NCBI RefSeq assembly: GCF_000340475.1
Contig: NZ_CM001792.1
Span: 2,856,921 to 2,920,920, forward strand
Length of the DNA stretch: 64,000 nt
Direction of reading: 5' to 3'
From: Oceanobacillus kimchii X50
GTDB taxonomy: Bacteria; Bacillota; Bacilli; Bacillales; Amphibacillaceae
Every line of letters starts with the position of its first letter. Positions within the stretch are counted from its first letter, which is position 1. Positions 1-64,000 of the stretch are shown in pieces. The notes under the pieces were generated by a model. The model saw nothing but the letters and a program-made list of their open reading frames with translations. It ran no database searches and was not told where the DNA came from. A program made the translations under genes and the position numbers.

Positions 1-624
1 ATTGATAGAAAACATAATTTACTTGCGTTATTTTCATCATTACCTACTGCATCCAAAGAGGATGATGAACTTCACATTTATATCAAAACTCAGTATTTAC
101 AAGAGATCGTTTGGATTGCAGAACGATTAACTTCTATTTATGGAAAGTTTATAAAAAAACACGCTTTTGATTACGCCGTAAGTTTACTTGGAAATTTACA
201 TTTCACTTCCAAAGTTATGTACGATGTGAAACCTCATATTTTAGAAGTAGAAACCATTATTAACTTCTCTTTATCCCAGTTAGACAATATTATAAATACT
301 CATTCAAACGATAAGCCTATTCTTTTCCAAACGGAATATTTTCATCCTTATATGGAAAAACCAAATGGTTCTATAAAAGAATTCAAATTCGAAATGAAAC
401 AAATATTAGCAAACTTAGAACAACAAATTAATCATGCTAATGAACCAAAAACAAGTCACTTTATTGATTTCTTGTATGGAGAATTAGAAGCACAAGAACC
501 AAGAATTTTCCTTTTAGAAAGTGTTATCCAATCTTTAATTCATGCATTTGAAGGGTCTGATAACGAAAAAAATGCCAGGCACTTATTAACCTTGCTTTGC
601 TATATGGAAAAACAAGAATCATAA
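1..624 (+). CDS. Hypothetical protein, 5' end outside the window
   Basis: The reading frame is open from the first base to the TAA at 622-624, giving at least 207 residues; an internal ATG at 217 is not a convincing start because the frame upstream is equally protein-like. I do not recognise the family. The visible part is a soluble, probably mostly helical, acidic protein with no signal peptide or membrane segment. It is followed at once by a strong terminator, so it is the last gene of a transcription unit that begins to the left. No function is assigned. Confidence 0.6.
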   Translation: MDRKHNLLALFSSLPTASKEDDELHIYIKTQYLQEIVWIAERLTSIYGKFIKKHAFDYAVSLLGNLHFTSKVMYDVKPHILEVETIINFSLSQLDNIINTHSNDKPILFQTEYFHPYMEKPNGSIKEFKFEMKQILANLEQQINHANEPKTSHFIDFLYGELEAQEPRIFLLESVIQSLIHAFEGSDNEKNARHLLTLLCYMEKQES

Positions 625-673
625 AAAACGCTGTCTAACAAGTCGTAACTTCACTTGTTGACAGCGTTTTTTT
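623..673. terminator. Bidirectional intrinsic terminator
   Basis: A CGCTGTC-AACAAGT stem (629-643) pairs with ACTTGTTGACAGCG (653-666) apart from one bulged T. It is flanked by an A-run on the left and a T-run on the right, so it can end both the plus-strand gene before it and the minus-strand LXG gene after it. Confidence 0.85.
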
Positions 674-701
674 ATTATAAATCGTTCAAATAAATGGCTT
701 T

Positions 702-1382
702 TTACCCCTGTCTCTTCAATCGGTCTATAAACTCCTGATGAAATTCATAATGAAATAATTGTTTCGCTTCATATGTTCCTACACTTATATCTCGATTGGT
801 AAGCAATCCATTTAATTCAGACATATATTTATTTACGTTTTTTATATCTACAAACTGGTTATTCAAGATATTTGCAGCATTATGATCAAATTCGTACATC
901 TTGTCCACTGTATCCAAGACATGTTTTCTAGAACGACTAATATTTTCATGAAATTCTTGGTCATCTAAATTAGGGATGGAGACAATATCCCTAATAGAAG
1001 AAAGACTACGATTAACGGAGTCGGTAAGTGACATGGTCACATTGCCAGCTTTTTTTAATGACTGCTCCACATCTCTACGTAAAAACTCTTCATCAATCCT
1101 GCCACTATCACTAGGTTCAATTTGATATAAATTCATTCTTATTTTTCTTAAATTTGCATCATAATTTTCAATCATATCCAGAACGTATTGTTGTAAAGGC
1201 AAGTGTGTCTCACGATAAAAAGTACGTACCGATTCAGCAGCTTCCCCTGTAAACATCTCCTCAGACTCTAATAGACTATTTACAGCTTTTTTCATTTCAT
1301 CAAGCTTTTCACGAGATTGATCCAGCATAGATTGTGTTTGATCAATTTGTGTATGTAGTTGTTTAATATCCATTGTTTTCAT
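702..1382 (-). CDS. LXG-domain protein without a toxin domain
   Basis: This 226-residue protein is almost entirely an LXG domain, the N-terminal export module of Bacillota type VII secretion (T7SS/Esx) polymorphic toxins. Typical features are the N-terminal coiled coil (about residues 5-45), the FTGEAAESVRTFYRETHLPL segment (about 45-65), the LEP/QIEPSDSG turn and the RDIVSIPNLDD segment before a second coiled coil. In ordinary LXG effectors the domain is followed by a linker and a 100-200 residue toxin; here the frame stops right after the LXG region. I chose the ATG at 1382, about 10 nt after AAAGGTGG, over the GTG at 1391. It may be a truncated effector, a naturally solo LXG carrier, or an export partner. 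A full LXG cassette lies 6 kb away on the other strand. No T7SS machinery genes are in the window. Confidence 0.8.
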   Translation of the reverse strand: MKTMDIKQLHTQIDQTQSMLDQSREKLDEMKKAVNSLLESEEMFTGEAAESVRTFYRETHLPLQQYVLDMIENYDANLRKIRMNLYQIEPSDSGRIDEEFLRRDVEQSLKKAGNVTMSLTDSVNRSLSSIRDIVSIPNLDDQEFHENISRSRKHVLDTVDKMYEFDHNAANILNNQFVDIKNVNKYMSELNGLLTNRDISVGTYEAKQLFHYEFHQEFIDRLKRQG

Positions 1383-1690
1383 ATCTAACACACCACCTTT
1401 GATGAATGCCAGTTATTCCTATCCATTTCTACATTCATTCAAATCATTCTCATACTATTATAATAAAAGATATCCTAAATGATAAGTTGTTTTCTGATAA
1501 TTAAATCAATTGAACTAAAACGTAGGGTGACTTTTTATCAAAATAGTGCTTTTCACATAGAAACATTTGTGTAATGATGCAAATATATCTGAATGTTGCG
1601 CTATTTCCATAGAAGTTTATATGTATTCTTTATATCATTGTTCGACAATTTCTCTTTATTATATCCTACCATATGTATATCCAACAATAA

Positions 1691-1719
1691 TAGACACCTT
1701 TAGACCCATATAGTATACT
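1691..1719 (+). promoter_or_regulatory. Sigma-A type promoter for the lipoprotein gene
   Basis: TAGACA (1691-1696), a 17-nt spacer and TATACT (1714-1719) lie about 30 nt before the start of the downstream lipoprotein gene. The rest of the 1383-1690 gap is AT-rich; I see no gene in it. Confidence 0.5.
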
Positions 1720-1750
1720 TAGCACGATGATGCTAAAAGGACGTGAAGTC

Positions 1751-2464
1751 ATGAAGAGATTGGTGTTGCTTTTATTATTTACAATTATTATCTTATCAGC
1801 TTGTTCAGAAAATAAGGAAGATATTGTTGAAAAAGCACTACAAACAGAAGATACTTTAGAAAGTTACGCTACAGATTATGGAATTGCAATCAATGTCGAG
1901 ACAGAATTTCGTAATGAATCTTCTTCCGTACAAGGAAATGCAACCATTGTGGAAAATCCAGCAGCACTACATCAGGTTTTCACATCAACAACGTCGAATA
2001 ATGAATCCTCCGTAGAAGGATATATGGTTAAAGAAGATAGTTATATTAAAGAAGGTGATTCAGAATGGATCTACCAACAAATAGAACCAGACGCTATACA
2101 ATTTGAACCATCCTATCACGATATTCTTAGTATTATTGAGCAAGTACATGAAAATACGGAGTTTACAGAACAAGATAGTACATATCAACTTTCATTTGAA
2201 GGATTTAACCGACAAATATATGATGCGTTATCAAGCCCCTTTAACGTAGAACTTACAGGCTTCGAGCTTGATGATGATGTAGAACAAAAACTAGTCATTT
2301 TAATTAACAAAGATGACCACACCATACAATCATTACAATACGATATTGTAGCAGAGAATTCGGATACAGGAAAGGTCACAATGGACATCCACATGGACTA
2401 CAATAATTTTAATGAAGTGGAAGAAATCACTATCCCTGAGGAAGTGAAAGATTCTGCTTCCTAA
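1751..2464 (+). CDS. Secreted lipoprotein, DUF6612-like
   Basis: A 237-residue lipoprotein. The signal peptide MKRLVLLLLFTIIILSAC ends in a lipobox (LSAC), so the mature N-terminus is a lipid-anchored cysteine on the outer face of the membrane. The body is acidic, with alternating beta-type segments, and resembles the DUF6612/LppX-like lipoproteins common in Bacillaceae; this assignment is from general pattern and is moderate. I chose the ATG at 1751 (AAAGGA 9 nt upstream, directly before a perfect signal peptide) rather than the ATG at 1727. It is monocistronic between its own promoter and terminator, divergent from the solo LXG gene. It could guard the cell surface against an exported LXG protein, but that is speculation. 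Confidence 0.8.
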   Translation: MKRLVLLLLFTIIILSACSENKEDIVEKALQTEDTLESYATDYGIAINVETEFRNESSSVQGNATIVENPAALHQVFTSTTSNNESSVEGYMVKEDSYIKEGDSEWIYQQIEPDAIQFEPSYHDILSIIEQVHENTEFTEQDSTYQLSFEGFNRQIYDALSSPFNVELTGFELDDDVEQKLVILINKDDHTIQSLQYDIVAENSDTGKVTMDIHMDYNNFNEVEEITIPEEVKDSAS

Positions 2465-2480
2465 TATGGATGAAGCACAA

Positions 2481-2511
2481 GCCGACTACCAACGATTGAT
2501 AGTCGGCTTTA
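2481..2511 (+). terminator. Intrinsic terminator after the lipoprotein gene
   Basis: GCCGACTA and TAGTCGGC form a perfect 8-bp stem followed by a short T-rich tract. Confidence 0.7.
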
Positions 2512-2650
2512 TTTATGGAAGCACATCGTTGCAGGGAGTGTGTTACTTTCCTTCCAAGTCTGCTTCACCATACTTATCTCATATATACGCAGCTTAAGGT
2601 AAAAATAATCCTTTTTTATGTTCATCAGTTTGAATTTTCCAAAATCCTAA

Positions 2651-3214
2651 TTAAAATTTTTTTAAATTTTCCCATCCTGCTGATCGAAGTTTCTTTCTAA
2701 CCTCTCTTGCCCAACCTTTGACTGCTACTAATGTAACTTTTTCTTGATTGGCTATTTCCTGTTGAGACATTCCCTCTATTACATAATAACGTACCCATTT
2801 CCATTCTTTTTCTGTAAGTAAACTACGTATTACTTTCCAGAATTCTCTATTTATGTCCATTTCACTTTTAACTTCCGCCTCGTTGTCTATCAATATATGA
2901 CTAACTCCCGTAGGATTACGATAATTTCCAGATGTGGTATCTACTTGATATTGTTTTTTAAACTTTTCCAATAGCTCCTTCTCTTTCCCCCCTTTTCGAA
3001 TTGCGTCGATGAGTCGATTTCTAATCGTATAATTCATATATGTGGAAAGTGATCCTTTATCTGGTTGATAGTTTTCATATGCTTTCCACATTGCCACCAA
3101 ACCTTCTTGAAAATATTCCTCGTCTTTGTCGTCGATTTGTAATTGATGTATTTGGTAGTACACCCTCCGCTCATTTTGCTTTAGAAATTCCTCTAAATCC
3201 CTGTTTTCATTCAT
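2651..3214 (-). CDS. Sigma-70 family RNA polymerase sigma factor (small, ECF/SigH-like)
   Basis: A 187-residue sigma factor. The N-terminal half carries a region-2 pattern (EEYFQEGLVAMWKAYENYQP followed by STYMNYTIRNRLIDAIRK), which binds core polymerase and the -10 element. The C-terminal half is a region-4 helix-turn-helix (LTEKEWKWVRYYVIEGMSQQEIA, then VTLVAVKGWAREVRKKL) for -35 recognition. The start follows AGGAGG with good spacing. No anti-sigma gene adjoins it, so its control and regulon cannot be read here. Similar orphan factors occur widely in Bacillaceae; the exact subfamily is uncertain. The gap 3215-3482 upstream holds no gene that I can see. Confidence 0.8.
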   Translation of the reverse strand: MNENRDLEEFLKQNERRVYYQIHQLQIDDKDEEYFQEGLVAMWKAYENYQPDKGSLSTYMNYTIRNRLIDAIRKGGKEKELLEKFKKQYQVDTTSGNYRNPTGVSHILIDNEAEVKSEMDINREFWKVIRSLLTEKEWKWVRYYVIEGMSQQEIANQEKVTLVAVKGWAREVRKKLRSAGWENLKKF

Positions 3215-3482
3215 TTTTATTCCTCCTGTAAATGTAAAGTACTATTATCATAGCTAACTGTTTTTAGAAATACATTTTTGCTAAAACGTCTTTTCTTAGT
3301 AAAAAAACACCGTTCTAAAGATATTTTTTAATTTTGCTTACACCTACCATAGATAAAATTGAATTTTGACGTAAGTTTTAGCAAGTTAAGATACAATTTT
3401 ATTTTCAGTCATATTTGTTAGGAAAGAGTCTTTTAGGACGCTTTATTTCTCAATTGTTAATAGGATAGGTTTAAATGAATAC

Positions 3483-3530
3483 AAAAAATCCGAACGATGG
3501 TTATTGATAAACGCATCGTACGGATTTTTT
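3483..3530. terminator. Bidirectional intrinsic terminator
   Basis: AAAAAATCCG-A-ACGATG pairs with CATCGT-A-CGGATTTTTT around a 14-nt loop. The nearest user is the minus-strand BCCT gene ending at 3544. Confidence 0.8.
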
Positions 3531-3543
3531 GTACTGCAAGAAT

Positions 3544-5142
3544 CTAGTCGAAACTTCTCTTACCTTTATTCTTATTATAATACTTCTTATCTTCTTCTCT
3601 AACATTTGTAATCCATGCACGATCCTTATCCATCATTTTCTTGGCCGCGTAAATCGTCAAGAACTGAATAAAGATGATCGGTAATCCCATTAGACCAGAT
3701 ACAACTTCTAGCGGTGCTAAACCACCAATTCGCATTAAGATAAGTGCTACAATTGTAATAATAGCTGCAATTATAATACGCAAATTCCTTGAAGGTTCAG
3801 CTTTACTCATATTTTCCGTACCTGCATAAGATGCAATCGTATACGTTGTTGAATCGAGTGTTGTAGTTAAGAAAATCATAGCGATTATGATAAATACAAT
3901 CAATACTATATTTCCTAATGGTAAGGAAGATAAAATTGCCGGTATCGCCGCCAATGGGTCTTGATTAGATATAATATCTAAGACCGCAACTTCACCATTT
4001 AAATATTTATATACACCTAATCCTCCTAATACTCCTGATGCAATCCAAGAAATCATTGTTGGAGCAAGAAGATACGTTAGAATCATTTCCTTAATCGTAC
4101 GCCCTCTAGATATTTTTGCAGCAAACACACTGTGTAACATCGCCCAAGTAGCATTATAAGCAAACCAGAAAATAGTATTACTTTCGATATGTGATGTTTC
4201 TCCACTACCCAAAGCATTGGTATGGAAAGAAATATCGGCATAATTAGAAATTAAAAATCCAACCGTATCTGTAAAGTAATTGAGAATAAATACTCCTGGA
4301 CCAATAACCATAATAAATAATGCGAATGCTCCAGCTAAGTACATATTCAAAGTACTTAATCGCTTAATTCCTTTTTCTATACCCAGGTAAGCACTAATAG
4401 AGAATAGTAATACCCAAACCACGGTGACAATTAATGTTAAACCAAACGATAGCTCTATATTTAGTAATTCTGCTAAATTATAGGTAACAATCGGTGCTCC
4501 TAAACCTAATGTAACTGCAGCACCTGATAAGATACTAATTAGGAATAAAACATCTAGCACTATACCACCGATTCCATCAGTAAATCGATCACCGAATAGT
4601 ACTCGACATGCTTCAGATATACGCATCATTGGCCGTTTTTTAACATGTAAAATATATCCCATTGCTGGAGCAGCCATTACAAATACTGCAAAGACTTGGA
4701 AGCTCCAAAGAAACATGCTATACGCACTTCCCCATAAAATGGCAGCATCTGAACCAACTTCTGCTCCAAACGGTGGACTTACTGCCACATTACCCCATTC
4801 TATCATCGCTGTACGCATAATCGTTGATCCTAAACCCATTGCAACTAAAATGGATGCATACTCAAATAATGTGAAACGTGGCTTTTCCATCGGATCTCCT
4901 AATACAACTTTTCCATATTTTGAAAATGAAAAATACAGACCAGCCACGAGTAATATTATTCCATACCAAAGATAGCCCCAACTAAAAGAATCTACTACTG
5001 TATTAAATATGGAATTTAAAAGCGATAAAGATTCATCTTCATATAAAGATAATGGAATACTAATTCCTATAATAATAATGATAGCAGGTAGAAAAATCTT
5101 ATAATCTATAAGTCCTTTCCTTGAACTTTTATCTTTACTCAC
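3544..5142 (-). CDS. BCCT family transporter (betaine/carnitine/choline type)
   Basis: A 532-residue inner-membrane transporter with about 12 membrane helices, preceded by a charged cytoplasmic start. The ISRGRTIKE motif after helix 8 is the BCCT signature. However, the tryptophan-rich box before it is altered: the segment reads TIFWFAYNATWAMLHSVFAA where betaine carriers such as OpuD/BetP usually have several Trp (FYWGWW-type). The IEW...SPPFG segment in the first third is closer to the CaiT-like branch. The substrate is therefore probably a quaternary amine, but not necessarily glycine betaine, and coupling ion cannot be told. It stands alone, with a terminator on each side. Confidence 0.85.
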   Translation of the reverse strand: MSKDKSSRKGLIDYKIFLPAIIIIIGISIPLSLYEDESLSLLNSIFNTVVDSFSWGYLWYGIILLVAGLYFSFSKYGKVVLGDPMEKPRFTLFEYASILVAMGLGSTIMRTAMIEWGNVAVSPPFGAEVGSDAAILWGSAYSMFLWSFQVFAVFVMAAPAMGYILHVKKRPMMRISEACRVLFGDRFTDGIGGIVLDVLFLISILSGAAVTLGLGAPIVTYNLAELLNIELSFGLTLIVTVVWVLLFSISAYLGIEKGIKRLSTLNMYLAGAFALFIMVIGPGVFILNYFTDTVGFLISNYADISFHTNALGSGETSHIESNTIFWFAYNATWAMLHSVFAAKISRGRTIKEMILTYLLAPTMISWIASGVLGGLGVYKYLNGEVAVLDIISNQDPLAAIPAILSSLPLGNIVLIVFIIIAMIFLTTTLDSTTYTIASYAGTENMSKAEPSRNLRIIIAAIITIVALILMRIGGLAPLEVVSGLMGLPIIFIQFLTIYAAKKMMDKDRAWITNVREEDKKYYNKNKGKRSFD

Positions 5143-5264
5143 GGTAAGTACCTCCTACTAAATGAATTCAACTGTGTTTACCACATAAATTTACAGAATA
5201 AACATATACAGTAGGAACTATTGGTAAAAAATTACCTATTACGTATAATTTATATATAGATATT

Positions 5265-5299
5265 AAAAAACCGAACCAACCATGTTCAGGTCAGTTCGG
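5265..5299 (-). terminator. Intrinsic terminator after the solute-binding protein gene
   Basis: Read on the minus strand, CCGAACTGACC pairs imperfectly with GGTTGGTTCGG and is followed by six Ts, just after the stop codon at 5315. Confidence 0.75.
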
Positions 5300-5314
5300 G
5301 CGTAAGCACTATTG

Positions 5315-6892
5315 TTATTCTTTTTTTGTTACATCACGTAAATATGGAAAACTACTTGGAAACTGATAGAAGCCTTGTACTTCATCACGCAAACCTGCAA
5401 GTAATACGGAGTGATAAAGTGGAACGATTGGAGCTTCGTCAATAATTATTTGTTGTGCTTCCTGATATAATTCGAGCCTTCTTTCTTTATTTCCTTCTTG
5501 TCTTGCTTCTTCCAATAATCCATCCACTTCCTCATTTGCATAAAAAGAGCGATTCCCTGGATCACCTATATTTTCAGAATGGAACATTGGATACAATCCA
5601 TAATCCGCATCTAATGTTACAGTGCCCCAACTTCCAACAAACATATCAGCTCCACCATTACCAGTAGTCTCAAGATAATTACCTATTTCCGTCATTTGTA
5701 TTTCCACATCAATGCCTATTTGTTGAAGATTTGATTGAATTACGGTTGCTATATCACTTGTAGTCGTATCATAAGCCATAACTGTTGTTTCAAATCCTTC
5801 TTCATAACCAGCTTCACCTAATAACTCTTTTGCTTCTTCAACATTTTGTTCAATTGGCAGCAATTCATCACTATGCCCGAAAACAGTTGGAGCAAGTGGA
5901 CCTTTTGCAGGTATTGGGATTCCATTCATTGCACCATTAACGATTTCATCTTTATTGATACTCATTGCGATTGCTTGTCGAACTCTTTCATCTGTAAAAG
6001 GTTCTCGTTCTACATTAAACCCAACATAGGTCATGCTCGCACTTTCTGACTGTTTCACATAAGTACCTTTATTAGAGTCAATTTCTTCTACATTATTAGC
6101 ATTTACTGGATAGATAATATCTGAATTACCAGTTTGAATTTCTGCTACACGTGTTTGATCTTCCGGAACAGATCGGAAGGAAATAGCTTCTACACCGGCC
6201 TCTTCACCCCAATAATTATCATTTTTAGTCAGGGTGATTTCACCATCTATTGACCTTTCATCAAACTGAAAGTATCCCGTACCAACAGGTTGTTCATTAA
6301 TGGTTGTAAAAGGTTGATCGCCATTTTCAATTGCTTCATTATCTTCTTTAATTGATTCTAAGCTAATCATATGACCACCTGGATGGGCCAAGTGAGATGG
6401 CAATGCTGAAAAAGGATATTCCGTTTTAATATGCACGGTATATTCATCTACTACCTCTACTTCTTCAATCATATCGAATAAAAAGGCTAACGGAGATCCA
6501 ATTTCTGGATCAAGCACACGATCTAAATTTGCTTTTACAACCTCTGCATTAAAAGCACTACCATCGTGAAACAATACATCTTCACGTAGTTTCGCCTCCC
6601 ATACAGTATCTTCAATCTGCTCTAAACTTTTTGCTAACGCTGGTTGAAGCTCTAATTCTGTATTTTGTTCCCATAGCGTATCATACATCGGATTCATCAC
6701 ATATAACGAATTCCCATCATTTGCTGCATGTGGATCTAACGAGACCGGTTCGGCTGCCAAACTTACATTTAGTTGGTTGTTTTTACCTTGGTCGTTATCA
6801 CTCGATTCTTCCTTAGAACTACCGTCATCTGAACAAGCAGCAAATACAATTGAAAAAACTATAAAAATACTAATCATAACGCTTTTCTTCAT
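5315..6892 (-). CDS. ABC transporter solute-binding lipoprotein, family 5 (peptide/nickel/glutathione type)
   Basis: A 525-residue extracellular substrate-binding lipoprotein: signal peptide ending in VFAAC, a low-complexity acidic linker, then a SBP_bac_5 fold (AAEPVSLDPHAANDG near the start; YTVHIKTEYPFSALPSHLAHP and GTGYFQFD later; C-terminal APIVPLYHS). Family 5 proteins deliver di/oligopeptides, nickel or glutathione to Opp/Dpp-type ABC permeases. No permease or ATPase gene is nearby, so it is an orphan receptor that must share a permease encoded elsewhere. I prefer the ATG at 6892 to the in-frame GTG at 6901, because the GGGGTGGGA ribosome site overlaps the GTG. It has its own terminator. 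Confidence 0.9.
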   Translation of the reverse strand: MKKSVMISIFIVFSIVFAACSDDGSSKEESSDNDQGKNNQLNVSLAAEPVSLDPHAANDGNSLYVMNPMYDTLWEQNTELELQPALAKSLEQIEDTVWEAKLREDVLFHDGSAFNAEVVKANLDRVLDPEIGSPLAFLFDMIEEVEVVDEYTVHIKTEYPFSALPSHLAHPGGHMISLESIKEDNEAIENGDQPFTTINEQPVGTGYFQFDERSIDGEITLTKNDNYWGEEAGVEAISFRSVPEDQTRVAEIQTGNSDIIYPVNANNVEEIDSNKGTYVKQSESASMTYVGFNVEREPFTDERVRQAIAMSINKDEIVNGAMNGIPIPAKGPLAPTVFGHSDELLPIEQNVEEAKELLGEAGYEEGFETTVMAYDTTTSDIATVIQSNLQQIGIDVEIQMTEIGNYLETTGNGGADMFVGSWGTVTLDADYGLYPMFHSENIGDPGNRSFYANEEVDGLLEEARQEGNKERRLELYQEAQQIIIDEAPIVPLYHSVLLAGLRDEVQGFYQFPSSFPYLRDVTKKE

Positions 6893-7047
6893 TATTCCCA
6901 CCCCGTTTTATCTAATTGTATGTATAAGAATATATAATTCCCATAAGAATACTAAGGTTTATTATAGTTGAAGATATACCTCTATTAAAGAGATATGCCT
7001 AATAAATCAAATTATAATATTATTTTATTCGTATTAGTCCTTATCCT

Positions 7048-7272
7048 TTACACGAATTTCGAGACCGGAAAATTTCTTCGCAAAAAAATATAAAAGAATG
7101 TCATGATAAGTGAAATCAAAATATAAAGAACAAGCAACCATCCAATTAATAAAAATAATGATAAAAGCCTTTCCCCTACTAATGAAAAATTTTCATTCAA
7201 ATCACTAAATCTAAGTAACATGATCATAATCAATAGAAACAATGGAAAATATAAGTATGCCACTACTTTCAA
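7048..7272 (-). CDS. Possible small membrane protein
   Basis: A 74-codon frame with two or three strongly hydrophobic segments and a basic C-terminus (LRRNFPVSKF). It would start at a TTG with no clear ribosome binding site; a later ATG is equally unsupported. It could be a real small membrane protein, or the remnant of a larger gene. I do not recognise it. Confidence 0.3.
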   Translation of the reverse strand: MKVVAYLYFPLFLLIMIMLLRFSDLNENFSLVGERLLSLFLLIGWLLVLYILISLIMTFFYIFLRRNFPVSKFV

Positions 7273-7434
7273 GTAACACTGGTAATCTCTTGTTTCTGGA
7301 CCTTAACTTTTATTTGATACCCATCTTTACAGCTCCTTCCAACATTGTTATATAGTAATTTTTTCCTGATTTTTATATAAATAAATCAATTTTAGGTAAT
7401 TAGCATGGTTTTAGTGTTATTTATTCAGTTTCAA

Positions 7435-7462
7435 TTGAAAATTGTTCTTCTACTGCTATAAT
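7435..7462 (+). promoter_or_regulatory. Extended -10 promoter of the LXG cassette
   Basis: TTGAAA (7435-7440), a 16-nt spacer and TATAAT (7457-7462) preceded by TG one base upstream (extended -10). It lies about 80 nt before the first gene of the type VII effector cassette. The rest of 7273-7541 shows nothing else. Confidence 0.7.
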
Positions 7463-7541
7463 AAGACTGAAAATAAATACTATACGAAAGAGTACTATGT
7501 ATTAGAAAATTATAATACAGCTAAATAAGGAGTGAATTCCA

Positions 7542-7874
7542 TTGTTTATTAGTAGCTTTGCAAGTGCCGAAGAAATCGCAACAAAAATGCAAAATGCCTC
7601 TGATGCAATATCTAACGCCACCAACAAAACAATCCTCAAAGCGACCAACACCACTGTATCTGTAAATACAAAAGCACAAGAGGCAAATGAAGAGGCCGTA
7701 CAATTAGCTCAATTATTCAATCAATCCTTCCGAACGACTATCCAGAATATCCAGTCCGTAGCTAGTGATTTCGAAAGATTAGATGATGATCTTGGTAATG
7801 GTTTTGCAGGTCCTTTTTTCATTAATGAATATATAAATGACCTAAAAACTTATAATAATGCCAAAAAAGGTTGA
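7542..7874 (+). CDS. LXG-associated small helical protein (Lap1-like, TIGR04197-type)
   Basis: A 110-residue, low-hydrophobicity, helix-rich protein at the head of an LXG cassette, rich in Asn/Thr/Ala (SNATNKTILKATNTT), with a C-terminal segment FERLDDDLGNGF. In size, composition and gene order it matches the small Esx-like partner proteins (Lap1 type) that bind LXG domains and target them to the type VII apparatus. It starts at TTG 7542, 9 nt after AAGGAG. The next gene follows within 5 nt, implying one mRNA. The family call rests on gene order and general pattern. Confidence 0.7.
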   Translation: MFISSFASAEEIATKMQNASDAISNATNKTILKATNTTVSVNTKAQEANEEAVQLAQLFNQSFRTTIQNIQSVASDFERLDDDLGNGFAGPFFINEYINDLKTYNNAKKG

Positions 7875-7879
7875 TAAAC

Positions 7880-8224
7880 ATGAACAAAGTGGAAGCACTA
7901 AATAAGCAAATCTCTCAAATACAAGAAGAACAACTAGTCATTTCAAAATCGTTTACAGAAATTGACAATGAAGAAAATGAATTAGTAGAAATAATGAAAC
8001 GAAATAGGCGACTATTTGATCAGCTAAAATATTCATGGCACAAAGACAGAGAACTTAGTGAGACTTTTGATAATAACAAGAATGAACTCGATCACTATAC
8101 AAGCAAAATCTCAGAAATTATTTATCAAAAGCGAGTTGAATTATTAAAGAAGAAAAAAACTCTTCACTTGTCTGAAGAAGATTTAATGTATCAACGAAGG
8201 TTGCTTCACATGGAGGGTAAATAA
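7880..8224 (+). CDS. LXG-associated small helical protein (Lap2-like, DUF3958-type)
   Basis: A 114-residue, highly charged, mostly coiled-coil protein (LNKQISQIQEEQLVISKSF at the start, RRLLHMEG at the end), with no signal peptide. It occupies the position of the second partner protein (Lap2) in LXG operons; DUF3958 is the most likely family. I chose the ATG at 7880 (AAGG 9 nt upstream) over the TTG at 7871, which overlaps the previous stop. Its stop overlaps the start of the LXG effector as TAATG, so the two are translationally coupled. Confidence 0.7.
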   Translation: MNKVEALNKQISQIQEEQLVISKSFTEIDNEENELVEIMKRNRRLFDQLKYSWHKDRELSETFDNNKNELDHYTSKISEIIYQKRVELLKKKKTLHLSEEDLMYQRRLLHMEGK

Positions 8225-9765
8225 TGAGCCTTAGTATGTATCTAGGTGAAACAGATGATCAAAGGAATAGTATGAACGCAATATGTATTGAGATTATACA
8301 ATCGATGGAACAAACGAAGTCTTCAATATATTCATTTCATAAAGCTTTACTTTTACAGGGGATAACATATACCTCAGCAAAATCTTATCTCATTGATGTG
8401 TACCTCCCTCTAACTCAAGGTATCATCTACCTTTGTGAAGAGCTAATTCGTCAGAATGATAATTATCCAAGCGAATTTCGAGAGCAAGTAGCAACAACGG
8501 ATGTCATTGAACAAGAAGTAATAGAACAAATTCAAGAAATTGATAAAAGTATTGAAGCTTTGCGTGACGCAACAGTTGTACTACCATTTCAAAACATGAT
8601 GATTCAAATTTATATACGAATGAAACAAAAACTCCAAGAGAAACTAGAGAATCTTTATGCGTATAATTCGAGTTCCAGTAGTAACTTTGACACAGCAATA
8701 AGTCTTGCTAAAGCAGTGATGACTGGCCTTCAACAGGTTCAAGATGGGAATGGATTTAACAGCGATAATGGTACCTTTCAAACGAAAGGAATGGATTTAA
8801 GTTGGATTTCCACAATAGATGATATTCATTACACTAGAAAAGCAGAAGAGCACTACGCCGAGTACCTTCAACAATATCCAGAGGATAAAGATAAAGTAAT
8901 TGAAATTATTAAATATGAAGAAACTAATAATCAGTATGTTGATCAAACTAATGATTTTCTCTCTCCTCTTGAAGACAAAGATCAAATTGAAATTAAGTTT
9001 CTCATGTATACCTCTGAAGAACCTTATCGTACAATGTCTTTAAAGTATTTAGACGAAGTGACCATTGCCGATCCTGAGGCTGGTGGTGGGGCATTCTACC
9101 GATCTAGTGATAATAGCATCACAATGGGTAGCATGACAGAGGATCGTACCAATGCCAGAGGTGCATACTTTACTTTTTTTCATGAGCTAGGTCATGCTAT
9201 TGATTATAATCATGGAGTAGAGAATGGTATGGATGGGTTTTACTCGGATCATTACACATCAAATGGTAAGACATTAGCTAATCAAATGCACGGTGATGTA
9301 TCAAACAGAGTACAAAGCGAGATTAACCATAGACTTGATGATTCTAAATATGACCATCTATCTTCGACAGAAAAACAAGCTATAATAAATAATATTACAG
9401 AGGAATTCATTTATGAAGGTCCATCTAGTGTTTCATTAACAGCTGAAGAAGAAACGCTATATGGTGAAGTACAAACACAAATATCCCGTGAATTACAAGC
9501 AGATGAACATAATAACGCATCTGATGTTTATGGTGGTGTAACCGTGAATGAAATAGTTGGCAAATGGGGTCACCACGACAATTCCTATTGGATAGATGAG
9601 AATTCAGAAGAAAGAATCAATGAACCGAATAAAGAAGGGTTTGCAAGTTACTACGCAGCTTACATGCTTGAAGACTCTGAATTCAAAGATCAGCAGTTAA
9701 ATAGTGTTGGTGAATTCTTGCCAAATTCTAAAGAACATATGGATGAAATGCTTAATAACATGTAG
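8224..9765 (+). CDS. LXG polymorphic toxin with C-terminal zinc metallopeptidase module
   Basis: A 513-residue type VII effector. Residues 1 to about 190 form an LXG domain (MSLSMYLGET start, TYTSAKSYLIDVYLPLTQGI, CEELIRQNDNYPSEFR, then TDVIEQEVIEQIQEID). The C-terminal half holds HELGH at residues 320-324 in FFHELGHAIDYNHG, the HExxH zinc site of gluzincins. A candidate third ligand is Glu471 in NKEGFASYYAAYM, a layout like anthrax lethal factor (HEFGH ... EFFAEAF, family M34), but with a longer insertion between the two motifs. The effector would be exported by T7SS and cleave a target in or on a competitor. A lipoprotein gene, the likely immunity gene, follows 16 nt downstream. The LXG and HExxH calls are firm; the target and the M34 link are inference. 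Confidence 0.85.
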   Translation: MSLSMYLGETDDQRNSMNAICIEIIQSMEQTKSSIYSFHKALLLQGITYTSAKSYLIDVYLPLTQGIIYLCEELIRQNDNYPSEFREQVATTDVIEQEVIEQIQEIDKSIEALRDATVVLPFQNMMIQIYIRMKQKLQEKLENLYAYNSSSSSNFDTAISLAKAVMTGLQQVQDGNGFNSDNGTFQTKGMDLSWISTIDDIHYTRKAEEHYAEYLQQYPEDKDKVIEIIKYEETNNQYVDQTNDFLSPLEDKDQIEIKFLMYTSEEPYRTMSLKYLDEVTIADPEAGGGAFYRSSDNSITMGSMTEDRTNARGAYFTFFHELGHAIDYNHGVENGMDGFYSDHYTSNGKTLANQMHGDVSNRVQSEINHRLDDSKYDHLSSTEKQAIINNITEEFIYEGPSSVSLTAEEETLYGEVQTQISRELQADEHNNASDVYGGVTVNEIVGKWGHHDNSYWIDENSEERINEPNKEGFASYYAAYMLEDSEFKDQQLNSVGEFLPNSKEHMDEMLNNM

Positions 9766-9781
9766 TAAAAGGTGGGATCAC

Positions 9782-10402
9782 ATGTCCAAATCTATCAAAT
9801 ATCTACTACTAATCGTAGCCTCTTTTTTCTTAATAAGTTGTCAGCAGTCAGAAGGAACTAGCGGAAACGACAAAACTGATTCAGATACTACAAAAGAACA
9901 AAATAAAGTCGATGAGGGCGAGGATGATAACATGAGTGAAATAGATATCTATGACTTTAAAAACATTGAAAAAGCACCAAAAGCTGCTGAAAAACAACCT
10001 TTAGACAATGTAATCAAAATTTTCTTTGACGAAACAAGTATAGACGATCCTTATCAAGCAATAGCTATTGATATTAAAAATAATGAAATTTATAAAAATC
10101 CTATTATCAGTCGTAGAGGGTTACGTGCACAAGACGGTGTAATCGAAGTGAATAACACTGCTGAAGTTAACAACATATTAGAAAAACACAATGTACAAAA
10201 CTGGGAAGAAGATTATACATTTGAAGATGCTGAAACATATGAAGATGGTTACAGTTGGAGGCTATGGTTACAATATGAAGACGGAACCATTGAGAAACAT
10301 GGTGGAAAAGGTACAGACATAGTTAAACTTACTCCCGATAACTTTACCGCATTTGTAGATGAGCTTAGGGAATTTGAGAAACGAAAAATAGAGGGAAAAT
10401 AA
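9782..10402 (+). CDS. Lipoprotein, probable immunity protein of the LXG metallopeptidase
   Basis: A 206-residue lipoprotein: signal peptide LLLIVASFFLISC with lipobox, a charged low-complexity linker rich in D, E, K and T (to about residue 60), then a compact domain ending YSWRLWLQYEDGTIEKHGG. I chose ATG 9782, 8 nt after AAAGGTGGG. It directly follows the LXG effector, where immunity genes lie, and is closed by a terminator. A lipid-anchored immunity protein fits an effector that is neutralised outside the membrane, as known for the lipoprotein partners of the S. aureus T7SS lipase TslA. Sequence alone does not prove the role. Confidence 0.7.
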   Translation: MSKSIKYLLLIVASFFLISCQQSEGTSGNDKTDSDTTKEQNKVDEGEDDNMSEIDIYDFKNIEKAPKAAEKQPLDNVIKIFFDETSIDDPYQAIAIDIKNNEIYKNPIISRRGLRAQDGVIEVNNTAEVNNILEKHNVQNWEEDYTFEDAETYEDGYSWRLWLQYEDGTIEKHGGKGTDIVKLTPDNFTAFVDELREFEKRKIEGK

Positions 10403-10417
10403 TATAATAAAAATACG

Positions 10418-10453
10418 AAAGATTCTCCTATATGAGAGCTCGTTCGTATTTTT
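10418..10453. terminator. Bidirectional intrinsic terminator
   Basis: AAAATACGAA pairs with TTCGTATTTTT around a 13-nt loop. It closes both the LXG cassette and the converging symporter operon. Confidence 0.8.
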
Positions 10454-10469
10454 ATTTTGACTCCATCAT

Positions 10470-11990
10470 TTACAATACTTGCTGTTGCTCAATTTGTTTA
10501 ACTTTCCTATGACTGTTCATATGTTCTGCCCACAGACTTCCAGCAATCATAACTCCATAGCCAAGCATGGAACTATAAAGCAATGCGGTAAACACATGAT
10601 CTTGAATCCCAAAACCAGTAAGAGTCATAAAGCAGCTTGCACCTACGATTACGGAAGCTATGGCACCAACACGATTTGCTTTTTTCCAAAAATAACTTAG
10701 TGTTAGTGGGGCTACTACTCCACTAATGATCGCCGATGTCCCGAATTGTAGCAGTAATGATAGAGATTCTGGACGGTTGAATGACATATATAACGAAATT
10801 AGTCCGATAATAAATAATGCAATTCGAGCTACTCGGACTGCTTTCCGATCTATTTGCATTACAGATAGATTTTTATTCTTATAAAGAAAAGGAGCGATAA
10901 CTACTTTATAGATATCATTTCCGATACTTGCCGTCATACCAAGATACAAGCTATCTGTAGTCGATAGAATCGCCGAAACCATTCCCATTACAATCAATAC
11001 AATTAGAACCGTTGGGAAATACTCCAATACATATGCTGGGACTGCACTATCGGATGATGTTAATCCTGGTATCAGAACTCTTGCGGCTAAACCAGCGAAC
11101 ACAGAGAATGTAGATAAAAAAAACAGGGTTGCTCCCGCAGATAATGTAAATGTGCGAAGGTCTTCTTTCTTCCCTACAGATAATACTTTATTCATTAATT
11201 GTGGAAGAAGGACGAAACTAAGTAAAAACCATTGAATTGCCATAATGGCGAACCCACTATAAAATGGACTGTCTGCAGCTGTTGGAGCTGTTAAAGCAGG
11301 ATTAGCATTATTTAATTGTCCGGTTAAATTTCCTAAAGTTCCCCATCCTCCCCCGATTGTCCAAAAAAGAGAAAGAAATAAAAGCACGGAAATAACCGAC
11401 ATCACAATACCTTGAATTCCATCTGTAATTAGTTGTGCATATGCTCCACCCATACTAATATATAAAATCGTTAATGTAACTCCAAAAAAGATTCCCCAAT
11501 AATATGGTATTCCTATAATTGTTTCAAACATTGTTGCTAAACCTACGTTTTGGGCAACTATATAGTAGATGTTAAATAGAATTAATAACGCTACAATGAC
11601 TTGTAAAGCTTTACTATTATATCGATTACCTAGCCATTGGGGGAGCGTTAAACTACCTTCATTGTTTTGCCCCTGTTCCCAAAACTTTTTTGTTACAAGT
11701 AATAAGCCAATCCATGTGACTCCAAAACACCCTAAAGTATACCAAAGTACAGGTGTACCATACATATACGCCCATCCAGGCACACCAATAAATAAATTAG
11801 CGCTAGAATAGGTTGCACCAAAGCTAATTCCAATTAGCCATGGACTCACCTTACCTTTAGCAATGGAAAAACCCTTCATTGAACGACTATATTTAGCTCC
11901 TCGCTTACCAAACCAAACAATGAGCAAAAAGTAGCCAAAGAGACACGCTCCGATGATCCACGCAAGAGTCGTTTGATTATCAGTCAGCAT
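10470..11990 (-). CDS. Sodium:solute symporter (SSS family)
   Basis: A 506-residue inner-membrane symporter with about 13 helices. SSS hallmarks are the early FSIAKGKVSPWLIGISFGATYSSA-type region, IYISMGGAYAQLITDGIQ in the middle and MGMVSAILSTTDSLYLGMTA in the sodium-site helix. The substrate cannot be read from sequence. Context is informative: it is the last gene of a minus-strand operon headed by a SAM-I riboswitch, after an AhpD-like protein and a flavin monooxygenase, so uptake of an organosulfur or methionine-related compound is likely (inference). A 35-codon membrane peptide gene overlaps its start by 11 nt. GGAGGAGG lies just before its ATG, inside that small gene. Confidence 0.9.
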   Translation of the reverse strand: MLTDNQTTLAWIIGACLFGYFLLIVWFGKRGAKYSRSMKGFSIAKGKVSPWLIGISFGATYSSANLFIGVPGWAYMYGTPVLWYTLGCFGVTWIGLLLVTKKFWEQGQNNEGSLTLPQWLGNRYNSKALQVIVALLILFNIYYIVAQNVGLATMFETIIGIPYYWGIFFGVTLTILYISMGGAYAQLITDGIQGIVMSVISVLLFLSLFWTIGGGWGTLGNLTGQLNNANPALTAPTAADSPFYSGFAIMAIQWFLLSFVLLPQLMNKVLSVGKKEDLRTFTLSAGATLFFLSTFSVFAGLAARVLIPGLTSSDSAVPAYVLEYFPTVLIVLIVMGMVSAILSTTDSLYLGMTASIGNDIYKVVIAPFLYKNKNLSVMQIDRKAVRVARIALFIIGLISLYMSFNRPESLSLLLQFGTSAIISGVVAPLTLSYFWKKANRVGAIASVIVGASCFMTLTGFGIQDHVFTALLYSSMLGYGVMIAGSLWAEHMNSHRKVKQIEQQQVL

Positions 11991-12087
11991 TCGTGTCCTC
12001 CTCCATTCCTTTTGGGTAGAATTTATTCCAGATAATCAAACCAATTATCCAGAAGACGACAACTCCAATAAAATAATATGTGACCAT
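11980..12087 (-). CDS. 35-residue membrane peptide, probable small partner of the symporter
   Basis: A short gene reading MVTYYFIGVVVFWIIGLIIW, then a basic turn and an acidic tail (NKFYPKGMEEDTNAD). It has one membrane helix and an AAGGAG site 8-9 nt before the ATG. Its stop codon lies inside the symporter gene (11-nt overlap), implying translational coupling. Small single-helix subunits encoded just before a transporter are known for several symporters (for example MetS with the NSS transporter MetP), so a stability or assembly role is a reasonable inference. It is easily missed because of its length. Confidence 0.7.
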   Translation of the reverse strand: MVTYYFIGVVVFWIIGLIIWNKFYPKGMEEDTNAD

Positions 12088-12186
12088 CTGCTATTCACTC
12101 CTTTTCAAACGATTGTAAAATTATAGACCCATGTCAACGGAAGTGGCATGGTTTTAATTTACTAATCTAGTTCACACCTAAAAATA

Positions 12187-13557
12187 TTATGTATGAACCT
12201 TTCTTGGTTGCTTCGCTACATGATTTTCAGCCAATCGCTTTTTCCCTTTACCGAATATATTTTCACGTAATGTATTTCCTTCATACTCCGTACGATAGAT
12301 TCCACGATCTTGTAATATAGGTATTACATGATCTACAAAATCTCTAAATGTATCTGGAGAAGTTGCTAATGCAACATTAAAACCATCTATATCACCTTCA
12401 ACAGCCCACTTTTGTATTTGATCAGCGATCTGTTCTGGAGTACCTACAAACTTTGGACAACCATTTCCAAGTCCATGATTTTTTATTGCTTCACGTAATG
12501 TCCATTTACGATATGGGTCTTTCGTATACAGGTCTAGATTCCCTTGTACTGCTTCTGTTTCAATATCTTCAATATATTGATCTGGATTATACTCTGAAAA
12601 ATCAATTCCTGTATGTCCTGATAGTAAGGATGCCGTACCTTCATAGCTGATATGGTTTACGAAGTCCTCATACTTCGCAATCGCTTCTGCTTCTGTTGAG
12701 CCAACAATTGGTAACATCAATGGGAATATTTTAACGTCATCTGGATTTCTTCCTTTTTCTTGAGCACGTTTCTTAATATCGGAAGAATAATTTTTCAACG
12801 ATTCAATAGATGTTTGCTTTGTAAAAACTGCCTCTGCATGTTTTGCCGCAAAATCTCTTCCCTTTGGTGATGCTCCCGCTTGGAATAATACTGGCGTTCG
12901 TTGCGGCGAGGGTTCAACTAAGTGCGGTCCTGGCACATTAAAAAACTCCCCACTATGATTAATTAAGCGAACTTTCTCTGGGTTAGCAAAAGTATCATTG
13001 GCACGGTCATAAATCACCGCATCCTCATCCCAACTACGCTCCCAAAGTTTGTATACCACATCTAAAAATTCATCCGCTCGATTATAACGCAATTCTTTCG
13101 GTAACCTTTCTGTTAACCCCATATTGACTGCTTCACTTTCCAAATAGGAAGTAACGACATTCCATCCAACTCTTCCTCCTGTTAAATGGTCCAATGTGGA
13201 TAACTGACGTGCTAGTACATAGGGTTGTGCATAGGTAGTAGAAATTGTTGGCGCAAAACCAAGATGCTCGGTAACTGCGGCCATTGCTGTAATAGGAAGT
13301 AAAGGATCATGTGCAGGAAGTTGAACTGCGCCTCTCGTCGCTGCGTCATGGCTTTTCCCATAAACACTGTACGTCCCTAATACATCAGCAATAAATAACG
13401 AGTCAAATTTGCCGCGTTCTAGAATTTGCGCAATTTCCGTCCAGTAACCTAAACGATTATGATTTATTCCATAATCTTTCTCATGTTTCCAAAGCCCCGT
13501 TGAATGAGGGGAAGGTGAATTTTGCACGAATCCATTAAAATGAATTTGTTTTGCCAT
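12187..13557 (-). CDS. FMN-dependent monooxygenase of the NtaA/SnaA/DszA family
   Basis: A 456-residue bacterial-luciferase-like (LLM class) flavin monooxygenase. Family features include the start MAKQIHFNGFVQNSPSPHS, GRVGWNVVTSYLESEAVNMG, the RYNRADEFLDVVYKLWE segment and PVLFQAGASPKGRDFAAKHA. Members use reduced FMN from a separate reductase and O2 to oxidise nitrilotriacetate, EDTA, dibenzothiophene sulfone, alkyl sulfides or N-acetylcysteine-type compounds. It follows the tandem AhpD-like gene by 66 nt, downstream of a SAM-I riboswitch, so a sulfur-scavenging reaction is the best inference. No flavin reductase gene is in the operon. About 100 nt separate it from the symporter pair. Confidence 0.9.
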   Translation of the reverse strand: MAKQIHFNGFVQNSPSPHSTGLWKHEKDYGINHNRLGYWTEIAQILERGKFDSLFIADVLGTYSVYGKSHDAATRGAVQLPAHDPLLPITAMAAVTEHLGFAPTISTTYAQPYVLARQLSTLDHLTGGRVGWNVVTSYLESEAVNMGLTERLPKELRYNRADEFLDVVYKLWERSWDEDAVIYDRANDTFANPEKVRLINHSGEFFNVPGPHLVEPSPQRTPVLFQAGASPKGRDFAAKHAEAVFTKQTSIESLKNYSSDIKKRAQEKGRNPDDVKIFPLMLPIVGSTEAEAIAKYEDFVNHISYEGTASLLSGHTGIDFSEYNPDQYIEDIETEAVQGNLDLYTKDPYRKWTLREAIKNHGLGNGCPKFVGTPEQIADQIQKWAVEGDIDGFNVALATSPDTFRDFVDHVIPILQDRGIYRTEYEGNTLRENIFGKGKKRLAENHVAKQPRKVHT

Positions 13558-13623
13558 ATGCTCAGCTCCTTTTTAGTATCTGAATAAGATAATTACATTA
13601 ATTAACATTGGGAATCTATTAAA

Positions 13624-14292
13624 CTACTCTTCATCGTAAGCATTTAATGCATTGACACTGTGCGCTAATGCAGAACCTGCTTTAAGAGCAACAGCTACAA
13701 AAATAGCTTCTGATAACTCTTCTTTACTGGCTCCAGCTTCCTTTGCATTTTTCGTATGCAAGTCAATACAATAAGCACATCCTGTTGTATGCGCAGAGGC
13801 TACTGCAATCAACTCTTTTTCCTTCAATGTAAGTTTACCTTCTTTTAAAACCGCTCCATCAAATTTCAAGAAAGCTTTGAAAGCATCATCACTTATCTCA
13901 CCAAGTTCTTGTAGTCGTTTAAAGTAGGAAGCTTTATATAACTCATCATCATCATTTCCGTCATATGCATTCAATCCATTTACTGCGTGCGCTAATGAAG
14001 AGCCTGCTTTTAATGTTGTTGCAACAAATATTGCCTCAGTTACTTCTTCTTTATCAGCACCTTGGTTTTTTACGTTTCCTACATGGAGTTCAATACAGTA
14101 TGGACAACCTGTAATGTGAGCAACTGCCACTGCAATTAATTCTTTTTGTTTCACGGAAAGCTTCCCTTCTTCAAGCGCTTTGTTGTTGAAGGCAAAGAAC
14201 GAATTAAATACGCCTGGTGCAAATTCCTTTAATTCTTGGATACGACTGAAATACGATTTTTTATAAAGACTCCCTGTTTTTGTAGTTGGCAT
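13624..14292 (-). CDS. Tandem AhpD-like (carboxymuconolactone decarboxylase family) protein
   Basis: A 222-residue soluble protein made of two near-identical AhpD/CMD domains with a period of 109 residues. Each half has the redox motif: C63-P-Y-C66 with H70, and C172-A-Y-C175 with H179, inside a KELIAVA.AH.TGC.YCI.LH pattern. Single-domain AhpD proteins are disulfide reductases that act as trimers of tandem or single helical repeats. The closeness of the halves suggests a fairly recent internal duplication. It is the first gene after the SAM-I riboswitch and the partner of the flavin monooxygenase; such pairs are common in sulfur-starvation loci, where AhpD may protect from peroxide or reduce sulfur intermediates (inference). 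Confidence 0.9.
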   Translation of the reverse strand: MPTTKTGSLYKKSYFSRIQELKEFAPGVFNSFFAFNNKALEEGKLSVKQKELIAVAVAHITGCPYCIELHVGNVKNQGADKEEVTEAIFVATTLKAGSSLAHAVNGLNAYDGNDDDELYKASYFKRLQELGEISDDAFKAFLKFDGAVLKEGKLTLKEKELIAVASAHTTGCAYCIDLHTKNAKEAGASKEELSEAIFVAVALKAGSALAHSVNALNAYDEE

Positions 14293-14440
14293 AATACACT
14301 CTCTCCTTTTCGTTTTAATAAAAATTTCGATTGCTTGGCTTGTGTAACTATTGCCTCCTAAATAAAGTTAACTTATTGGTTTAGTCATATTTAAAGTCAC
14401 ATTGTTCCAGTTTTTCTTTACACTCCCCTTTTGAAAAAAG

Positions 14441-14469
14441 AAAAAACCCTTCCGATGAGGAAGAGTTTC
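14441..14469 (-). terminator. Attenuator terminator of the SAM-I riboswitch
   Basis: On the minus strand AAACTCTTCC, loop TCATC and GGAAGGGTTT form a 10-bp stem with one G-U pair, followed by a U-run. It lies between the SAM-I aptamer and the first gene, so it is the expression platform that ends transcription when SAM is bound. Confidence 0.85.
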
Positions 14470-14492
14470 ATTTAGTGGGCATAAACACTTTT

Positions 14493-14597
14493 CTCATCTA
14501 TCAAGCATAAGCTTGCTGGAATGAGCACCATGTTACTTAACTGTAACTGGTTGCTGCGGGATCAACGGACCAGGTTCCTCCCCCGACTCTTGATAAG
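14493..14597 (-). ncRNA. SAM-I (S-box) riboswitch aptamer
   Basis: Read on the minus strand it shows the S-box core in order: CTTATCAAGAG, then GGAGGAACCTGG, CCCGCAGCAACC, GGTGCTCATTCCAGCAAGC, and a closing GATGAG that pairs with CTTATC as P1. These are the conserved SAM-I elements. SAM binding would favour the downstream terminator and switch the operon off, so AhpD, the flavin monooxygenase and the symporter should be expressed when SAM or methionine is scarce. Confidence 0.95.
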
Positions 14598-14632
14598 GAA
14601 AATATTATATAGTTGTGTAAGATTTGTATATT

Positions 14633-14661
14633 AGCATAACGAACCAGCAAATAACTGTCAA
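14633..14661 (-). promoter_or_regulatory. Promoter of the SAM riboswitch operon
   Basis: On the minus strand a consensus TTGACA (14656-14661), 17 nt and TATGCT (14633-14638) lie just upstream of the aptamer. Confidence 0.6.
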
Positions 14662-15024
14662 TAGTTAATTTTCAATTAATTCAATGTAATGAAAAATTTA
14701 AACCAATTGGACTATATTGTATATGTTTTTATTTATTCTGGCTTAGACTTTTATTCGACTTGTGGATTCGGAAGAAATTACATGTTCACCCATTCGACTA
14801 CGTAGACTTTTGTCTGTAACATAGCTACTTTTATGGAACCGTATTACAATGTACCTTCATAATACAATTTAAAACTACCATAACTACCTAGTTTTAATAA
14901 GTTATAATTCTCTATACGTCGCCAGTTCATCTACTAAGTTAACCTAAAATTGTAGTTTAAACCCTTTGCTTTTCGGCTAAACAGAATAACATACTAATAT
15001 TGGCACAATGAAAAGGGTGAAGTT
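14662..15024. other. Gene-free stretch
   Basis: AT-rich DNA between the riboswitch promoter and the next plus-strand gene. I see no ORF, repeat or strong hairpin. It must contain the promoter of the 15025 gene, but no clear match stands out. Confidence 0.4.
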
Positions 15025-16242
15025 ATGACTACATGTTCAACTAGTAGGAGTATTGGTTTAATTTCAGCTCCAGGTTATCCCAACTATATTGCAGCAAAAT
15101 TAAAAGAAGAACTCCCAAATCTACTACAGTTTTACGTAGACGATGATTGCGAATGGGAGGTTCAATATATTGAAGACCCACTTACAGGTACTGGTGAATC
15201 TATTGACATTCTAAAAGCTACTCAAAATAAGAAGAAAAAAAACGACTGGGACTTTGGAATTTGTCTTACAGATTTACCTTTATTCAAAGAAAAACGGCTA
15301 ATTATTGCAGAAGCAAATCAAGACGAAAACATAGCATTAATTAGCATGCCTAGTCTGGGCTCAACAAGGATGATTAAAAGACTACGAGAGTCCATATTAC
15401 AGTTAGTAAACGAAATGTATTATGGCAGCTCTGATGGTGATAGAAAAAAGGCCGAACTTCATCTTCAATCTATGAATGAAGATTATAAAGAATTGAAGAA
15501 TAAAAGTTCAACACGCTTAATCGGAAAACGTTTCTTAGAAAGAATTTCCCCTATTAAACGAGAAACACCTGATGAGCATGAGACGCATGGTGAATGCAAT
15601 ATCGATGTTCGTTTTACTGTTCCACGGAAATGGAGTATTGCTATACGAATCATTTCCGGAATGGTACGAGCCAATCGCCCATGGTCACTCTTTCCAGCAT
15701 TTATGAAAGTAATTATGATTGCATTTACTACCGGAGCATACGCGCTGGTCTTCCCAACACTATGGCAGTTGAGTGATTATTATTCATTACCACGGATGAT
15801 TTTACTAACTTTTATTGCTATTACGTCCATGGTAAGTTGGATTATAGTAGCCCATAAATTGTGGGAACGACCTCAAGATGGTAAAGATGACTATATTCGA
15901 AAATTATATAATGCTACTACCGTTTTTACCTTGCTATCAACTGTATGTTTGTATTATATTATTCTATACGTTTTATTTACTTTTGCTGTTAATATTTTTA
16001 TTCCAGCAGAATTGCTTGAAAATCAAATAAATGAGGAAATTAACTTTACGAGCTATCTGTACATCGCATGGACAGCTACTAGTATTGCAACGATTATAGG
16101 TGCACTTGGCTCTGCCTTAGAGAATGAGGATGTAGTTCTATCTTCGACATACGGTTATCGCCAACGTCAAAGACATAAACAGATTAAAGAACAAAGAGAA
16201 CAAGAAGAAGCAGAAGAAGGTCATAAAAAGACAAGACAGTAA
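15025..16242 (+). CDS. Membrane protein with soluble N-terminal domain, unknown role
   Basis: A 405-residue protein with a soluble N-terminal half (about 1-215) that begins RSIGLISAPGYPNYIAAKLKEEL, followed by four predicted membrane helices (about 230-250, 255-280, 300-330, 345-370) and a highly charged C-terminal tail (RQRQRHKQIKEQREQEEAEE). The N-terminal part includes a possible nucleotide- or sugar-binding alpha/beta fold (KNDWDFGICLTDLPLF). Related proteins in Bacillota are sometimes labelled methylene-tetrahydrofolate dehydrogenase, which this sequence does not support. The start follows AAAAGGGTGA. It is monocistronic. Confidence 0.75.
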   Translation: MTTCSTSRSIGLISAPGYPNYIAAKLKEELPNLLQFYVDDDCEWEVQYIEDPLTGTGESIDILKATQNKKKKNDWDFGICLTDLPLFKEKRLIIAEANQDENIALISMPSLGSTRMIKRLRESILQLVNEMYYGSSDGDRKKAELHLQSMNEDYKELKNKSSTRLIGKRFLERISPIKRETPDEHETHGECNIDVRFTVPRKWSIAIRIISGMVRANRPWSLFPAFMKVIMIAFTTGAYALVFPTLWQLSDYYSLPRMILLTFIAITSMVSWIIVAHKLWERPQDGKDDYIRKLYNATTVFTLLSTVCLYYIILYVLFTFAVNIFIPAELLENQINEEINFTSYLYIAWTATSIATIIGALGSALENEDVVLSSTYGYRQRQRHKQIKEQREQEEAEEGHKKTRQ

Positions 16243-16265
16243 GTAATAATGATTATTAATAATTT

Positions 16266-16295
16266 GCACCTCTAACAACTAACTTGGGGGTGTTT
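16266..16295 (+). terminator. Probable weak intrinsic terminator
   Basis: GCACCTC and GGGGGTGT form a short stem with a G-U pair, followed by TTTTTA, 24 nt after the stop codon. Confidence 0.5.
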
Positions 16296-16411
16296 TTATA
16301 TTGTAAACCTATCTACCTCCGAATTAAAAAAAGAGAGCTTATATGAATAGAGAAGTAAAACTCAAAATAAACCGGTTGAATTTTTTAACGACACGATTTT
16401 ATATTACATTA

Positions 16412-17869
16412 TTAATCTTCTTTCATCATTGTTACAGCTCTATTCAGCTTTCTCGCTAAGTCTTCTGAAGCTTTCTGCATATAACCCTGAACAGTATTAT
16501 ATACTTCCGGTGATACAGTAGTTAATCCGCCTGCCATATTATTAATTAAATCTTCTTGTTGTTGGTCTGATAGAGAATCGTAAAACATACCAGGTTGTGT
16601 GAAATCATCCTGTTTTTCGATGTCCGATCGCTCTAACCTACCTTCAACATAGCGTCCATCACCACTTGTCACAAGGTTACCTGGCCACCAGTCAGATTCA
16701 TGATTAACTGGTACATTACGAAAATCAGGACCTATCCGATAACGTTGTGAATCCCAATAAATATTTGCTCTTCCTTGTAACATCTTATCATCTGATAGTT
16801 CTACACCTTCTTGTAAATTAGATGGAGAAAAAGCCGCTTTTTCAACTTGCTCCATATAATTATCAGGATTCCTATTCAATACCATTCTTCCCACTGGTTG
16901 GAAAGGGAACTGTTGTTGATCCCATATTTTGGTATCGTCTAATGGATCATATGGTAGATTGGCAGCATCTTCAGGATCCATGATCTGTACATATAACCCA
17001 AATTCAACTGGCTCCCCTCTTTCAATGACATCATGTAAGTCCTGTCCTGCAATATCCGGATTCTCTCCCGCTAGTCGTACTGCTTCATCGTTACGAATAT
17101 ACTGTTCTCCAGCCAGCGGTGCCCACGTGTATTTAACAAAATATCGTTTTCCTTCTCCATTTTTCCAAACATAGGTATTTACACTATGCCCAGGCAAATG
17201 ACGTAGACTTTTCACTGTACCAAGGTTGGAGTAAACAAGTAGTGTAAAGAGAAGTGATTCAGGCGCACGTGCCACAAAATTCCAGTAGCGTGTGGGATCG
17301 ATTAAGTTATCTACCGGAGATGGTAAAAACGCTTTAATCGCTTCTGGAAAACGAATTGTGTCGCGAACAGAGAAAACAGGAATATGATTACATATCAAAT
17401 CGAATATGCCGTTATCTGTATAAAATTTAGTGGAGAATCCTCTTACATTACGGGATGTATCTGGGGTTCCTTTTGTACTAACTGCTAAGGAGAACCGCAC
17501 AAATACCGGCACTTCTGTACCCGGTGTCTGCAAGAAAGATAATGTTGTATAATCACTCATAGAATACAATGTTTCAAAATAACCAAAAGCTCCCCAACCT
17601 TTTACATGTACCGGTCTCTCTATTATCTTCTCATGAATAAATGTTTGTAATGTTTCGTGCTCAATATTGTCCTGTTTTAAAATTGGTCCACGTTTTCCGA
17701 CAGTCTGTGAATGAATCTCTGCTGGAAGATCAATATCCCAGTTAAAAGCAGCAGGATTCGTATGGGATTTATCACCTGCATTTCCTTCATATCCATGTGG
17801 TCCTTGACTCCCATGCCCCTGTGAATAATTACGAGAATTTTTCAATTCATCGTTATTCCCATCAGTCAT
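16412..17869 (-). CDS. Haem catalase (divergent)
   Basis: A 485-residue clade-type mono-functional catalase that breaks down H2O2. Catalytic elements are present: distal His in PVHVKGWGAFGYFE, distal Asn in CNHIPVFSVRD, and the proximal haem Tyr in RANIYWDSQRYRIGP. These motifs deviate from the usual forms (RVVHA.G, NTPVFF.RD, RLF.Y.DTQ), and the first 35 residues are a polar extension rich in Gly, Asn and His. I chose ATG 17869, 8 nt after AGGAGG, over the upstream start at 17890. It is monocistronic with no PerR box that I can see, so a spore or sigma-controlled role is possible but unproven. Confidence 0.92.
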   Translation of the reverse strand: MTDGNNDELKNSRNYSQGHGSQGPHGYEGNAGDKSHTNPAAFNWDIDLPAEIHSQTVGKRGPILKQDNIEHETLQTFIHEKIIERPVHVKGWGAFGYFETLYSMSDYTTLSFLQTPGTEVPVFVRFSLAVSTKGTPDTSRNVRGFSTKFYTDNGIFDLICNHIPVFSVRDTIRFPEAIKAFLPSPVDNLIDPTRYWNFVARAPESLLFTLLVYSNLGTVKSLRHLPGHSVNTYVWKNGEGKRYFVKYTWAPLAGEQYIRNDEAVRLAGENPDIAGQDLHDVIERGEPVEFGLYVQIMDPEDAANLPYDPLDDTKIWDQQQFPFQPVGRMVLNRNPDNYMEQVEKAAFSPSNLQEGVELSDDKMLQGRANIYWDSQRYRIGPDFRNVPVNHESDWWPGNLVTSGDGRYVEGRLERSDIEKQDDFTQPGMFYDSLSDQQQEDLINNMAGGLTTVSPEVYNTVQGYMQKASEDLARKLNRAVTMMKED

Positions 17870-18017
17870 GATGTAACCTCCTAACACCAATTAAATAAAC
17901 CTTTATCAAATTATGTTCCAGAGGAGTGAAATAGAACGTTTAGAGTATAAATTCGATAAACATATTTGTTTTAATCCATTTGATTAAGGGGATAGTTTAA
18001 AAAGGAGATTGATAACG

Positions 18018-18221
18018 ATGCGCTTTGCACCATTTTTTATCCTAGCTATCTTTGGATATTTCTTCATCATTATTCCTCTCATTTATTTGATAGATTTCAT
18101 ATTTATTAAAGATGGTATTACATTTGGCAGTCTCAGAAACAATGCAATTGGATTTTTTCTAGCATTACTCTTTATTTACTTTATATTGTATAGGAGAAAA
18201 AAGAAAACGAAGCAAAAATAA
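18018..18221 (+). CDS. Small two-helix membrane protein
   Basis: A 67-residue protein: two hydrophobic helices (about 4-28 and 42-58) and a lysine-rich tail (RRKKKTKQK). I chose the ATG at 18018 over the TTG at 18009, which is too close to AAAGGAG. It is monocistronic with its own terminator overlapping the stop. The function is unknown. Confidence 0.6.
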   Translation: MRFAPFFILAIFGYFFIIIPLIYLIDFIFIKDGITFGSLRNNAIGFFLALLFIYFILYRRKKKTKQK

Positions 18222-18254
18222 AACCTATGCATATATGTAAAGAGCATAGGTTTT
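18219..18254 (+). terminator. Intrinsic terminator
   Basis: AAAACCTATGC pairs perfectly with GCATAGGTTTTT around a 13-nt loop. Confidence 0.85.
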
Positions 18255-18304
18255 TGATACTATTATTGTAAATCTAGGTGTAATTTCCACGTTCATTCAT
18301 TGGT

Positions 18305-18988
18305 CTATGAAATACGTTTGACTACCTGTAATTTCTCCGCATCTAACCCTTTTGAAAAATCCCCATCCGTCTGGATACCGGTTCCAAAATGGTACTGGTC
18401 AGCTTGAACAAAATAGTGTATTTCATTGAAATTATCCATATTTAAGCCCCCACCTGGTAAAATGCTTGGCCCTCTAGAGGAATTCGCTAATTCGACTAAA
18501 CTCTTTAATGATTGCTTTCCTTCTAAACAATTTGAAGAACCACCAGAAGTTAAAATACGCTGTACATTACTACATTCAGCAATAGACAAATAAGCTTCTT
18601 CTAATGAAGGTACTTCATCAAAAGCACGATGAACCGTAATATCCAGCTCATCTGAGATACTTGCTGCCGTCTCTAAAGCATCCATGTTTATTGTACTGTC
18701 ACGGTGCAAGGCACCAAAAACAATTCCTCTCCCACCTAATTCAACTATATTTCGAATATCTTCATATATTGTGTCTAACTCACACGCAGTATAAATGAAA
18801 TGATAACTATGCGGTCTCACCATTATTTGTACAGGAATATTTACATGTTCTAGAACTTTTTTTATCGTCCCATAACTAGGAGTTAATCCTCCCTCTTTCA
18901 TCCCAGACACTAACTCTAATCGATCCACTCCAAACTTTTCTGCTTGTATTGCTTCCTCCACTGTCTGCACAATTGCTTCGATATACAT
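18305..18988 (-). CDS. cutC: CutC family protein
   Basis: A 227-residue TIM-barrel protein of the CutC family (YIEAIVQTVEEAIQAEKFG at the start, MVRPHSYHFIYT in the middle, ILTSGG, then ILPGGGLN). CutC was first linked to copper tolerance in E. coli; that role is disputed and the true activity is unclear. I chose ATG 18988 (AGGAG 8 nt upstream), giving the standard family start, rather than the codon at 19015. It is monocistronic, divergent from the glycerate regulator. Confidence 0.9.
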   Translation of the reverse strand: MYIEAIVQTVEEAIQAEKFGVDRLELVSGMKEGGLTPSYGTIKKVLEHVNIPVQIMVRPHSYHFIYTACELDTIYEDIRNIVELGGRGIVFGALHRDSTINMDALETAASISDELDITVHRAFDEVPSLEEAYLSIAECSNVQRILTSGGSSNCLEGKQSLKSLVELANSSRGPSILPGGGLNMDNFNEIHYFVQADQYHFGTGIQTDGDFSKGLDAEKLQVVKRIS

Positions 18989-19163
18989 TTTGTCACTCCT
19001 ATCTTTTGAATTCACCTATATGGTGGCAAAATCAAAAATTCTCTATTAAACTCACTGTAATTAATATATTCATCCTGTCAAGTGGCTATAGTAGATAGTA
19101 TAATTCATACTAAACTTTCTATTGCTAACAAATCCTTTATACTATACATAGAAACAAAAGGAG

Positions 19164-20306
19164 TTGAAGACCATCTTAACCGAACAATTAGCAAACGAAA
19201 TCGTAAAACGTACTATGTCCATTATACATGCCAATATAAATATTATGGATCAAACAGGTACAATCATCGCTTCAGGTGTACCTTCTAGAATCGGACAGTT
19301 ACACGATGGAGCCGTTCAAGTAATTAAAGAAAAACATACGATTGAAATTGATACTTCAAGAACCAATCATTGGCATAGCTCTCAGCCAGGGATTAATTTA
19401 CCTATTACTTTTCAAGAAAATATTGTAGGTGTAATCGGAATAACCGGACATCCAGATGATATCCGTGACTATTCTCAGTTAATCCAAATGGGTGCAGAAC
19501 TTACGCTAGAACAGGCTTTTTTAACAAATGAAATTCAGCAAAATAAACAAATTCGCCAAAATCAAATCACTAATATTCTTTTAGGAACCGAACAAGATCA
19601 AACATATATTCAAGAAAGAGCACACTATGCAAAACTAGATATCAAAACAACCTATGCTGTTATTATCATATCTACACCAGTATTAGATAAAAAACATACA
19701 AAAGATGTAGAAAAACATATTCACTCTTGGCTTAATCAAGAAGATGAGTATATACCATTATTTACAAATCAACACCTTATACTAAAAAAAGAAATCCAAC
19801 CATCTAGCAATACTCCTTTAAAGGATATTTTAATAGAAAAGCATAAGACTTCAGCTATCCCCCATATGACTATTGCAGTCGGGCCTTATTTAACGGGAGT
19901 AAACGGTTGGAGACAATCCTATCAAGAAGCACAAAAAATAATCGAAGTTGCAAATACACTATATCCATCAGGCGGGATATGGAGTTATCAAGACTTAAAT
20001 CTTGCAATTTTGGCTTATGATTTGCTCAAGAATACCCCGCAGTCAACAAAGCAGCTAATTGCGACGTATCACCGCATTCTTACAGAGAATGATGGTACAC
20101 AACTTCACCAAACATTAAAAACATATATAGAGGAAAACGGAAAAATGTCTATCACCTCCGATAAGCTATTTATTCATCGAAATACATTAACATATCGACT
20201 AGACAAAATATATCAAATAACTGGAAAAGACCCTAGAAATATTAATCACCTTCTAGAGTTAAAAATGGCTCAACTTTTATATAAACTTGAATCAAACAAT
20301 AATTAA
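19164..20306 (+). CDS. cdaR: CdaR-type sugar-diacid/glycerate regulator
   Basis: A 380-residue transcription factor. The N-terminal diacid-recognition domain (ANEIVKRTMSIIHANINIMD, SRIGQLHDGA, GINLPITFQENIVGVIGITG) is followed by a C-terminal PucR-type HTH (KLFIHRNTLTYRLDKI). CdaR proteins activate glycerate/glucarate genes when they bind the substrate, which fits the GntP permease and glycerate kinase just downstream. The start is unclear: TTG 19164 sits right against the AAAGGAG, so the true start may be the ATC at 19173, 9 nt downstream of it. Confidence 0.9.
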   Translation: MKTILTEQLANEIVKRTMSIIHANINIMDQTGTIIASGVPSRIGQLHDGAVQVIKEKHTIEIDTSRTNHWHSSQPGINLPITFQENIVGVIGITGHPDDIRDYSQLIQMGAELTLEQAFLTNEIQQNKQIRQNQITNILLGTEQDQTYIQERAHYAKLDIKTTYAVIIISTPVLDKKHTKDVEKHIHSWLNQEDEYIPLFTNQHLILKKEIQPSSNTPLKDILIEKHKTSAIPHMTIAVGPYLTGVNGWRQSYQEAQKIIEVANTLYPSGGIWSYQDLNLAILAYDLLKNTPQSTKQLIATYHRILTENDGTQLHQTLKTYIEENGKMSITSDKLFIHRNTLTYRLDKIYQITGKDPRNINHLLELKMAQLLYKLESNNN

Positions 20307-20387
20307 CATCGTCATTCATGCAAACGCACAATAATAACACAAAGAAAACGCTGCCTTTTTGTTCAAATGACTAATGATATCCGATGC

Positions 20388-20401
20388 TGATAACGCTTAC
20401 A
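20388..20401. promoter_or_regulatory. CcpA-binding cre site
   Basis: TGATAACGCTTACA matches the cre consensus TGWNANCGNTNWCA at every fixed position. It lies 44 nt before the permease start, so CcpA should repress glycerate use when preferred sugars are present. Confidence 0.8.
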
Positions 20402-20444
20402 ATGAAGGTAGTATTAAAACTACATGTAATGAAGGTGAACAGCT

Positions 20445-21713
20445 ATGGAAATAGAAGTAAGTGCATTCGGTGCAATTATCGGTTTAATTATATCAATTAT
20501 AATGATATTAAAGAAGATCCCGCCTGTATATGGTCTTATGACAGGGGCACTAATTGGCGGATTAATAGGTGGTACAAATATTGTTGACACCGTTAGCTTA
20601 ATGGTTAGTGGTGCCCAAGGAATTATTCCATCCGTATTAAGAATCTTGGCTGCAGGAATTCTCGCTGGTATCCTTATTGAATCAGGAGCAGCAGCTAAAA
20701 TAGCACAATCCATTGTTACTAAGTTTGGTGAAAAACGCGCTCTATTAGCACTCGCATTAGCAACGATGTTCTTAACAGCAGTCGGTGTTTTTGTTGATGT
20801 AGCAGTAATAACCGTTGCTCCAATTGCTCTCGTAATCGCTTCTAATGCGGGTCTATCTAGAATAGCGATACTACTTGCAATGGTCGGTGGAGGTAAAGCA
20901 GGTAATGTGATGTCTCCTAATCCAAATACGATTGCAGTTTCTGATGCGTTTAATGTTCCGCTTATATCTGTGATGGGGGCAGGAGTTATTCCTGCTATAT
21001 TCGGTATCGTTGCTACGTATATTATCGCGAAAAAGATTTCATCACGCGGTACAATGATTGAAGAAAAAGAAATCGAACAATCCGAGGAAAACACTTTACC
21101 ATCATTGTTTACATCCTTACTTGGTCCAATTGTTGCAATTGTCCTACTTGCATTGCGACCTCTCTTCGATATTAATATCGATCCAATCATTGCACTTCCT
21201 GTCGGAGGGTTGATTGGAATTATTGCAATGGGACAATGGCGTAACACAAATGATTATATTAAAACTGGATTAGAAAAAATGGCACCTGTAGCTATTCTGT
21301 TAATTGGAACAGGTACACTAGCCGGAATTATCCAAAATTCACGTATTGATACAGTATTGATAAACGCATTAGAAGGACTTGGTTTACCAGCATTCTCGCT
21401 CGCTCCCGTCTCTGGAATATTTATGTCCGGTGCAACTGCATCAACTACAGCAGGGGCTACAGTAGCAAGTAGTGTATTTGCTTCTACCTTACTCGAAATG
21501 GGAGTAGCAGCATTGGGTGGAGCAGCAATGATTCATGCTGGTTCAACCGTAATTGACCATATGCCACACGGAAGCTTCTTCCATGCGACAGCAGGAAGTG
21601 TGGGGATGCAAGTAAAAGAACGATTAAAATTAATTCCTTATGAAACATTGGTAGGTTTAACTATCGCAATTGTATCTACGATTATATACGGAATTATACC
21701 GTTGTTCTTTTAA
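20445..21713 (+). CDS. GntP family permease, probably glycerate (or gluconate-like acid) importer
   Basis: A 422-residue membrane transporter with 12-14 helices of the GntP family (ALIGGLIGGTNIVDTV, GGGKAGNVMSPNPNTIAVSDAF, MSGATASTTAGATVASS, HAGSTVIDHMPHGSFFHATAGS). GntP proteins are proton symporters for gluconate and related hydroxy acids. Lying between a CdaR regulator and a glycerate kinase 12 nt downstream, it most likely imports glycerate. A cre site precedes it. Confidence 0.92.
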   Translation: MEIEVSAFGAIIGLIISIIMILKKIPPVYGLMTGALIGGLIGGTNIVDTVSLMVSGAQGIIPSVLRILAAGILAGILIESGAAAKIAQSIVTKFGEKRALLALALATMFLTAVGVFVDVAVITVAPIALVIASNAGLSRIAILLAMVGGGKAGNVMSPNPNTIAVSDAFNVPLISVMGAGVIPAIFGIVATYIIAKKISSRGTMIEEKEIEQSEENTLPSLFTSLLGPIVAIVLLALRPLFDINIDPIIALPVGGLIGIIAMGQWRNTNDYIKTGLEKMAPVAILLIGTGTLAGIIQNSRIDTVLINALEGLGLPAFSLAPVSGIFMSGATASTTAGATVASSVFASTLLEMGVAALGGAAMIHAGSTVIDHMPHGSFFHATAGSVGMQVKERLKLIPYETLVGLTIAIVSTIIYGIIPLFF

Positions 21714-21731
21714 GTTAAGGAGTGAATGGAA

Positions 21732-22874
21732 TTGAAGAAAAAGAAAATCGTAATCGCACCCGATTCATTTAAGGAAAGTATGACAGCACAACAAGCGGCA
21801 GTTGCAATTGCTAAAGGTGTTAAATCTGTATTTCAAGATAAGTTAGATCTCGAGCTAATACCAATGGCAGATGGCGGTGAGGGAACCATTCAATCCCTTG
21901 CCGATGCACTTGACGGCACCACACATTCCAAAAAAGTTACTGGACCTTTAGGAAATTCAGTTATCGCTAATTACGCAATTTCTGGAGATAAAACGACTGC
22001 AATTATCGAAATGGCCGAGGCTTCAGGAATTGCACTTGTCCCTAGTGAAATACGAAACCCTTTAAAAACAACGACCCATGGTACAGGACAATTAATACAA
22101 GCAGCTCTTGACCATAATGTAGAAAAAATCATTCTTGGCATTGGCGGAAGTGCCACCAACGATGGCGGAGCAGGAATGGTAGAAGCATTAGGTGGTAAAT
22201 TGTTAAACAGCGAAGGAAACTCTATACCTTCAGGGGGAGGAAGTTTAATCGATCTCGATGACATCGACTTAAGTAATTTAGATAAAAGGTTACAGGATGT
22301 ACAAATAATTGTTGCTTGTGATGTAGATAATCCACTATTAGGAGAGTACGGTGCAAGTGCAATTTATGGACCACAAAAAGGGGCAGATAAAAAAATGGTA
22401 TCTGACCTTGATTCTGCTCTCAGCAATTACCATGATGTGTTAGAACGGGTTACAAAAAAGTCTGTCAAAGATATCCCAGGAGCTGGTGCAGCAGGAGGAC
22501 TCGGAGCTGGATTACTAGCATTTCTTCATGCAAAGCTCGAACCTGGAGTAGAAATCGTCTTAAAAGAAACCAATTTTTACGAACGGGTGGTTGATGCAGA
22601 CCTTGTCCTCACCGGTGAAGGAAAAATCGATGGACAAACCATCTATGGTAAAACCCCTATTGGGGTTGCCAAGGCTACAAAAAGATTCAACATTCCTGTT
22701 ATAGCTTTAAGCGGAACCTTAGGTACTGATTATGAAAAAGTCTATAACCATGGAATCGATGCAGCATTTAGTATTGTTCAAGGTCCTTGTGATTTAGAAG
22801 ATGCCTTAAAAAATGGACCGAACTACTTGGAAGGATTGGCAAGGAACGTGGCAAAATTACTAGTTATTCATTAA
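21732..22874 (+). CDS. glxK: Glycerate kinase (GlxK/GarK type)
   Basis: A 380-residue cytosolic glycerate kinase, converting D-glycerate and ATP to phosphoglycerate, which enters glycolysis. Family marks are IVIAPDSFKESMTAQQAA at the start, PMADGGEGT, GIGGSATNDGGAGM and LTGEGKIDGQT. The AAGGAG site is only 3 nt before ATG 21726 and 9 nt before TTG 21732, so I prefer the TTG. It is the last gene of the glycerate module. The gap 22875-23510 holds its terminator and the purine leader. Confidence 0.93.
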   Translation: MKKKKIVIAPDSFKESMTAQQAAVAIAKGVKSVFQDKLDLELIPMADGGEGTIQSLADALDGTTHSKKVTGPLGNSVIANYAISGDKTTAIIEMAEASGIALVPSEIRNPLKTTTHGTGQLIQAALDHNVEKIILGIGGSATNDGGAGMVEALGGKLLNSEGNSIPSGGGSLIDLDDIDLSNLDKRLQDVQIIVACDVDNPLLGEYGASAIYGPQKGADKKMVSDLDSALSNYHDVLERVTKKSVKDIPGAGAAGGLGAGLLAFLHAKLEPGVEIVLKETNFYERVVDADLVLTGEGKIDGQTIYGKTPIGVAKATKRFNIPVIALSGTLGTDYEKVYNHGIDAAFSIVQGPCDLEDALKNGPNYLEGLARNVAKLLVIH

Positions 22875-23015
22875 AGAAAATTTTATGGTTACCAGCCCTT
22901 GTAAATATGGCACAATACTTTCACCATAAAGGGAACTTTATTCAATGGGGATCGATCTTTCCCTACGTAATGAATGGTAGTTCACCTTCATAATTTTGGA
23001 TAAACCAAAAATTCT

Positions 23016-23050
23016 AAAAGGGACACTCGCATTTTATGAGTGTCCCTTTT
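23016..23050. terminator. Intrinsic terminator of the glycerate module
   Basis: AAAAGGGACACTC pairs perfectly with GAGTGTCCCTTTT around a 9-nt loop. Confidence 0.88.
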
Positions 23051-23132
23051 AATTAATATGACAGTTATTCATTGTTTACAATTTTAACGAACTAGACAAT
23101 ATAAAATCTATACTCAACATTCATTTTTGATT

Positions 23133-23177
23133 AAAACACGAACATTAATTGTATTTTTGTTTAAAATGTTCACTTTT
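23133..23177. promoter_or_regulatory. PurR-binding PUR-box pair before the nucleoside operon
   Basis: Two inverted copies of the Bacillus PUR box (consensus AWWWCCGAACWWT): AAAACACGAACATT at 23133-23146 and, reversed, AAAAGTGAACATTTT at 23163-23177, about 16 nt apart. This is the usual architecture of a PurR operator. It lies just upstream of the promoter and guanine riboswitch. Confidence 0.7.
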
Positions 23178-23180
23178 CGC

Positions 23181-23209
23181 TTGCTAACATACTTTTAATT
23201 TGCTATATT
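23181..23209 (+). promoter_or_regulatory. Promoter of the purine nucleoside operon
   Basis: TTGCTA (23181-23186), 17 nt and TATATT (23204-23209) with an upstream TG (extended -10), about 20 nt before the aptamer. Confidence 0.6.
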
Positions 23210-23228
23210 AATAGCGAAATTAAATATT

Positions 23229-23300
23229 GTACTCGTATATGTTCAGTAATATGGTCTGAACGTCTCTACCAAGTTCCCAAAAAGAACCGGACTACGAGTT
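23229..23300 (+). ncRNA. Purine (guanine/hypoxanthine class) riboswitch aptamer
   Basis: P1 is formed by ACTCGTA and TACGAGT. Between them are TAATATGGTCTGAACG, the core TCTCTACC and the closing GGACTACGAG. In the core GACTA the key base is C (position 74 in the xpt numbering), which selects guanine or hypoxanthine; adenine switches have U there. Confidence 0.92.
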
Positions 23301-23395
23301 GAAGTTATATGTATGGACAAATGAGTTAATTGCTCTCTTGTCTATCATGTTTTGGTGTGGTATTTCACATTGTAAACAAACTTTGACTCTAATAG

Positions 23396-23439
23396 GCCTG
23401 GAAAAGGTAGAATTAATTCTATCTTTTTCAGGCTTTTTT
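23396..23439 (+). terminator. Expression-platform terminator of the purine riboswitch
   Basis: GCCTGGAAAAGGTAGAA pairs with TTCTATCTTTTTCAGGC and is followed by six Ts. It lies between the aptamer and the nucleoside phosphorylase gene, so guanine binding should shut the operon off. Confidence 0.88.
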
Positions 23440-23510
23440 ACTTTAGTATTCGGGTTCATTTATCAAACTTCGCATCAGTTTTATAACACAGTATTTAGGA
23501 GGAAACAGAA

Positions 23511-24329
23511 ATGCATAAAACAGAAGAAATATTAGAAGCAAAATCATTTATCTCGGAACAAACAGGCATTAAACCAGAAATAGGAATGATTCTCGGATCA
23601 GGATTAGGAAGCCTCGCTGAAGAAATAGAAGACGCTGTTGTTATACCTTATGAAACTATTCCTTACTTCTCCAAATCAAATGCAGTTGGACATGCAAATG
23701 AATTGGTGATTGGACATTTACAAGGTAAAAAAGTAGTAGCTATGAAAGGTCGCTATCATTATTACGAGGGATATACTTTGGATGAAGTTACTTTTCCTGT
23801 ACGGGTCTTAAAAGCATTAGGGGTGGAAAAACTAATCATCACAAATTCTTGTGGTGCAGTTAATACTGATTTTAACCCTGGTGAACTAATGTTAATTAGT
23901 GACCACATTAACCTTGTTGGTACAAACCCATTAATAGGCAAAAACAATGAAGACCTAGGTACACGCTTCCCAGATGTTTCCGAAGTTTATAGTCGTAACT
24001 TACGAGCTTTAGCTCGAGATGCAGCCCAAGATTTGAACATAACATTACAAGAAGGTGTATACGGTTGGTGGAGTGGCCCTGTTTATGAAACACCTGCAGA
24101 AATTCGAATGATTCGTATACTTGGCGGAGATGCAATTGGTATGTCTACCGTACCAGAAGCACTTATTGCCATTCATTCTGGACTAGAAGTATTAGGAATT
24201 TCTTGTTTAACCAATATGGCTTGTGGGATATTAGATCAGCCTTTAAGTCATGAGGAAGTTATTGAAGTAGCGGGTCAATCTCGTGACAAATTTGTTCAGT
24301 TAATACAACAAACATTAAAATTGCTGTAA
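23511..24329 (+). CDS. punA: Purine nucleoside phosphorylase
   Basis: A 272-residue trimeric-type purine nucleoside phosphorylase, splitting inosine or guanosine with phosphate into base and ribose-1-phosphate. It has LILGSGLG-like GMILGSGLGSLAEE, the GRYHYYEGY loop, ITNSCGAVN, and the base-site segment YETPAEIRMIRILGGDAIGMSTVPE with the binding Asn in CLTNMACGILDQ. The loop before YETPAE reads GWWSGP where B. subtilis PupG has a smaller AVTGP-like stretch, a small deviation near the active site. The start follows AGGAGG. It is led by PUR boxes and a guanine riboswitch and followed by a nucleoside transporter. Confidence 0.95.
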   Translation: MHKTEEILEAKSFISEQTGIKPEIGMILGSGLGSLAEEIEDAVVIPYETIPYFSKSNAVGHANELVIGHLQGKKVVAMKGRYHYYEGYTLDEVTFPVRVLKALGVEKLIITNSCGAVNTDFNPGELMLISDHINLVGTNPLIGKNNEDLGTRFPDVSEVYSRNLRALARDAAQDLNITLQEGVYGWWSGPVYETPAEIRMIRILGGDAIGMSTVPEALIAIHSGLEVLGISCLTNMACGILDQPLSHEEVIEVAGQSRDKFVQLIQQTLKLL

Positions 24330-24378
24330 CTCTATTGATACCTTATAAGTTTATCTATACGTACATCAAGAAAAAATC

Positions 24379-24425
24379 GATAATCCAAGATACAAAAATA
24401 CTGTTTGCTAACTATTAATCTTGGA
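24379..24425 (+). other. Intergenic hairpin between phosphorylase and transporter genes
   Basis: AATCCAAGAT and ATCTTGGATT form a 10-bp stem with a 27-nt loop and no T-run. It may process or stabilise the mRNA rather than terminate it. Confidence 0.4.
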
Positions 24426-24460
24426 TTTACTAATAAACACAAAAATGAAGAGGTGTAAAT

Positions 24461-25681
24461 ATGAGTTTCATATGGGGATTAGCTGGTTGCTTAGTAATTA
24501 CTCTACTCTCATTTCTATTATCTGAAAAAAAGAAATCTATTAATATAAGGACCGTTTCTATTGGGTTTATCTTACAAGTAATTTTTGGATATATCGTGTT
24601 AAAGTGGGAGTTTGGAAAGGATACCCTTGCTTACGTGTCAACAGCGATAAATGACATTATTGATTATGGCCATGAAGGAATTGCCTTTGTTTTTGGCCCA
24701 TTAGCGGATAGAGGTGGAGATGTCGCCGTATTTGCAGTGAACGTCCTAGGAATGATTATCTTCCTCACTGTTCTCATCGCATTGTTATATCACTTTGGAA
24801 TCATGCAATACATGGTGCGCTTCATAGGTGGTTTTATCTCAAAAATCATGAAAACATCTTATGCTGAATCAGCTGCTGCTGCAGCTAATATTTTTGTTGG
24901 GAATACACAGGCACCTTTAGTAGTAAAACCGTATATCGCTAACATGACTAGATCACAGCTGTTCTCTGTAATGGTTGGTGGGTTGGCGTCTGTCTCAGGT
25001 GCAATTATGATAAGCTTAGCAGCAATGGGAATTCCCTTAGAATACCTGCTATCAGCGGCAATTATGTCCGCTCCTGCAGGAATTATGATTGCAAAGGTCA
25101 TCATACCGGAGTCAGAAGAAATAAATGAAAATGAATGGAAAGAAACTGTACTTGCCTCGAGTGAAGAGAAGACTAATATTATTGATGTTATTTTCACGAG
25201 CTCGAAGGAAGGATTACATTTTGCAGTGAACGTCGGCTTGATGCTAATCGCCTTTATTGGATTAATAGCATTAATAAATGGAATTTTGGGCTGGGGCGGC
25301 TCACTATTTGGCTTTGAAAATTTTTCTTTGGAATTAATTCTAGGTTATCTATTTGCACCAATTGCCTTTGTTATCGGTATTCCATGGGACGAAGCACTTG
25401 TAGCTGGAAATTTACTTGCACAGAAGTTATTATTAAATGAATTTGTTGCATTTGCTCAGCTTTCTACGATGGTTGATAGCTTATCAGACAGAGCTTTAGC
25501 AGTACTGACATTTGCTTTAAGTGGATTTGCTAATTTTGGAGCAGCTGGAAGTATTGTCGGGATGCTCTCTAACATGGTCCCACAACGTAAGACTGAGATT
25601 CAAAAACTTATGCTGAAGGCATTAATTGCAGCCACATTTGCTAACCTTTTGAATGGTGCCATTGTATCAATGTTTTTCTAA
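24461..25681 (+). CDS. nupC: Concentrative nucleoside transporter (NupC/CNT family)
   Basis: A 406-residue membrane symporter of the CNT family. Marks include the VFGPLADRGGDVAVFAVNVL segment, the EAAAAANIFVG-like SAAAAANIFVGNTQAPLVVKP helix-hairpin, and GFANFGAAGSIVGMLSN near the end. CNT carriers import nucleosides with H+ or Na+. It lies 131 nt after the purine nucleoside phosphorylase in the same guanine-riboswitch unit, so purine nucleosides are the likely substrate. Confidence 0.93.
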   Translation: MSFIWGLAGCLVITLLSFLLSEKKKSINIRTVSIGFILQVIFGYIVLKWEFGKDTLAYVSTAINDIIDYGHEGIAFVFGPLADRGGDVAVFAVNVLGMIIFLTVLIALLYHFGIMQYMVRFIGGFISKIMKTSYAESAAAAANIFVGNTQAPLVVKPYIANMTRSQLFSVMVGGLASVSGAIMISLAAMGIPLEYLLSAAIMSAPAGIMIAKVIIPESEEINENEWKETVLASSEEKTNIIDVIFTSSKEGLHFAVNVGLMLIAFIGLIALINGILGWGGSLFGFENFSLELILGYLFAPIAFVIGIPWDEALVAGNLLAQKLLLNEFVAFAQLSTMVDSLSDRALAVLTFALSGFANFGAAGSIVGMLSNMVPQRKTEIQKLMLKALIAATFANLLNGAIVSMFF

Positions 25682-25785
25682 GATTCACATCATAAATTAG
25701 AAGAATCTAGGCAAAGACATGCTAAAAAGAATAAATGTAGACTTATGAAGTCGGAGTCTACTGGCGAAACTGATAAAAGTTTTAT

Positions 25786-25831
25786 AAAAAAGGAATGGGA
25801 TACACAAGAATAATGTGTTCCATTCCTTTTT
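25786..25831 (+). terminator. Intrinsic terminator of the nucleoside operon
   Basis: AAAAAGGAATGG pairs with CCATTCCTTTTT; ACAC and GTGT extend the stem inside. Confidence 0.85.
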
Positions 25832-25959
25832 ATAAAACATTTAATTTAAAATAGAAGATTATATTATTAAACGTTATAAATGTATGCCTATAGGCTACTT
25901 AAACAAAATCAGACATATACTGGCAGTTTATCCCGCATTCTCACTCTATAGCTAAACAT

Positions 25960-26448
25960 TTAATTCCCTGCTAGATAAAGCCCTAATGTCGCAATTAATG
26001 CACTTCCAATGTAAGTTCCTGTAAAAACAAACACCGCTACAATGGCTACCCTCCATGAAGTGTTTTTCAAATCAACTAATCTATTTGCTACTGATATACC
26101 AGCAAATGTTAATATAGGTGTCGTAATTGATAAGAAATCAACTGCTTGTATAGCTTGTATAAAAAAATCTGATAACAGACACATCAATAACGAAACAATA
26201 GATACCCATCCCAAAACCGGGAATTCACGCAAGATCGATATAGAAGTTTTATTTACTAAATCAGATATCAAAATCCCAATCATCGAAAATAACCACAGGA
26301 CACCTAATCCTAACACCGTCATACCAGTTACCGGCATAGAGTTTGGGTCTTTCAAGTGCTTTATTTCCTGTGTAAACATAATCAATCCTACACTCAAAAA
26401 TATGATCAGACCAAATTTAATATATTTATTAGATAATAGTCCCGTCAT
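25960..26448 (-). CDS. Small membrane protein coupled to the DUF3100 transporter-like protein
   Basis: A 162-residue protein with four or five membrane helices. I do not recognise its family. Its ATG overlaps the stop of the upstream DUF3100 gene (TAATG) and has a GAGGTGAG site, so the two are translationally coupled and probably form one membrane complex. It is the last gene of the M20-DUF3100 operon. Confidence 0.7.
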   Translation of the reverse strand: MTGLLSNKYIKFGLIIFLSVGLIMFTQEIKHLKDPNSMPVTGMTVLGLGVLWLFSMIGILISDLVNKTSISILREFPVLGWVSIVSLLMCLLSDFFIQAIQAVDFLSITTPILTFAGISVANRLVDLKNTSWRVAIVAVFVFTGTYIGSALIATLGLYLAGN

Positions 26449-27239
26449 TACTTCTCACCTCGAACTAGAAGTTTATACATAAATTGTTGTAATGGAGCAG
26501 CTAAAAATACCATCGTAAATGTTCCAAGAAAACTAGTTAATAACTGGCTTGCTGATGCATAAGCCAAAATAGTACTCTCCATTTCTGGCATTTGTGCTAC
26601 AAGACTTGCCGAAGAAGCACTCATCATACTTCCAGAACCAACACCAGAAGCCATCGCTAATGCCTCTACTCTTATTCCCAAACCTAAAAGAATGGGAGCT
26701 AGAATACTAAAGAAGATAGCTCCAAATAACGTACCAATAATGTATAAAGATAAAACTCCTCTTCCCTCTTTTGAATCTAAAGTATATTTTTCAGAGATAT
26801 AAGCAAGCTCACCTTCTCTTCCAATACCTAGCGTTGCACCTATTGCCTCTCTACGTAAACCAATCATTATTGCTATTGGCAAACCAAAAATAACCGTTCC
26901 CAAGTTCCCGAATTCTTGGAAAATAAATACCCACCCAATTTGTAGTATTTCTCTAATCTGAGGGGCAACGTCTGCTCCATAACGAGCCATTAAAGGGAGC
27001 ATAATAAATATCAAATACTTTCCAGAAAACTCAATGTTTACTTTACTATAAATTTGTTTCCAAAAACCTTTTCGAAAGAACTGCAAACCTAATATCATCG
27101 TTATTACAATAGCAAATACTAAAGGCAATACCCCAATAGAGATGTCTCCTATAGATATACTTTGGAAACCTATCATCTCAGAAATTGTAATGATAACTAA
27201 TACAAACGCAATCAAATAAACCAAATCTTTTATTTTCAA
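26448..27239 (-). CDS. DUF3100 membrane protein
   Basis: A 263-residue polytopic membrane protein of the DUF3100 type (FRKGFWKQIY, GLPIAIMIGLRREAIGATLG, ASGVGSGSMMSASSASL). Its Gly/Ser-rich SGVGSGSMMSASSAS stretch looks like a substrate or ion site. DUF3100 proteins usually occur with M20 hydrolases and are presumed transporters. It starts at TTG 27239, 9 nt after GGGAG, 12 nt after the M20 gene. The partner at 26448 overlaps its stop. No substrate is known; a peptide or acyl-amino acid is a guess from context. Confidence 0.75.
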   Translation of the reverse strand: MKIKDLVYLIAFVLVIITISEMIGFQSISIGDISIGVLPLVFAIVITMILGLQFFRKGFWKQIYSKVNIEFSGKYLIFIMLPLMARYGADVAPQIREILQIGWVFIFQEFGNLGTVIFGLPIAIMIGLRREAIGATLGIGREGELAYISEKYTLDSKEGRGVLSLYIIGTLFGAIFFSILAPILLGLGIRVEALAMASGVGSGSMMSASSASLVAQMPEMESTILAYASASQLLTSFLGTFTMVFLAAPLQQFMYKLLVRGEK

Positions 27240-27251
27240 CTGTATCGCTCC

Positions 27252-28526
27252 CTATATTTGATCAGTTTCCTTCACAATATGTTGAATGACATTCATATAA
27301 TCTTGATAAGTTCGACGATAAATTTTAGAAGTGTCGATATTTCCGTCTAATTTATCGATGACTTGACTTAAAAATCTTGGAAAAACCTCATAAATAAATT
27401 CCGGATCAATATCTATGAAATCATCACCATGAATCGTACCCGTGAAACCACTGTATCCAATCTGTATACAAGGAATCATATAAGACAGATCTCCAATATC
27501 TCCTGCAGCACTAATAGCATTATTATTCCAGATCTCTTCTATCTCGTTATTTTCATCAAATGCTTCACCAACAAATGTTGAAAGATACCTATCTTGAATA
27601 AACGGTAAATATCCCATTTGAGTTTTTGTCTCTACTTCCCCGTTTAGCGCAATAGCACTACCTTTGGCAGCTGCATCTAATTTACCAGCTACCTCTTTCA
27701 TATAATCAACGGACCTTGTACGTAAATCGGTGCCTACAGTTATCTGATTAGGTATGACATTCGTAGACATATCTGACTCCATTACAATTGGATTAATTCT
27801 TACATTTTCCCCATCCTTTAATTGTTGTCTCCCTAACCCAACTGCTGTATTGAATAAAGTAGATATATTATAGGCATTTATTGATGAAAATGGATCAAAA
27901 CCTGCGTGTGTCGCTTTTCCTTTAAACGTATATTTTTTATATAGAAATCCAGCTAAATCACAATTAATCTCAATTGTTCGTTTTGAAAACTCTCCTCCTA
28001 TTGCATGCACACAAATTCCAATATCAATATCATCAAATACACCAAGTTTCATTGCTTCTGGCTTTCCACCATAATGACTGATTTTCTTCTGGCTCATTAA
28101 CTCTTCTCTATACTCTAGATCTAAATATTCTTCCGCAGGTACAAAGATAAAAGTGATTTTGTAGGTTAAATCTTTATACGCTTTAGATTGATATAAGTAA
28201 TTATAAAGACTTAGTGCAATCGCAACTTGTGTATAATGGCCACAATTATGTGCAGCACCTGTTTGTTCATCTGCGTACATATGAGAAGGAGCATAAACAG
28301 CATCTAATTCTGCAATAAAAGCAATATTAATATCCGCATGTTCACTTCCTAGCGACGTTCGAAAACCTGTCGTACTAAAGTAGTCCAACTTAATATTTGG
28401 ATTAATTGTTGTTAAATAATTAATGATTGTTTGCTTTGTATTCTCTTCTTTATAACCTAATTCAGGATGATGATAGATCTTTTCTGCTATACTTTTTATT
28501 TCTTCATAATTATCTTTAAAGTACAC
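27252..28526 (-). CDS. M20 family amidohydrolase (aminobenzoyl-glutamate hydrolase-like)
   Basis: A 424-residue cytosolic metalloamidase of the M20 family. Metal-site motifs are AHNCGHY (His/Cys region), PAEEYLDLEYRE (catalytic Glu pair), GICVHAIGG, and a dimerisation insert beginning KGKATHAGFDPFSS. It starts at GTG 28526 after GGAGAGGG. It is divergent from an AbgT family carrier and upstream of the DUF3100 pair, which suggests hydrolysis of an imported N-acyl or p-aminobenzoyl-glutamate type amide. The exact substrate is not shown by sequence. Confidence 0.85.
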   Translation of the reverse strand: MYFKDNYEEIKSIAEKIYHHPELGYKEENTKQTIINYLTTINPNIKLDYFSTTGFRTSLGSEHADINIAFIAELDAVYAPSHMYADEQTGAAHNCGHYTQVAIALSLYNYLYQSKAYKDLTYKITFIFVPAEEYLDLEYREELMSQKKISHYGGKPEAMKLGVFDDIDIGICVHAIGGEFSKRTIEINCDLAGFLYKKYTFKGKATHAGFDPFSSINAYNISTLFNTAVGLGRQQLKDGENVRINPIVMESDMSTNVIPNQITVGTDLRTRSVDYMKEVAGKLDAAAKGSAIALNGEVETKTQMGYLPFIQDRYLSTFVGEAFDENNEIEEIWNNNAISAAGDIGDLSYMIPCIQIGYSGFTGTIHGDDFIDIDPEFIYEVFPRFLSQVIDKLDGNIDTSKIYRRTYQDYMNVIQHIVKETDQI

Positions 28527-28578
28527 TTTTTACCCTCTCCCTTTATAAAAATCATTAAATTTCCAATGACCAACAAAC

Positions 28579-28624
28579 AAATTCCGAACATTTCTTAAGT
28601 TTAATTATAAAAATGTTCGCTTTT
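28579..28624. promoter_or_regulatory. PurR-binding PUR-box pair between the divergent M20 and AbgT genes
   Basis: AAATTCCGAACATTT at 28579-28593 fits AWWWCCGAACWWT almost exactly. The reversed copy AAAAGCGAACATTTT spans 28610-28624, about 16 nt away. It lies 53 nt before the M20 start and 235 nt before abgT, so it most likely controls the M20 operon and may also reach abgT. The remaining 28625-28858 is AT-rich with no gene. Confidence 0.7.
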
Positions 28625-28858
28625 CATCAATAAATCTATCAATACTCACTTCAATTGTCAATATAAAATTCTTAAAATTATTACAAAAACTGACAAAATA
28701 ATATTTAATTCGACAAAAATAACCAATAGCATAAAAAGTTTTATAGAATTGCAACTAATATTCTGGTTCAAACTAATACTGAATCAATTTACTAGACATA
28801 ATTAATCTCATCTGTATACTAGGATATGTATTTATAGTTATTCATATAGGAGGAAAAA

Positions 28859-30400
28859 ATGAGTCATAAGAATCAATCCAAATCGATAAAAGCATTAAAT
28901 ACGATAGAAAAGTTAGGGAATAAACTCCCTCACCCTGTAACAATATTCATCTTATTCACCTTAATTGTCATTTCCTTATCACATATTTTATATCTCATGG
29001 GAGTGTCAGTTTCATTCGAAGGTGTTAATAATGAAACAATGGAAAGAGAAACACTTTCAGTAGAGGCAATCAGTTTACTTACACCAGATGGTATTGCCCA
29101 CATGTTTTCCAGCGTTGTCGGTAATTTCACTTCATTTGTAGCACTAGGACCAGTACTTGTTGCAATGCTTGGCGTTGGGGTTGCTGAAAAAAGTGGATAT
29201 ATTAGTGCTTTAATGACTAATACTGTATCTAAAGCGCCAAGACGTTTTGTTACACCGATTGTTGTATTAATGGGTGTACTTTCCAATGTAGCTGCATCTG
29301 TAGGGTATGTTGTACTTGTACCATTAGGAGCAATCATATTTTTAGGTTTTAATCGTCACCCTTTAGCAGGGCTTTCTGCAGCTTTTGCTGGTGTAGCTGG
29401 TGGATACTCTGCCAATTTAATAATAGGTACAAATGATCCTTTACTAGCTGGTATTTCTACAGAGGCAGCGAGAATTTTAGATGCAAGCTATGTTGTTAAC
29501 CCAACAGATAATTGGTTTTTCATGCTGGCATCTACATTCATAATTGTAATTTTAGGTACAATTATTACAGATAAACTCGTTGAACCTAAATTAGGAACAT
29601 ACACTTCAGGTGAAGATTGCAATGATGATAATACCAAAGTAACTCAAGTAGAGAAAAAAGGACTTTTCTGGGCAAATATATCAATATTAATAACGATTAT
29701 TGCCATAGCATTACTAGTCATTCCAGAAAATGGGCCTTTAAGAGGAGAGAATGGAAGTATTATTACTTCTCCATTTATGAGTAGTATTATTTTTCTAATG
29801 ATGTTAATCTTTTTAATTCCTGGTATTGTTTATGGAATTGTTACGAAAACTGTTCGCAATGACAAAGATATAGCGAGCCTAATGACTTCCTCTTTAGAGA
29901 CAATGGCCGGATTTATCGTATTGATATTTTTCGCCGCACAATTCGTTGCATTTTTCAATTATACTAACTTAGGTACTATTATTGCTGTAAACGGGGCTAA
30001 CCTATTGGAAGCAATCGAATTAAATGGCGTATTCTTACTTATTGCTTTAATTTTGATTACCGCCATCATTAATTTATTTATCGCAGCTGACTCTGCAAAA
30101 TGGGCAATTATGGCACCAGTGTTTATTCCAATGTTTATGCAGATGGGGATCTCTCCAGAAGTAACACAAGTAGCATACCGAATTGGCGATTCTGCAACAA
30201 ATATTATCGCTCCATTAATGCCATTTTTTCCACTTGTTGTAGCATTTGCTCAAAGATATGGAAAGCAAAATGGAATAGGTACTGTAATTTCACTAATGCT
30301 TCCCCATTCAATAGTAATTCTGATTACATGGATGATATTCTTTTCTATCTGGTACATTCTTGGAATACCTGTTGGACCAGGAACAAGCTTAAACTATTAA
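28859..30400 (+). CDS. abgT: AbgT family transporter
   Basis: A 513-residue membrane protein with about 12 helices of the AbgT family (LNTIEKLGNKLPHPVTIFIL at the start, GVLSNVAASVGYVVLVPLGA, GTNDPLLAGIS, AADSAKWAIMAPVFIPMF, YRIGDSATNIIAPLMPFFPL). E. coli AbgT takes up p-aminobenzoyl-glutamate; others export sulfonamides. It starts at ATG after AGGAGG. It is divergent from an M20 hydrolase with a PUR-box pair between them, which supports a folate-fragment or related amide salvage role (inference). An OsmC protein follows by 15 nt. Confidence 0.93.
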   Translation: MSHKNQSKSIKALNTIEKLGNKLPHPVTIFILFTLIVISLSHILYLMGVSVSFEGVNNETMERETLSVEAISLLTPDGIAHMFSSVVGNFTSFVALGPVLVAMLGVGVAEKSGYISALMTNTVSKAPRRFVTPIVVLMGVLSNVAASVGYVVLVPLGAIIFLGFNRHPLAGLSAAFAGVAGGYSANLIIGTNDPLLAGISTEAARILDASYVVNPTDNWFFMLASTFIIVILGTIITDKLVEPKLGTYTSGEDCNDDNTKVTQVEKKGLFWANISILITIIAIALLVIPENGPLRGENGSIITSPFMSSIIFLMMLIFLIPGIVYGIVTKTVRNDKDIASLMTSSLETMAGFIVLIFFAAQFVAFFNYTNLGTIIAVNGANLLEAIELNGVFLLIALILITAIINLFIAADSAKWAIMAPVFIPMFMQMGISPEVTQVAYRIGDSATNIIAPLMPFFPLVVAFAQRYGKQNGIGTVISLMLPHSIVILITWMIFFSIWYILGIPVGPGTSLNY

Positions 30401-30415
30401 GAAAGGATGATAAAG

Positions 30416-30835
30416 ATGAAAGTGACTACTAAATGGACTGGCGGTAGAGCATTTACTGCTACGGGTGATTCAGGATATGAAATAAATATGGATGCAACAG
30501 AAGCTTACGGGGGCCTAGGTAAAGGCGCTACTCCAACCGAAATGCTTTTAAGTTCATTAGCAGGTTGTATCGGTATTGATGTAACGATGATATTGAGACC
30601 ACACCTTGATAAAATAACAAAGATAGAAATAGAAACTGACGGTATTAGAAAAGAAGAAGCTCCGAAAGGATTTACGGATATTGTTGTTACTTTTATTATC
30701 GATGGTGATATTGATAGCAAAAAAGTATGGCGTGCAATCAATTTAGGAGAAGAAAAATATTGCTCTGTATCCGATTCATTAAAAGCAAATATCTCATTTG
30801 AATTAATTCTAAATGGAGAGAGCAAAACCATATAA
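30416..30835 (+). CDS. OsmC family peroxiredoxin-like protein
   Basis: A 139-residue OsmC/Ohr fold protein. It has the family pattern GATPTEMLLSSLAGCIGIDV with the first redox Cys and a second Cys in EKYCSVSDSLK, as in thiol peroxidases that reduce organic hydroperoxides. I chose ATG 30416 (GAAAGG 9 nt upstream). It is cotranscribed with the AbgT carrier and ends in a shared terminator. Confidence 0.88.
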   Translation: MKVTTKWTGGRAFTATGDSGYEINMDATEAYGGLGKGATPTEMLLSSLAGCIGIDVTMILRPHLDKITKIEIETDGIRKEEAPKGFTDIVVTFIIDGDIDSKKVWRAINLGEEKYCSVSDSLKANISFELILNGESKTI

Positions 30836-30838
30836 TTT

Positions 30839-30880
30839 AAAAAAGCGCTTAGAGATTAAACTCATTCTAAGCGCTTTTTT
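30839..30880. terminator. Bidirectional intrinsic terminator
   Basis: AAAAAAGCGCTTAGA pairs perfectly with TCTAAGCGCTTTTTT. It separates the AbgT-OsmC unit from the converging SDR gene. Confidence 0.9.
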
Positions 30881-30902
30881 TATATCTTAAATAAGATGAA
30901 AT

Positions 30903-31694
30903 CTACAACGCCTTCACCATACCGCCATCAACTAATAACGATTGTCCAGTTATATACGTATTGGCACCCGAACATAAGTATACTACTAAATTGGCGAATT
31001 CTTTGGGCTTCCCATAGCGTCCTATTGGAATGGATGATTCCGCTTTTGATTTTACGTCTTCATAACTTATGTCTTGCTGTTCTGCTACAAATTCATCTAA
31101 ATGCTTTACACGATCTGTTCCAATTCTCCCTGGCCCAATCGTGTTGATTAAAATGTTATCCGGGGCTAATTCTTGTGATAAACTCTTCGCCAAACCAATA
31201 ATTCCTGCTCTAAATGTATTAGATAGGATTAAATTATCAATAGGTTGTTTAATAGACGATGAAGCAATATTTACAATATGCCCACTTCCCTGTTTTCGCA
31301 TATGAGGCAATACTTCTCTTATTAAACGCACGAAGCTAAGTAAGTTTAATTCAAATGCACCGGTCCAATCCTCATCACTTACACTATCAAAGTTTCCGGC
31401 AGGCGGACCTCCAGCGTTATTAACAAGAACATCAACAGTTCCATTTAATTCAATTGTCTTTAACACTAATTCTCTTACAGACGTTGGATTAGTAATATCG
31501 CAAACAATATAGTTCACATTGTGATTTCCAGTTACTGAACGAATTTCATCTTGTGCTTTCTCTAATTCTTCTTGATTACGACTCGAAATAATAACCTTTG
31601 CCCCTTCTGCAGCAAATTGCTTTGCAGACGCCTTTCCTAACCCTTTACTAGAAGCCGCAACAATTACTGATTTCCCATGCAAACCTAAATCCAT
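30903..31694 (-). CDS. SDR family protein lacking the canonical catalytic Tyr/Lys
   Basis: A 263-residue Rossmann protein of the short-chain dehydrogenase family. The cofactor loop ASSKGLGKA, the NNAGGPP segment, the Ser in NIASSS and the PGRIGTDR end are clear. However, where classical SDRs have YxxxK after the Ser, this reads LILSNTFRAGIIGL, with no Tyr and Arg in place of Lys. The same replacement occurs in a known Bacillus subgroup (YkvO-like), so it is a family trait rather than decay. The reaction is unknown. Confidence 0.85.
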   Translation of the reverse strand: MDLGLHGKSVIVAASSKGLGKASAKQFAAEGAKVIISSRNQEELEKAQDEIRSVTGNHNVNYIVCDITNPTSVRELVLKTIELNGTVDVLVNNAGGPPAGNFDSVSDEDWTGAFELNLLSFVRLIREVLPHMRKQGSGHIVNIASSSIKQPIDNLILSNTFRAGIIGLAKSLSQELAPDNILINTIGPGRIGTDRVKHLDEFVAEQQDISYEDVKSKAESSIPIGRYGKPKEFANLVVYLCSGANTYITGQSLLVDGGMVKAL

Positions 31695-31827
31695 AATGTT
31701 TTCCCCTTCCCCTTCTCTAAAAAGAGAAATTTAATCTCATTTTAGATACCCTTTTTAATTATTGTACCAATAGTTCCATTCCAGACAAAACTAGAATTTT
31801 AAGTCTACTAGCTATTACTAAATCAAG

Positions 31828-32745
31828 TTAATTACTTAACTCCTTAACCACTACCTTCGTCGCTTTTTCTATTAATTTATCATCATAATCTGCATCTTCT
31901 ACATCGCGACTAGACATTATTGCAATAACAATTGGTTCTTCGTTATCTTCTGGCCAAATGATACCAATGTCATTTCTCGTTCCATATCCTCCTGCTCCAG
32001 TTTTATCTCCAACAGTCCAACCTTCAGGTACACCGGCACGAATTAGCGCATCACCTGTCGTATTGTTGATAAGCATGTTTGTAAGAATTTCTCTTCTATC
32101 TGCATCTAGCACATCTTCTAATACATATTGTTGAAGACTGTTTGCCATTGCTTTCGGTGTACTTGTATCACGAATATCACCTGGAGTTGCCTCATTTAAT
32201 TCTGTTTCATAACGATCTACTTCAATTATTTCATCACCAATATCTCTTAACTTAGTCTCTAATTCATCAGGACCACCTATGGCTTCTAAAAGAAGGTTTG
32301 CAGCAGTATTATCACTATAACGAATCGCTGCATCGGAAATTTCTAGAAGAGTCATGCCTTCATCCACATGTTTCTCCGTAATTGGTGAATACGTAACCAA
32401 ATCTTCTTCGGTATATCTAATCACTTCTTGCAATTCTGGATCTGACTTTGTTTGCAAAATGGCCCCAACAGCCAAAGGTTTAAATGTTGAAGCATACGCA
32501 AACCGATCATTTTCTTGATAATTAATTTCTTTATTTGACCCTGTATCGATGGCATACACACCTAACTTTACATCAAATTCGTCTTCCAATTTTTTAAAGG
32601 CCTCACTTCCTTTATCAGTTTTCTCTTCAACTACTTTTGGATTTTCTTCTTTACTTTCTGCTTCTTTCGAACACGCCATCAATACTGCTCCTACTAACAT
32701 TAATAGTAGTAGTAGTACGCTACTTCTTTTTAAAATACTCATCAT
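31828..32745 (-). CDS. bla: Class A beta-lactamase, lipid-anchored
   Basis: A 305-residue class A serine beta-lactamase that hydrolyses penicillins. The signal peptide ends in VLMAC with Cys25, so it is a lipoprotein held on the membrane, as in B. licheniformis and S. aureus enzymes. Catalytic motifs are S86-T-F-K89, the SDN loop in RYSDNTAAN, the omega-loop Glu in ETELNEA, and DKTGAGGYGTRND. It is divergent from blaR1-blaI with operator dyads on its promoter, so it should be induced by beta-lactams. Start ATG 32745 (or 32742) follows AAGGAGGG. Confidence 0.95.
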   Translation of the reverse strand: MMSILKRSSVLLLLLMLVGAVLMACSKEAESKEENPKVVEEKTDKGSEAFKKLEDEFDVKLGVYAIDTGSNKEINYQENDRFAYASTFKPLAVGAILQTKSDPELQEVIRYTEEDLVTYSPITEKHVDEGMTLLEISDAAIRYSDNTAANLLLEAIGGPDELETKLRDIGDEIIEVDRYETELNEATPGDIRDTSTPKAMANSLQQYVLEDVLDADRREILTNMLINNTTGDALIRAGVPEGWTVGDKTGAGGYGTRNDIGIIWPEDNEEPIVIAIMSSRDVEDADYDDKLIEKATKVVVKELSN

Positions 32746-32770
32746 CGAGTTCCCTCCTTGAAAGTTTTAG

Positions 32771-32803
32771 ATTACATCCGTAATCTTATATTACATATGT
32801 AAT
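32771..32803. promoter_or_regulatory. Two BlaI operator dyads on the bla promoter
   Basis: ATTACATCCGTAAT (32771-32784) and ATTACATATGTAAT (32790-32803) are near-identical TACA/TGTA dyads of the BlaI/MecI type. Confidence 0.85.
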
Positions 32804-32816
32804 CTTAATAGGTCAA
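32788..32816 (-). promoter_or_regulatory. Promoter of the beta-lactamase gene
   Basis: On the minus strand TTGACC (32811-32816), 17 nt and TAATAT (32788-32793) overlap the second BlaI dyad, so BlaI binding would block polymerase. Confidence 0.6.
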
Positions 32817-32832
32817 CAATAATTTATAATTA

Positions 32833-32861
32833 TTGAATACTACATATTAGAGTGCTACACT
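32833..32861 (+). promoter_or_regulatory. Promoter of blaR1-blaI
   Basis: TTGAAT (32833-32838), 17 nt and TACACT (32856-32861), just before a third BlaI dyad. An extra palindrome, TAGAGTG-cta-CACTCTA, covers 32848-32864. Confidence 0.5.
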
Positions 32862-32867
32862 CTAAAT

Positions 32868-32881
32868 ATTACAAATGTAAT
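32868..32881. promoter_or_regulatory. BlaI operator dyad before blaR1
   Basis: ATTACAAATGTAAT is a perfect TACA/TGTA dyad at the expected transcription start of blaR1, so BlaI represses its own operon. Confidence 0.85.
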
Positions 32882-32905
32882 AATAATCGAAACGGAGACG
32901 AGAAA

Positions 32906-34690
32906 ATGTTTATAGACTTCCTAGTAATTGGATTTATCATTTCAACTGTCACAATTACAATTATTTTGTTCACTAGAAAACTATTTTATAGACAGATGTC
33001 CTCTAAGTGGAGATATAACATATGGTTTTTACTACTCGTCGCACTAGCAATTCCTTTTCTGCCAAGTCAACTTTTACATACAATTCAATTGTCAATTCCT
33101 TTTGAGAATAATCTACCTTCTTCTTGGAGTAGAGCTAATTTAGATCATAATGAAACAACTTCTGCTATGAACTCAAACTGGATGCAAGATTTCAGCGTAT
33201 CGGTAAATCAGTCTAGTCCTGATTTCGTAAATATTTCACTAATGCTAATATGGATATGTGGAACTTTTATTTTTACTATTTTCGCTATTCAAGCATGGCT
33301 TAAATTAAGAAAAATAAAAATATCTATTGATAAAATAAAAAATAAAGATGTAACTGCAACATTTGAAAGCTGTAAAAAACAACTACACATCTCAAAAGAT
33401 ATTACATTAGGAACATCTTCATCTGTTCAATCACCCGTAACTTTTGGTTTCACTCATACCTATGTCGTATTACCAAGTCACATAGACAATCAGATGTCAA
33501 AAGAAGATTTACAACATATCTTCTTACATGAATTACATCATGTTAAATATAAGGATATTCACACTAATTACTTGATGATGTTTTATCAAATTATTTATTG
33601 GTTCAACCCTTTGGTATGGATAGCACTTAAAAAGATGCGCTTAGATCGTGAAATAGCTTGTGATACCTCTGTTTTAAATATGCTTGACGACTATGAACAA
33701 AATATAAAATACGGCAGAGCCATGATTAACTTCATCGATTTCACAGCAAAAAAACGTTATAACCATTTAACCAATGAATTCAATGGTTCAAAGAAACAGG
33801 TAAAACAACGATTGGAAGAAATTATGGCTTTTCAAAAAGAATCGAAACTGTTGAAATTAAAAAGTATGATTATCTTTATTGTAGTCGGTTTATTGATTAC
33901 TAGTCTTATTCCATTCGTTTCCGTATTAGCTCATGACAGCAACCAATATGAAAATTTCACAGCAAAAAAAGTAATGTATGAAGATTTAAGCTCTTATTTT
34001 AACGAGAGTGATGGGAGCTTTGTGTTATATGATTTACGAGAAGATGAATTTTTAATTTACAATAAGGAAAAGAGTACAATGCGGGTTTCACCAGCATCTA
34101 CCTATAAAATCTATAGTGCATTAATCGCATTAGAGGAAGGTATTATAACAAGTGAAGATAATACAATTGAGTGGAATGGTGTAGAACAAAACTATGAACA
34201 ATGGAATCAGGATCAAACACTGACATCTGCGTTAACCTATTCTGTTAATTGGTATTTCCAAACACTTGATAAGGCATCTGGGCTAAATACAATTAAGGAT
34301 TACTTAACATATATGAACTACGGTAATGAAGATATATCTGGCGGTATTGACGACCACTGGCTAGTGTCTTCATTAAAAATATCTCCTGTAGAGCAAGTGG
34401 AGTTACTCCAATCTTTTTATAATAATGCATTTGATTTTCAAGAAGAACATATTCAATCTGTGAAAGATGCTTTAAAAGTGGAAGAGACAGAGGCCGTAAC
34501 GTTATATGGAAAAACTGGTACTGGAAATATAAACGGAAAAGATATCAATGGATGGTTTATCGGTTTTGTAGAAACCCATAATAAGACATATTTTTTTGCT
34601 ACAAACGTTCAGGATATAGCAAATGCAACTGGTAGCAGAGCAACAGAGATTACATTATCCATCCTTAGAGATAAGCAAATATACTATTAG
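32906..34690 (+). CDS. blaR1: Beta-lactam sensor-transducer BlaR1
   Basis: A 594-residue membrane receptor. The N-terminal half has four membrane helices and an M56 zinc metallopeptidase domain with HELHH at residues 208-212. The C-terminal extracellular half is a penicillin-binding sensor with S398-T-Y-K401, the SVN motif in YSVNWY and K536-T-G. Acylation of Ser398 by a beta-lactam triggers the protease, which inactivates BlaI. I chose ATG 32906 (GGAG 9 nt upstream) over the TTG at 32852. It is coupled to blaI 20 nt downstream. Confidence 0.95.
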   Translation: MFIDFLVIGFIISTVTITIILFTRKLFYRQMSSKWRYNIWFLLLVALAIPFLPSQLLHTIQLSIPFENNLPSSWSRANLDHNETTSAMNSNWMQDFSVSVNQSSPDFVNISLMLIWICGTFIFTIFAIQAWLKLRKIKISIDKIKNKDVTATFESCKKQLHISKDITLGTSSSVQSPVTFGFTHTYVVLPSHIDNQMSKEDLQHIFLHELHHVKYKDIHTNYLMMFYQIIYWFNPLVWIALKKMRLDREIACDTSVLNMLDDYEQNIKYGRAMINFIDFTAKKRYNHLTNEFNGSKKQVKQRLEEIMAFQKESKLLKLKSMIIFIVVGLLITSLIPFVSVLAHDSNQYENFTAKKVMYEDLSSYFNESDGSFVLYDLREDEFLIYNKEKSTMRVSPASTYKIYSALIALEEGIITSEDNTIEWNGVEQNYEQWNQDQTLTSALTYSVNWYFQTLDKASGLNTIKDYLTYMNYGNEDISGGIDDHWLVSSLKISPVEQVELLQSFYNNAFDFQEEHIQSVKDALKVEETEAVTLYGKTGTGNINGKDINGWFIGFVETHNKTYFFATNVQDIANATGSRATEITLSILRDKQIYY

Positions 34691-34710
34691 GAAATTGAAG
34701 GAGAATTTAT

Positions 34711-35097
34711 ATGAGTAAAGATGTCCCTAATATTTCAGAAGCGGAATGGGAAGTAATGAATGTCTTGTGGGAATCATCACCAAAAACAGCGAATGAAGTA
34801 ATCTATTCCTTACAAAAGAAAACTGAATGGAAAGCAAAAACAGTTCGAACTTTACTAGATCGTCTTGTTAAGAAAAATGTAATTGGAGTCAATAAGAATC
34901 AACGAATCTATACGTTTTATCCACTTTATTCTCAAGACGAATGTCAAAAAGCAGAAGCAAAATCATTTATCCAACGTATTTATGGAGGAACTGTCAAATC
35001 AATGCTTGTTCAGTTTATGGAAGATGACAATTTATCAGAGAATGAGATTAAAGAGCTAAGAGAAATTCTAAATGATAAACCAAATAAAAGGAAATAA
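34711..35097 (+). CDS. blaI: Penicillinase repressor BlaI
   Basis: A 128-residue winged-helix repressor of the BlaI/MecI family (ISEAEWEVMNVLWESSPKTANEV, KTVRTLLDRLVKKNVIG) with a C-terminal dimerisation part. The known BlaR1-dependent cleavage bond (Asn-Phe in S. aureus) corresponds here to Gln-Phe in SMLVQFMEDD. It binds the three dyads in the bla/blaR1 gap. Confidence 0.95.
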   Translation: MSKDVPNISEAEWEVMNVLWESSPKTANEVIYSLQKKTEWKAKTVRTLLDRLVKKNVIGVNKNQRIYTFYPLYSQDECQKAEAKSFIQRIYGGTVKSMLVQFMEDDNLSENEIKELREILNDKPNKRK

Positions 35098-35145
35098 AAA
35101 TACTTTACTGCCATTATCATGGCAGATTAGAGTGAAAAACTACCG

Positions 35146-35178
35146 AAAAAAAGCTGAGACTCTATTAGAATCTCAGCT
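35146..35178 (-). terminator. Intrinsic terminator of the M20 pseudogene
   Basis: On the minus strand AGCTGAGA and TCTCAGCT form the stem, followed by seven Ts. A second hairpin (GCCAT/ATGGC near 35110-35125) without T-run lies just after blaI. Confidence 0.75.
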
Positions 35179-35192
35179 CTTAGTTTCCAAAT

Positions 35193-36054
35193 CTATAACT
35201 CTACTACCTTCTCACTCTTACTATGTTCTTGCATATACGTTAATGTAGCTCTTCCTAACACTTTTGCCGCAATAAGTAATCCTCTTTCATCAATATCGAA
35301 TTTAGGATGATGATGTGGATAAGACTCTTCTCTTCCTTTTATCTCAGCTCCCGTAAAGAAAAATGTTCCTTTCACCTGTTGAAGGTAATAAGAAAAATCT
35401 TCACCACCCATAACTTGAGGTGATTCTTGCACCACTTCTACTCCAGGGATGTCTTTTGCTAGTTCTGCGACAAATAGCGTTTCTTTTTCATGATTGTCAA
35501 GGGTTGGGTACCCTCTACGATAATGTAGGATACCTTTAGCACCAGACAACTCACAGGTCGCAGAAACTACTCTTTTCATTTCTGCTTCAATCAAGTCTCG
35601 AACACCCTTCAATCATGGATTTTGCTCCACCAGGAATAACCTCTTCTGCATGCTGATGAATAAAAACAACGGTACCCTTTAATTCTTCTTTTATCCCATT
35701 CAATGCTTTTGCAAGCCCTAAAAGTGTGGCCGTATGTGCATCATGCCCACATGCATGCATAACTCCATCATTTTTAGATTGAAAAGACAATCCTGTTTCT
35801 TCTTTAATCGGTAATGCATCAAAGTCAGCTCGCATTGCAACTGTCGGCCCTGGCTTACCTCCTTCTAAATAAGCAACAACTCCATTTCCACCAACATTTG
35901 TACGAACTCGATGACCTAACTTCTCATGATATTCTGCAATATACCTTGGAGTATGTACTTCTCGAAATGAAAGCTCCGGATATTGATGCAGATATCGTCG
36001 TAGTTGCACGATTTCTTCATAAAGGGAATCTAGGGATTGATAAAGTTTTTCCAT
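35193..36054 (-). pseudogene. M20 amidohydrolase pseudogene with internal deletion and frameshift
   Basis: Two adjoining frames make one broken gene. The first (36054-35587) has the N-terminal catalytic part: MRADFDALPIKEETG, HACGHDAHTATLLGLA, HQHAEEVIPGGAKSMIEG. It then runs into a stop in a wrong frame. The second (35612-35193) resumes with VRDLIEAEMKRVVSAT and the C-terminal SPQVMGGEDFSYYLQQVKGTFFFTGA. About 100-120 residues, including the dimerisation domain, are missing at the joint, and the frame shifts there. The intact protein would be a roughly 390-residue IAA-amino acid or aminoacyl hydrolase like YxeP/AmhX. The upstream ribosome site and start are intact. It should be non-functional. 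Confidence 0.85.
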
Positions 36055-36560
36055 ATTAACTACCTCTCTCTATTTACTGTTTTATAAAAAAATCAGAAAA
36101 ATTAATATATATTATTTAAATATTAGAATCCTGAATCTACTTTGTCAATGATTCAACATAATATTATTTTGTTAACACCATGACAAAGAGAATTAACTAA
36201 AGATAAAATTACGTGTAGAATAGCTTAAGAATTATGAAGAAGATGCGTACATTCTTTAAAATGAGGAATATATGATTTATCCTGATTATCATACTAGTAG
36301 ATCTCAAGAGGACGATATCTCAAAATAAAACAATTCATAACATGTGTGATCACTCTAATCCCTTTCCATGAGCTATTTCAGTGTATTATAATAAATATGA
36401 AATCGTGGAATAATTAAATTGTTTCAATCTACATTTGCGTCCACACTAGAGCTGTATGTAGCTACTTGGTTTATTCATAATATATCTAATTATTGCCGAT
36501 TATTACACATAGATGTATAAGGGACAGCTTTACTATTTTTTTTAAAAGGATGATAAAAAT
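36055..36560. other. Gene-free stretch
   Basis: About 500 nt of AT-rich DNA between the M20 pseudogene and nanE. I see no gene or strong terminator. CTACAT...ATGTAG near 36430-36462 could form a weak hairpin. Confidence 0.4.
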
Positions 36561-37229
36561 ATGCTAGATCAAATTAAAAATAGCTTGATTGTATCTTGTC
36601 AGGCATTATCTGAAGAACCATTGCATAGTTCCTTTATTATGTCAAAAATGGCACTTGCTGCAAAACAAGGTGGTGCAAAAGGAATTAGAGCTAACTCAAA
36701 AGAAGATATTATGGAAATAAAAAAAGAGGTTAATCTTCCAGTAATAGGTATTGTTAAAAGAGATTATAATGACAGTGAAGTTTTTATAACTGCTACTTAT
36801 AAAGAAATTAATGAGCTATTGGAAAGTAACTGTGAAATGATTGCTATAGACGCTACTACAAGAAATCGTCCAAATAATATCAAACTCAAAGATTTAGTAG
36901 ATTATACAAAACAATTAAATAGCAATGTTGAACTAATGGCAGATGTAGCGACTATAGAAGAAGCAAAGAATGCAGAAAAACTAGGCTTTGACTGTATCTC
37001 TACCACTCTATATGGTTATACAAAAGATACTTCTGATTTTAAATTGTATGATAATGATTTTAGTTTTCTTAAGAACATATTATCAGAAGTAAAAATACCG
37101 GTTATTGCAGAAGGAAATATAATAACTCCAGAAATGTTCAAACGATGTATAACACTTGGTGCCTATGCGTGCGTAGTAGGTGGTGCTATAACTAGACCAA
37201 AAGAAATAACGAAGCGGTTTATTGGATAA
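36561..37229 (+). CDS. nanE: N-acetylmannosamine-6-phosphate 2-epimerase
   Basis: A 222-residue TIM-barrel enzyme of the NanE family ([30 protein letters not shown] start, [26 protein letters not shown], the late IPVIAEGNI and [14 protein letters not shown]). It interconverts ManNAc-6-P and GlcNAc-6-P in sialic acid use. No nanA, nanK or transporter gene is near, so it is an orphan; it may use ManNAc-6-P from another route. The start follows AAAAGGATG. Confidence 0.92.
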
Positions 37230-37294
37230 TACAGTAAGGTTAGAACGCTAAAAGGTTTTGATCAAAAGACGGTTGATAGCTAAAACAAACGAAA

Positions 37295-37400
37295 GAATTC
37301 TACAGATATTCCTGTGGGAGCTAGCATAGGTGAGTCCCCGATACATAAACATTCGGCGGCTCACCAGCCACCACTGGATAAGTGGAATATATTTCTTAAA
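37295..37400. repeat. Structured dispersed-type repeat (Bacillaceae element)
   Basis: ATTCCTGTGGGAGC is followed by GGTGAG (37329-37334) ... CCGA ... TCGG ... CTCACC (37360-37365), a strong nested hairpin, and then CAGCCACCACTGG. This head-and-hairpin layout matches repeats seen many times in Bacillaceae genomes in gene gaps. It is between nanE and the dehydrogenase gene. Confidence 0.6.
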
Positions 37401-37444
37401 CAGTCGTCATACTATTATCCCAGTCAACACTCTTATAGAATCAA

Positions 37445-38959
37445 TCAATCTTTCGTACCCGGAAAATCAAATGTCAATTCATCTGATTCTTCTTGATCAA
37501 ACCATCTTTCTGATATTGTCTTTGTTTTTGTAAAAAATCTTGCCGTATCAGGTCCGAACATTTGACCTTCACCGTACCTGGAAGATTTCCATCCTCCAAA
37601 ATTATAGTATCCGACAGGAATTGGTATTGGTACGTTAACACCCACCATGCCTACTTCGATTTCTTGTGTAAACTTACGTGCATCCCTACCACTATTGGTG
37701 AATATAGTTACTCCATTTCCATACTGATGGTCATTGATTAAACCAATTGCTTCTTCTAGTGTCTCAACATTTACAACTATTCTTGCAGGACCAAATACTT
37801 CTTCTATATATACTTTCATATCTGGTTTTACTTGATCTAGAAGTGTTGCTCCCAGATAGAACCCTTCTTTATTCTCTACATCTGGATTTCTACCATCCAC
37901 AAGCATATTCGCACCTTCCTCGAGAGCCATTTCAATGTCACGTAGAATGCTTTGTTTCGCTTCTTGACTAATAACAGCTCCAAAATCAGCATGTTCATCA
38001 TCAAATGATCCAGCTTGTAATTTCTCTACTTTTACTTTTAGTTTCTCCTTAAATGTTTCCGCTGTTTGTTCCCCTACTGGCATGACAGTGGAGATAGCCA
38101 TACAACGTTGTGATGCTGATCCATATGCAGCTCCGATAAAGGAATCAACAGCCTTATCTAAATTTGCATCTGGCATGACAACCATATGATTTTTCCCGCC
38201 ACCAAATGCATTCACGCGCTTATGGTGTTTTGTACCAGTTTCATAGATAATTTCAGCGACTTTTGAAGAACCGACAAAACTGATTGCTTCGATATCTTGA
38301 TGTGTGATTATTTCTTGAACCGTATCTTTATCTCCATTAATTACATTCCATACACCTTTTGGCAGTCCAGCCTGTTCCCAGAGTTCAGATAGAAATAAAG
38401 CAGAATAAGGTACCTTTTCAGATGGTTTTAAAATCATTGCATTTCCAACGGCTACAGCCATTGTGCTCATCGCAAGCGGTACCATCACAGGGAAATTAAA
38501 TGGAGAAATACACGTTACTACTCCTAAAGGCTGCTTAATAGAATAAGCGTTAATTTCACCACCCACATTGGCAGAGTGTTCCCCTTTCAATATATGTGGT
38601 GCTCCGATAGCAAGGTCAACAGATTCAATCCCTCTTCCTATTTCCCCCTTCGCATCCGAGATTGTTTTGCCATTTTCCAAACCTATTAATCGTGCTAATT
38701 CTTCTGTATGTTCTACTATTAAATGTCGAAAGCGATGTAATACTTCTACTCGTTTCCCTATAGAAGTATTGCCCCATTTTTTAGCAGCTTGTTTAGCAAA
38801 ATGAATTGCTTCATTTACTTCTTCTTTTGTCGCATAAGGAACCTCCGCAATTTTCTTCCCTGTTGATGGACTGTAAACATAACCAACTTGATCACTCTTT
38901 CCTTTTACTTTTTGTCCATTAATATAATGATTAATCGTATCTAAGGTTACAGATTCCAT
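37445..38959 (-). CDS. mmsA: CoA-acylating (methyl)malonate-semialdehyde dehydrogenase
   Basis: A 504-residue aldehyde dehydrogenase of the MmsA/IolA family. It has KPSEKVPYSA, FVGSSKVAE, the catalytic Cys in SQRCMAIS and NFGGWKSSRYG near the end. The family oxidises malonate or methylmalonate semialdehyde with NAD+ and CoA, releasing CO2 and forming acetyl-CoA or propionyl-CoA. Here it follows the omega-aminotransferase by 32 nt inside a pyrimidine degradation locus, so malonic semialdehyde from beta-alanine is the natural substrate. No inositol or valine genes are nearby. Confidence 0.93.
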   Translation of the reverse strand: MESVTLDTINHYINGQKVKGKSDQVGYVYSPSTGKKIAEVPYATKEEVNEAIHFAKQAAKKWGNTSIGKRVEVLHRFRHLIVEHTEELARLIGLENGKTISDAKGEIGRGIESVDLAIGAPHILKGEHSANVGGEINAYSIKQPLGVVTCISPFNFPVMVPLAMSTMAVAVGNAMILKPSEKVPYSALFLSELWEQAGLPKGVWNVINGDKDTVQEIITHQDIEAISFVGSSKVAEIIYETGTKHHKRVNAFGGGKNHMVVMPDANLDKAVDSFIGAAYGSASQRCMAISTVMPVGEQTAETFKEKLKVKVEKLQAGSFDDEHADFGAVISQEAKQSILRDIEMALEEGANMLVDGRNPDVENKEGFYLGATLLDQVKPDMKVYIEEVFGPARIVVNVETLEEAIGLINDHQYGNGVTIFTNSGRDARKFTQEIEVGMVGVNVPIPIPVGYYNFGGWKSSRYGEGQMFGPDTARFFTKTKTISERWFDQEESDELTFDFPGTKD

Positions 38960-38991
38960 TTGATATTACCTCCTACATGATATCTAATTCC

Positions 38992-40359
38992 TTATGATTG
39001 ATTCTCTGAGAATACTTTTTGCAGTACAGCAATCATAAACTCTACATCTTCTTCAGAACTAGAAAGTGGTGGGCTCAATGTTAAGATATTATTATATCCA
39101 GCCACGGTATCTCCGTTTTTACCAATAATCAGTCCATTGTCTTTACAATCAGAAATAATTTTTGCTAATCTTTCTTTCGATGCAGGTTCTTTTGTTGTTT
39201 TATCCTCTACTAACTCGATTCCGACAATCATCCCAATCCCACGTAAATCCCCTACAAAAGGATGGTTCTTCAAATCATCTAATCCTTGTAAAAGTTTGTC
39301 TCCTGATTCTGCCGAGCGTTCATATAAATTTTCATGTTCCATAATTTCGATATTCTTTAACGCCAATGCACATGCTGCCGGGTTCCCGCCAAATGTATTT
39401 ACATGTCGGAAATGACTGGTATCATCTCCATTTTTAAATGTTTCATAAATATCTTTCCGAACGGCAGTAATAGATAACGGTAGATAAGCACTTGTTAACC
39501 CCTTAGCCATCGTTACGATGTCTGGTTTTATACCAAAGTGCTGGTGCCCAAACTTTTTCCCTGTTCTTCCAAATCCACAGATTACCTCGTCTATGATGAG
39601 AAGCACACCATGTCGATGACAAATTTCTTGGACTTTTTCCACATAAATTGGATGTGGAATAAGGACACCTCCGCCTGTAATGACTGGCTCCATGATTACT
39701 GCAGCAATTGTTTCTTTTTGCTCCCAAATAATTGTATTTTCCAGTTCCTCCGCTCGTTGGAGGTTATAATCTTCTTCCGTGATGCTATCTGGTTTACGAT
39801 AATTATCTGGTGGAGACACATGTAAAAATCCTTGTATAAGCGGTTCATATTTATATTTTCTCATTGATTGCCCTGTAGCTGATAAAGCTCCCATAGAACT
39901 TCCGTGATACGCACGATAACGTGAAATAAATTTATGACGATCTACTTCACCGTTTTGCCGGTGATATTGTCGTGCCATTTTAAATGCAACTTCATTTGCA
40001 TCAGAACCACTATTTGAATAAAAAATCATATAATCATCATCTAGCATCTCATTTACCTTCTCTGCTAATTCTATGGCTGGTTCATGACTCATTGTCATTG
40101 GTGCATAAGCTAACTTTTTGATTTGTTCATATGCTGCTAGTGCTAATTCTTCACGACCATATCCAACATTTACACACCAAAGACCCGACATTCCATCTAA
40201 ATACCGGTTCCCTTGAGCATCAGTTATCCAAGATCCTTTCCCTTCTTCAACAACCATCGGAGGATTTTTCACGTTATAAGGAGAAATATGATGCCAAATT
40301 GAATTCCTATCTCTAGACGTAAGATCAGATACATTTGATACTTTCTTAATAGATTTCAA
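38992..40359 (-). CDS. Class III omega-aminotransferase, probably beta-alanine:pyruvate
   Basis: A 455-residue PLP enzyme of the class III aminotransferases. Visible marks are MSGLWCVNVGYGREELA, SNSGSDANEVAFKMAR, YRAYHGSS, IIDEVICGFGRTG and the PLP Lys in VTMAKGLTSAYLPLS. It starts at TTG 40359, 11 nt after AAAGGA. Its place before the semialdehyde dehydrogenase and beside the beta-ureidopropionase genes suggests that it converts beta-alanine to malonic semialdehyde. Divergent from the PucR-type regulator. Confidence 0.9.
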   Translation of the reverse strand: MKSIKKVSNVSDLTSRDRNSIWHHISPYNVKNPPMVVEEGKGSWITDAQGNRYLDGMSGLWCVNVGYGREELALAAYEQIKKLAYAPMTMSHEPAIELAEKVNEMLDDDYMIFYSNSGSDANEVAFKMARQYHRQNGEVDRHKFISRYRAYHGSSMGALSATGQSMRKYKYEPLIQGFLHVSPPDNYRKPDSITEEDYNLQRAEELENTIIWEQKETIAAVIMEPVITGGGVLIPHPIYVEKVQEICHRHGVLLIIDEVICGFGRTGKKFGHQHFGIKPDIVTMAKGLTSAYLPLSITAVRKDIYETFKNGDDTSHFRHVNTFGGNPAACALALKNIEIMEHENLYERSAESGDKLLQGLDDLKNHPFVGDLRGIGMIVGIELVEDKTTKEPASKERLAKIISDCKDNGLIIGKNGDTVAGYNNILTLSPPLSSSEEDVEFMIAVLQKVFSENQS

Positions 40360-40610
40360 TATAACTCATTCCTTTCTTAAAAAAATTCATTTCGAAACTA
40401 GAGTGTAGAACGTACATAAGAATGTAACTATTTCGCTAGAAAAAGATACCTCTCTTCTTTTTTACAAAACGTTAAATTCTTAACTTTCTAATTTGACATA
40501 TTATTTTGTATATTTCATAATTAATTCTATTACGATTTAATTTTGTATTCACTTTACAATGTGTCACATCTTCTAATAAAAACATTAACGATATGAAAGG
40601 TGGCCTTTAT

Positions 40611-42266
40611 ATGGAAAAGTGGAAAGTAAGAATATCCGATATACTAAAAAGAGAACTGTTTAAACATGCAAAGCCAATTGCTGGAATCAATGGATTGGAT
40701 CAAGAAATTAAATGGACCCACATATTAGAGGTCGGTGATGTTGAGTCACTGATCAACGGTGGAGAGCTAATTCTAACCACCGGATCGGGCACAAATTTCG
40801 ACTCTCCTGAGGGGGTTGGTTTTATTGAAAAGTTACGTAGTAAGAGTGTTTCTGGAATCTGTATAGAACTTGGAACCCATGTCCGAAGTATCCATCCTGA
40901 CATAATCTCATACGGAAATAGCTATGAATTTCCCATCATCATTTTTGAACAGATTGTAAAATTTGTCGATATTACCCAAGATCTCCATACCTTAATCATT
41001 AACCAACATCATCAAATGCTTCATCAACTAAATTCATTCTCACAAAAAATTAATGAACTTTCTTTATTACCAAATGGAATCATAAAAATATTACGAGAAT
41101 TATATCTTCAATTAAACCATCCAGTCGCACTCGTTACTGATGAAATCAAGTCCCACTACTATCCTCCGATGATGAAAGACGATGTTCCGATCCTTCAATC
41201 TTTCGAAAAGACGTTAAGCGCAGGCCATTCGTTTGAAACACATGTCTATGACAATCATTATTATTTTCTTTTTCCAATTAAAGGACTTGGTCATACATGG
41301 GGATACCTATGGCTAAAAAGTTCCTCCATTGATGTAGATGAGTTCGCCCTTTCAATGATTGATAGAGTCCTACTTGCTATTGCCCAAATTATGCTTCGAA
41401 ACAGAACCGTGGAAGAACGTAAACAAAATCAAGAAGAAGAAATTGTTCGTTCCCTTTTAAAAGGAAACCATTTTTATTCCTCAAGTAATCAAAAATTCTT
41501 ACCAGAACCAGCTCAAAACCTAAATTATCGGTTAGTGCTTATCAATCTCCAACATCCAAACCAAGCAAAAGAGGAAGATTGGGAAGAAGTAAAGTTACAA
41601 CAAACGATGATTATTCGCTCTCTTTTTAAAAGATTTGGCTTCATTCCTGCCATGTCCGTGAGCAGAAATGAAATTGCAGTGATTGCTTCCTTTTATAAGC
41701 ATATAGAAGCAAAAAAAGATACAGAACGATTTATAAACACCGTAGAAGAAATGAAACAGATACAAGAGAAAAATGTATTTAATGGCGATGCATATACTTT
41801 TGGAATTAGTAATTTAAAGCATGATTATAATCACTTATCTACAAGCTACCGTGAAGCCAAAACTGTTACGATTATTCAATCCCTCAACCTTCTCCAAACG
41901 TATTTTTTTGAAAAAATTGGTGTGTATCGTATTCTATTAGACAATCCGCAGCAACATTTTTTAGAGGCTTATATCCAAGAATATTTAGGGCCTATTTTAG
42001 CTCATGACAAAGATACTAAAAGTGAATTACTGGAGACGGTTTCTACGTATATTAATTGTTTAGGATCTAAAAAAGAGACTGCTGAACAACTATTTATCGT
42101 CAGACAGACGCTATATCACCGTCTAGAGAAAATTGAACAACTATTAGGTGAAGATTTCATGGAACCAGTTAATCGTCAAGCCATTGAATTAGCATTAGCT
42201 GCCTATAAATTTTTAAAAAAATCGGTTCATCATAAAGCATTAAACTATAATAGCTTATTTATTTAG
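40611..42266 (+). CDS. PucR family transcriptional regulator of pyrimidine degradation
   Basis: A 551-residue PucR-type regulator: N-terminal ligand domain (GINGLDQEIKWTHILEVGD, GGELILTTG), a middle GGDEF-like part, and a C-terminal PucR HTH (QLFIVRQTLYHRLEKIEQLL). I chose ATG 40611, after AAAGGTGG, over the ATG at 40593, which carries that site. Placed between the aminotransferase-dehydrogenase pair (divergent) and the convergent hydrolase operon, it is the natural activator of the pathway; the ligand (uracil, dihydrouracil or beta-alanine) is not known. The gap 40360-40610 shows no clear operator. Confidence 0.88.
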   Translation: MEKWKVRISDILKRELFKHAKPIAGINGLDQEIKWTHILEVGDVESLINGGELILTTGSGTNFDSPEGVGFIEKLRSKSVSGICIELGTHVRSIHPDIISYGNSYEFPIIIFEQIVKFVDITQDLHTLIINQHHQMLHQLNSFSQKINELSLLPNGIIKILRELYLQLNHPVALVTDEIKSHYYPPMMKDDVPILQSFEKTLSAGHSFETHVYDNHYYFLFPIKGLGHTWGYLWLKSSSIDVDEFALSMIDRVLLAIAQIMLRNRTVEERKQNQEEEIVRSLLKGNHFYSSSNQKFLPEPAQNLNYRLVLINLQHPNQAKEEDWEEVKLQQTMIIRSLFKRFGFIPAMSVSRNEIAVIASFYKHIEAKKDTERFINTVEEMKQIQEKNVFNGDAYTFGISNLKHDYNHLSTSYREAKTVTIIQSLNLLQTYFFEKIGVYRILLDNPQQHFLEAYIQEYLGPILAHDKDTKSELLETVSTYINCLGSKKETAEQLFIVRQTLYHRLEKIEQLLGEDFMEPVNRQAIELALAAYKFLKKSVHHKALNYNSLFI

Positions 42267-42310
42267 TTCAATAGCTTAGTCAACATATTTTGAATGCTTT
42301 AGAAATTATA

Positions 42311-42351
42311 TTTAATCAGTGGGGGCAATTTGTATACCCTCACTGATTAAA
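42311..42351. terminator. Hairpin between convergent genes, probable terminator
   Basis: TTTAATCAGTG-GGG and CCC-TCACTGATTAAA form a long stem. T-runs are weak on both sides, so efficiency is uncertain. Confidence 0.55.
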
Positions 42352-42420
42352 GTAAATGTAATTAAATGAATAAATAAGAATAATATGGCCTTCTAGTTCA
42401 ACATTTCTTATTTCTTAACC

Positions 42421-43656
42421 CTAAAAACCAATTAGATCTAACACGGTTTGCAAGACGACATTCACACCTTTTTCACAGTCTTCCCAGTAGGTTAGCTCAT
42501 CTTCAGCATGACTCTTCCCATTTACACTCGGCACAAAAACCATAGCCGCTGGTAGATAAGTAGCGATAAACTGCGCATCATGTCCTGCACCACTCGGCAT
42601 TCGTTTATAAGAGTAATTTAGAGATTTACATGATTTTTCGATAGATTCCACTAATTGATCATTGAACCACACCGTATCACGATCCCATAATTTGGTTGTC
42701 TTAACTTTACATACTTCATTAGGTACTGAATGAGATAATCCTTGAATAATTTCCTCAACTTCTTTGATTACACTTACTTCTTTATGACGTGATTCTATGC
42801 TAAATACAACTTTATTAGGGATTACTGTATGAATATTAGGACTAACATTCACTCTACCAATTGTGTACACGAGTTCTGAATCCAATTTACTCATTTTTTC
42901 ACGGATTTCATTAATGAGACTATTGGTAGCGAATAGTGCATCTTCTCGCATATTCATCGGTGTCGTACCGGCATGATTCGAATCACCTGTCACTTCAATT
43001 TCATAACAACACATTCCTACTACACACTCTACGACCCCTATTTCAAATTTTTCCTTTTCCAGTACTGGGCCTTGCTCGATATGAAGCTCAATTAGTCCAG
43101 TAGCCTCATCTAAGCGATTTTCTTTTCCCCCTACAAATCCACTATTCTTCAACGCTTCTCCAAAAGTTATCCCATGTTCATCTGTGGATGCTAGCATTTT
43201 TCCTTTATCAAATTTCCCCGATATTACGCCCGATGCCATCATGGATGGTTCAAATCGCGCTCCTTCTTCATTCGTAAAATTCGCTACAATAATCGGAATC
43301 TGCGGCTTTATATCATTCTCCATCATTGTCTGTACTACTTCAAGACCAGTTAATACCCCAAGAACACCATCAAACCGGCCACCTTTTTTTACAGAATCAA
43401 GATGAGAACCAATAACAACGGGTGGCTTACCATTATCGATACCATCTAATCTCGCATACATATTTCCCATGTCATCCCATTTCACCGTCAATCCTAGGTT
43501 TTCACAGAGATTTTTAAAGTGATTTCTCACCTGAATATCTACATCTGAAAGTGCTAATCGTGTAACACCGTTATTCTCCGTTCTACCATAATCTGCAAAC
43601 TCCTCTATCATTTGTTTTAACCGTTCTCCATTAATTAGTACTTGTTGTTTTTCCAT
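42421..43656 (-). CDS. N-carbamoyl-beta-alanine (or N-carbamoyl amino acid) amidohydrolase
   Basis: A 411-residue M20-family amidase of the hydantoinase/carbamoylase type (AllC/HyuC/PydC). Metal motifs are GSHLDSVKKGGRFDGVLG, NFTNEEGARFEPSM and GAGHDAQFIA; the dimer lid has GDSNHAGTTPMNMRED. It removes the carbamoyl group to give beta-alanine, CO2 and NH3, the third step of reductive pyrimidine breakdown. Last gene of the PreT-PreA-Hyd operon, 18 nt after the small unknown gene. Confidence 0.9.
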   Translation of the reverse strand: MEKQQVLINGERLKQMIEEFADYGRTENNGVTRLALSDVDIQVRNHFKNLCENLGLTVKWDDMGNMYARLDGIDNGKPPVVIGSHLDSVKKGGRFDGVLGVLTGLEVVQTMMENDIKPQIPIIVANFTNEEGARFEPSMMASGVISGKFDKGKMLASTDEHGITFGEALKNSGFVGGKENRLDEATGLIELHIEQGPVLEKEKFEIGVVECVVGMCCYEIEVTGDSNHAGTTPMNMREDALFATNSLINEIREKMSKLDSELVYTIGRVNVSPNIHTVIPNKVVFSIESRHKEVSVIKEVEEIIQGLSHSVPNEVCKVKTTKLWDRDTVWFNDQLVESIEKSCKSLNYSYKRMPSGAGHDAQFIATYLPAAMVFVPSVNGKSHAEDELTYWEDCEKGVNVVLQTVLDLIGF

Positions 43657-43674
43657 CTTTACACCCTTTTCTAA

Positions 43675-43896
43675 TTAATTTTTCTGTAATTGCTTCTTGA
43701 TTAAGATTGTCGTCACATACTTTCTACTATTCGCATCTTTAAGTAGTATCGATTGTTTATCCGCAATATCATCTGTCTTCGTAAATTCAACGATATCCCC
43801 TTCTAATGTACCTTTGATTAAATGAATCGTATAACCATCATTAATAAACGCATCGATTTTCAATTTTTCATCCATGAATTCCTGATAGGTTGACAT
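43675..43896 (-). CDS. 73-residue protein of unknown function in the pyrimidine operon
   Basis: A small soluble protein with a short helix (YQEFMDEKLKIDAFI) and then a beta-rich part (GYTIHLIKGTLEGDIVEFTK, KQSILLKDANSRKYVTTILI). It has a good AGGGAT site and is tightly packed between the permease (31 nt) and the hydrolase (18 nt). The strand pattern hints at an Sm/Hfq-like or SH3-like barrel, but I do not recognise a family. A helper or regulator of the pathway is possible. Confidence 0.65.
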   Translation of the reverse strand: MSTYQEFMDEKLKIDAFINDGYTIHLIKGTLEGDIVEFTKTDDIADKQSILLKDANSRKYVTTILIKKQLQKN

Positions 43897-43927
43897 ATCT
43901 TCTTATCCCTCCAACATGAAGTTTTCA

Positions 43928-45406
43928 TTAAACTAGCTTATGAACCGAATTAGAATCTTCCGCTTCATTGTCTTCGATTGTCCAGTCCCTGCCAACAGTA
44001 ATCCCTAAGTAATCTGCATCACTCGGATTAATTATTTCTGCTTGCGGGTATTTATTAAAATACCAATATTTCGCCAACACATAGTAAGCACCAGCCGCTA
44101 CAACAAATCCAATAATAAATGAATAGGTCATAAACAATGTAGCAATAACCCCACCAATGCCCCAGGAGATAAACCCAACGACGTTAATACCTTTGGAATA
44201 CTGATATTGACCATTATTTTTGTAAAGATCTGGGACATTCACTCGGCGTTTTCGTAGCAAATAATAATCAGCAAAGAGAATACCGCTCACAGACGATAAG
44301 ACCGCCCCGATGATTAACAGCACTTGAGTTAGAACTTCATATACACTCCACGGCTGTATAACACTACCAATTATCCCAACGACAAATACAGAAATAACAT
44401 TAGAAACTCTTGGACCAAAGACGTTCGAAAACACCGCAGCTGCAGGCAGTATATTCGCAGCTGTATTGGTAGACCATTGAGTTAAAACAATCATAAGTAA
44501 AAGCATTGCAAGCATCCATCCTGAAGCGGTCTCTTGTAATGCTGTTACGGGATTCGATGTTCCAGAAACAATAAATGCTGCAGCTCCGATCATAATCATA
44601 AATGCCTCTGTTAGAGGAAGGGCAATTAGACTTCCAACGACAGTTGTTTTATTTCGCTTGAACCAATTCCGTTCATATTTAGGAGCTTTAAAGTACCTTG
44701 AGATTGTCGGAATGTCACATCCAAGTGTTGCCCAATATCCCATATTCGCAAATATGACAACCATAAATGCAGTTACAGCAGCCCCTCCAGTTACTGGGCT
44801 AGACACCCATGCCCATACATTTTCTCCCTGTGCATTAATTTCTCCGGTTAAGTTTTGGTAGATAATCAGAGAGAAAATAACGATAAGTGGTGCTGATATG
44901 TCAGCAAAACGCTCTATCCATTTAATCCCCGAAGCGGTATTGATTAATTGAAAAAGTGCAAAAATAATGTAACATAAAAGCCAATTATCGAATCCTGCTA
45001 CCATTGTATTCATGATGGCATTGATTGCAGTAGCACCAAAATAAGTGTTTATCCCGAACCAAAAAGAAGCAGTAATCGCCCGTGTTAACGAGGGAATATG
45101 CGTACCGATGATCCCAAATGGTGCTCTCATATAAACCGGAAAAGCCAATCCGTGTTCTACGCCAATATCACCAATAAGAGATATAAAGCCCCCAATTGCT
45201 ATACATCCAACTAATGTGGCAAGTACCACCCAGGTAAGTGGAATTTCTTGTATTCCCGCAGCTCCTATATCAAATGTAGCCAAAAGAATGGCCATCCCTA
45301 CCCACATTGCAAAGAACCCAATTACACCAATGGATTTCTTCTCATGATGAATCGGAAGTAAATCTGGCGACTTTAAATATGAATGCTTTTTTGTTTTTTT
45401 CTGCAT
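43928..45406 (-). CDS. NCS1 family nucleobase/allantoin permease
   Basis: A 492-residue membrane carrier of the NCS1 (cytosine-purine-allantoin-hydantoin) family, with 12 helices (MWVGMAILLATFDIGAAGIQ, GLAFPVYMRAPFGIIGTHIP, ANMGYWATLGCDIPTISRY, FADYYLLRKRRVNVPDLY). I chose ATG 45406 after AGGAGG, not the GTG at 45415. In a reductive pyrimidine operon the likely substrates are uracil, thymine or a dihydropyrimidine. A hairpin separates it from dihydropyrimidinase. Confidence 0.92.
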   Translation of the reverse strand: MQKKTKKHSYLKSPDLLPIHHEKKSIGVIGFFAMWVGMAILLATFDIGAAGIQEIPLTWVVLATLVGCIAIGGFISLIGDIGVEHGLAFPVYMRAPFGIIGTHIPSLTRAITASFWFGINTYFGATAINAIMNTMVAGFDNWLLCYIIFALFQLINTASGIKWIERFADISAPLIVIFSLIIYQNLTGEINAQGENVWAWVSSPVTGGAAVTAFMVVIFANMGYWATLGCDIPTISRYFKAPKYERNWFKRNKTTVVGSLIALPLTEAFMIMIGAAAFIVSGTSNPVTALQETASGWMLAMLLLMIVLTQWSTNTAANILPAAAVFSNVFGPRVSNVISVFVVGIIGSVIQPWSVYEVLTQVLLIIGAVLSSVSGILFADYYLLRKRRVNVPDLYKNNGQYQYSKGINVVGFISWGIGGVIATLFMTYSFIIGFVVAAGAYYVLAKYWYFNKYPQAEIINPSDADYLGITVGRDWTIEDNEAEDSNSVHKLV

Positions 45407-45474
45407 TAAGAGCACCTCCTCCCATACTTTACTTATTTAAATCATTCTGTTTAATTTTTATTGCAGACCAGTTC

Positions 45475-45513
45475 AAAAAGAATGCTGCTTCATTGATGAA
45501 TCAATCAAGCAGC
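45475..45513 (-). terminator. Intrinsic terminator or partial attenuator between dihydropyrimidinase and permease genes
   Basis: GCTGCTT-g-ATTGAT-tc-ATCAAT-g-AAGCAGC (minus strand) is a nearly perfect stem followed by ATTCTTTTT. Confidence 0.65.
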
Positions 45514-45536
45514 TATAAATTCAATGGTAGTAATTT

Positions 45537-46949
45537 TTATTTTGTTACTACACTCTCTTTTTGTATTGCTTTATTAAATGTGGAGCGTTTCAAGAAATTA
45601 CCCATACCTGGCTTTCCTACAAATTGTTTATCTTTAATGACATATTCACCACGAGATAATACAGAGACCGGCTCTCCAGTCACCTTCATTCCCTCTAGCG
45701 CATTGTAGTCAACTGCCATATGATGTGTCTCTGCTGAAATATAGCGTTCCGCATCTGGATCAAAAAGAACTATATCAGCATCGCTTCCGGGCGCAATTGT
45801 TCCTTTTTGCGGAAATAGACCAAATAACTTAGCAGCCTGTGTAGAGATCATATCCACAAATTGATTTAACGATATACGTCCTTTTTTGACTCCTTCTGAA
45901 AAGAGAACACTAAATCGGTCCTCTACAAATGGTCCACCATTTGGTATTTTTGTAAAATCATCTTTCCCTAAATCTTTCTGTCCAATAAAGTCAAAAGAAC
46001 AGTGATCAGACCCAATCGTTTGTAATTGTCCGCTCTTCAATGCATTCCACAGTACATCCTGATTGGACTTGTCACGTAACGGAGGAGACCAAACGTATTT
46101 TGCACCTTCAAAGTTTTCTTTTTCCATATAAGATTGGTCTAGCACAAGATATTGTGGACAGGTCTCCCCAAATACACGGAATCCTTTACTGCGAGCATCA
46201 GCAATTTGATCCACTGCTTCTTTACAAGTTACATGCACGACATATAATTGCGCATCAGCAAGCGCTGTTAGTTTCGCTGCACGCCCTGTTGCTTCTCCCT
46301 CTAATTCAGGTGGCCGAGTTAACGCATGATAAATCGGATCGGTATTTCCTTGTTTAAGAGCTTCTTTTGTCAAATGCTCAATGACATCTCCATTCTCCGC
46401 ATGCACCATAACCAGCCCTCCGTTATCTCTAGCAGTTGCTAACGTTTGGAATAGGGTCTCATCATCAGCTTGGAAGACATTTTTATACGCCATAAATACT
46501 TTAAATGATGTAACACCCTCTTCTTCTATAACACTCGGTATCTCTTTGAGAACATTTTCACTAGCTTCTACGATTTGCAAGTGAAAACCATAATCAATCA
46601 CACTACGTTCATTCGATTTTTCATGCCACTTATCTAGTGCACTCTTCAATGTATTTCCTTTTTCTGTTAAACAAAAATCAATAATAGTTGTTGTTCCGCC
46701 ATGAGCAGCTGCAATAGTTCCCGTTTCAAAATTATCCTTTGTTGTCGTTCCTCCGAATGGCATATCCATATGTGTATGTGGATCAATTCCACCTGGGAAG
46801 ACATATTGTCCAGTCGCATCAATCACTTCTGCATAAACATCACTTAAATCATTTCCAATTGCTTTTATCTTCCCATCTTCAATTAAAATATCCGCCTGAT
46901 ACGTATCTGCCGCTGTCACAATCGTTCCGTTCTTAATAATTTTCTTCAT
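45537..46949 (-). CDS. hydA: Dihydropyrimidinase / D-hydantoinase
   Basis: A 470-residue binuclear zinc amidohydrolase. Metal ligands are HTH in GGIDPHTHMDMPFGG, the carboxylated Lys in SFKVFMAYK, His in VMVHAENGD and VVHVTCKE, and Asp in GSDHCSFDF. It opens dihydrouracil to N-carbamoyl-beta-alanine. It follows preA by 28 nt. Confidence 0.94.
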   Translation of the reverse strand: MKKIIKNGTIVTAADTYQADILIEDGKIKAIGNDLSDVYAEVIDATGQYVFPGGIDPHTHMDMPFGGTTTKDNFETGTIAAAHGGTTTIIDFCLTEKGNTLKSALDKWHEKSNERSVIDYGFHLQIVEASENVLKEIPSVIEEEGVTSFKVFMAYKNVFQADDETLFQTLATARDNGGLVMVHAENGDVIEHLTKEALKQGNTDPIYHALTRPPELEGEATGRAAKLTALADAQLYVVHVTCKEAVDQIADARSKGFRVFGETCPQYLVLDQSYMEKENFEGAKYVWSPPLRDKSNQDVLWNALKSGQLQTIGSDHCSFDFIGQKDLGKDDFTKIPNGGPFVEDRFSVLFSEGVKKGRISLNQFVDMISTQAAKLFGLFPQKGTIAPGSDADIVLFDPDAERYISAETHHMAVDYNALEGMKVTGEPVSVLSRGEYVIKDKQFVGKPGMGNFLKRSTFNKAIQKESVVTK

Positions 46950-46977
46950 TGCTAATTCCTCCTTTTTTTAAAAATTT

Positions 46978-48249
46978 TCAGGAATTTCTTTGAAGCATAC
47001 TTATTGCTGATTCTCGATCGTTCCATGACATCGGTGGTTCAGTTGAAGTAAGATTAACCATATCGATAGCTCCTTCTACCGGACAAACGATAGAACAGAG
47101 ATTACAGCCGACACAGTCATCCTCGCGAACTTGTAGATAGTCATTCCCATCTCCATCCTTTAGCATATCGATACATTGATGCGATGTATCTTCACATGCA
47201 ATATGACACTTATTACAATTAATACAAATATCATTATTAATACGTGCAACAACCTTCGTATTTAAATCCAAATTGCTCCAATCGGTATATTTATTCACGG
47301 AAGCACCAACAATCTCACTCAGACTCTCAATTCCTTTCTCATCTAAATAATTCGATAGCCCTTCCGTTAAATCATCTATAATACGAAATCCATGATGCAT
47401 GGCAGCTGTACAGATTTGTACACCTCCTGCGCCCATCAACATAAACTCCACGGTATCCTGCCAAGTTGAAACCCCGCCTATTCCAGATATCGGAATATTA
47501 ATCTCTGGATTCCGTGCACTTTCTCCAATCATATTTAAAGCAATTGGTTTTACAGCTGGTCCACAGTATCCACCATGAGCTCCTTTTCCATTTACATTCG
47601 GTATCGTATCCCATGTATCCAGGTCGACACCTATTAAACTATTAATCGTATTAATCATACTTATCGCATCGGCTCCACCACGAACGGCAGCTTTGGCTGT
47701 CTCTCTGATATCCGTAATATTCGGAGTTAATTTCGTAATGACAGGAACAGTAGCTGCTTCTTTGACAAATCGAGTCGTCATCTCCACTAAATCTGGATGC
47801 TGACCAATTGCAGAACCCATCCCACGTTCCGACATACCATGCGGACAACCGAGATTCAATTCAATTCCATCAACGCCAACTTCCTCTACCTTCTTGACAA
47901 TTTCGTACCATTTCTCTCGTTTTGGTTCTACCATTAAAGAAGCAATAATTACTCGGTCGGGATACATTTGCTTCGTTTCATAAATCTCTTTTAAATTAAC
48001 TGCCAACGGTCGATCTGAGATAAGTTCGATATTATTGAACCCTGCAACCCTTTGTCCATTAAAGTGTGTAGCTCCAAAACGTGAAGTAACATTTAAAATA
48101 GGTTCTCCTAGTGTTTTCCATACAGCCCCACCCCAACCTGCTTCAAACGCACGTTGCACTTGATATCCTGTGTTCGTAGGCGGCGCAGAAGCAAGCCAGT
48201 ATGGATTCAGCGATTGAATGCCAGCAAAATTGATACTTATATCAGCCAT
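46978..48249 (-). CDS. preA: Dihydropyrimidine dehydrogenase, catalytic subunit PreA
   Basis: A 423-residue FMN TIM-barrel of the dihydroorotate dehydrogenase class with a C-terminal pair of [4Fe-4S] clusters (CINCNKCHIAC and CVGCNLCSIVC). It reduces uracil and thymine to dihydro forms. The substrate loop reads LNLGCPHGMSERGMGSAIGQ; the Cys used as general acid in mammalian DPD (GLACGQ, from memory) is Ile here, which I believe is usual in bacterial PreA/PydA. It follows preT by 17 nt. Confidence 0.94.
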   Translation of the reverse strand: MADISINFAGIQSLNPYWLASAPPTNTGYQVQRAFEAGWGGAVWKTLGEPILNVTSRFGATHFNGQRVAGFNNIELISDRPLAVNLKEIYETKQMYPDRVIIASLMVEPKREKWYEIVKKVEEVGVDGIELNLGCPHGMSERGMGSAIGQHPDLVEMTTRFVKEAATVPVITKLTPNITDIRETAKAAVRGGADAISMINTINSLIGVDLDTWDTIPNVNGKGAHGGYCGPAVKPIALNMIGESARNPEINIPISGIGGVSTWQDTVEFMLMGAGGVQICTAAMHHGFRIIDDLTEGLSNYLDEKGIESLSEIVGASVNKYTDWSNLDLNTKVVARINNDICINCNKCHIACEDTSHQCIDMLKDGDGNDYLQVREDDCVGCNLCSIVCPVEGAIDMVNLTSTEPPMSWNDRESAISMLQRNS

Positions 48250-48266
48250 GATTCATCCTCCTTCTG

Positions 48267-49637
48267 TTATGCACTCTCGATTTTTTCTTGAAAACGTTGA
48301 TGAATAGCTAGCGCAGTTTCTTTCCCTTGTTGAGCAGCAGATACAACCATTGCTTCGCCTACACCTTTACCAAAGATGACATCTCCTACTGCATACACCT
48401 TTGGATTGCTCGTAATAAATGTCTCTGAATCTGCCTTCACCACTCCGCCTTCATGTTCTAAACCGAAACTCTCAATCATCTGAACATGTCTGTTTTGTCC
48501 AATTCCTTTTACAATAAGGTCGACATCCATTAGAAATTCTGATCCAGGAATCTCAACAGGCCTTGCTCGTCCATCTTCACCGGCATCTTGTAACTCCATT
48601 CGAATGCATTCTAGTTGCCTAACGTGACCATCACTATCTCCAATCAACCGTTTTGGAGTCGTCAACCACCGAAATTCCACACCTTCCTGTTTTGCAAAAT
48701 CATATTCAAAATCATACGCAGTCATTTCCGCTTCTGTACGACGATATAAAATCTTCACATTATCTGCTCCAAGTCGTATGGATGTCGTTGCCCCATCAAT
48801 CGCGGTATTTCCAGCTCCAATCACTGCAACTCGTTGATTAACAAATTCTTCTTCATATATTCCATGTTTTGTTCGTTCCACTAGATCAATGGCATCATAA
48901 ATACCATCAAGTTCTTCACCTTCAACCTCCAGCTTCGGCACTTCTGCCATACCAATAGCAAGTACAATGGAATCATAATTTTCAATTAAATCCTCAGCAA
49001 GGATATCTTTACCGATTTCTATATTCGTCCGAATCTGTACACCTAAGTTTTTCACTTGTTCCACTTCCCATAGAGAAATCTCTTTTGGCAAACGGAACGG
49101 AACAATCCCAAATGTATCCAATCCTCCAGCTTCACTTCGCTTTTCGAAGATAGTGACTTCATAACCTAAACGAGCTAAATCTCGCGCTGCGGAAAGTCCA
49201 GCTGGCCCACTTCCTACAATAGCAATACGCTTCCCATTCTTTTTACCTGATTTGAATAACTCTGCCTCGTTTTTAATTGCCCAGTCCGTAGCAAAACGTT
49301 GCAAATCACCAATTGGAATTGGGTTTGTTGAATGATTTAATACACAAGCTCCTTCACAGAGTTCCTCTGTAGGACAAACACGTGCACAACTAGCACCTAC
49401 TGGATTCGATTCCATAATCGTGGTAGCTGATCCCTTCATATTTCCTGAGGCAATCTTCTTAATAAACGTCGGAATATCAATGTCTGTTGGACAAGCAGTA
49501 ATACAAGGTGCGTCATAACAATAAAGACATCGATTCGCTTCATCTAAAGCTTCTTGCTGATTAAAACTCGGTTTTGCTTCCATAAAGTTTTCTTGTGTAG
49601 AATTAACATTATTAAGATGCTTTAATAAATTACTCAA
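48267..49637 (-). CDS. preT: Dihydropyrimidine dehydrogenase, NAD(P)H-linked subunit PreT
   Basis: A 456-residue flavoprotein with an N-terminal double-cluster domain (CLYCYDAPCITACPTDIDIPTF, CARVCPTEELCEGAC), an FAD Rossmann fold (IVGSGPAGLSAARD) and an NAD(P)H fold (VAVIGAGNTAIDGA). It passes electrons from NAD(P)H to PreA. I chose the TTG at 49637 (GGAGG 7 nt upstream). The ATG at 49733 would add 32 residues of unlikely, Cys/Phe-rich sequence. First gene of the operon. Confidence 0.93.
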   Translation of the reverse strand: MSNLLKHLNNVNSTQENFMEAKPSFNQQEALDEANRCLYCYDAPCITACPTDIDIPTFIKKIASGNMKGSATTIMESNPVGASCARVCPTEELCEGACVLNHSTNPIPIGDLQRFATDWAIKNEAELFKSGKKNGKRIAIVGSGPAGLSAARDLARLGYEVTIFEKRSEAGGLDTFGIVPFRLPKEISLWEVEQVKNLGVQIRTNIEIGKDILAEDLIENYDSIVLAIGMAEVPKLEVEGEELDGIYDAIDLVERTKHGIYEEEFVNQRVAVIGAGNTAIDGATTSIRLGADNVKILYRRTEAEMTAYDFEYDFAKQEGVEFRWLTTPKRLIGDSDGHVRQLECIRMELQDAGEDGRARPVEIPGSEFLMDVDLIVKGIGQNRHVQMIESFGLEHEGGVVKADSETFITSNPKVYAVGDVIFGKGVGEAMVVSAAQQGKETALAIHQRFQEKIESA

Positions 49638-49968
49638 TGATAAACCTCCTTCATTAAGGTAAACACAGTAATGTGAGAAAAAGTGACATTTGCATTCAAC
49701 ATAGAATACAACTACCAAAAGTCTTTTATTCATTATTAAGGAAGTGAAATACTAGAAATGATATTGACTGAGTGCAACGAAGAGGAACTAATGAGTTATA
49801 TAGTTTAGAAAATTCTAACTATAGTATTCTATTATAAAATGGATGCCATTGACTAACATTGGACAAAAAGTTAAACCTTTACCTCATTTATTATCCATAA
49901 TGTAAACATAATATGTTAGTTTTTCTGACATAAAATGCGCAATTTGAGGTGTAAACCGAATAAGATAA

Positions 49969-50012
49969 AAAAGAAGCGTTCTACCCAGCCATTTGGATTG
50001 AACGCTTCTTTC
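49969..50012. terminator. Intrinsic terminator in the preT upstream region
   Basis: AAAGAAGCGTTC pairs with GAACGCTTCTTT around a 19-nt loop. No gene ends next to it on either strand. Confidence 0.7.
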
Positions 50013-50085
50013 ATTTATAGTTGATACCACTACTTCAATTAAAACTTAAGAACTTTAAAAATATACAAACTGTCTCCTTTTATCC

Positions 50086-50119
50086 AAAAAAATGGCCGGT
50101 ATGCACCCGACCGTTTTTT
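50086..50119. terminator. Bidirectional intrinsic terminator
   Basis: AAAAAAATGG-c-CGGT, loop ATGC and ACC-cGaCCGTTTTTT form an imperfect stem with A- and T-runs. It could end transcripts of the MFS transporter gene on the minus strand. Confidence 0.65.
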
Positions 50120-50157
50120 ATAATCTGATTCTATTTCATAAATGCTAGGTTTAATTT

Positions 50158-50204
50158 AAAATGCGAACATTTTGTAATATTTATATATTAATGTTCGGAT
50201 TATA
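50158..50204. promoter_or_regulatory. Orphan PUR-box pair
   Basis: AAATGCGAACATTTT (50158-50172) and, reversed, TATAATCCGAACATTA (50189-50204) form a third inverted PUR-box pair. No purine gene adjoins it: preT starts 520 nt away on one side and two terminators lie between. Confidence 0.6.
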
Positions 50205-50214
50205 ACAATATGCT

Positions 50215-50365
50215 GGCTTTGATTGAGATGAAAGACGGAGACTCCTGCAGGAACAGCACGAGCTAAAGGACCACTTGAAAAGTGTTCTTCTTTTCAAGTT
50301 AGCTGAAGCCGTGCCTGCGAAAAAGCGTCCGTCAATGGAAATCAAACAGCGCAACATTCGGATTT
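50215..50365. repeat. Long-hairpin dispersed repeat
   Basis: GGAGACTCCTGCAGGA, then GCACG-AGCTAA ... CACTTGAAAAG / CTTTTCAAG ... TTAGCT-gaagc-CGTGC, so the central part folds into a long hairpin. The tail AAAGCGTCCGTCAATGGAAA is followed by CAACATTCGGATTTTT. The tail recurs, decayed, near 57285-57325. No coding sense. The remaining gap 49638-50157 and 50366-50422 holds no gene. Confidence 0.6.
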
Positions 50366-50422
50366 TTCACCAAATATATTAATTATGAAATTGATTCACC
50401 TCTATAAAAAATTCAACATTAA

Positions 50423-51814
50423 TTAAACTGTTTTCTTTTGAAGGTGTTTACTTTCCCCTATCTCTTCAATTTCCTCCAGTGAACGACCACGAGTTTCAGG
50501 GACACATAATCGAACAAATAGTACACCTAACAGACAAATCGCACCAAAGATTGCGAATACTGCTTCTTGTGCCATTGAAGCAACCATAATTGGGAATAAT
50601 AATCCAACCAGGAAAGAGCCAATCCAATTAAACGATGAAGCTAACCCTGACGAACGTCCACGAATAATTAGTGGGAAGATCTCTCCTACTATCACCCATG
50701 TTAAAGGAGCCCATGTGAATGAATAAAAAGCAACATAAATACTTAAAAATACAACTATCATCATTGGACTTGCATTTGGAATTACAAGATTTAATATCGC
50801 TGGTAAAATAAACGATAATCCCATAACAGTTCCACCAAGTGTTAATAACGTACGTCGATTAAACTTGTCAGCAATCAGTAAAAATAGTAGTGAACCTAGA
50901 ACTAGAATTACCCCTTGAATAATCGGCCACATGAGAGCTGAACTTGCTTCATTTCCCGTTGCATTCTCTACAATGAGTGGGATGTAATAGAAAATAGCAT
51001 TTGCACCTTGGAATTGTTGAAAAGCAGCAACACCTAAACCAGCAATTACTAGATAACGATATTTACCACTTAACAGTGTACCCCAAGATGTTTTTTGACT
51101 TGCTTTTTCTTCCCATTTAGAAGATTCTTGGATTTTAGAAATTTCGCTTTCAATTTTTTCTTTAGGACGAATATAACTTAATACTTTACGCGCTTCATTA
51201 ATTTTATTATTTTTGATTAGAAAACGAGGTGATTCTGGTAATCTTAATACCCCGAAAAATAGAATCAACGCTGGTACCGCTGCCAAACTAAGCATTAATC
51301 GCCAAGCCATTGTTTCCGGCAAATCTTTTAATACAAACGCAACAATATACGACAGCAACATTCCTGAAACAATCATCGTTTGATTAATTCCTGATAGACG
51401 TCCACGTAGACGCGCAGGCGCCATCTCAGACATATATGCTGGTACTAAAGCTGAAGCAGCTCCAACAGCAAGTCCTAATATAATGCGTGAAACAATCATG
51501 AATAAAATACCATTATGAGGGGATATCCCTGCCATTATCGAACCTAACGCAAATATAATAGAAGCTATTAAAATCATTTTACGTCTTCCTATACGGTCAG
51601 ATATTTGACCAGACAGTGCACCCCCAAATATAGCACCTAGCATTAACGAAGACGTAATCCACCCTATTGCAGTAGGATCGTTTTGAAGATTCCAATCGCT
51701 TTGTAGAAAAGGTAAAGCCCCTGTCATAACACCAATATCATAACCAAAGAGAATACCACCAAAAGCCCCAAAAAAATAAATGAACTTACTTGATATTTTC
51801 TTTTCTTGAATCAT
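50423..51814 (-). CDS. MFS sugar:proton symporter (AraE/XylE type)
   Basis: A 463-residue sugar porter with 12 helices. Family marks are the DRIGRRKMI loop, RGRLSGINQ, PESPRFLIKNN, the mid-loop, and PETRGRSLEEIEE at the end. I chose ATG 51814 (AGGAG 9 nt upstream). It follows araA on the same strand, so L-arabinose uptake is the best guess. It has cre-like sites but no AraR box that I can see. Confidence 0.9.
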   Translation of the reverse strand: MIQEKKISSKFIYFFGAFGGILFGYDIGVMTGALPFLQSDWNLQNDPTAIGWITSSLMLGAIFGGALSGQISDRIGRRKMILIASIIFALGSIMAGISPHNGILFMIVSRIILGLAVGAASALVPAYMSEMAPARLRGRLSGINQTMIVSGMLLSYIVAFVLKDLPETMAWRLMLSLAAVPALILFFGVLRLPESPRFLIKNNKINEARKVLSYIRPKEKIESEISKIQESSKWEEKASQKTSWGTLLSGKYRYLVIAGLGVAAFQQFQGANAIFYYIPLIVENATGNEASSALMWPIIQGVILVLGSLLFLLIADKFNRRTLLTLGGTVMGLSFILPAILNLVIPNASPMMIVVFLSIYVAFYSFTWAPLTWVIVGEIFPLIIRGRSSGLASSFNWIGSFLVGLLFPIMVASMAQEAVFAIFGAICLLGVLFVRLCVPETRGRSLEEIEEIGESKHLQKKTV

Positions 51815-51856
51815 TAACATTCACTCCTATAATGCTTAAACTCAGAAGTCCCACTA

Positions 51857-51911
51857 ATAAAACGCTAACAAAATTAAAGATAATCTATTTTCGATATATT
51901 AAACGCTTTCA
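51857..51911. promoter_or_regulatory. Two cre-like sites before the sugar transporter gene
   Basis: Reversed TGTTAGCGTTTTAT (51857-51870) and TGAAAGCGTTTAAT (51898-51911) each match the cre core but differ from the consensus at the last two bases. Confidence 0.5.
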
Positions 51912-51983
51912 TATTTTCTATAAATATGGGTTTTCTGTCTACTATCTAAGCTGCATTTATTTTTTTATTTAAATTACTATATT

Positions 51984-52018
51984 CACCCAAGGAAGGGTTA
52001 CTTCCCTGGATGTTTTTT
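51984..52018. terminator. Hairpin after araA
   Basis: CACCCA-AGGAAG, loop and CTTCC-CTGGATG form a stem. The T-run (GTTTTTT) follows on the plus strand, whereas araA is on the minus strand, so termination of araA mRNA may be partial and let some transcripts reach the transporter gene. Confidence 0.5.
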
Positions 52019-52021
52019 ATA

Positions 52022-53446
52022 TTACTTAATAATTATATAATCCAAACCTACAAGTTTAGCGTAAGACACAATTTGATCTGTAGTTAAATTCAATGACACA
52101 ACTGTATGATGACCTCCACCATTTTCTATCCATGCCTTCACCCCATCTTGGAAATTTGGTTTTACTTCCCAAAGTACACGAGCTACTGGCAGGTTTGGAG
52201 CAGAAGTAGTTGGCTCAAACGCTGTAACTTCATTAATAAGAAGTTTAAAATGCGTACCAAAGTCAGCCATTGAGACAACGATACCGTCTCCAGCTTTTCC
52301 ATCAAATACTAGTCTGGCAGGATCTTCGCGATCACCAATATCTAAAGGAAAAACAGTAATCTTCGGTTTACTGGATGCTAAGGTTGGATCTACCTCAAGC
52401 ATATGTGATTGAAGGATAGCCTCTTTACCCTCAGCTAACTCATACGTGTAATCCTCCATAAATCCAGTAGATTGATTATGACTCATTACTTTTAATAAAC
52501 GATCAAGAGCTGCCGTTTTCCAGTCGCCTTCACCAGCAAATCCATAACCTTGTCCCATTAATCGTTGAACTGCAAGCCCAGGAAGTTGCTTCATCCCATA
52601 CAAGTCTTCAAAGTTAGATGTGAAGGCATTGTAACCACCGTCATCAAGAAAACGTTTAATGGCAATTTCGTAACTTGCTTGGACTCTGACACTTGCCTCC
52701 CAAGCTTCTTTACTGTAATTTCCATAATCAAACTCGTAACAATCTTTGTACTCTGCAAATAATGCATCAATTTCTTCTTCTTTTACAGCATTGACATATT
52801 GAACTAAATCACCAATTGCAAAGTAGTCTACTGTCCAACCAAATTGAATTTGTGCTTCAATTTTATCTCCATCCGTAACCGCAACGTTACGCATATTATC
52901 ACCGAATCGAGCAACTTTAATATTGAAACTTTCATTATATGCTGCTGCAACATCCATCCATTCTGCAATTTGGCGTTGCACTTCAGATTTACCCCAATAA
53001 CCGACTACAATTTTATTTTGTTTATTTAATCTTGCATTGATAAATCCATACTCACGATCTCCGTGTGCTGATTGATTTAAATTCATGAAATCCATATCAA
53101 TGGTATCCCATGGTATACTTTCATTAAACTGTGTCGCTAAATGGAGTAAAGGCTTTTGTAATAGTTTTGTTCCACGAATCCACATTTTTGCAGGTGAGAA
53201 TGTGTGCATCCATGTAATGACACCCGCAACCTCATCTCGATAGTTCACTTCTTTCATCACATTGGTAATTTGATCAGCGTTAATAGCTAAATCTTTTAAA
53301 ATAATCGGATATGGCAAAGCACCACTTTTATTTAACGCATCTGTAATTGTTTGTGCTTGCGCTTTCACTTCTAGTAAAGCTTCCTCTCCGTATAATTGTT
53401 GAGAGCCAACTATAAACCAAAATTCTTTATCTTTTATCGTTAACAT
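52022..53446 (-). CDS. araA: L-arabinose isomerase
   Basis: A 474-residue enzyme converting L-arabinose to L-ribulose. It has [19 protein letters not shown] at the start, [40 protein letters not shown] and [11 protein letters not shown] chose ATG 53446 after AGAGG, not the in-frame upstream codon at 53515, which overlaps araD. Third gene of araBDA. Confidence 0.95.
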
Positions 53447-53483
53447 ATTCATCCTCTTTTCATAGTTTAATTGTATCGCTCTA

Positions 53484-54179
53484 TTATTTTTGTCCGTAGT
53501 AAGCATCTCCACCATGCTTACGTAAATAGTGTTTATCTAAAATCCGATTCGGCAATTCCGGTGCAAACCGGTTTAGTTCGCGAGCAAACAAATTCATTTT
53601 TGCCACTTCTTCTAGTACCACGCTATTTACAACTGCTGATTTAACATCTTTACCCCAAGTAAACGGTGCATGACCATGAAGTAAAACACCTGGGATTTCT
53701 AACACATCTAGTCCACGTTCTTCAAAAGTTTCTATAATTACATGTCCTGTTTCAGCCTCATACCCACGGTCAATCTCTTCTTGAGTCAAAAATCGAGCAC
53801 AAGGTACCGCACCATAAAAGGTATCTGCGTGTGTAGTTCCCATCACCGGTACATCAAGACCTGCTTGAGCCCAGATAGTTGCCCAGGTAGAATGCGTGTG
53901 AACAATGCCACCTAGTTCAGGGTAACGTTTGTAAAGGACAGCGTGAGTTGCTGTATCAGATGAAGGATTTAGTTCCCCTTCGACAACATTTCCTTCTAAA
54001 TCAACAACAACCATATCGCTGGCTTTCATTGTTTCGTAATCAACACCACTAGGTTTTATGACAAACAAACCACTTTCACGATCAAAGGCACTAGCGTTTC
54101 CCCATGTATATTTAACAAGGCCCTGTTTAGGCAAATCTAAATTTGCTTGAAAGACTTCTTCTTTTAACTGTTCTAACAT
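53484..54179 (-). CDS. araD: L-ribulose-5-phosphate 4-epimerase
   Basis: A 231-residue class II aldolase-like epimerase making D-xylulose-5-phosphate. Marks: [38 protein letters not shown], the zinc motif [18 protein letters not shown] and a third zinc His near [10 protein letters not shown]. Tightly spaced after araB (20 nt). Confidence 0.95.
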
Positions 54180-54199
54180 GTCGGATCCTCCTATCTCAT

Positions 54200-55810
54200 T
54201 TATTCTTTAAAATTGTCTACTGCAGCTTCTTCTATGGCTAAACCTTTTTTATAACGTTCCATAAACTTTTCAAAGCCTTCCACATCTATTCCATCAGGAT
54301 AAATTTCTTTCGCAGATGCATTTTTAAAGACTTTTCCATCAAGGAATTCTTCTAAACTCTCATTTTGTTGTCTATTTCTCATGTAAGAAGCTAGAATCGC
54401 AACTCCCCATGCTCCACCGTCTCCAGCTGTTTCCATAACAGATACTGGGACATTCATAGCAGCAGATACAATCTTCTGCCCTACTAATGGCGTTTTAAAT
54501 AAGCCACCATGTGCTAGGATGGAATCAATTGAAACCTTTTCCTCTTTCGTCAAAATATCCATTCCAATTTTCAAAGCACCAAATGCTGTAAATAGGTGTG
54601 TTCGCATAAAGTTTGCTAGATTAAAATTACTTTCCGGAGAGCGGACAAATAACGGTCGCCCTTTTTCTATTCCTGTAATATTTTCCCCTGAAAGGTATCC
54701 GTAACTAAGTAAACCACCACCATCTGGATCCGCTTTCATCACTTCCCCTAACATTACTTCAAATAATTGATCTGTATCCACAGTCTGCCCCATCGCTTCA
54801 TAAAATTCACGGAACAAACCAATCCAGGCATTGAGATCGCTCGAGCAATTATTGGCATGAACCATTGCAACTGGGCTACCACTCGGTGTCGTCACCATAT
54901 CAATTTCCGGGTAAACATTCTCAAGTTCATTTTCCATCACAATCATGGCAAATACCGAAGTTCCTACAGAGACATTTCCTGTGCGCTTCCTTACACTATT
55001 GGTAGCGACCATCCCCGTACCCGCATCACCTTCGGGTGGACAAAACGGTATTCCTGGTTGTAGATTTTTTGATTTATCAAGAATTTCCGCTCCAACTTGA
55101 GTTAGTTTACCTGCCTCTTCTCCCCCGTTAAGAACATTTGGAAGGATGTCATTCAATTGCCACGGGTACTGTTTACTATCAATTTTTTTATTAAATAGTT
55201 CCATCATTGGCTGATTATAGTCTTTCGTTGATTTGTCTATTGGAAACATCCCAGAAGCATCACCAATACCAATCACTTTTTCTCCAGTTAATAACCAATG
55301 AATAAAACCGGATAAAGTTGTAATTAAGTCAATACGAGGGAGATGTTTTTCCTCATTTAATATCGCTTGATAAAGATGAGCAATACTCCATCTTTCTGGA
55401 ATATTGAAATGGAATAAATCCGTTAGTTCTTCTGCTGCAACAGTTGTTGTTGAATTGCGCCATGTCCTGAAAGGCACTAATAGCTCTCCAGTTTTATCGA
55501 AGGCCATGTATCCATGCATCATTGCAGACACTCCAACAGAACCTATCGTACGGATAGTAATGCCATAATCTCGCTCTACATTTTGTTTCATTTCACTATA
55601 AGCTGTCTGTAGTCCTGTTACTATATCAACTAAGTTGTACGTCCAAAAACCATTTTCTAAATCATTTTCCCATTCAAAACTACCAGAAGCTACTGTTCCA
55701 AATTCATTATCTATTAAAACTGCTTTTATTCGAGTAGAACCAAATTCGATACCAAGTGACGTTTCACCCTTAGCAATCAACTCTTTGATTTGTGCTTGAT
55801 TTTTCTCCAA
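54200..55810 (-). CDS. araB: Ribulokinase
   Basis: A 536-residue FGGY kinase that phosphorylates L-ribulose. It has [16 protein letters not shown] (ATP site), [23 protein letters not shown] and [20 protein letters not shown] near the end. It starts at TTG 55810 after GAGGGGAG. First gene of araBDA, divergent from araR with two AraR boxes upstream and a weak cre-like AGAAAGCGCATAAT (reversed) at 55855-55868. Confidence 0.95.
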
Positions 55811-55913
55811 GTTAATCTCCCCTCTGATAGCGTCTTCATAAATTAATATGAAAAATTATGCGCTTTCTTTTTAATTCGTGGTATTTATTCACTCTGATTA
55901 AGTACAGTTTAAA

Positions 55914-55960
55914 ACTTGTGCGTACATTTGTCAAACACAAATAAATATATACGAACAAGT
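55914..55960. promoter_or_regulatory. Two AraR operator boxes upstream of araB
   Basis: ACTTGTGCGTACATTT (55914-55929) and, reversed, ACTTGTTCGTATATAT (55945-55960). Their centres are 31 bp apart (three helical turns), which suits cooperative looping by AraR. Confidence 0.8.
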
Positions 55961-56063
55961 TATTTATTCAGCTTTCTATTTCTAGAAAAAATTAATTCTC
56001 TAAACCTTCATTTGATATCTAGAAACAGCTATCTTCTTTTCAACACTTCGAAACTATGTCAAA

Positions 56064-56079
56064 ATATGTACATACAAGT
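56064..56079. promoter_or_regulatory. AraR operator box upstream of araR
   Basis: Reversed ACTTGTATGTACATAT shares the ACTTGT-NN-GTA pattern of the two araB boxes and lies 45 nt before araR, as for autoregulation. Confidence 0.75.
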
Positions 56080-56124
56080 ATCTCAACAGGACGTTCAGGC
56101 ACGAACAAAAAGGAAGTGTTATTC

Positions 56125-57213
56125 ATGAAACCTAAGTATCAAGTCATCATAGACGATATGAAAAGTAAAATTATTTCAGGAGAATACAATGTATTAGAAA
56201 AAATTCCTACAGAATCCGCCTTGCAACATAGGTATAATGTAAGTCGTCACACTGTCCGTAAAGCTATTCTAGAATTGTCTAATGAAGGGTTTTTACGAAG
56301 TGAAAAAGGATCCGGCACTTATGTAAGCAACCTTTATCAATCTAAACTTAGCGGAAATACTAGTAACAAAAAAACAATTGGTGTAATTACGACTTACATC
56401 TCTGATTATATTTTTCCATCGATTATTCGAGGCATTGAACGTAGACTAAATGAAGATAATTATTCTTTACTATTAGCTAGTACAAACAATGATGTAGAAC
56501 AAGAAAAAAAAGCATTAGAGATGATGCTATCTTATGGAGTAGATGGCTTAATTGTTGAACCAACGAAGAGTAATTTATATAACCCAAATATATCCTATTA
56601 TTTATTACTTATGGAGCAAGATATTCCTTTCGTTATGATTAATGCTTATTATGAAGAATTGGATGTACCATTTTTACGTTTAGATGATGTACAATCCAGT
56701 TATCTCGCAACCAAAGAGTTGATTTCAAAAGGACATAGACAGATTGGTCTTATTTCAAAAGAGGATGATTTACAAGGAAAGTACCGGATGAAAGGGTATA
56801 TTAAAGCTCTTGGAGAAACAAAATTGCGTTTTCAACCTGAAAATGTGTTCTCTTACAATACAGAAACAAAAGCAAACTTATCTAATGACTTAAAAGATTT
56901 TATTAGTGAGAATAGAGATTTTTTAACTGCAATTGTATGCTATAACGATGAGGTTGGTTTAGTTGTTGCCAATTTATGTAAACAGCTCGGGATATCCATC
57001 CCAGAGGAATTATCTATTATTGGACAGGACAATTCATATATTGCTCAAAATGCGAATATCAAACTTACAACCTTGACGCACCCCCAAGAACAAATGGGAA
57101 ATGATGCAGCAGACTGGGTTATTAGGAAATTACAAGGAAAGAAAGACTTACCTAAAGAGCATTATTATCAACCAGATTTAATTAAAGGGGAAACTATAAA
57201 AGAAATAGATTAA
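56125..57213 (+). CDS. araR: Arabinose operon repressor AraR
   Basis: A 362-residue repressor with a GntR-type winged helix (KSKIISGEYNVLEKIPTESALQ, VSRHTVRKAILEL, GSGTYVS) fused to a LacI/GalR-type ligand domain (IGVITTYISDYIFPSIIRGI, ISIPEELSIIGQDNS). This chimera is the AraR signature in Bacillota; L-arabinose releases it from DNA. I chose ATG 56125 after AAGGAAG rather than ATG 56056, which would cover an AraR box. Divergent from araBDA. Confidence 0.94.
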   Translation: MKPKYQVIIDDMKSKIISGEYNVLEKIPTESALQHRYNVSRHTVRKAILELSNEGFLRSEKGSGTYVSNLYQSKLSGNTSNKKTIGVITTYISDYIFPSIIRGIERRLNEDNYSLLLASTNNDVEQEKKALEMMLSYGVDGLIVEPTKSNLYNPNISYYLLLMEQDIPFVMINAYYEELDVPFLRLDDVQSSYLATKELISKGHRQIGLISKEDDLQGKYRMKGYIKALGETKLRFQPENVFSYNTETKANLSNDLKDFISENRDFLTAIVCYNDEVGLVVANLCKQLGISIPEELSIIGQDNSYIAQNANIKLTTLTHPQEQMGNDAADWVIRKLQGKKDLPKEHYYQPDLIKGETIKEID

Positions 57214-57225
57214 AGTAAAGCTTCC

Positions 57226-57330
57226 TTCAATGAGTGGAGATTCGTTCTTCCTCCATTGAATGTTATTCCTGCAAAAAAATTATCCGTTAGCAATGGAGAT
57301 TAAAAAGAGTAACATTCGTATTTCAAATAT
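57226..57330. repeat. araR 3' hairpin and decayed dispersed repeat
   Basis: TTCAAT-GGAG and CTCC-ATTGAA (57226-57260) form a hairpin without a T-run. It is followed by CCGTTAGCAATGGAGATTAA and AACATTCGTATTTC, a degraded match to the tail of the repeat at 50215-50365. The rest of 57331-57522 is AT-rich; reversed GTGTACGAACATTTT at 57487-57501 resembles both an AraR box and half a PUR pair. Confidence 0.4.
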
Positions 57331-57522
57331 AATTTCTTATTACGAAATATTCTATGCACTAAGTAATTCAGTTATTCTTCAAGTCAGTTACTTTTTATTG
57401 CCGTTTTATTTATAAAATCAAACATTTTTCGCATATTTAGAATACATTCAAATTCTTAAATTGAATCCTAAACCAACATCCATTAAAATGTTCGTACACA
57501 TAGTAAAGGAGATGGGTTAATC

Positions 57523-58650
57523 TTGATTTATGACATTGCAATTATTGGAGCAGGATCAATGGGATTATCAGCAGGATACTATCTTTCAAAAGCTGGAAAA
57601 ACGGTAGCACTTATTGACTCGAATGATCCACCTCATACAGAAGGTTCTCATCATGGAGAAACCCGTATTATACGACATGCATATGGTGAGGGCGCAGCAT
57701 ATGTACCTTTGGCATTGAGGTCGCAAGAATTGTGGAACGACCTTAATCAAACGTTTAATCAAGATGTGTTCCACCAAACAGGTGTATTAAATATAGGACC
57801 GGAGAATTCTGTATTTTTACATAATGTGATACAATCTGCTCGTCAATATAATTTACAAACTGAGATTCTATCAGCAGAGCAAATAAATAATAGATGGCCA
57901 GGATATCACTTACCAAATCATTTAATGGGGGTTTATGAAATTAATTCTGGAGTGTTAATGAGTGAAAATGCCCTTCAGACTTATCGAGAACTTGCTACAG
58001 CACTTGGCGCTACAATTTATACAAATACATGTATTCACCGTTTGGATGTAACGAATCAACGCATCACAATTCATTCATCTAGTAATACGATTAAAGCAAA
58101 ACAGCTTATCATAACTGCTGGGAAAGGAACGAATCAAATCCTATCCTTACTTGGCTATCAGCTTCCGTTATTTCCAATACGTAAAACGTTCTCGTGGTTC
58201 TCAGCAGCCGAATCTATTTATCATTCTGATATCTTTCCTGCTTGGTCCTTTGATAATGGAAACGAAACATATTACGGCTTCCCGAGTATTGATAAAGCTG
58301 GTATAAAAGTTGGCAGACATGATGGTGGCCAACCTGTGAAGGCAGATGAACCTTTGAAAAAATTTGGTACATATTCCGAAGACGAACAAGATGTCAGCCA
58401 ATTTGTTCATCGATATATGTCTCCTGAATTACAGCATAGACAAGGAAAAGTATGCACTTATACGAATACACCAGATGGCAATTTCATCATAGATCGACTT
58501 CCAAACTATCAACATGTACTAGTCGCTTGTGGGTTCTCTGGTCACGGATTCAAATTTAGCAGCGGCGTAGGAGAATTATTGAGTCAATTAGCCATTCGAG
58601 GAAAAACTAGTTTGGATATATCCCATTTTTCTTTAAATAGATTCGCATGA
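57523..58650 (+). CDS. Monomeric sarcosine oxidase / N-methyl amino acid oxidase
   Basis: A 375-residue flavin oxidase: N-terminal FAD fold (IIGAGSMGLSAGYYLSKAG), HHGETRIIRHAYGEGAAYV, the flavin-linking Cys in KVCTYTNTPDGNF, and GFSGHGFKFSSGVGE. It oxidises sarcosine or a related N-methyl amine to give formaldehyde, glycine and H2O2. The formaldehyde link to hxlAB, 2 kb away, is suggestive but they are separate units. It starts at TTG 57523 after AAAGGAG. Confidence 0.9.
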   Translation: MIYDIAIIGAGSMGLSAGYYLSKAGKTVALIDSNDPPHTEGSHHGETRIIRHAYGEGAAYVPLALRSQELWNDLNQTFNQDVFHQTGVLNIGPENSVFLHNVIQSARQYNLQTEILSAEQINNRWPGYHLPNHLMGVYEINSGVLMSENALQTYRELATALGATIYTNTCIHRLDVTNQRITIHSSSNTIKAKQLIITAGKGTNQILSLLGYQLPLFPIRKTFSWFSAAESIYHSDIFPAWSFDNGNETYYGFPSIDKAGIKVGRHDGGQPVKADEPLKKFGTYSEDEQDVSQFVHRYMSPELQHRQGKVCTYTNTPDGNFIIDRLPNYQHVLVACGFSGHGFKFSSGVGELLSQLAIRGKTSLDISHFSLNRFA

Positions 58651-58654
58651 ATTT

Positions 58655-58694
58655 AAAAACAAGGAACGCTGGCAACATCGGTTCCTTGTTTTTT
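58655..58694. terminator. Bidirectional intrinsic terminator
   Basis: AAAAACAAGGAAC pairs perfectly with GTTCCTTGTTTTTT. Shared by the oxidase gene and the converging que operon. Confidence 0.9.
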
Positions 58695-58703
58695 AATATA
58701 GGA

Positions 58704-59426
58704 TTAAACCCCCCGCTTGTTCCCCCACAAATAAGTGTGTAATTGTGGTAATACTCGAACATCCTTAAGTAACTTATTTTCCATCACACGATCGATCAAT
58801 TTCTCATATTTCTCCAATAGATCAGATAATAAGCTTTCATTCTCATTCGCTTCTAGATTATCATTTCCTACCTGTAGAAATAATGTAACAGATGGATATC
58901 TTTCATGTATTTGTTCTGCGTAGGCCAAATCCTCTTCATCAAAAATAACGACTTTCAAACTAAAATGTCCATCTTGTTCCTTATGTAATCTCTCAATAAT
59001 GTAATCAAGCGTAGTAAAATTAATTTTCATTCCTGAACTTGGTGGCTTAGGAGATAATGTTAGATCATCTATTTTTGTAAACCAATTTTGCCATCTACTT
59101 CCCTGTGTTTCCAGAGCGACTTCTATTTGGTGTTGATGCAATAAATCGACCAAACTATCTATTTGCTTCAATAATCCAGGGTTTCCACCTGAAATCGTTA
59201 CGTGGCCAAATTTGTTGCCTCCTACTTCTTTTAAAGAATCAAAAATTTCTGCTGGTTCCAACATTTGAATCGAGTCTTTTTCCGATCCATCCCATGTAAA
59301 TTTAGAATCACACCAAGAACAGGAATAATCACAGCCTGCAGTACGCACAAACATCGTTTTTCTGCCAATGACCATACCTTCCCCTTGAATAGTAGGACCG
59401 AATATTTCTAAAACAGGAATCTTCAT
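58704..59426 (-). CDS. queE: 7-carboxy-7-deazaguanine synthase
   Basis: A 240-residue radical-SAM enzyme of queuosine/preQ1 synthesis. It has GPTIQGEGMVIGRKTMFVR, the cluster motif CDYSCSWC and TISGGNPGLL. It converts carboxytetrahydropterin to CDG. Its start overlaps the queD stop (ATGA). Confidence 0.94.
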   Translation of the reverse strand: MKIPVLEIFGPTIQGEGMVIGRKTMFVRTAGCDYSCSWCDSKFTWDGSEKDSIQMLEPAEIFDSLKEVGGNKFGHVTISGGNPGLLKQIDSLVDLLHQHQIEVALETQGSRWQNWFTKIDDLTLSPKPPSSGMKINFTTLDYIIERLHKEQDGHFSLKVVIFDEEDLAYAEQIHERYPSVTLFLQVGNDNLEANENESLLSDLLEKYEKLIDRVMENKLLKDVRVLPQLHTYLWGNKRGV

Positions 59427-59860
59427 GTTGATTTCTCCCCTCTCGGACGATAGATACAGTAACTAGTAGGAGTTTCTCGTAAATAAACCTGTATACATTT
59501 CGGTTTATTTTGCAAACCATCTAAATAATCCTGAATGATTTCATAAATTTTACGAGAGACTACTTCTGTGGTTGGAAAGTCAATTGCTTGTTCATCTGAA
59601 AAAGCAGAATCATGATTGATTACTCCATGATCAAAGCGTTTATGAATCAAATCCTTAATCTGTTTAAAATTTACTAAAAATCCAGTTTCATCGAGTTCAT
59701 CTCCAACAACTGTTATATTTGTAAAATACGTGTGTCCATGCATTTGTTGACACTTACCTGCTTGATCTTGTGGAATATAATGAGCTGCTGAAAAATGAAA
59801 ATCCTTATTAAGTTCATAAGCATACGAATGGGGGATAACAGGATATATTTGTTGCATCAT
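59423..59860 (-). CDS. queD: 6-carboxytetrahydropterin synthase
   Basis: A 145-residue pterin-fold enzyme that makes 6-carboxytetrahydropterin from GTP-derived dihydroneopterin triphosphate. Zinc ligands are in FHFSAAHY and MHGHTY; the catalytic Cys is in GKCQQMHGH. Its ATG overlaps the stop of an 18-codon ORF (ATGA). Confidence 0.94.
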   Translation of the reverse strand: MMQQIYPVIPHSYAYELNKDFHFSAAHYIPQDQAGKCQQMHGHTYFTNITVVGDELDETGFLVNFKQIKDLIHKRFDHGVINHDSAFSDEQAIDFPTTEVVSRKIYEIIQDYLDGLQNKPKCIQVYLRETPTSYCIYRPRGEKST

Positions 59861-59913
59861 TTCAATCTCCCCCTTATTTGTTGAACAATAGAAACTTTCG
59901 GCTTTTTAAACAT
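59857..59913 (-). CDS. 18-residue leader ORF coupled to queD
   Basis: MFKKPKVSIVQQIRGRLK has a strong GAGGAG site 8 nt upstream and its stop overlaps the queD start. It lies after the preQ1 riboswitch terminator, where queC would usually be. It could be a leader peptide that sets up translation of queD, or the remains of a deleted queC. Confidence 0.5.
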   Translation of the reverse strand: MFKKPKVSIVQQIRGRLK

Positions 59914-60022
59914 ATTATTTCTCCTCTCTTTTCCTCAAATATGAATCCATCCCATATAAAAAAGAAGAAGAAAATAATGTTTGCTGATGAGTGACCGTTT
60001 TACTTTCACAGTCCATACAATC

Positions 60023-60053
60023 AAAAAAAACAACACAAAGAAGCGTGTTGTTT
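60023..60053 (-). terminator. Terminator of the preQ1 riboswitch
   Basis: Minus strand: CAACAC, loop and GTGTTG, followed by eight Ts, just after the aptamer. Confidence 0.85.
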
Positions 60054-60059
60054 ATCTCC

Positions 60060-60096
60060 TTAGTTTTTTATAGAGGGATTTAAATCGCGAACCTCT
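60060..60096 (-). ncRNA. preQ1-I riboswitch
   Basis: Minus strand shows AGAGGTTCGCGA, CCCTCT and the A-rich tail TATAAAAAACTAA, the compact H-type pseudoknot of class I preQ1 switches. Binding of preQ1 should end transcription before queD-queE. Confidence 0.92.
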
Positions 60097-60328
60097 CCTA
60101 CAATACTGCAGTGTTCTATTTAATTCACAACGTTAGATTAACATATTTCCGCTTGAAAATATAGGTAAGTTTACTTTGATTTTAATAGTTTTACCAATGT
60201 TCTATACTTTGAATATTTTATTTTATGAACATTTAAATAATTCCTCTTATTTGATGCACACAAATATAAACGATATAATTTTTTACAATCGTTCAGATAG
60301 CTATCGTTATTTTGAAAGGAGAAAAAGC

Positions 60329-60703
60329 ATGGGACATGTTTGCAATAGAGATTTCAACTGTGAAAAAGAATTAACATTAGCAGTAATTGGCGGTAAGTGG
60401 AAAATGCTAATTCTTTGGTATTTAGGAAAAGAAGGTACGAAGCGATTTAACGAGTTGAAATCACTCATGCCTAATATTACCCAGCGTATGCTCGTAAATC
60501 AGCTTCGAGAATTAGAATCTGACTTTATTGTTCATCGTGAAGTTTATCCCGTCGTACCTCCGAAAGTAGAATATTCGCTGACGGAACGAGGAGAAACATT
60601 AATGCCGATATTAGAAGCAATGTATGATTGGGGTAAAGATTACAAAGATTTTTTAGAAGACCATCTAGATCGTTCTAAAGAAAATTCAACGAATAACACA
60701 TAA
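60329..60703 (+). CDS. hxlR: HxlR family transcriptional regulator
   Basis: A 124-residue MarR-like winged-helix regulator ([49 protein letters not shown]). The N-terminal Cys in [10 protein letters not shown] fits formaldehyde or thiol sensing. In B. subtilis HxlR activates hxlAB in the presence of formaldehyde; here hxlAB follow directly on the same strand. I chose ATG 60329 (AAAGGAG 7 nt upstream) over the codon at 60176. Upstream 60097-60328 shows no other gene. Confidence 0.88.
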
Positions 60704-60705
60704 TC

Positions 60706-60733
60706 AACCATGTACAAATGTATATGGTTTTTT
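60706..60733 (+). terminator. Intrinsic terminator of hxlR
   Basis: AACCAT-g-TACA, loop and TGTA-t-ATGGTT, then TTTT. Confidence 0.75.
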
Positions 60734-60873
60734 ATTTGCAACAAATAATCCTGATTTTTACAGTATACTTTTTGTCACTATATGAGTTAAAAGTGCGTAC
60801 TTCCGTTCATGATAGTTAGAACTTATAATGGACATCATACTTTAAAGTTAACCAAAGAAAGGAAGAGTTCAAT

Positions 60874-61506
60874 ATGAAATTACAACTAGCATTAGATCTT
60901 GTCAACATTCCAGAAGCAATCGAATTAGTAAAGGAAGTTGAATCATATATTGACATCGTAGAAATTGGCACACCCGTCGTTATTAATGAAGGACTTAAAG
61001 CAGTAAAAGAAATGAAGGCTGCTTTCCCGAACTTAACGGTATTAGCTGATCTCAAAATTATGGATGCAGCTGGATATGAAGTAAGTCAAGCTTCTCAAGC
61101 AGGAGCTGATATTATTACAATTCTTGGTACAGCCGAAGATCAATCGATCAAAGGAGCCGTGGAAGAAGCAAAAAAACATAACAAAAAGATCCTTGTCGAT
61201 ATGATTGCCGTAAAAGATATTGAAACACGTGCAAAAGAATTAGATGAACTAGGTGTAGATTACATCTGTGTACACACTGGCTATGATTTACAAGCTGTAG
61301 GTAAGAACTCTTTTGAAGATCTTGCAACCATTAAAAGTGTTGTTAAACAAGCCCAAACAGCTATCGCAGGCGGAATCAAGCAAGAAACACTTACAGAAGT
61401 AATTAAGCACCAACCCGACCTCATCATTGTAGGTGGCGGAATCACAAGCAAAGAAGATAAACAAGCCGTTGCTCGTGAAATGAAAGAATTAATCCAATTA
61501 GGATAG
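60874..61506 (+). CDS. hxlA: 3-hexulose-6-phosphate synthase
   Basis: A 210-residue TIM-barrel of the OMPDC superfamily. ADLKIMDAA is the metal/active-site motif. It condenses formaldehyde with ribulose-5-phosphate. Coupled to hxlB 9 nt downstream. Together they detoxify formaldehyde by the ribulose monophosphate route. Confidence 0.95.
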   Translation: MKLQLALDLVNIPEAIELVKEVESYIDIVEIGTPVVINEGLKAVKEMKAAFPNLTVLADLKIMDAAGYEVSQASQAGADIITILGTAEDQSIKGAVEEAKKHNKKILVDMIAVKDIETRAKELDELGVDYICVHTGYDLQAVGKNSFEDLATIKSVVKQAQTAIAGGIKQETLTEVIKHQPDLIIVGGGITSKEDKQAVAREMKELIQLG

Positions 61507-61515
61507 TGATAAATA

Positions 61516-62073
61516 ATGAAAACAACACAGTATGCTTCTGAAATCATACAGGAATTAAGCCAGTCAATCCGGTTAATTTCTGATAATGAATCAGAGAAAT
61601 TAATAGATAGTATCACAGAATCTAATAAAATTTTTGTCGCTGGTGCCGGAAGATCTGGGTTTATGGGAAAATCTTTTGTGATGAGAATGATGCATATGGG
61701 AATTGATGCATATGTAGTGGGAGAAACCGTAACTGCTAATTTAGAAGAAAACGACTTGTTAATTATCGGATCAGGTTCAGGAGAAACAAAAACCTTAGTT
61801 TCCATCGCTGAAAAAGCCAAAAACTTTAGGGGCACGGTTGCGGTAGTAACTACTGCACCGGAATCCACAATTGGAAAGTTAGCAGATATTGTAGTTCATT
61901 TACCCGGAGCTACGAAAAATCACACAGAAAATAATTACCAAACTATCCAACCAATGGGCTCTCTTTTTGAGCAAACAATGATGTTATTTTACGATGCTCT
62001 AATTCTGAAGTTTATGAACAAAAAAGGATTAGATTCTCAGACCATGTACGGCAAGCACGCAAATCTCGAATAA
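61516..62073 (+). CDS. hxlB: 6-phospho-3-hexuloisomerase
   Basis: A 185-residue SIS-domain sugar isomerase (FVAGAGRSGFMGKSFVMRM, IIGSGSGETKTLV) that turns hexulose-6-phosphate into fructose-6-phosphate. Last gene of the hxl unit. Confidence 0.95.
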   Translation: MKTTQYASEIIQELSQSIRLISDNESEKLIDSITESNKIFVAGAGRSGFMGKSFVMRMMHMGIDAYVVGETVTANLEENDLLIIGSGSGETKTLVSIAEKAKNFRGTVAVVTTAPESTIGKLADIVVHLPGATKNHTENNYQTIQPMGSLFEQTMMLFYDALILKFMNKKGLDSQTMYGKHANLE

Positions 62074-62143
62074 TTCACAGAGAGTTATATAATTAATCAC
62101 AAAAATATTTTGGGATTAATTACGTAAATCTGCTTGCTAGTTA

Positions 62144-62185
62144 GCCCTGGTTTGCTATTAAATGCAAACCAGGGCATTTTGTTTT
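62144..62185 (+). terminator. Intrinsic terminator of hxlAB
   Basis: GCCCTGGTTTGC pairs perfectly with GCAAACCAGGGC and is followed by a T-rich tract. Confidence 0.85.
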
Positions 62186-62243
62186 CCAACTTATTTTAGA
62201 TTTAACTTTGTTCTGTTTATTTTGATTTCTAAAGAATTATAGC

Positions 62244-62389
62244 TTTTAGAACCACTCTATTCACTACTTTTCTTCGGATTATAAGGCTTTTTTCGTTTTT
62301 AGAGCCACTTTATTCACTACTTTCTTCGGATTATAAGTAAGTTATGTTTTTTACAACTGCTCTCTTTTCTACTTCTCACAAACTTTAGG
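62244..62389. repeat. Three imperfect 53-bp tandem repeats
   Basis: TTAGAACCACTCTATTCACT at 62245, TTAGAGCCACTTTATTCACT at 62299 and a weaker TTACAACTGCTCTCTTTTCT at 62351 head three copies with a period of about 53 bp. Copies 1 and 2 also share CTTCGGATTATAAG. Not coding. Confidence 0.7.
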
Positions 62390-62520
62390 CTTATTTTGGT
62401 TTTTACAACGAAGCTATATTATAAATTTATATCCAATCTTATAAAATTACTTATTTTTGCTTATTTATAATTACAAACACTTAATTTTATTGTATAATTA
62501 CTTAAAAGGAGGAGATTTCT

Positions 62521-63300
62521 TTGTATCAAGAAGAAAGATTGTTATCTATATTGGATTATTTAAAAGAAAATAAAAGAATTTCCGTTGAACAAATATGTTC
62601 ACTTTTCAATATATCGAGAGATACTGCGCGTAGAGATCTGGTGAAGCTTGAAGAAGAAAGCAAAATTGTGCGCACTCGTGGTGGAGCTCTCCTCCCTTCC
62701 ATCCATACAGAAATTAAAAATTACTCCCATCGACTAAACATTGTTTCAGATGAGAAAAAGGTGATTGGTAAAAAAGCAGCATCGTTAATTTATCCGGGTG
62801 ACAGGATAATCTTAGATGCTTCAACTACAGTACAATCATGTGCTGAGCATATTAACAATACCGAATGTACGATAATCACCAATTCTATTAATCAAGCAGA
62901 AGTATTATCCTCTAATTCAAATATCAATATTCAGTTGTTAGGTGGGATTTTGGAAAAAGAGCATCGATATGTATATGGCTCTTCTGTAATAGATAAACTT
63001 TCCGAATACAATGTAGATAAAGTTTTTATTGGAGTTGTAGGTATCTCTGAAAGTGGATTAACAATTGCACATGAAGAAGATGGTGCAGTGAAAAGAAAAA
63101 TGATACAACAGGCTAAGCAGGTAATCGCATTAGCTGACAATACTAAATTAGGAAATACGGATTTTTTCCGATTTGCGGATTTACAAGATATTGATTTATT
63201 AATTACAGATAAAACACCGCCACAAGCATTTAGGGAATTGCTGCATAAACATCATGTTGAACTTTTAACAGCAGAGATTAATGATCAAGGAGATGAATGA
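62521..63300 (+). CDS. DeoR family transcriptional regulator
   Basis: A 259-residue regulator: N-terminal DeoR helix-turn-helix (EERLLSILDYLKENKRISVEQI, FNISRDTARRDLVKLEEE, TRGGAL) and a sugar-phosphate sensor domain (IYPGDRIILDASTTVQ, NSINQAEVL). TTG start after AAGGAGGAG. It is coupled to a HAD phosphatase gene 1 nt downstream. Confidence 0.92.
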   Translation: MYQEERLLSILDYLKENKRISVEQICSLFNISRDTARRDLVKLEEESKIVRTRGGALLPSIHTEIKNYSHRLNIVSDEKKVIGKKAASLIYPGDRIILDASTTVQSCAEHINNTECTIITNSINQAEVLSSNSNINIQLLGGILEKEHRYVYGSSVIDKLSEYNVDKVFIGVVGISESGLTIAHEEDGAVKRKMIQQAKQVIALADNTKLGNTDFFRFADLQDIDLLITDKTPPQAFRELLHKHHVELLTAEINDQGDE

Positions 63301-63301
63301 T

Positions 63302-64000
63302 ATGGTGAATTTAATTGCCGTAGACTTAGATGGTACACTACTTAACGAACGGAATGAAATCAGTAAGACAAACTTAGAGTCGATTAAATCTGCTCAGGCC
63401 AACGGAGTAGAAGTAGTAATTGCTACTGGGAGAGCACATTTTGACGTTCAATCTATTTTTGAAACAACTGGAATAAATACCTGGATTATTGGTGCGAATG
63501 GTGCAACGATACATCGACCAAATGGAGAATTATTTCATTCTACATCCATAAACAAGAATGATGCTATTGATGTTCTCCGTTGGCTGGAGCAAGAAAATTT
63601 TTATTACGAAATTCTTAGTAACCAATCTATATTTACTCCTAAAAAAGGCAGAGATCTTTTAGCCGTTGAAATAGACAAGGTAATTAGTGCAAATAAAGAA
63701 GTTAGCATCGATGATCTTCAAGCAGCTGTGAATAAACAATTTAGTCAATATGGTTTTTCGGTTATCGATTCTTATCAAGATTTGATTGATTATGATATTG
63801 ACTTTTATAATGTTCTGGCTTTTTCATTTCACCAAGAGAAACTTCAAAAAGGTTGGGCACATTTTGAGCAGTTTGAGGGTTTATCAATTGTAAAATCTGC
63901 TCAAAATAACTTTGAACTAGAGCACAAGAATGCTTCAAAAGGAAATGCACTTAAAATGCTTACAAATAAGTTGAATGTAGATTTAACCAATACAGCTGCA
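63302..64000 (+). CDS. Cof-type HAD family phosphatase (3' end outside the window)
   Basis: The frame runs from ATG 63302 (AAGGAG 9 nt upstream) to the last base: 233 residues, no stop. HAD motif I is in IAVDLDGTLLNERNEI; IATGRAHFDV is motif II; the cap domain follows. Cof-type phosphatases dephosphorylate sugar phosphates or flavins. Paired with a DeoR regulator. Confidence 0.9.
   Translation, partial: MVNLIAVDLDGTLLNERNEISKTNLESIKSAQANGVEVVIATGRAHFDVQSIFETTGINTWIIGANGATIHRPNGELFHSTSINKNDAIDVLRWLEQENFYYEILSNQSIFTPKKGRDLLAVEIDKVISANKEVSIDDLQAAVNKQFSQYGFSVIDSYQDLIDYDIDFYNVLAFSFHQEKLQKGWAHFEQFEGLSIVKSAQNNFELEHKNASKGNALKMLTNKLNVDLTNTAA

Follow-up and report, generated by a model that had tools for sequence, protein, structure and literature searches.

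A SAM-I riboswitch, a flavin-dependent monooxygenase and a micropeptide–symporter pair in one operon of Oceanobacillus kimchii: a probable organosulfur-scavenging unit

Gene row and leader of the operon

The window, i.e. the whole stretch of DNA that was analysed, comprises 64,000 nt of Oceanobacillus kimchii X50 (GCF_000340475.1, contig NZ_CM001792.1, forward-strand positions 2,856,921–2,920,920), with the operon at 10418–14661. The ORF list together with the Rfam and terminator scans gives, on the minus strand, the order S-box, attenuator, AhpD2, LLM, 35-aa micropeptide, SSS symporter and terminator. AhpD2 (13624–14292) possesses two CMD/AhpD domains, each with the motif HxTGCxYC, and scores 171.4 bits against TIGR04169 (arsenosugar-associated peroxidase-like; cut-off 120), its neighbours in the row being LLM and SSS genes. 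The next ORF (12187–13557) encodes LLM, an FMN-dependent monooxygenase of the NtaA/DmoA family as judged from family scores and its position in the tree. It is followed by the micropeptide (11980–12087) with a single TM-like stretch, whose ORF overlaps by 11 nt that of the SSS-family sodium:solute symporter (10470–11990; PF00474 with 167.1 bits, gathering 22.8). The row is closed by a long A/U-rich hairpin with a U-rich tail at 10456–10406 (−19.5 kcal/mol, z −4.25, none of 200 shuffles equally stable), a terminator seen by folding and not among the matches of the consensus terminator scan; as its hairpin is symmetric, it may also serve a convergent plus-strand gene. The four same-strand genes ending at one terminator, as claimed in the preliminary description, are therefore found again.

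The aptamer of the SAM-I riboswitch (14599–14491, minus strand) matches RF00162 with 78.8 bits in cmscan (gathering 44.4, E 7.3e-17). The attenuator hairpin with its U-tract follows at 14469–14443 on the same strand, identified by the terminator scan, folding and complementarity (−13.3 kcal/mol, z −3.45, equally stable shuffles 0/200). About 33 nt before the aptamer lies the promoter-like TTGACA-17-TATGCT (14661–14633, minus strand), which agrees with the consensus at 10 of 12 positions. The number of such promoter-like matches (17 compared to 21.8 in shuffles) is not above chance, and this is a consensus match only; the S-box and attenuator described before are confirmed. The core motifs AGAG, GCAACC/A and GGTGC/TGTGC, which carry the SAM contacts in SAM-I, are present in the window and altogether in 50 of the 51 S-boxes of related rows, the window's counted. 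Pattern and script searches also found in the window's S-box the pseudoknot between the P2 loop and J3-4 (CTGG with CCAG; 46/51), a terminator after the S-box (41/51) and a complement of at least 6 nt to the 3′ strand of P1 (31/51), the latter being CTCATC in the attenuator loop region opposite GATGAG. When the whole leader was folded by energy, a mixed structure lacking P1 came out and the P1-on state did not appear, with or without an added constraint; the argument for a switch rests on complementarity.

The symporter and its micropeptide

In the PanF equivalog test the symporter reached 164.5 bits, below the cut-off of 328.05. Symporters of the window's type occur in 22 of 100 family genomes, and all 22 carry, on the symporter's strand, an upstream S-box scoring above the Rfam threshold, a count of genomes related by descent and not of independent events. 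Between S-box and symporter no free opposite-strand ORF of at least 150 aa is present in any of the 19 loci checked out of the 22. That such a linkage is a mere background of symporter genes was rejected, as in the own genome of O. kimchii, judged by positions, an S-box lies upstream on the same strand within 6 kb at only 1 of 11 SSS genes (and at 2 of 6 LLM-superfamily genes). The symporter comes first after the S-box in five of these genomes, G063 with no separately listed micropeptide ORF among them, and its link to the riboswitch is thus independent of read-through from LLM. Eleven of the 22 loci have no adjacent LLM and mostly show a thiolase/CoA-ligase row instead, so the substrate of the symporter need not be that of LLM.

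A micropeptide is encoded directly upstream of the window-type symporter in 21/22 genomes and travels with it whether LLM is present or not. These peptides have 26–38 aa if inner starts are taken and show one TM-like stretch. A search of 21 of them against NCBIfam (E up to 10) gave no credible match, and neither did the window's micropeptide match anything in Pfam at E up to 0.01. Two symporter types, which share about 30% identity, are found in S-box rows. Three independent symporter recruitments had also been considered and were discarded, as the symporters of the O. profundus and V. salexigens types show 73% identity and count as one type.

LLM and the micropeptide are separated by a gap of 99 nt, and the preliminary description had asked whether the symporter is cut off from the riboswitch there. 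The terminator scan lists no minus-strand terminator in this gap, its inverted repeat (12129–12151) being terminator-like on the plus strand only, and its folding is not better than that of shuffles (z +1.25); on the other side, a promoter-like ATGCCA-18-TATAAT with 10/12 consensus positions is located inside it (12149–12120). This internal promoter could drive micropeptide and symporter alone and place the symporter of the window outside of riboswitch control. We regard this as very unlikely, as such matches are no more frequent than by chance, no minus-strand terminator is listed, the S-box precedes the window-type symporter in all 22 genomes, and two related operons that share the micropeptide and symporter (L043, L215) have a corresponding gap of just 38 and 32 nt, or 50 and 44 nt if the inner ATG is taken as start.

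The monooxygenase and its gene rows

LLM scores 572.1 bits against TIGR03860 (NtaA/DmoA family, cut-off 279.7). Its nearest solved chains are LadA (461.7 bits, 48% identity) and DmoA (450.7 bits, 45% identity), both matched over the full length, and a YtnJ-type enzyme was rejected as closest relative with 275.4 bits. The earlier label as an NtaA/DszA-type enzyme is therefore right for the family but not for the closest members, which by score are LadA and DmoA and not DszA or NtaA. In the tree the LLM of the window belongs to a separate, starred clade within the LadA/DmoA subgroup, S-box-linked in 18 of 18 rows. DmoA sits on a long branch in an open fork with other LLMs, outside of this clade, and LLM and DmoA do not form a group of their own. 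LadA falls into a group (98/99) in which three of six rows carry S-box-linked LLMs, one of them followed by a MetQ gene, while no S-box was found near LadA itself within the 7.4 kb examined.

LadA as the top solved chain could suggest that LLM is a LadA-like enzyme oxygenating alkanes or other substrates free of sulfur, with an S-box that does no more than couple it to methyl or sulfur status. This seems hardly credible in view of the S-box-linked enzymes in LadA's own group, of the SsuE-type FMN reductases present in many related S-box LLM rows, and of the alkane activity itself, which according to a 2025 report (PMC12449030) was not reproducible. The same report found LadA inactive on dibenzothiophene sulfone.

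Family-wide, 66 LLM matches were obtained in the 100 genomes and 30 fetched loci were examined. An S-box lies within 1.5 kb in 25 of these 30 and farther upstream in three more, the other two being covered to 1.5 kb. Twelve of the 18 rows in the window's LLM clade, and 17 of 19 named loci having AhpD2 and LLM, also contain a symporter, which belongs to one of two different types. In G023, G063, G082, G091 and G099 the LLM beside the symporter belongs to a more distant group, with profile scores of 498–502 bits compared to more than 860 in the window's clade. The same genes recur under S-boxes in varying order: AhpD2-LLM-SSS, LLM-SSS with a second S-box on AhpD2, SSS-LLM and SsuE-LLM. AhpD2 is optional: among the 15 LLM rows that score highest in the family, 8 lack it; an S-box is directly upstream in 29 of 80 AhpD2 loci, all 29 within the 30 of highest identity.

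In the own genome, divergent S-boxes precede an SsuE-type FMN reductase (226.4 bits, cut-off 164.05) and an LLM that remained below the cut-off of the SfnG equivalog test (265.6 versus 382.95 bits) and is hence called only SfnG-like; by eye, most of the other S-box targets resemble methionine genes. The phylogenetic profiling proposed earlier shows S-boxes throughout both the symporter type and the LLM clade, and from these comparisons it is well supported that riboswitch, LLM and symporter form one unit placed among organosulfur genes.

LLM might also be a DmoA-like monooxygenase of DMS or another volatile methyl thioether, with the symporter importing a different SAM-regulated substrate, e.g. 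a methionine precursor. DMS should need no symporter for its uptake, and half of the symporter loci do without a neighbouring LLM. The closeness of LLM to DmoA and a gene named dmoA listed under a SAM riboswitch in the cited table of an RNA-seq study (PMC4342826) point in the same direction. We nevertheless find this explanation doubtful, given the position of DmoA outside of the window's clade and the frequent presence of a symporter of either type in the LLM rows. 

An MmsA-type dehydrogenase stands next to LLM-SSS in 7 of 23 listed rows with the second symporter type, twice with an S-box of its own. The stretches fetched around the 22 window-type symporters (4.4 kb each for G091 and G099) do not contain it, and the own genome's copy is about 50 kb away and has no S-box. 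MmsA therefore bears only indirectly on the substrate in the window.

Proposed role and comparison with known systems

We consider it probable that the operon is the import and C–S-cleavage arm of a SAM-repressed organosulfur-scavenging regulon, whereby the SAM response, the substrate class and the C–S cleavage are what we infer; the comparative genomics supports the regulatory part of the preliminary description. Following the known logic of S-boxes and the complementarity described above, plentiful SAM would let the S-box keep its P1 helix, the attenuator would form and transcription would stop. With falling SAM, the 3′ strand of P1 would pair with the terminator loop region and the operon would be transcribed. 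The symporter would then import a small organosulfur acid together with Na+, assisted or stabilised perhaps by the micropeptide, and SsuE, whose S-box-linked gene lies elsewhere in the genome, would supply FMNH2 to LLM. LLM would oxidise the substrate next to the sulfur and cleave the C–S bond, and the thiol or sulfite set free would enter methionine and cysteine synthesis. For AhpD2 we can only guess a role: with its CxxC of the AhpD type it probably clears peroxide formed when the flavin reaction uncouples, or else acts as reductant of an oxidised sulfur intermediate. Against the proposed role count the shared descent of the genomes surveyed, the symporter loci that have no LLM, the more distant LLMs of five genomes, LadA's lack of a nearby S-box and its inactivity on the sulfone, the rows missing AhpD2, the promoter-like match in the gap and the leader fold without P1-on; in addition, PMC13352529 describes no Acinetobacter group C enzyme with detectable DMS oxidation.

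A far more specific reading, quite unlikely to hold as a whole, would make micropeptide and symporter a dedicated SAM-riboswitch importer of short S-substituted carboxylates, which LLM would cleave to a semialdehyde and methanethiol or sulfite, with LadA in the same organosulfur group. A propionate (3-methylthiopropionate from DMSP, or 3-sulfopropionate) would in this case yield malonate semialdehyde and, by the MmsA-type dehydrogenase, acetyl-CoA, and methanethiol would go straight to methionine.

The riboswitch ties part of the LadA/DmoA subgroup of flavin monooxygenases to sulfur status, giving a short, testable list of candidate substrates for enzymes with a claimed alkane activity that failed to reproduce. 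It also marks a symporter type with a conserved small partner peptide, all of whose carriers in the sampled genomes have a SAM riboswitch upstream, and points to a way in which salt-loving Bacillaceae of soil and sea may draw sulfur from organic compounds.

To call the system undescribed, as had been done, is too strong: the table of the Bacillus methanolicus MGA3 RNA-seq study contains the entry ‘(SAM)-dmoA, DMS degradation’ and also lists a (SAM)-ssu uptake unit (PMC4342826). The window shares with the former a SAM riboswitch before a gene of the dmoA kind, a likeness by table entry and not by sequence, and differs in that the entry is one gene, without AhpD2, micropeptide and symporter. What appears to be new is the conserved operon, together with its riboswitch-linked micropeptide–symporter pair, the occasional semialdehyde-dehydrogenase partner and the grouping of LadA with riboswitch-linked enzymes. 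In a methionine-salvage review, riboswitch and monooxygenase terms were absent.

SSS symporters with small partner subunits are known from PanF-YhdT, ActP-YjcH and the DUF4212 type. The window likewise encodes a small membrane protein directly before the SSS gene, but its peptide group has the short length and single TM-like stretch given above and no match to a curated family; the small-subunit terms that we tried did not occur in an SSS review. With the RF00162 regulon of Bacillales the window shares the aptamer, the transcription attenuator and the sulfur/methionine theme, and it differs in its targets LLM monooxygenase, AhpD2 and micropeptide-symporter, none of which is to our knowledge among the classical S-box genes. 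The organosulfur pathway of Pseudomonas and Acinetobacter is run by protein regulators. In this pathway (SfnG, SsuE/MsuE, group C and D monooxygenases; PMC13352529, whose main text does not contain the word ‘riboswitch’), FMNH2-dependent oxygenases share a flavin reductase and serve sulfur nutrition. The own genome of O. kimchii likewise has SsuE and an SfnG-like LLM, here with S-boxes, and the window differs from the pathway by its SAM riboswitch and its SSS symporter.

Anatomy of the operon and its riboswitch

The window belongs to a 3.83-Mb single-contig genome, and the riboswitch, attenuator, four genes and terminator claimed for the operon in the preliminary description were found there on the minus strand. 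A SAM-I riboswitch (S-box, 14599–14491, covariance model RF00162) and an attenuator (14469–14443) are followed by the genes for the two-domain protein AhpD2 (13624–14292), the FMN-dependent monooxygenase LLM (12187–13557), a micropeptide of 35 aa (11980–12087) and a symporter (10470–11990), and the operon ends at a terminator (10456–10406). AhpD2 contains two CMD domains, both with the conserved HxTGCxYC motif, and exceeds the cut-off of TIGR04169. The LLM belongs to the NtaA/DmoA family and shows 48% and 45% identity to its nearest solved chains LadA and DmoA, respectively. The symporter is an SSS family member with a PanF score under the cut-off.

The core motifs were found in the window S-box, and the loop region CTCATC of the attenuator is complementary to GATGAG in the P1 3' strand. 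A script-based survey of 51 S-boxes of related rows, from which two matches adjoining other genes had been excluded, detected SAM-core motifs in 50, pseudoknot letters in 46, a terminator at 41 and a complementary stretch of 6 nt or longer at 31 of them. Using an alignment of 18 S-boxes we observed a variant P2 (GGAGGAA...TGGTCC...GATCC) common to the window S-box and five of six S-boxes of related operons; it was seen neither in the 11 other S-boxes of the own genome nor in the S-box of locus L016. This pattern fits a riboswitch and an operon that were mostly inherited as one.

Besides the operon the window carries a purine riboswitch aptamer (RF00167, 23213–23314, plus strand, 80.4 bits) and a PreQ1 riboswitch aptamer (RF00522, 60101–60054, minus strand, 48.2 bits). 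An LXG-domain protein (PF04740, 8224–9765, plus strand, 30.8 bits), whose C-terminal part gave a weak metallopeptidase-like match below threshold, is followed by a lipoprotein-like ORF (9704–10402), and the two look like a polymorphic secreted effector with its partner.

Linkage of the gene families to S-boxes

Phylogenetic profiling together with S-boxes, as the preliminary description had proposed, bore out the linkage for the symporter (22/22), the LLM clade (18/18) and AhpD2 (29 of the best 80 loci). The window-type symporter is present in 22 of 100 family genomes (E ≤ 1e-120), and all 22 copies, those of the window, of locus L043 and of the 20 others, are preceded by a same-strand S-box that exceeds the Rfam threshold. 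The distance between both ranges from 59 to 5083 nt in the 19 of 22 cases measured, none of which has an opposite-strand free ORF of at least 150 aa in between. As a control by position comparison within the own genome, a same-strand S-box was located up to 6 kb upstream of one of 11 SSS genes and two of six LLM-superfamily genes.

At 21 of the 22 symporter loci a micropeptide of 26–38 aa (inner starts taken) was identified. Its ORF stops at most 22 nt short of the symporter ORF or overlaps it by up to 11 nt, and the residues M1, Y5, G16 and Y24 are invariant in the 21 aligned sequences. By eye, no such micropeptide was seen before the ten other SSS genes of the own genome (at three of them the small upstream ORFs are longer, 60–75 aa), nor upstream of six symporters of a second type, and NCBIfam gave no credible model match to it.

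An LLM adjoins the window-type symporter in 11 of the 22 genomes, five of them in the order S-box, symporter, LLM and with LLMs of a more distant group. In a relative (genome G029, L262 7795–9167) a frameshift splits the clade LLM into two ORFs, with S-box, micropeptide and symporter intact. In the other 11 rows, where families were scanned in L251–L253 and further neighbours recognised by eye, no LLM lies beside the symporter. Nine of these (L253–L258, L263–L265) are S-box-led and encode a thiolase, a CoA ligase, a second thiolase-like protein, a ChsH2-like OB/zinc protein and the micropeptide-symporter pair; five of the nine carry tandem S-boxes. The ligase of L253 reaches the acetoacetate-CoA-ligase cut-off and that of L251 scores under the acetate-CoA ligase cut-off. 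Proteins with a molybdopterin oxidoreductase domain (PF00174; L251 10081–10746, L252 5927–6595) are encoded directly behind S-boxes and adjoin the symporter row.

Among 100 family genomes, 28 encode relatives of AhpD2 (E ≤ 1e-20). From a search of genome contigs we took the best 80 of 172 relatives, in genera including Oceanobacillus, Bhargavaea, Salinibacillus, Virgibacillus, Alteribacillus, Bacillus, Fredinandcohnia and Lederbergia, and searched their surroundings with a covariance model built on 18 S-boxes. The 29 loci with an S-box directly 5' of AhpD2 are 29 of the 30 with the highest identity (70–79%) among these 80; at the 30th, L081, the S-box heads an LLM-SSS-AhpD2 row, and none of the remaining 50 has an S-box directly 5' of AhpD2. 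An LLM is found in the same row at 19 of the 30 loci, accompanied by a symporter at 17. The other 11 are S-box-AhpD2 rows without LLM, one of which (L078) keeps a 54-aa symporter remnant; all 11 genomes have an S-box-linked LLM at another site, with an S-box within 1.5 kb of 16 of their 23 LLM matches. Five Bhargavaea loci have two S-boxes, one leading LLM-SSS and the other AhpD2.

For the LLM, 66 matches were obtained in 38 of 100 family genomes (E ≤ 1e-130). Thirty of these 66 loci were covered: at 25 an S-box lies no more than 1.5 kb away, three (genomes G015, G056, G078) have it farther upstream in a row with the FMN reductase SsuE, and two (G088, G096) have none within 1.5 kb in the stretch checked. 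A tree built from 56 LLMs places the window's enzyme in a clade of 18 rows, every one S-box-linked. LadA groups with six rows (support 98/99); three have a linked S-box, and at the other three none was seen within 1.5 kb. A linked LLM of this group is located on a Paenisporosarcina plasmid and is followed by a MetQ gene. The LadA gene itself has no S-box in the 7.4 kb examined. According to one report, the alkane activity of LadA could not be reproduced and the enzyme was not active on dibenzothiophene sulfone (PMC12449030).

Proposed function and substrate

These data establish the anatomy and the S-box linkage. From them we infer that the operon most likely opens for transcription at low SAM, that the symporter would take up a small organosulfur acid and that the LLM would cleave it using FMNH2 supplied by SsuE, the freed sulfur presumably entering methionine or cysteine. 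Other S-box LLM rows contain SsuE, acyl-CoA-dehydrogenase-fold proteins (that of L051 with weak SfnB similarity below cut-off), an SfnG-like fragment and, by eye, MetQ/MetN-looking transporter genes. Directly 5' of the S-box-AhpD2-SsuE-LLM row of the relative L051, genes for a methyltransferase/LuxS-like fusion, a cysteine-synthase-like protein and a cystathionine-gamma-lyase were observed (8784–11972).

The own genome has 12 S-boxes. A divergent pair (L272, C1:3264345–3264686) lies on SsuE and an SfnG-like LLM, one (L008, C1:3572631–3572750) precedes a GldA/YbdH-like dehydrogenase (PRK10586, 295.7 bits vs a cut-off of 429) and one (L005) a gene of no clear kind. Further targets, recognised by eye, are MetN (twice), MetK, a MetE-type, two O-acetylhomoserine-sulfhydrylase-type and a homocysteine-methyltransferase-like gene.

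A possible clue to the substrate comes from the second symporter type, as in seven of 23 such rows a gene for an MmsA-type (methyl)malonate-semialdehyde dehydrogenase adjoins, either as next gene (L063, L070, L213, L214, L216) or alongside with its own S-box (L218, L219); both proteins scanned (L213, L218) exceed the TIGR01722 cut-off. This neighbourhood would fit a reaction in which an S-substituted propionate is split to give malonate semialdehyde. As MmsA was not found in the fetched stretches of window-type symporter loci, and the own-genome MmsA is about 50 kb off and without S-box, we keep this reading as a bold one only.

Comparison with known systems

The preliminary description had called the system undescribed. 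In the open-access literature we found no description of the whole operon or of the micropeptide, with an earlier mention in subscription papers being possible. The term is too strong, since a Bacillus methanolicus RNA-seq study (PMC4342826) already has an entry '(SAM)-dmoA, DMS degradation' alongside a (SAM)-ssu unit. Sun 2013 assigns various SAM-riboswitch genes of Bacillales and others, in general terms, probably to cysteine/methionine metabolism or transport (PMC3766115). The paper on the Acinetobacter DMS system describes enzymes of related kinds and mentions no riboswitch in its main text (PMC13352529).
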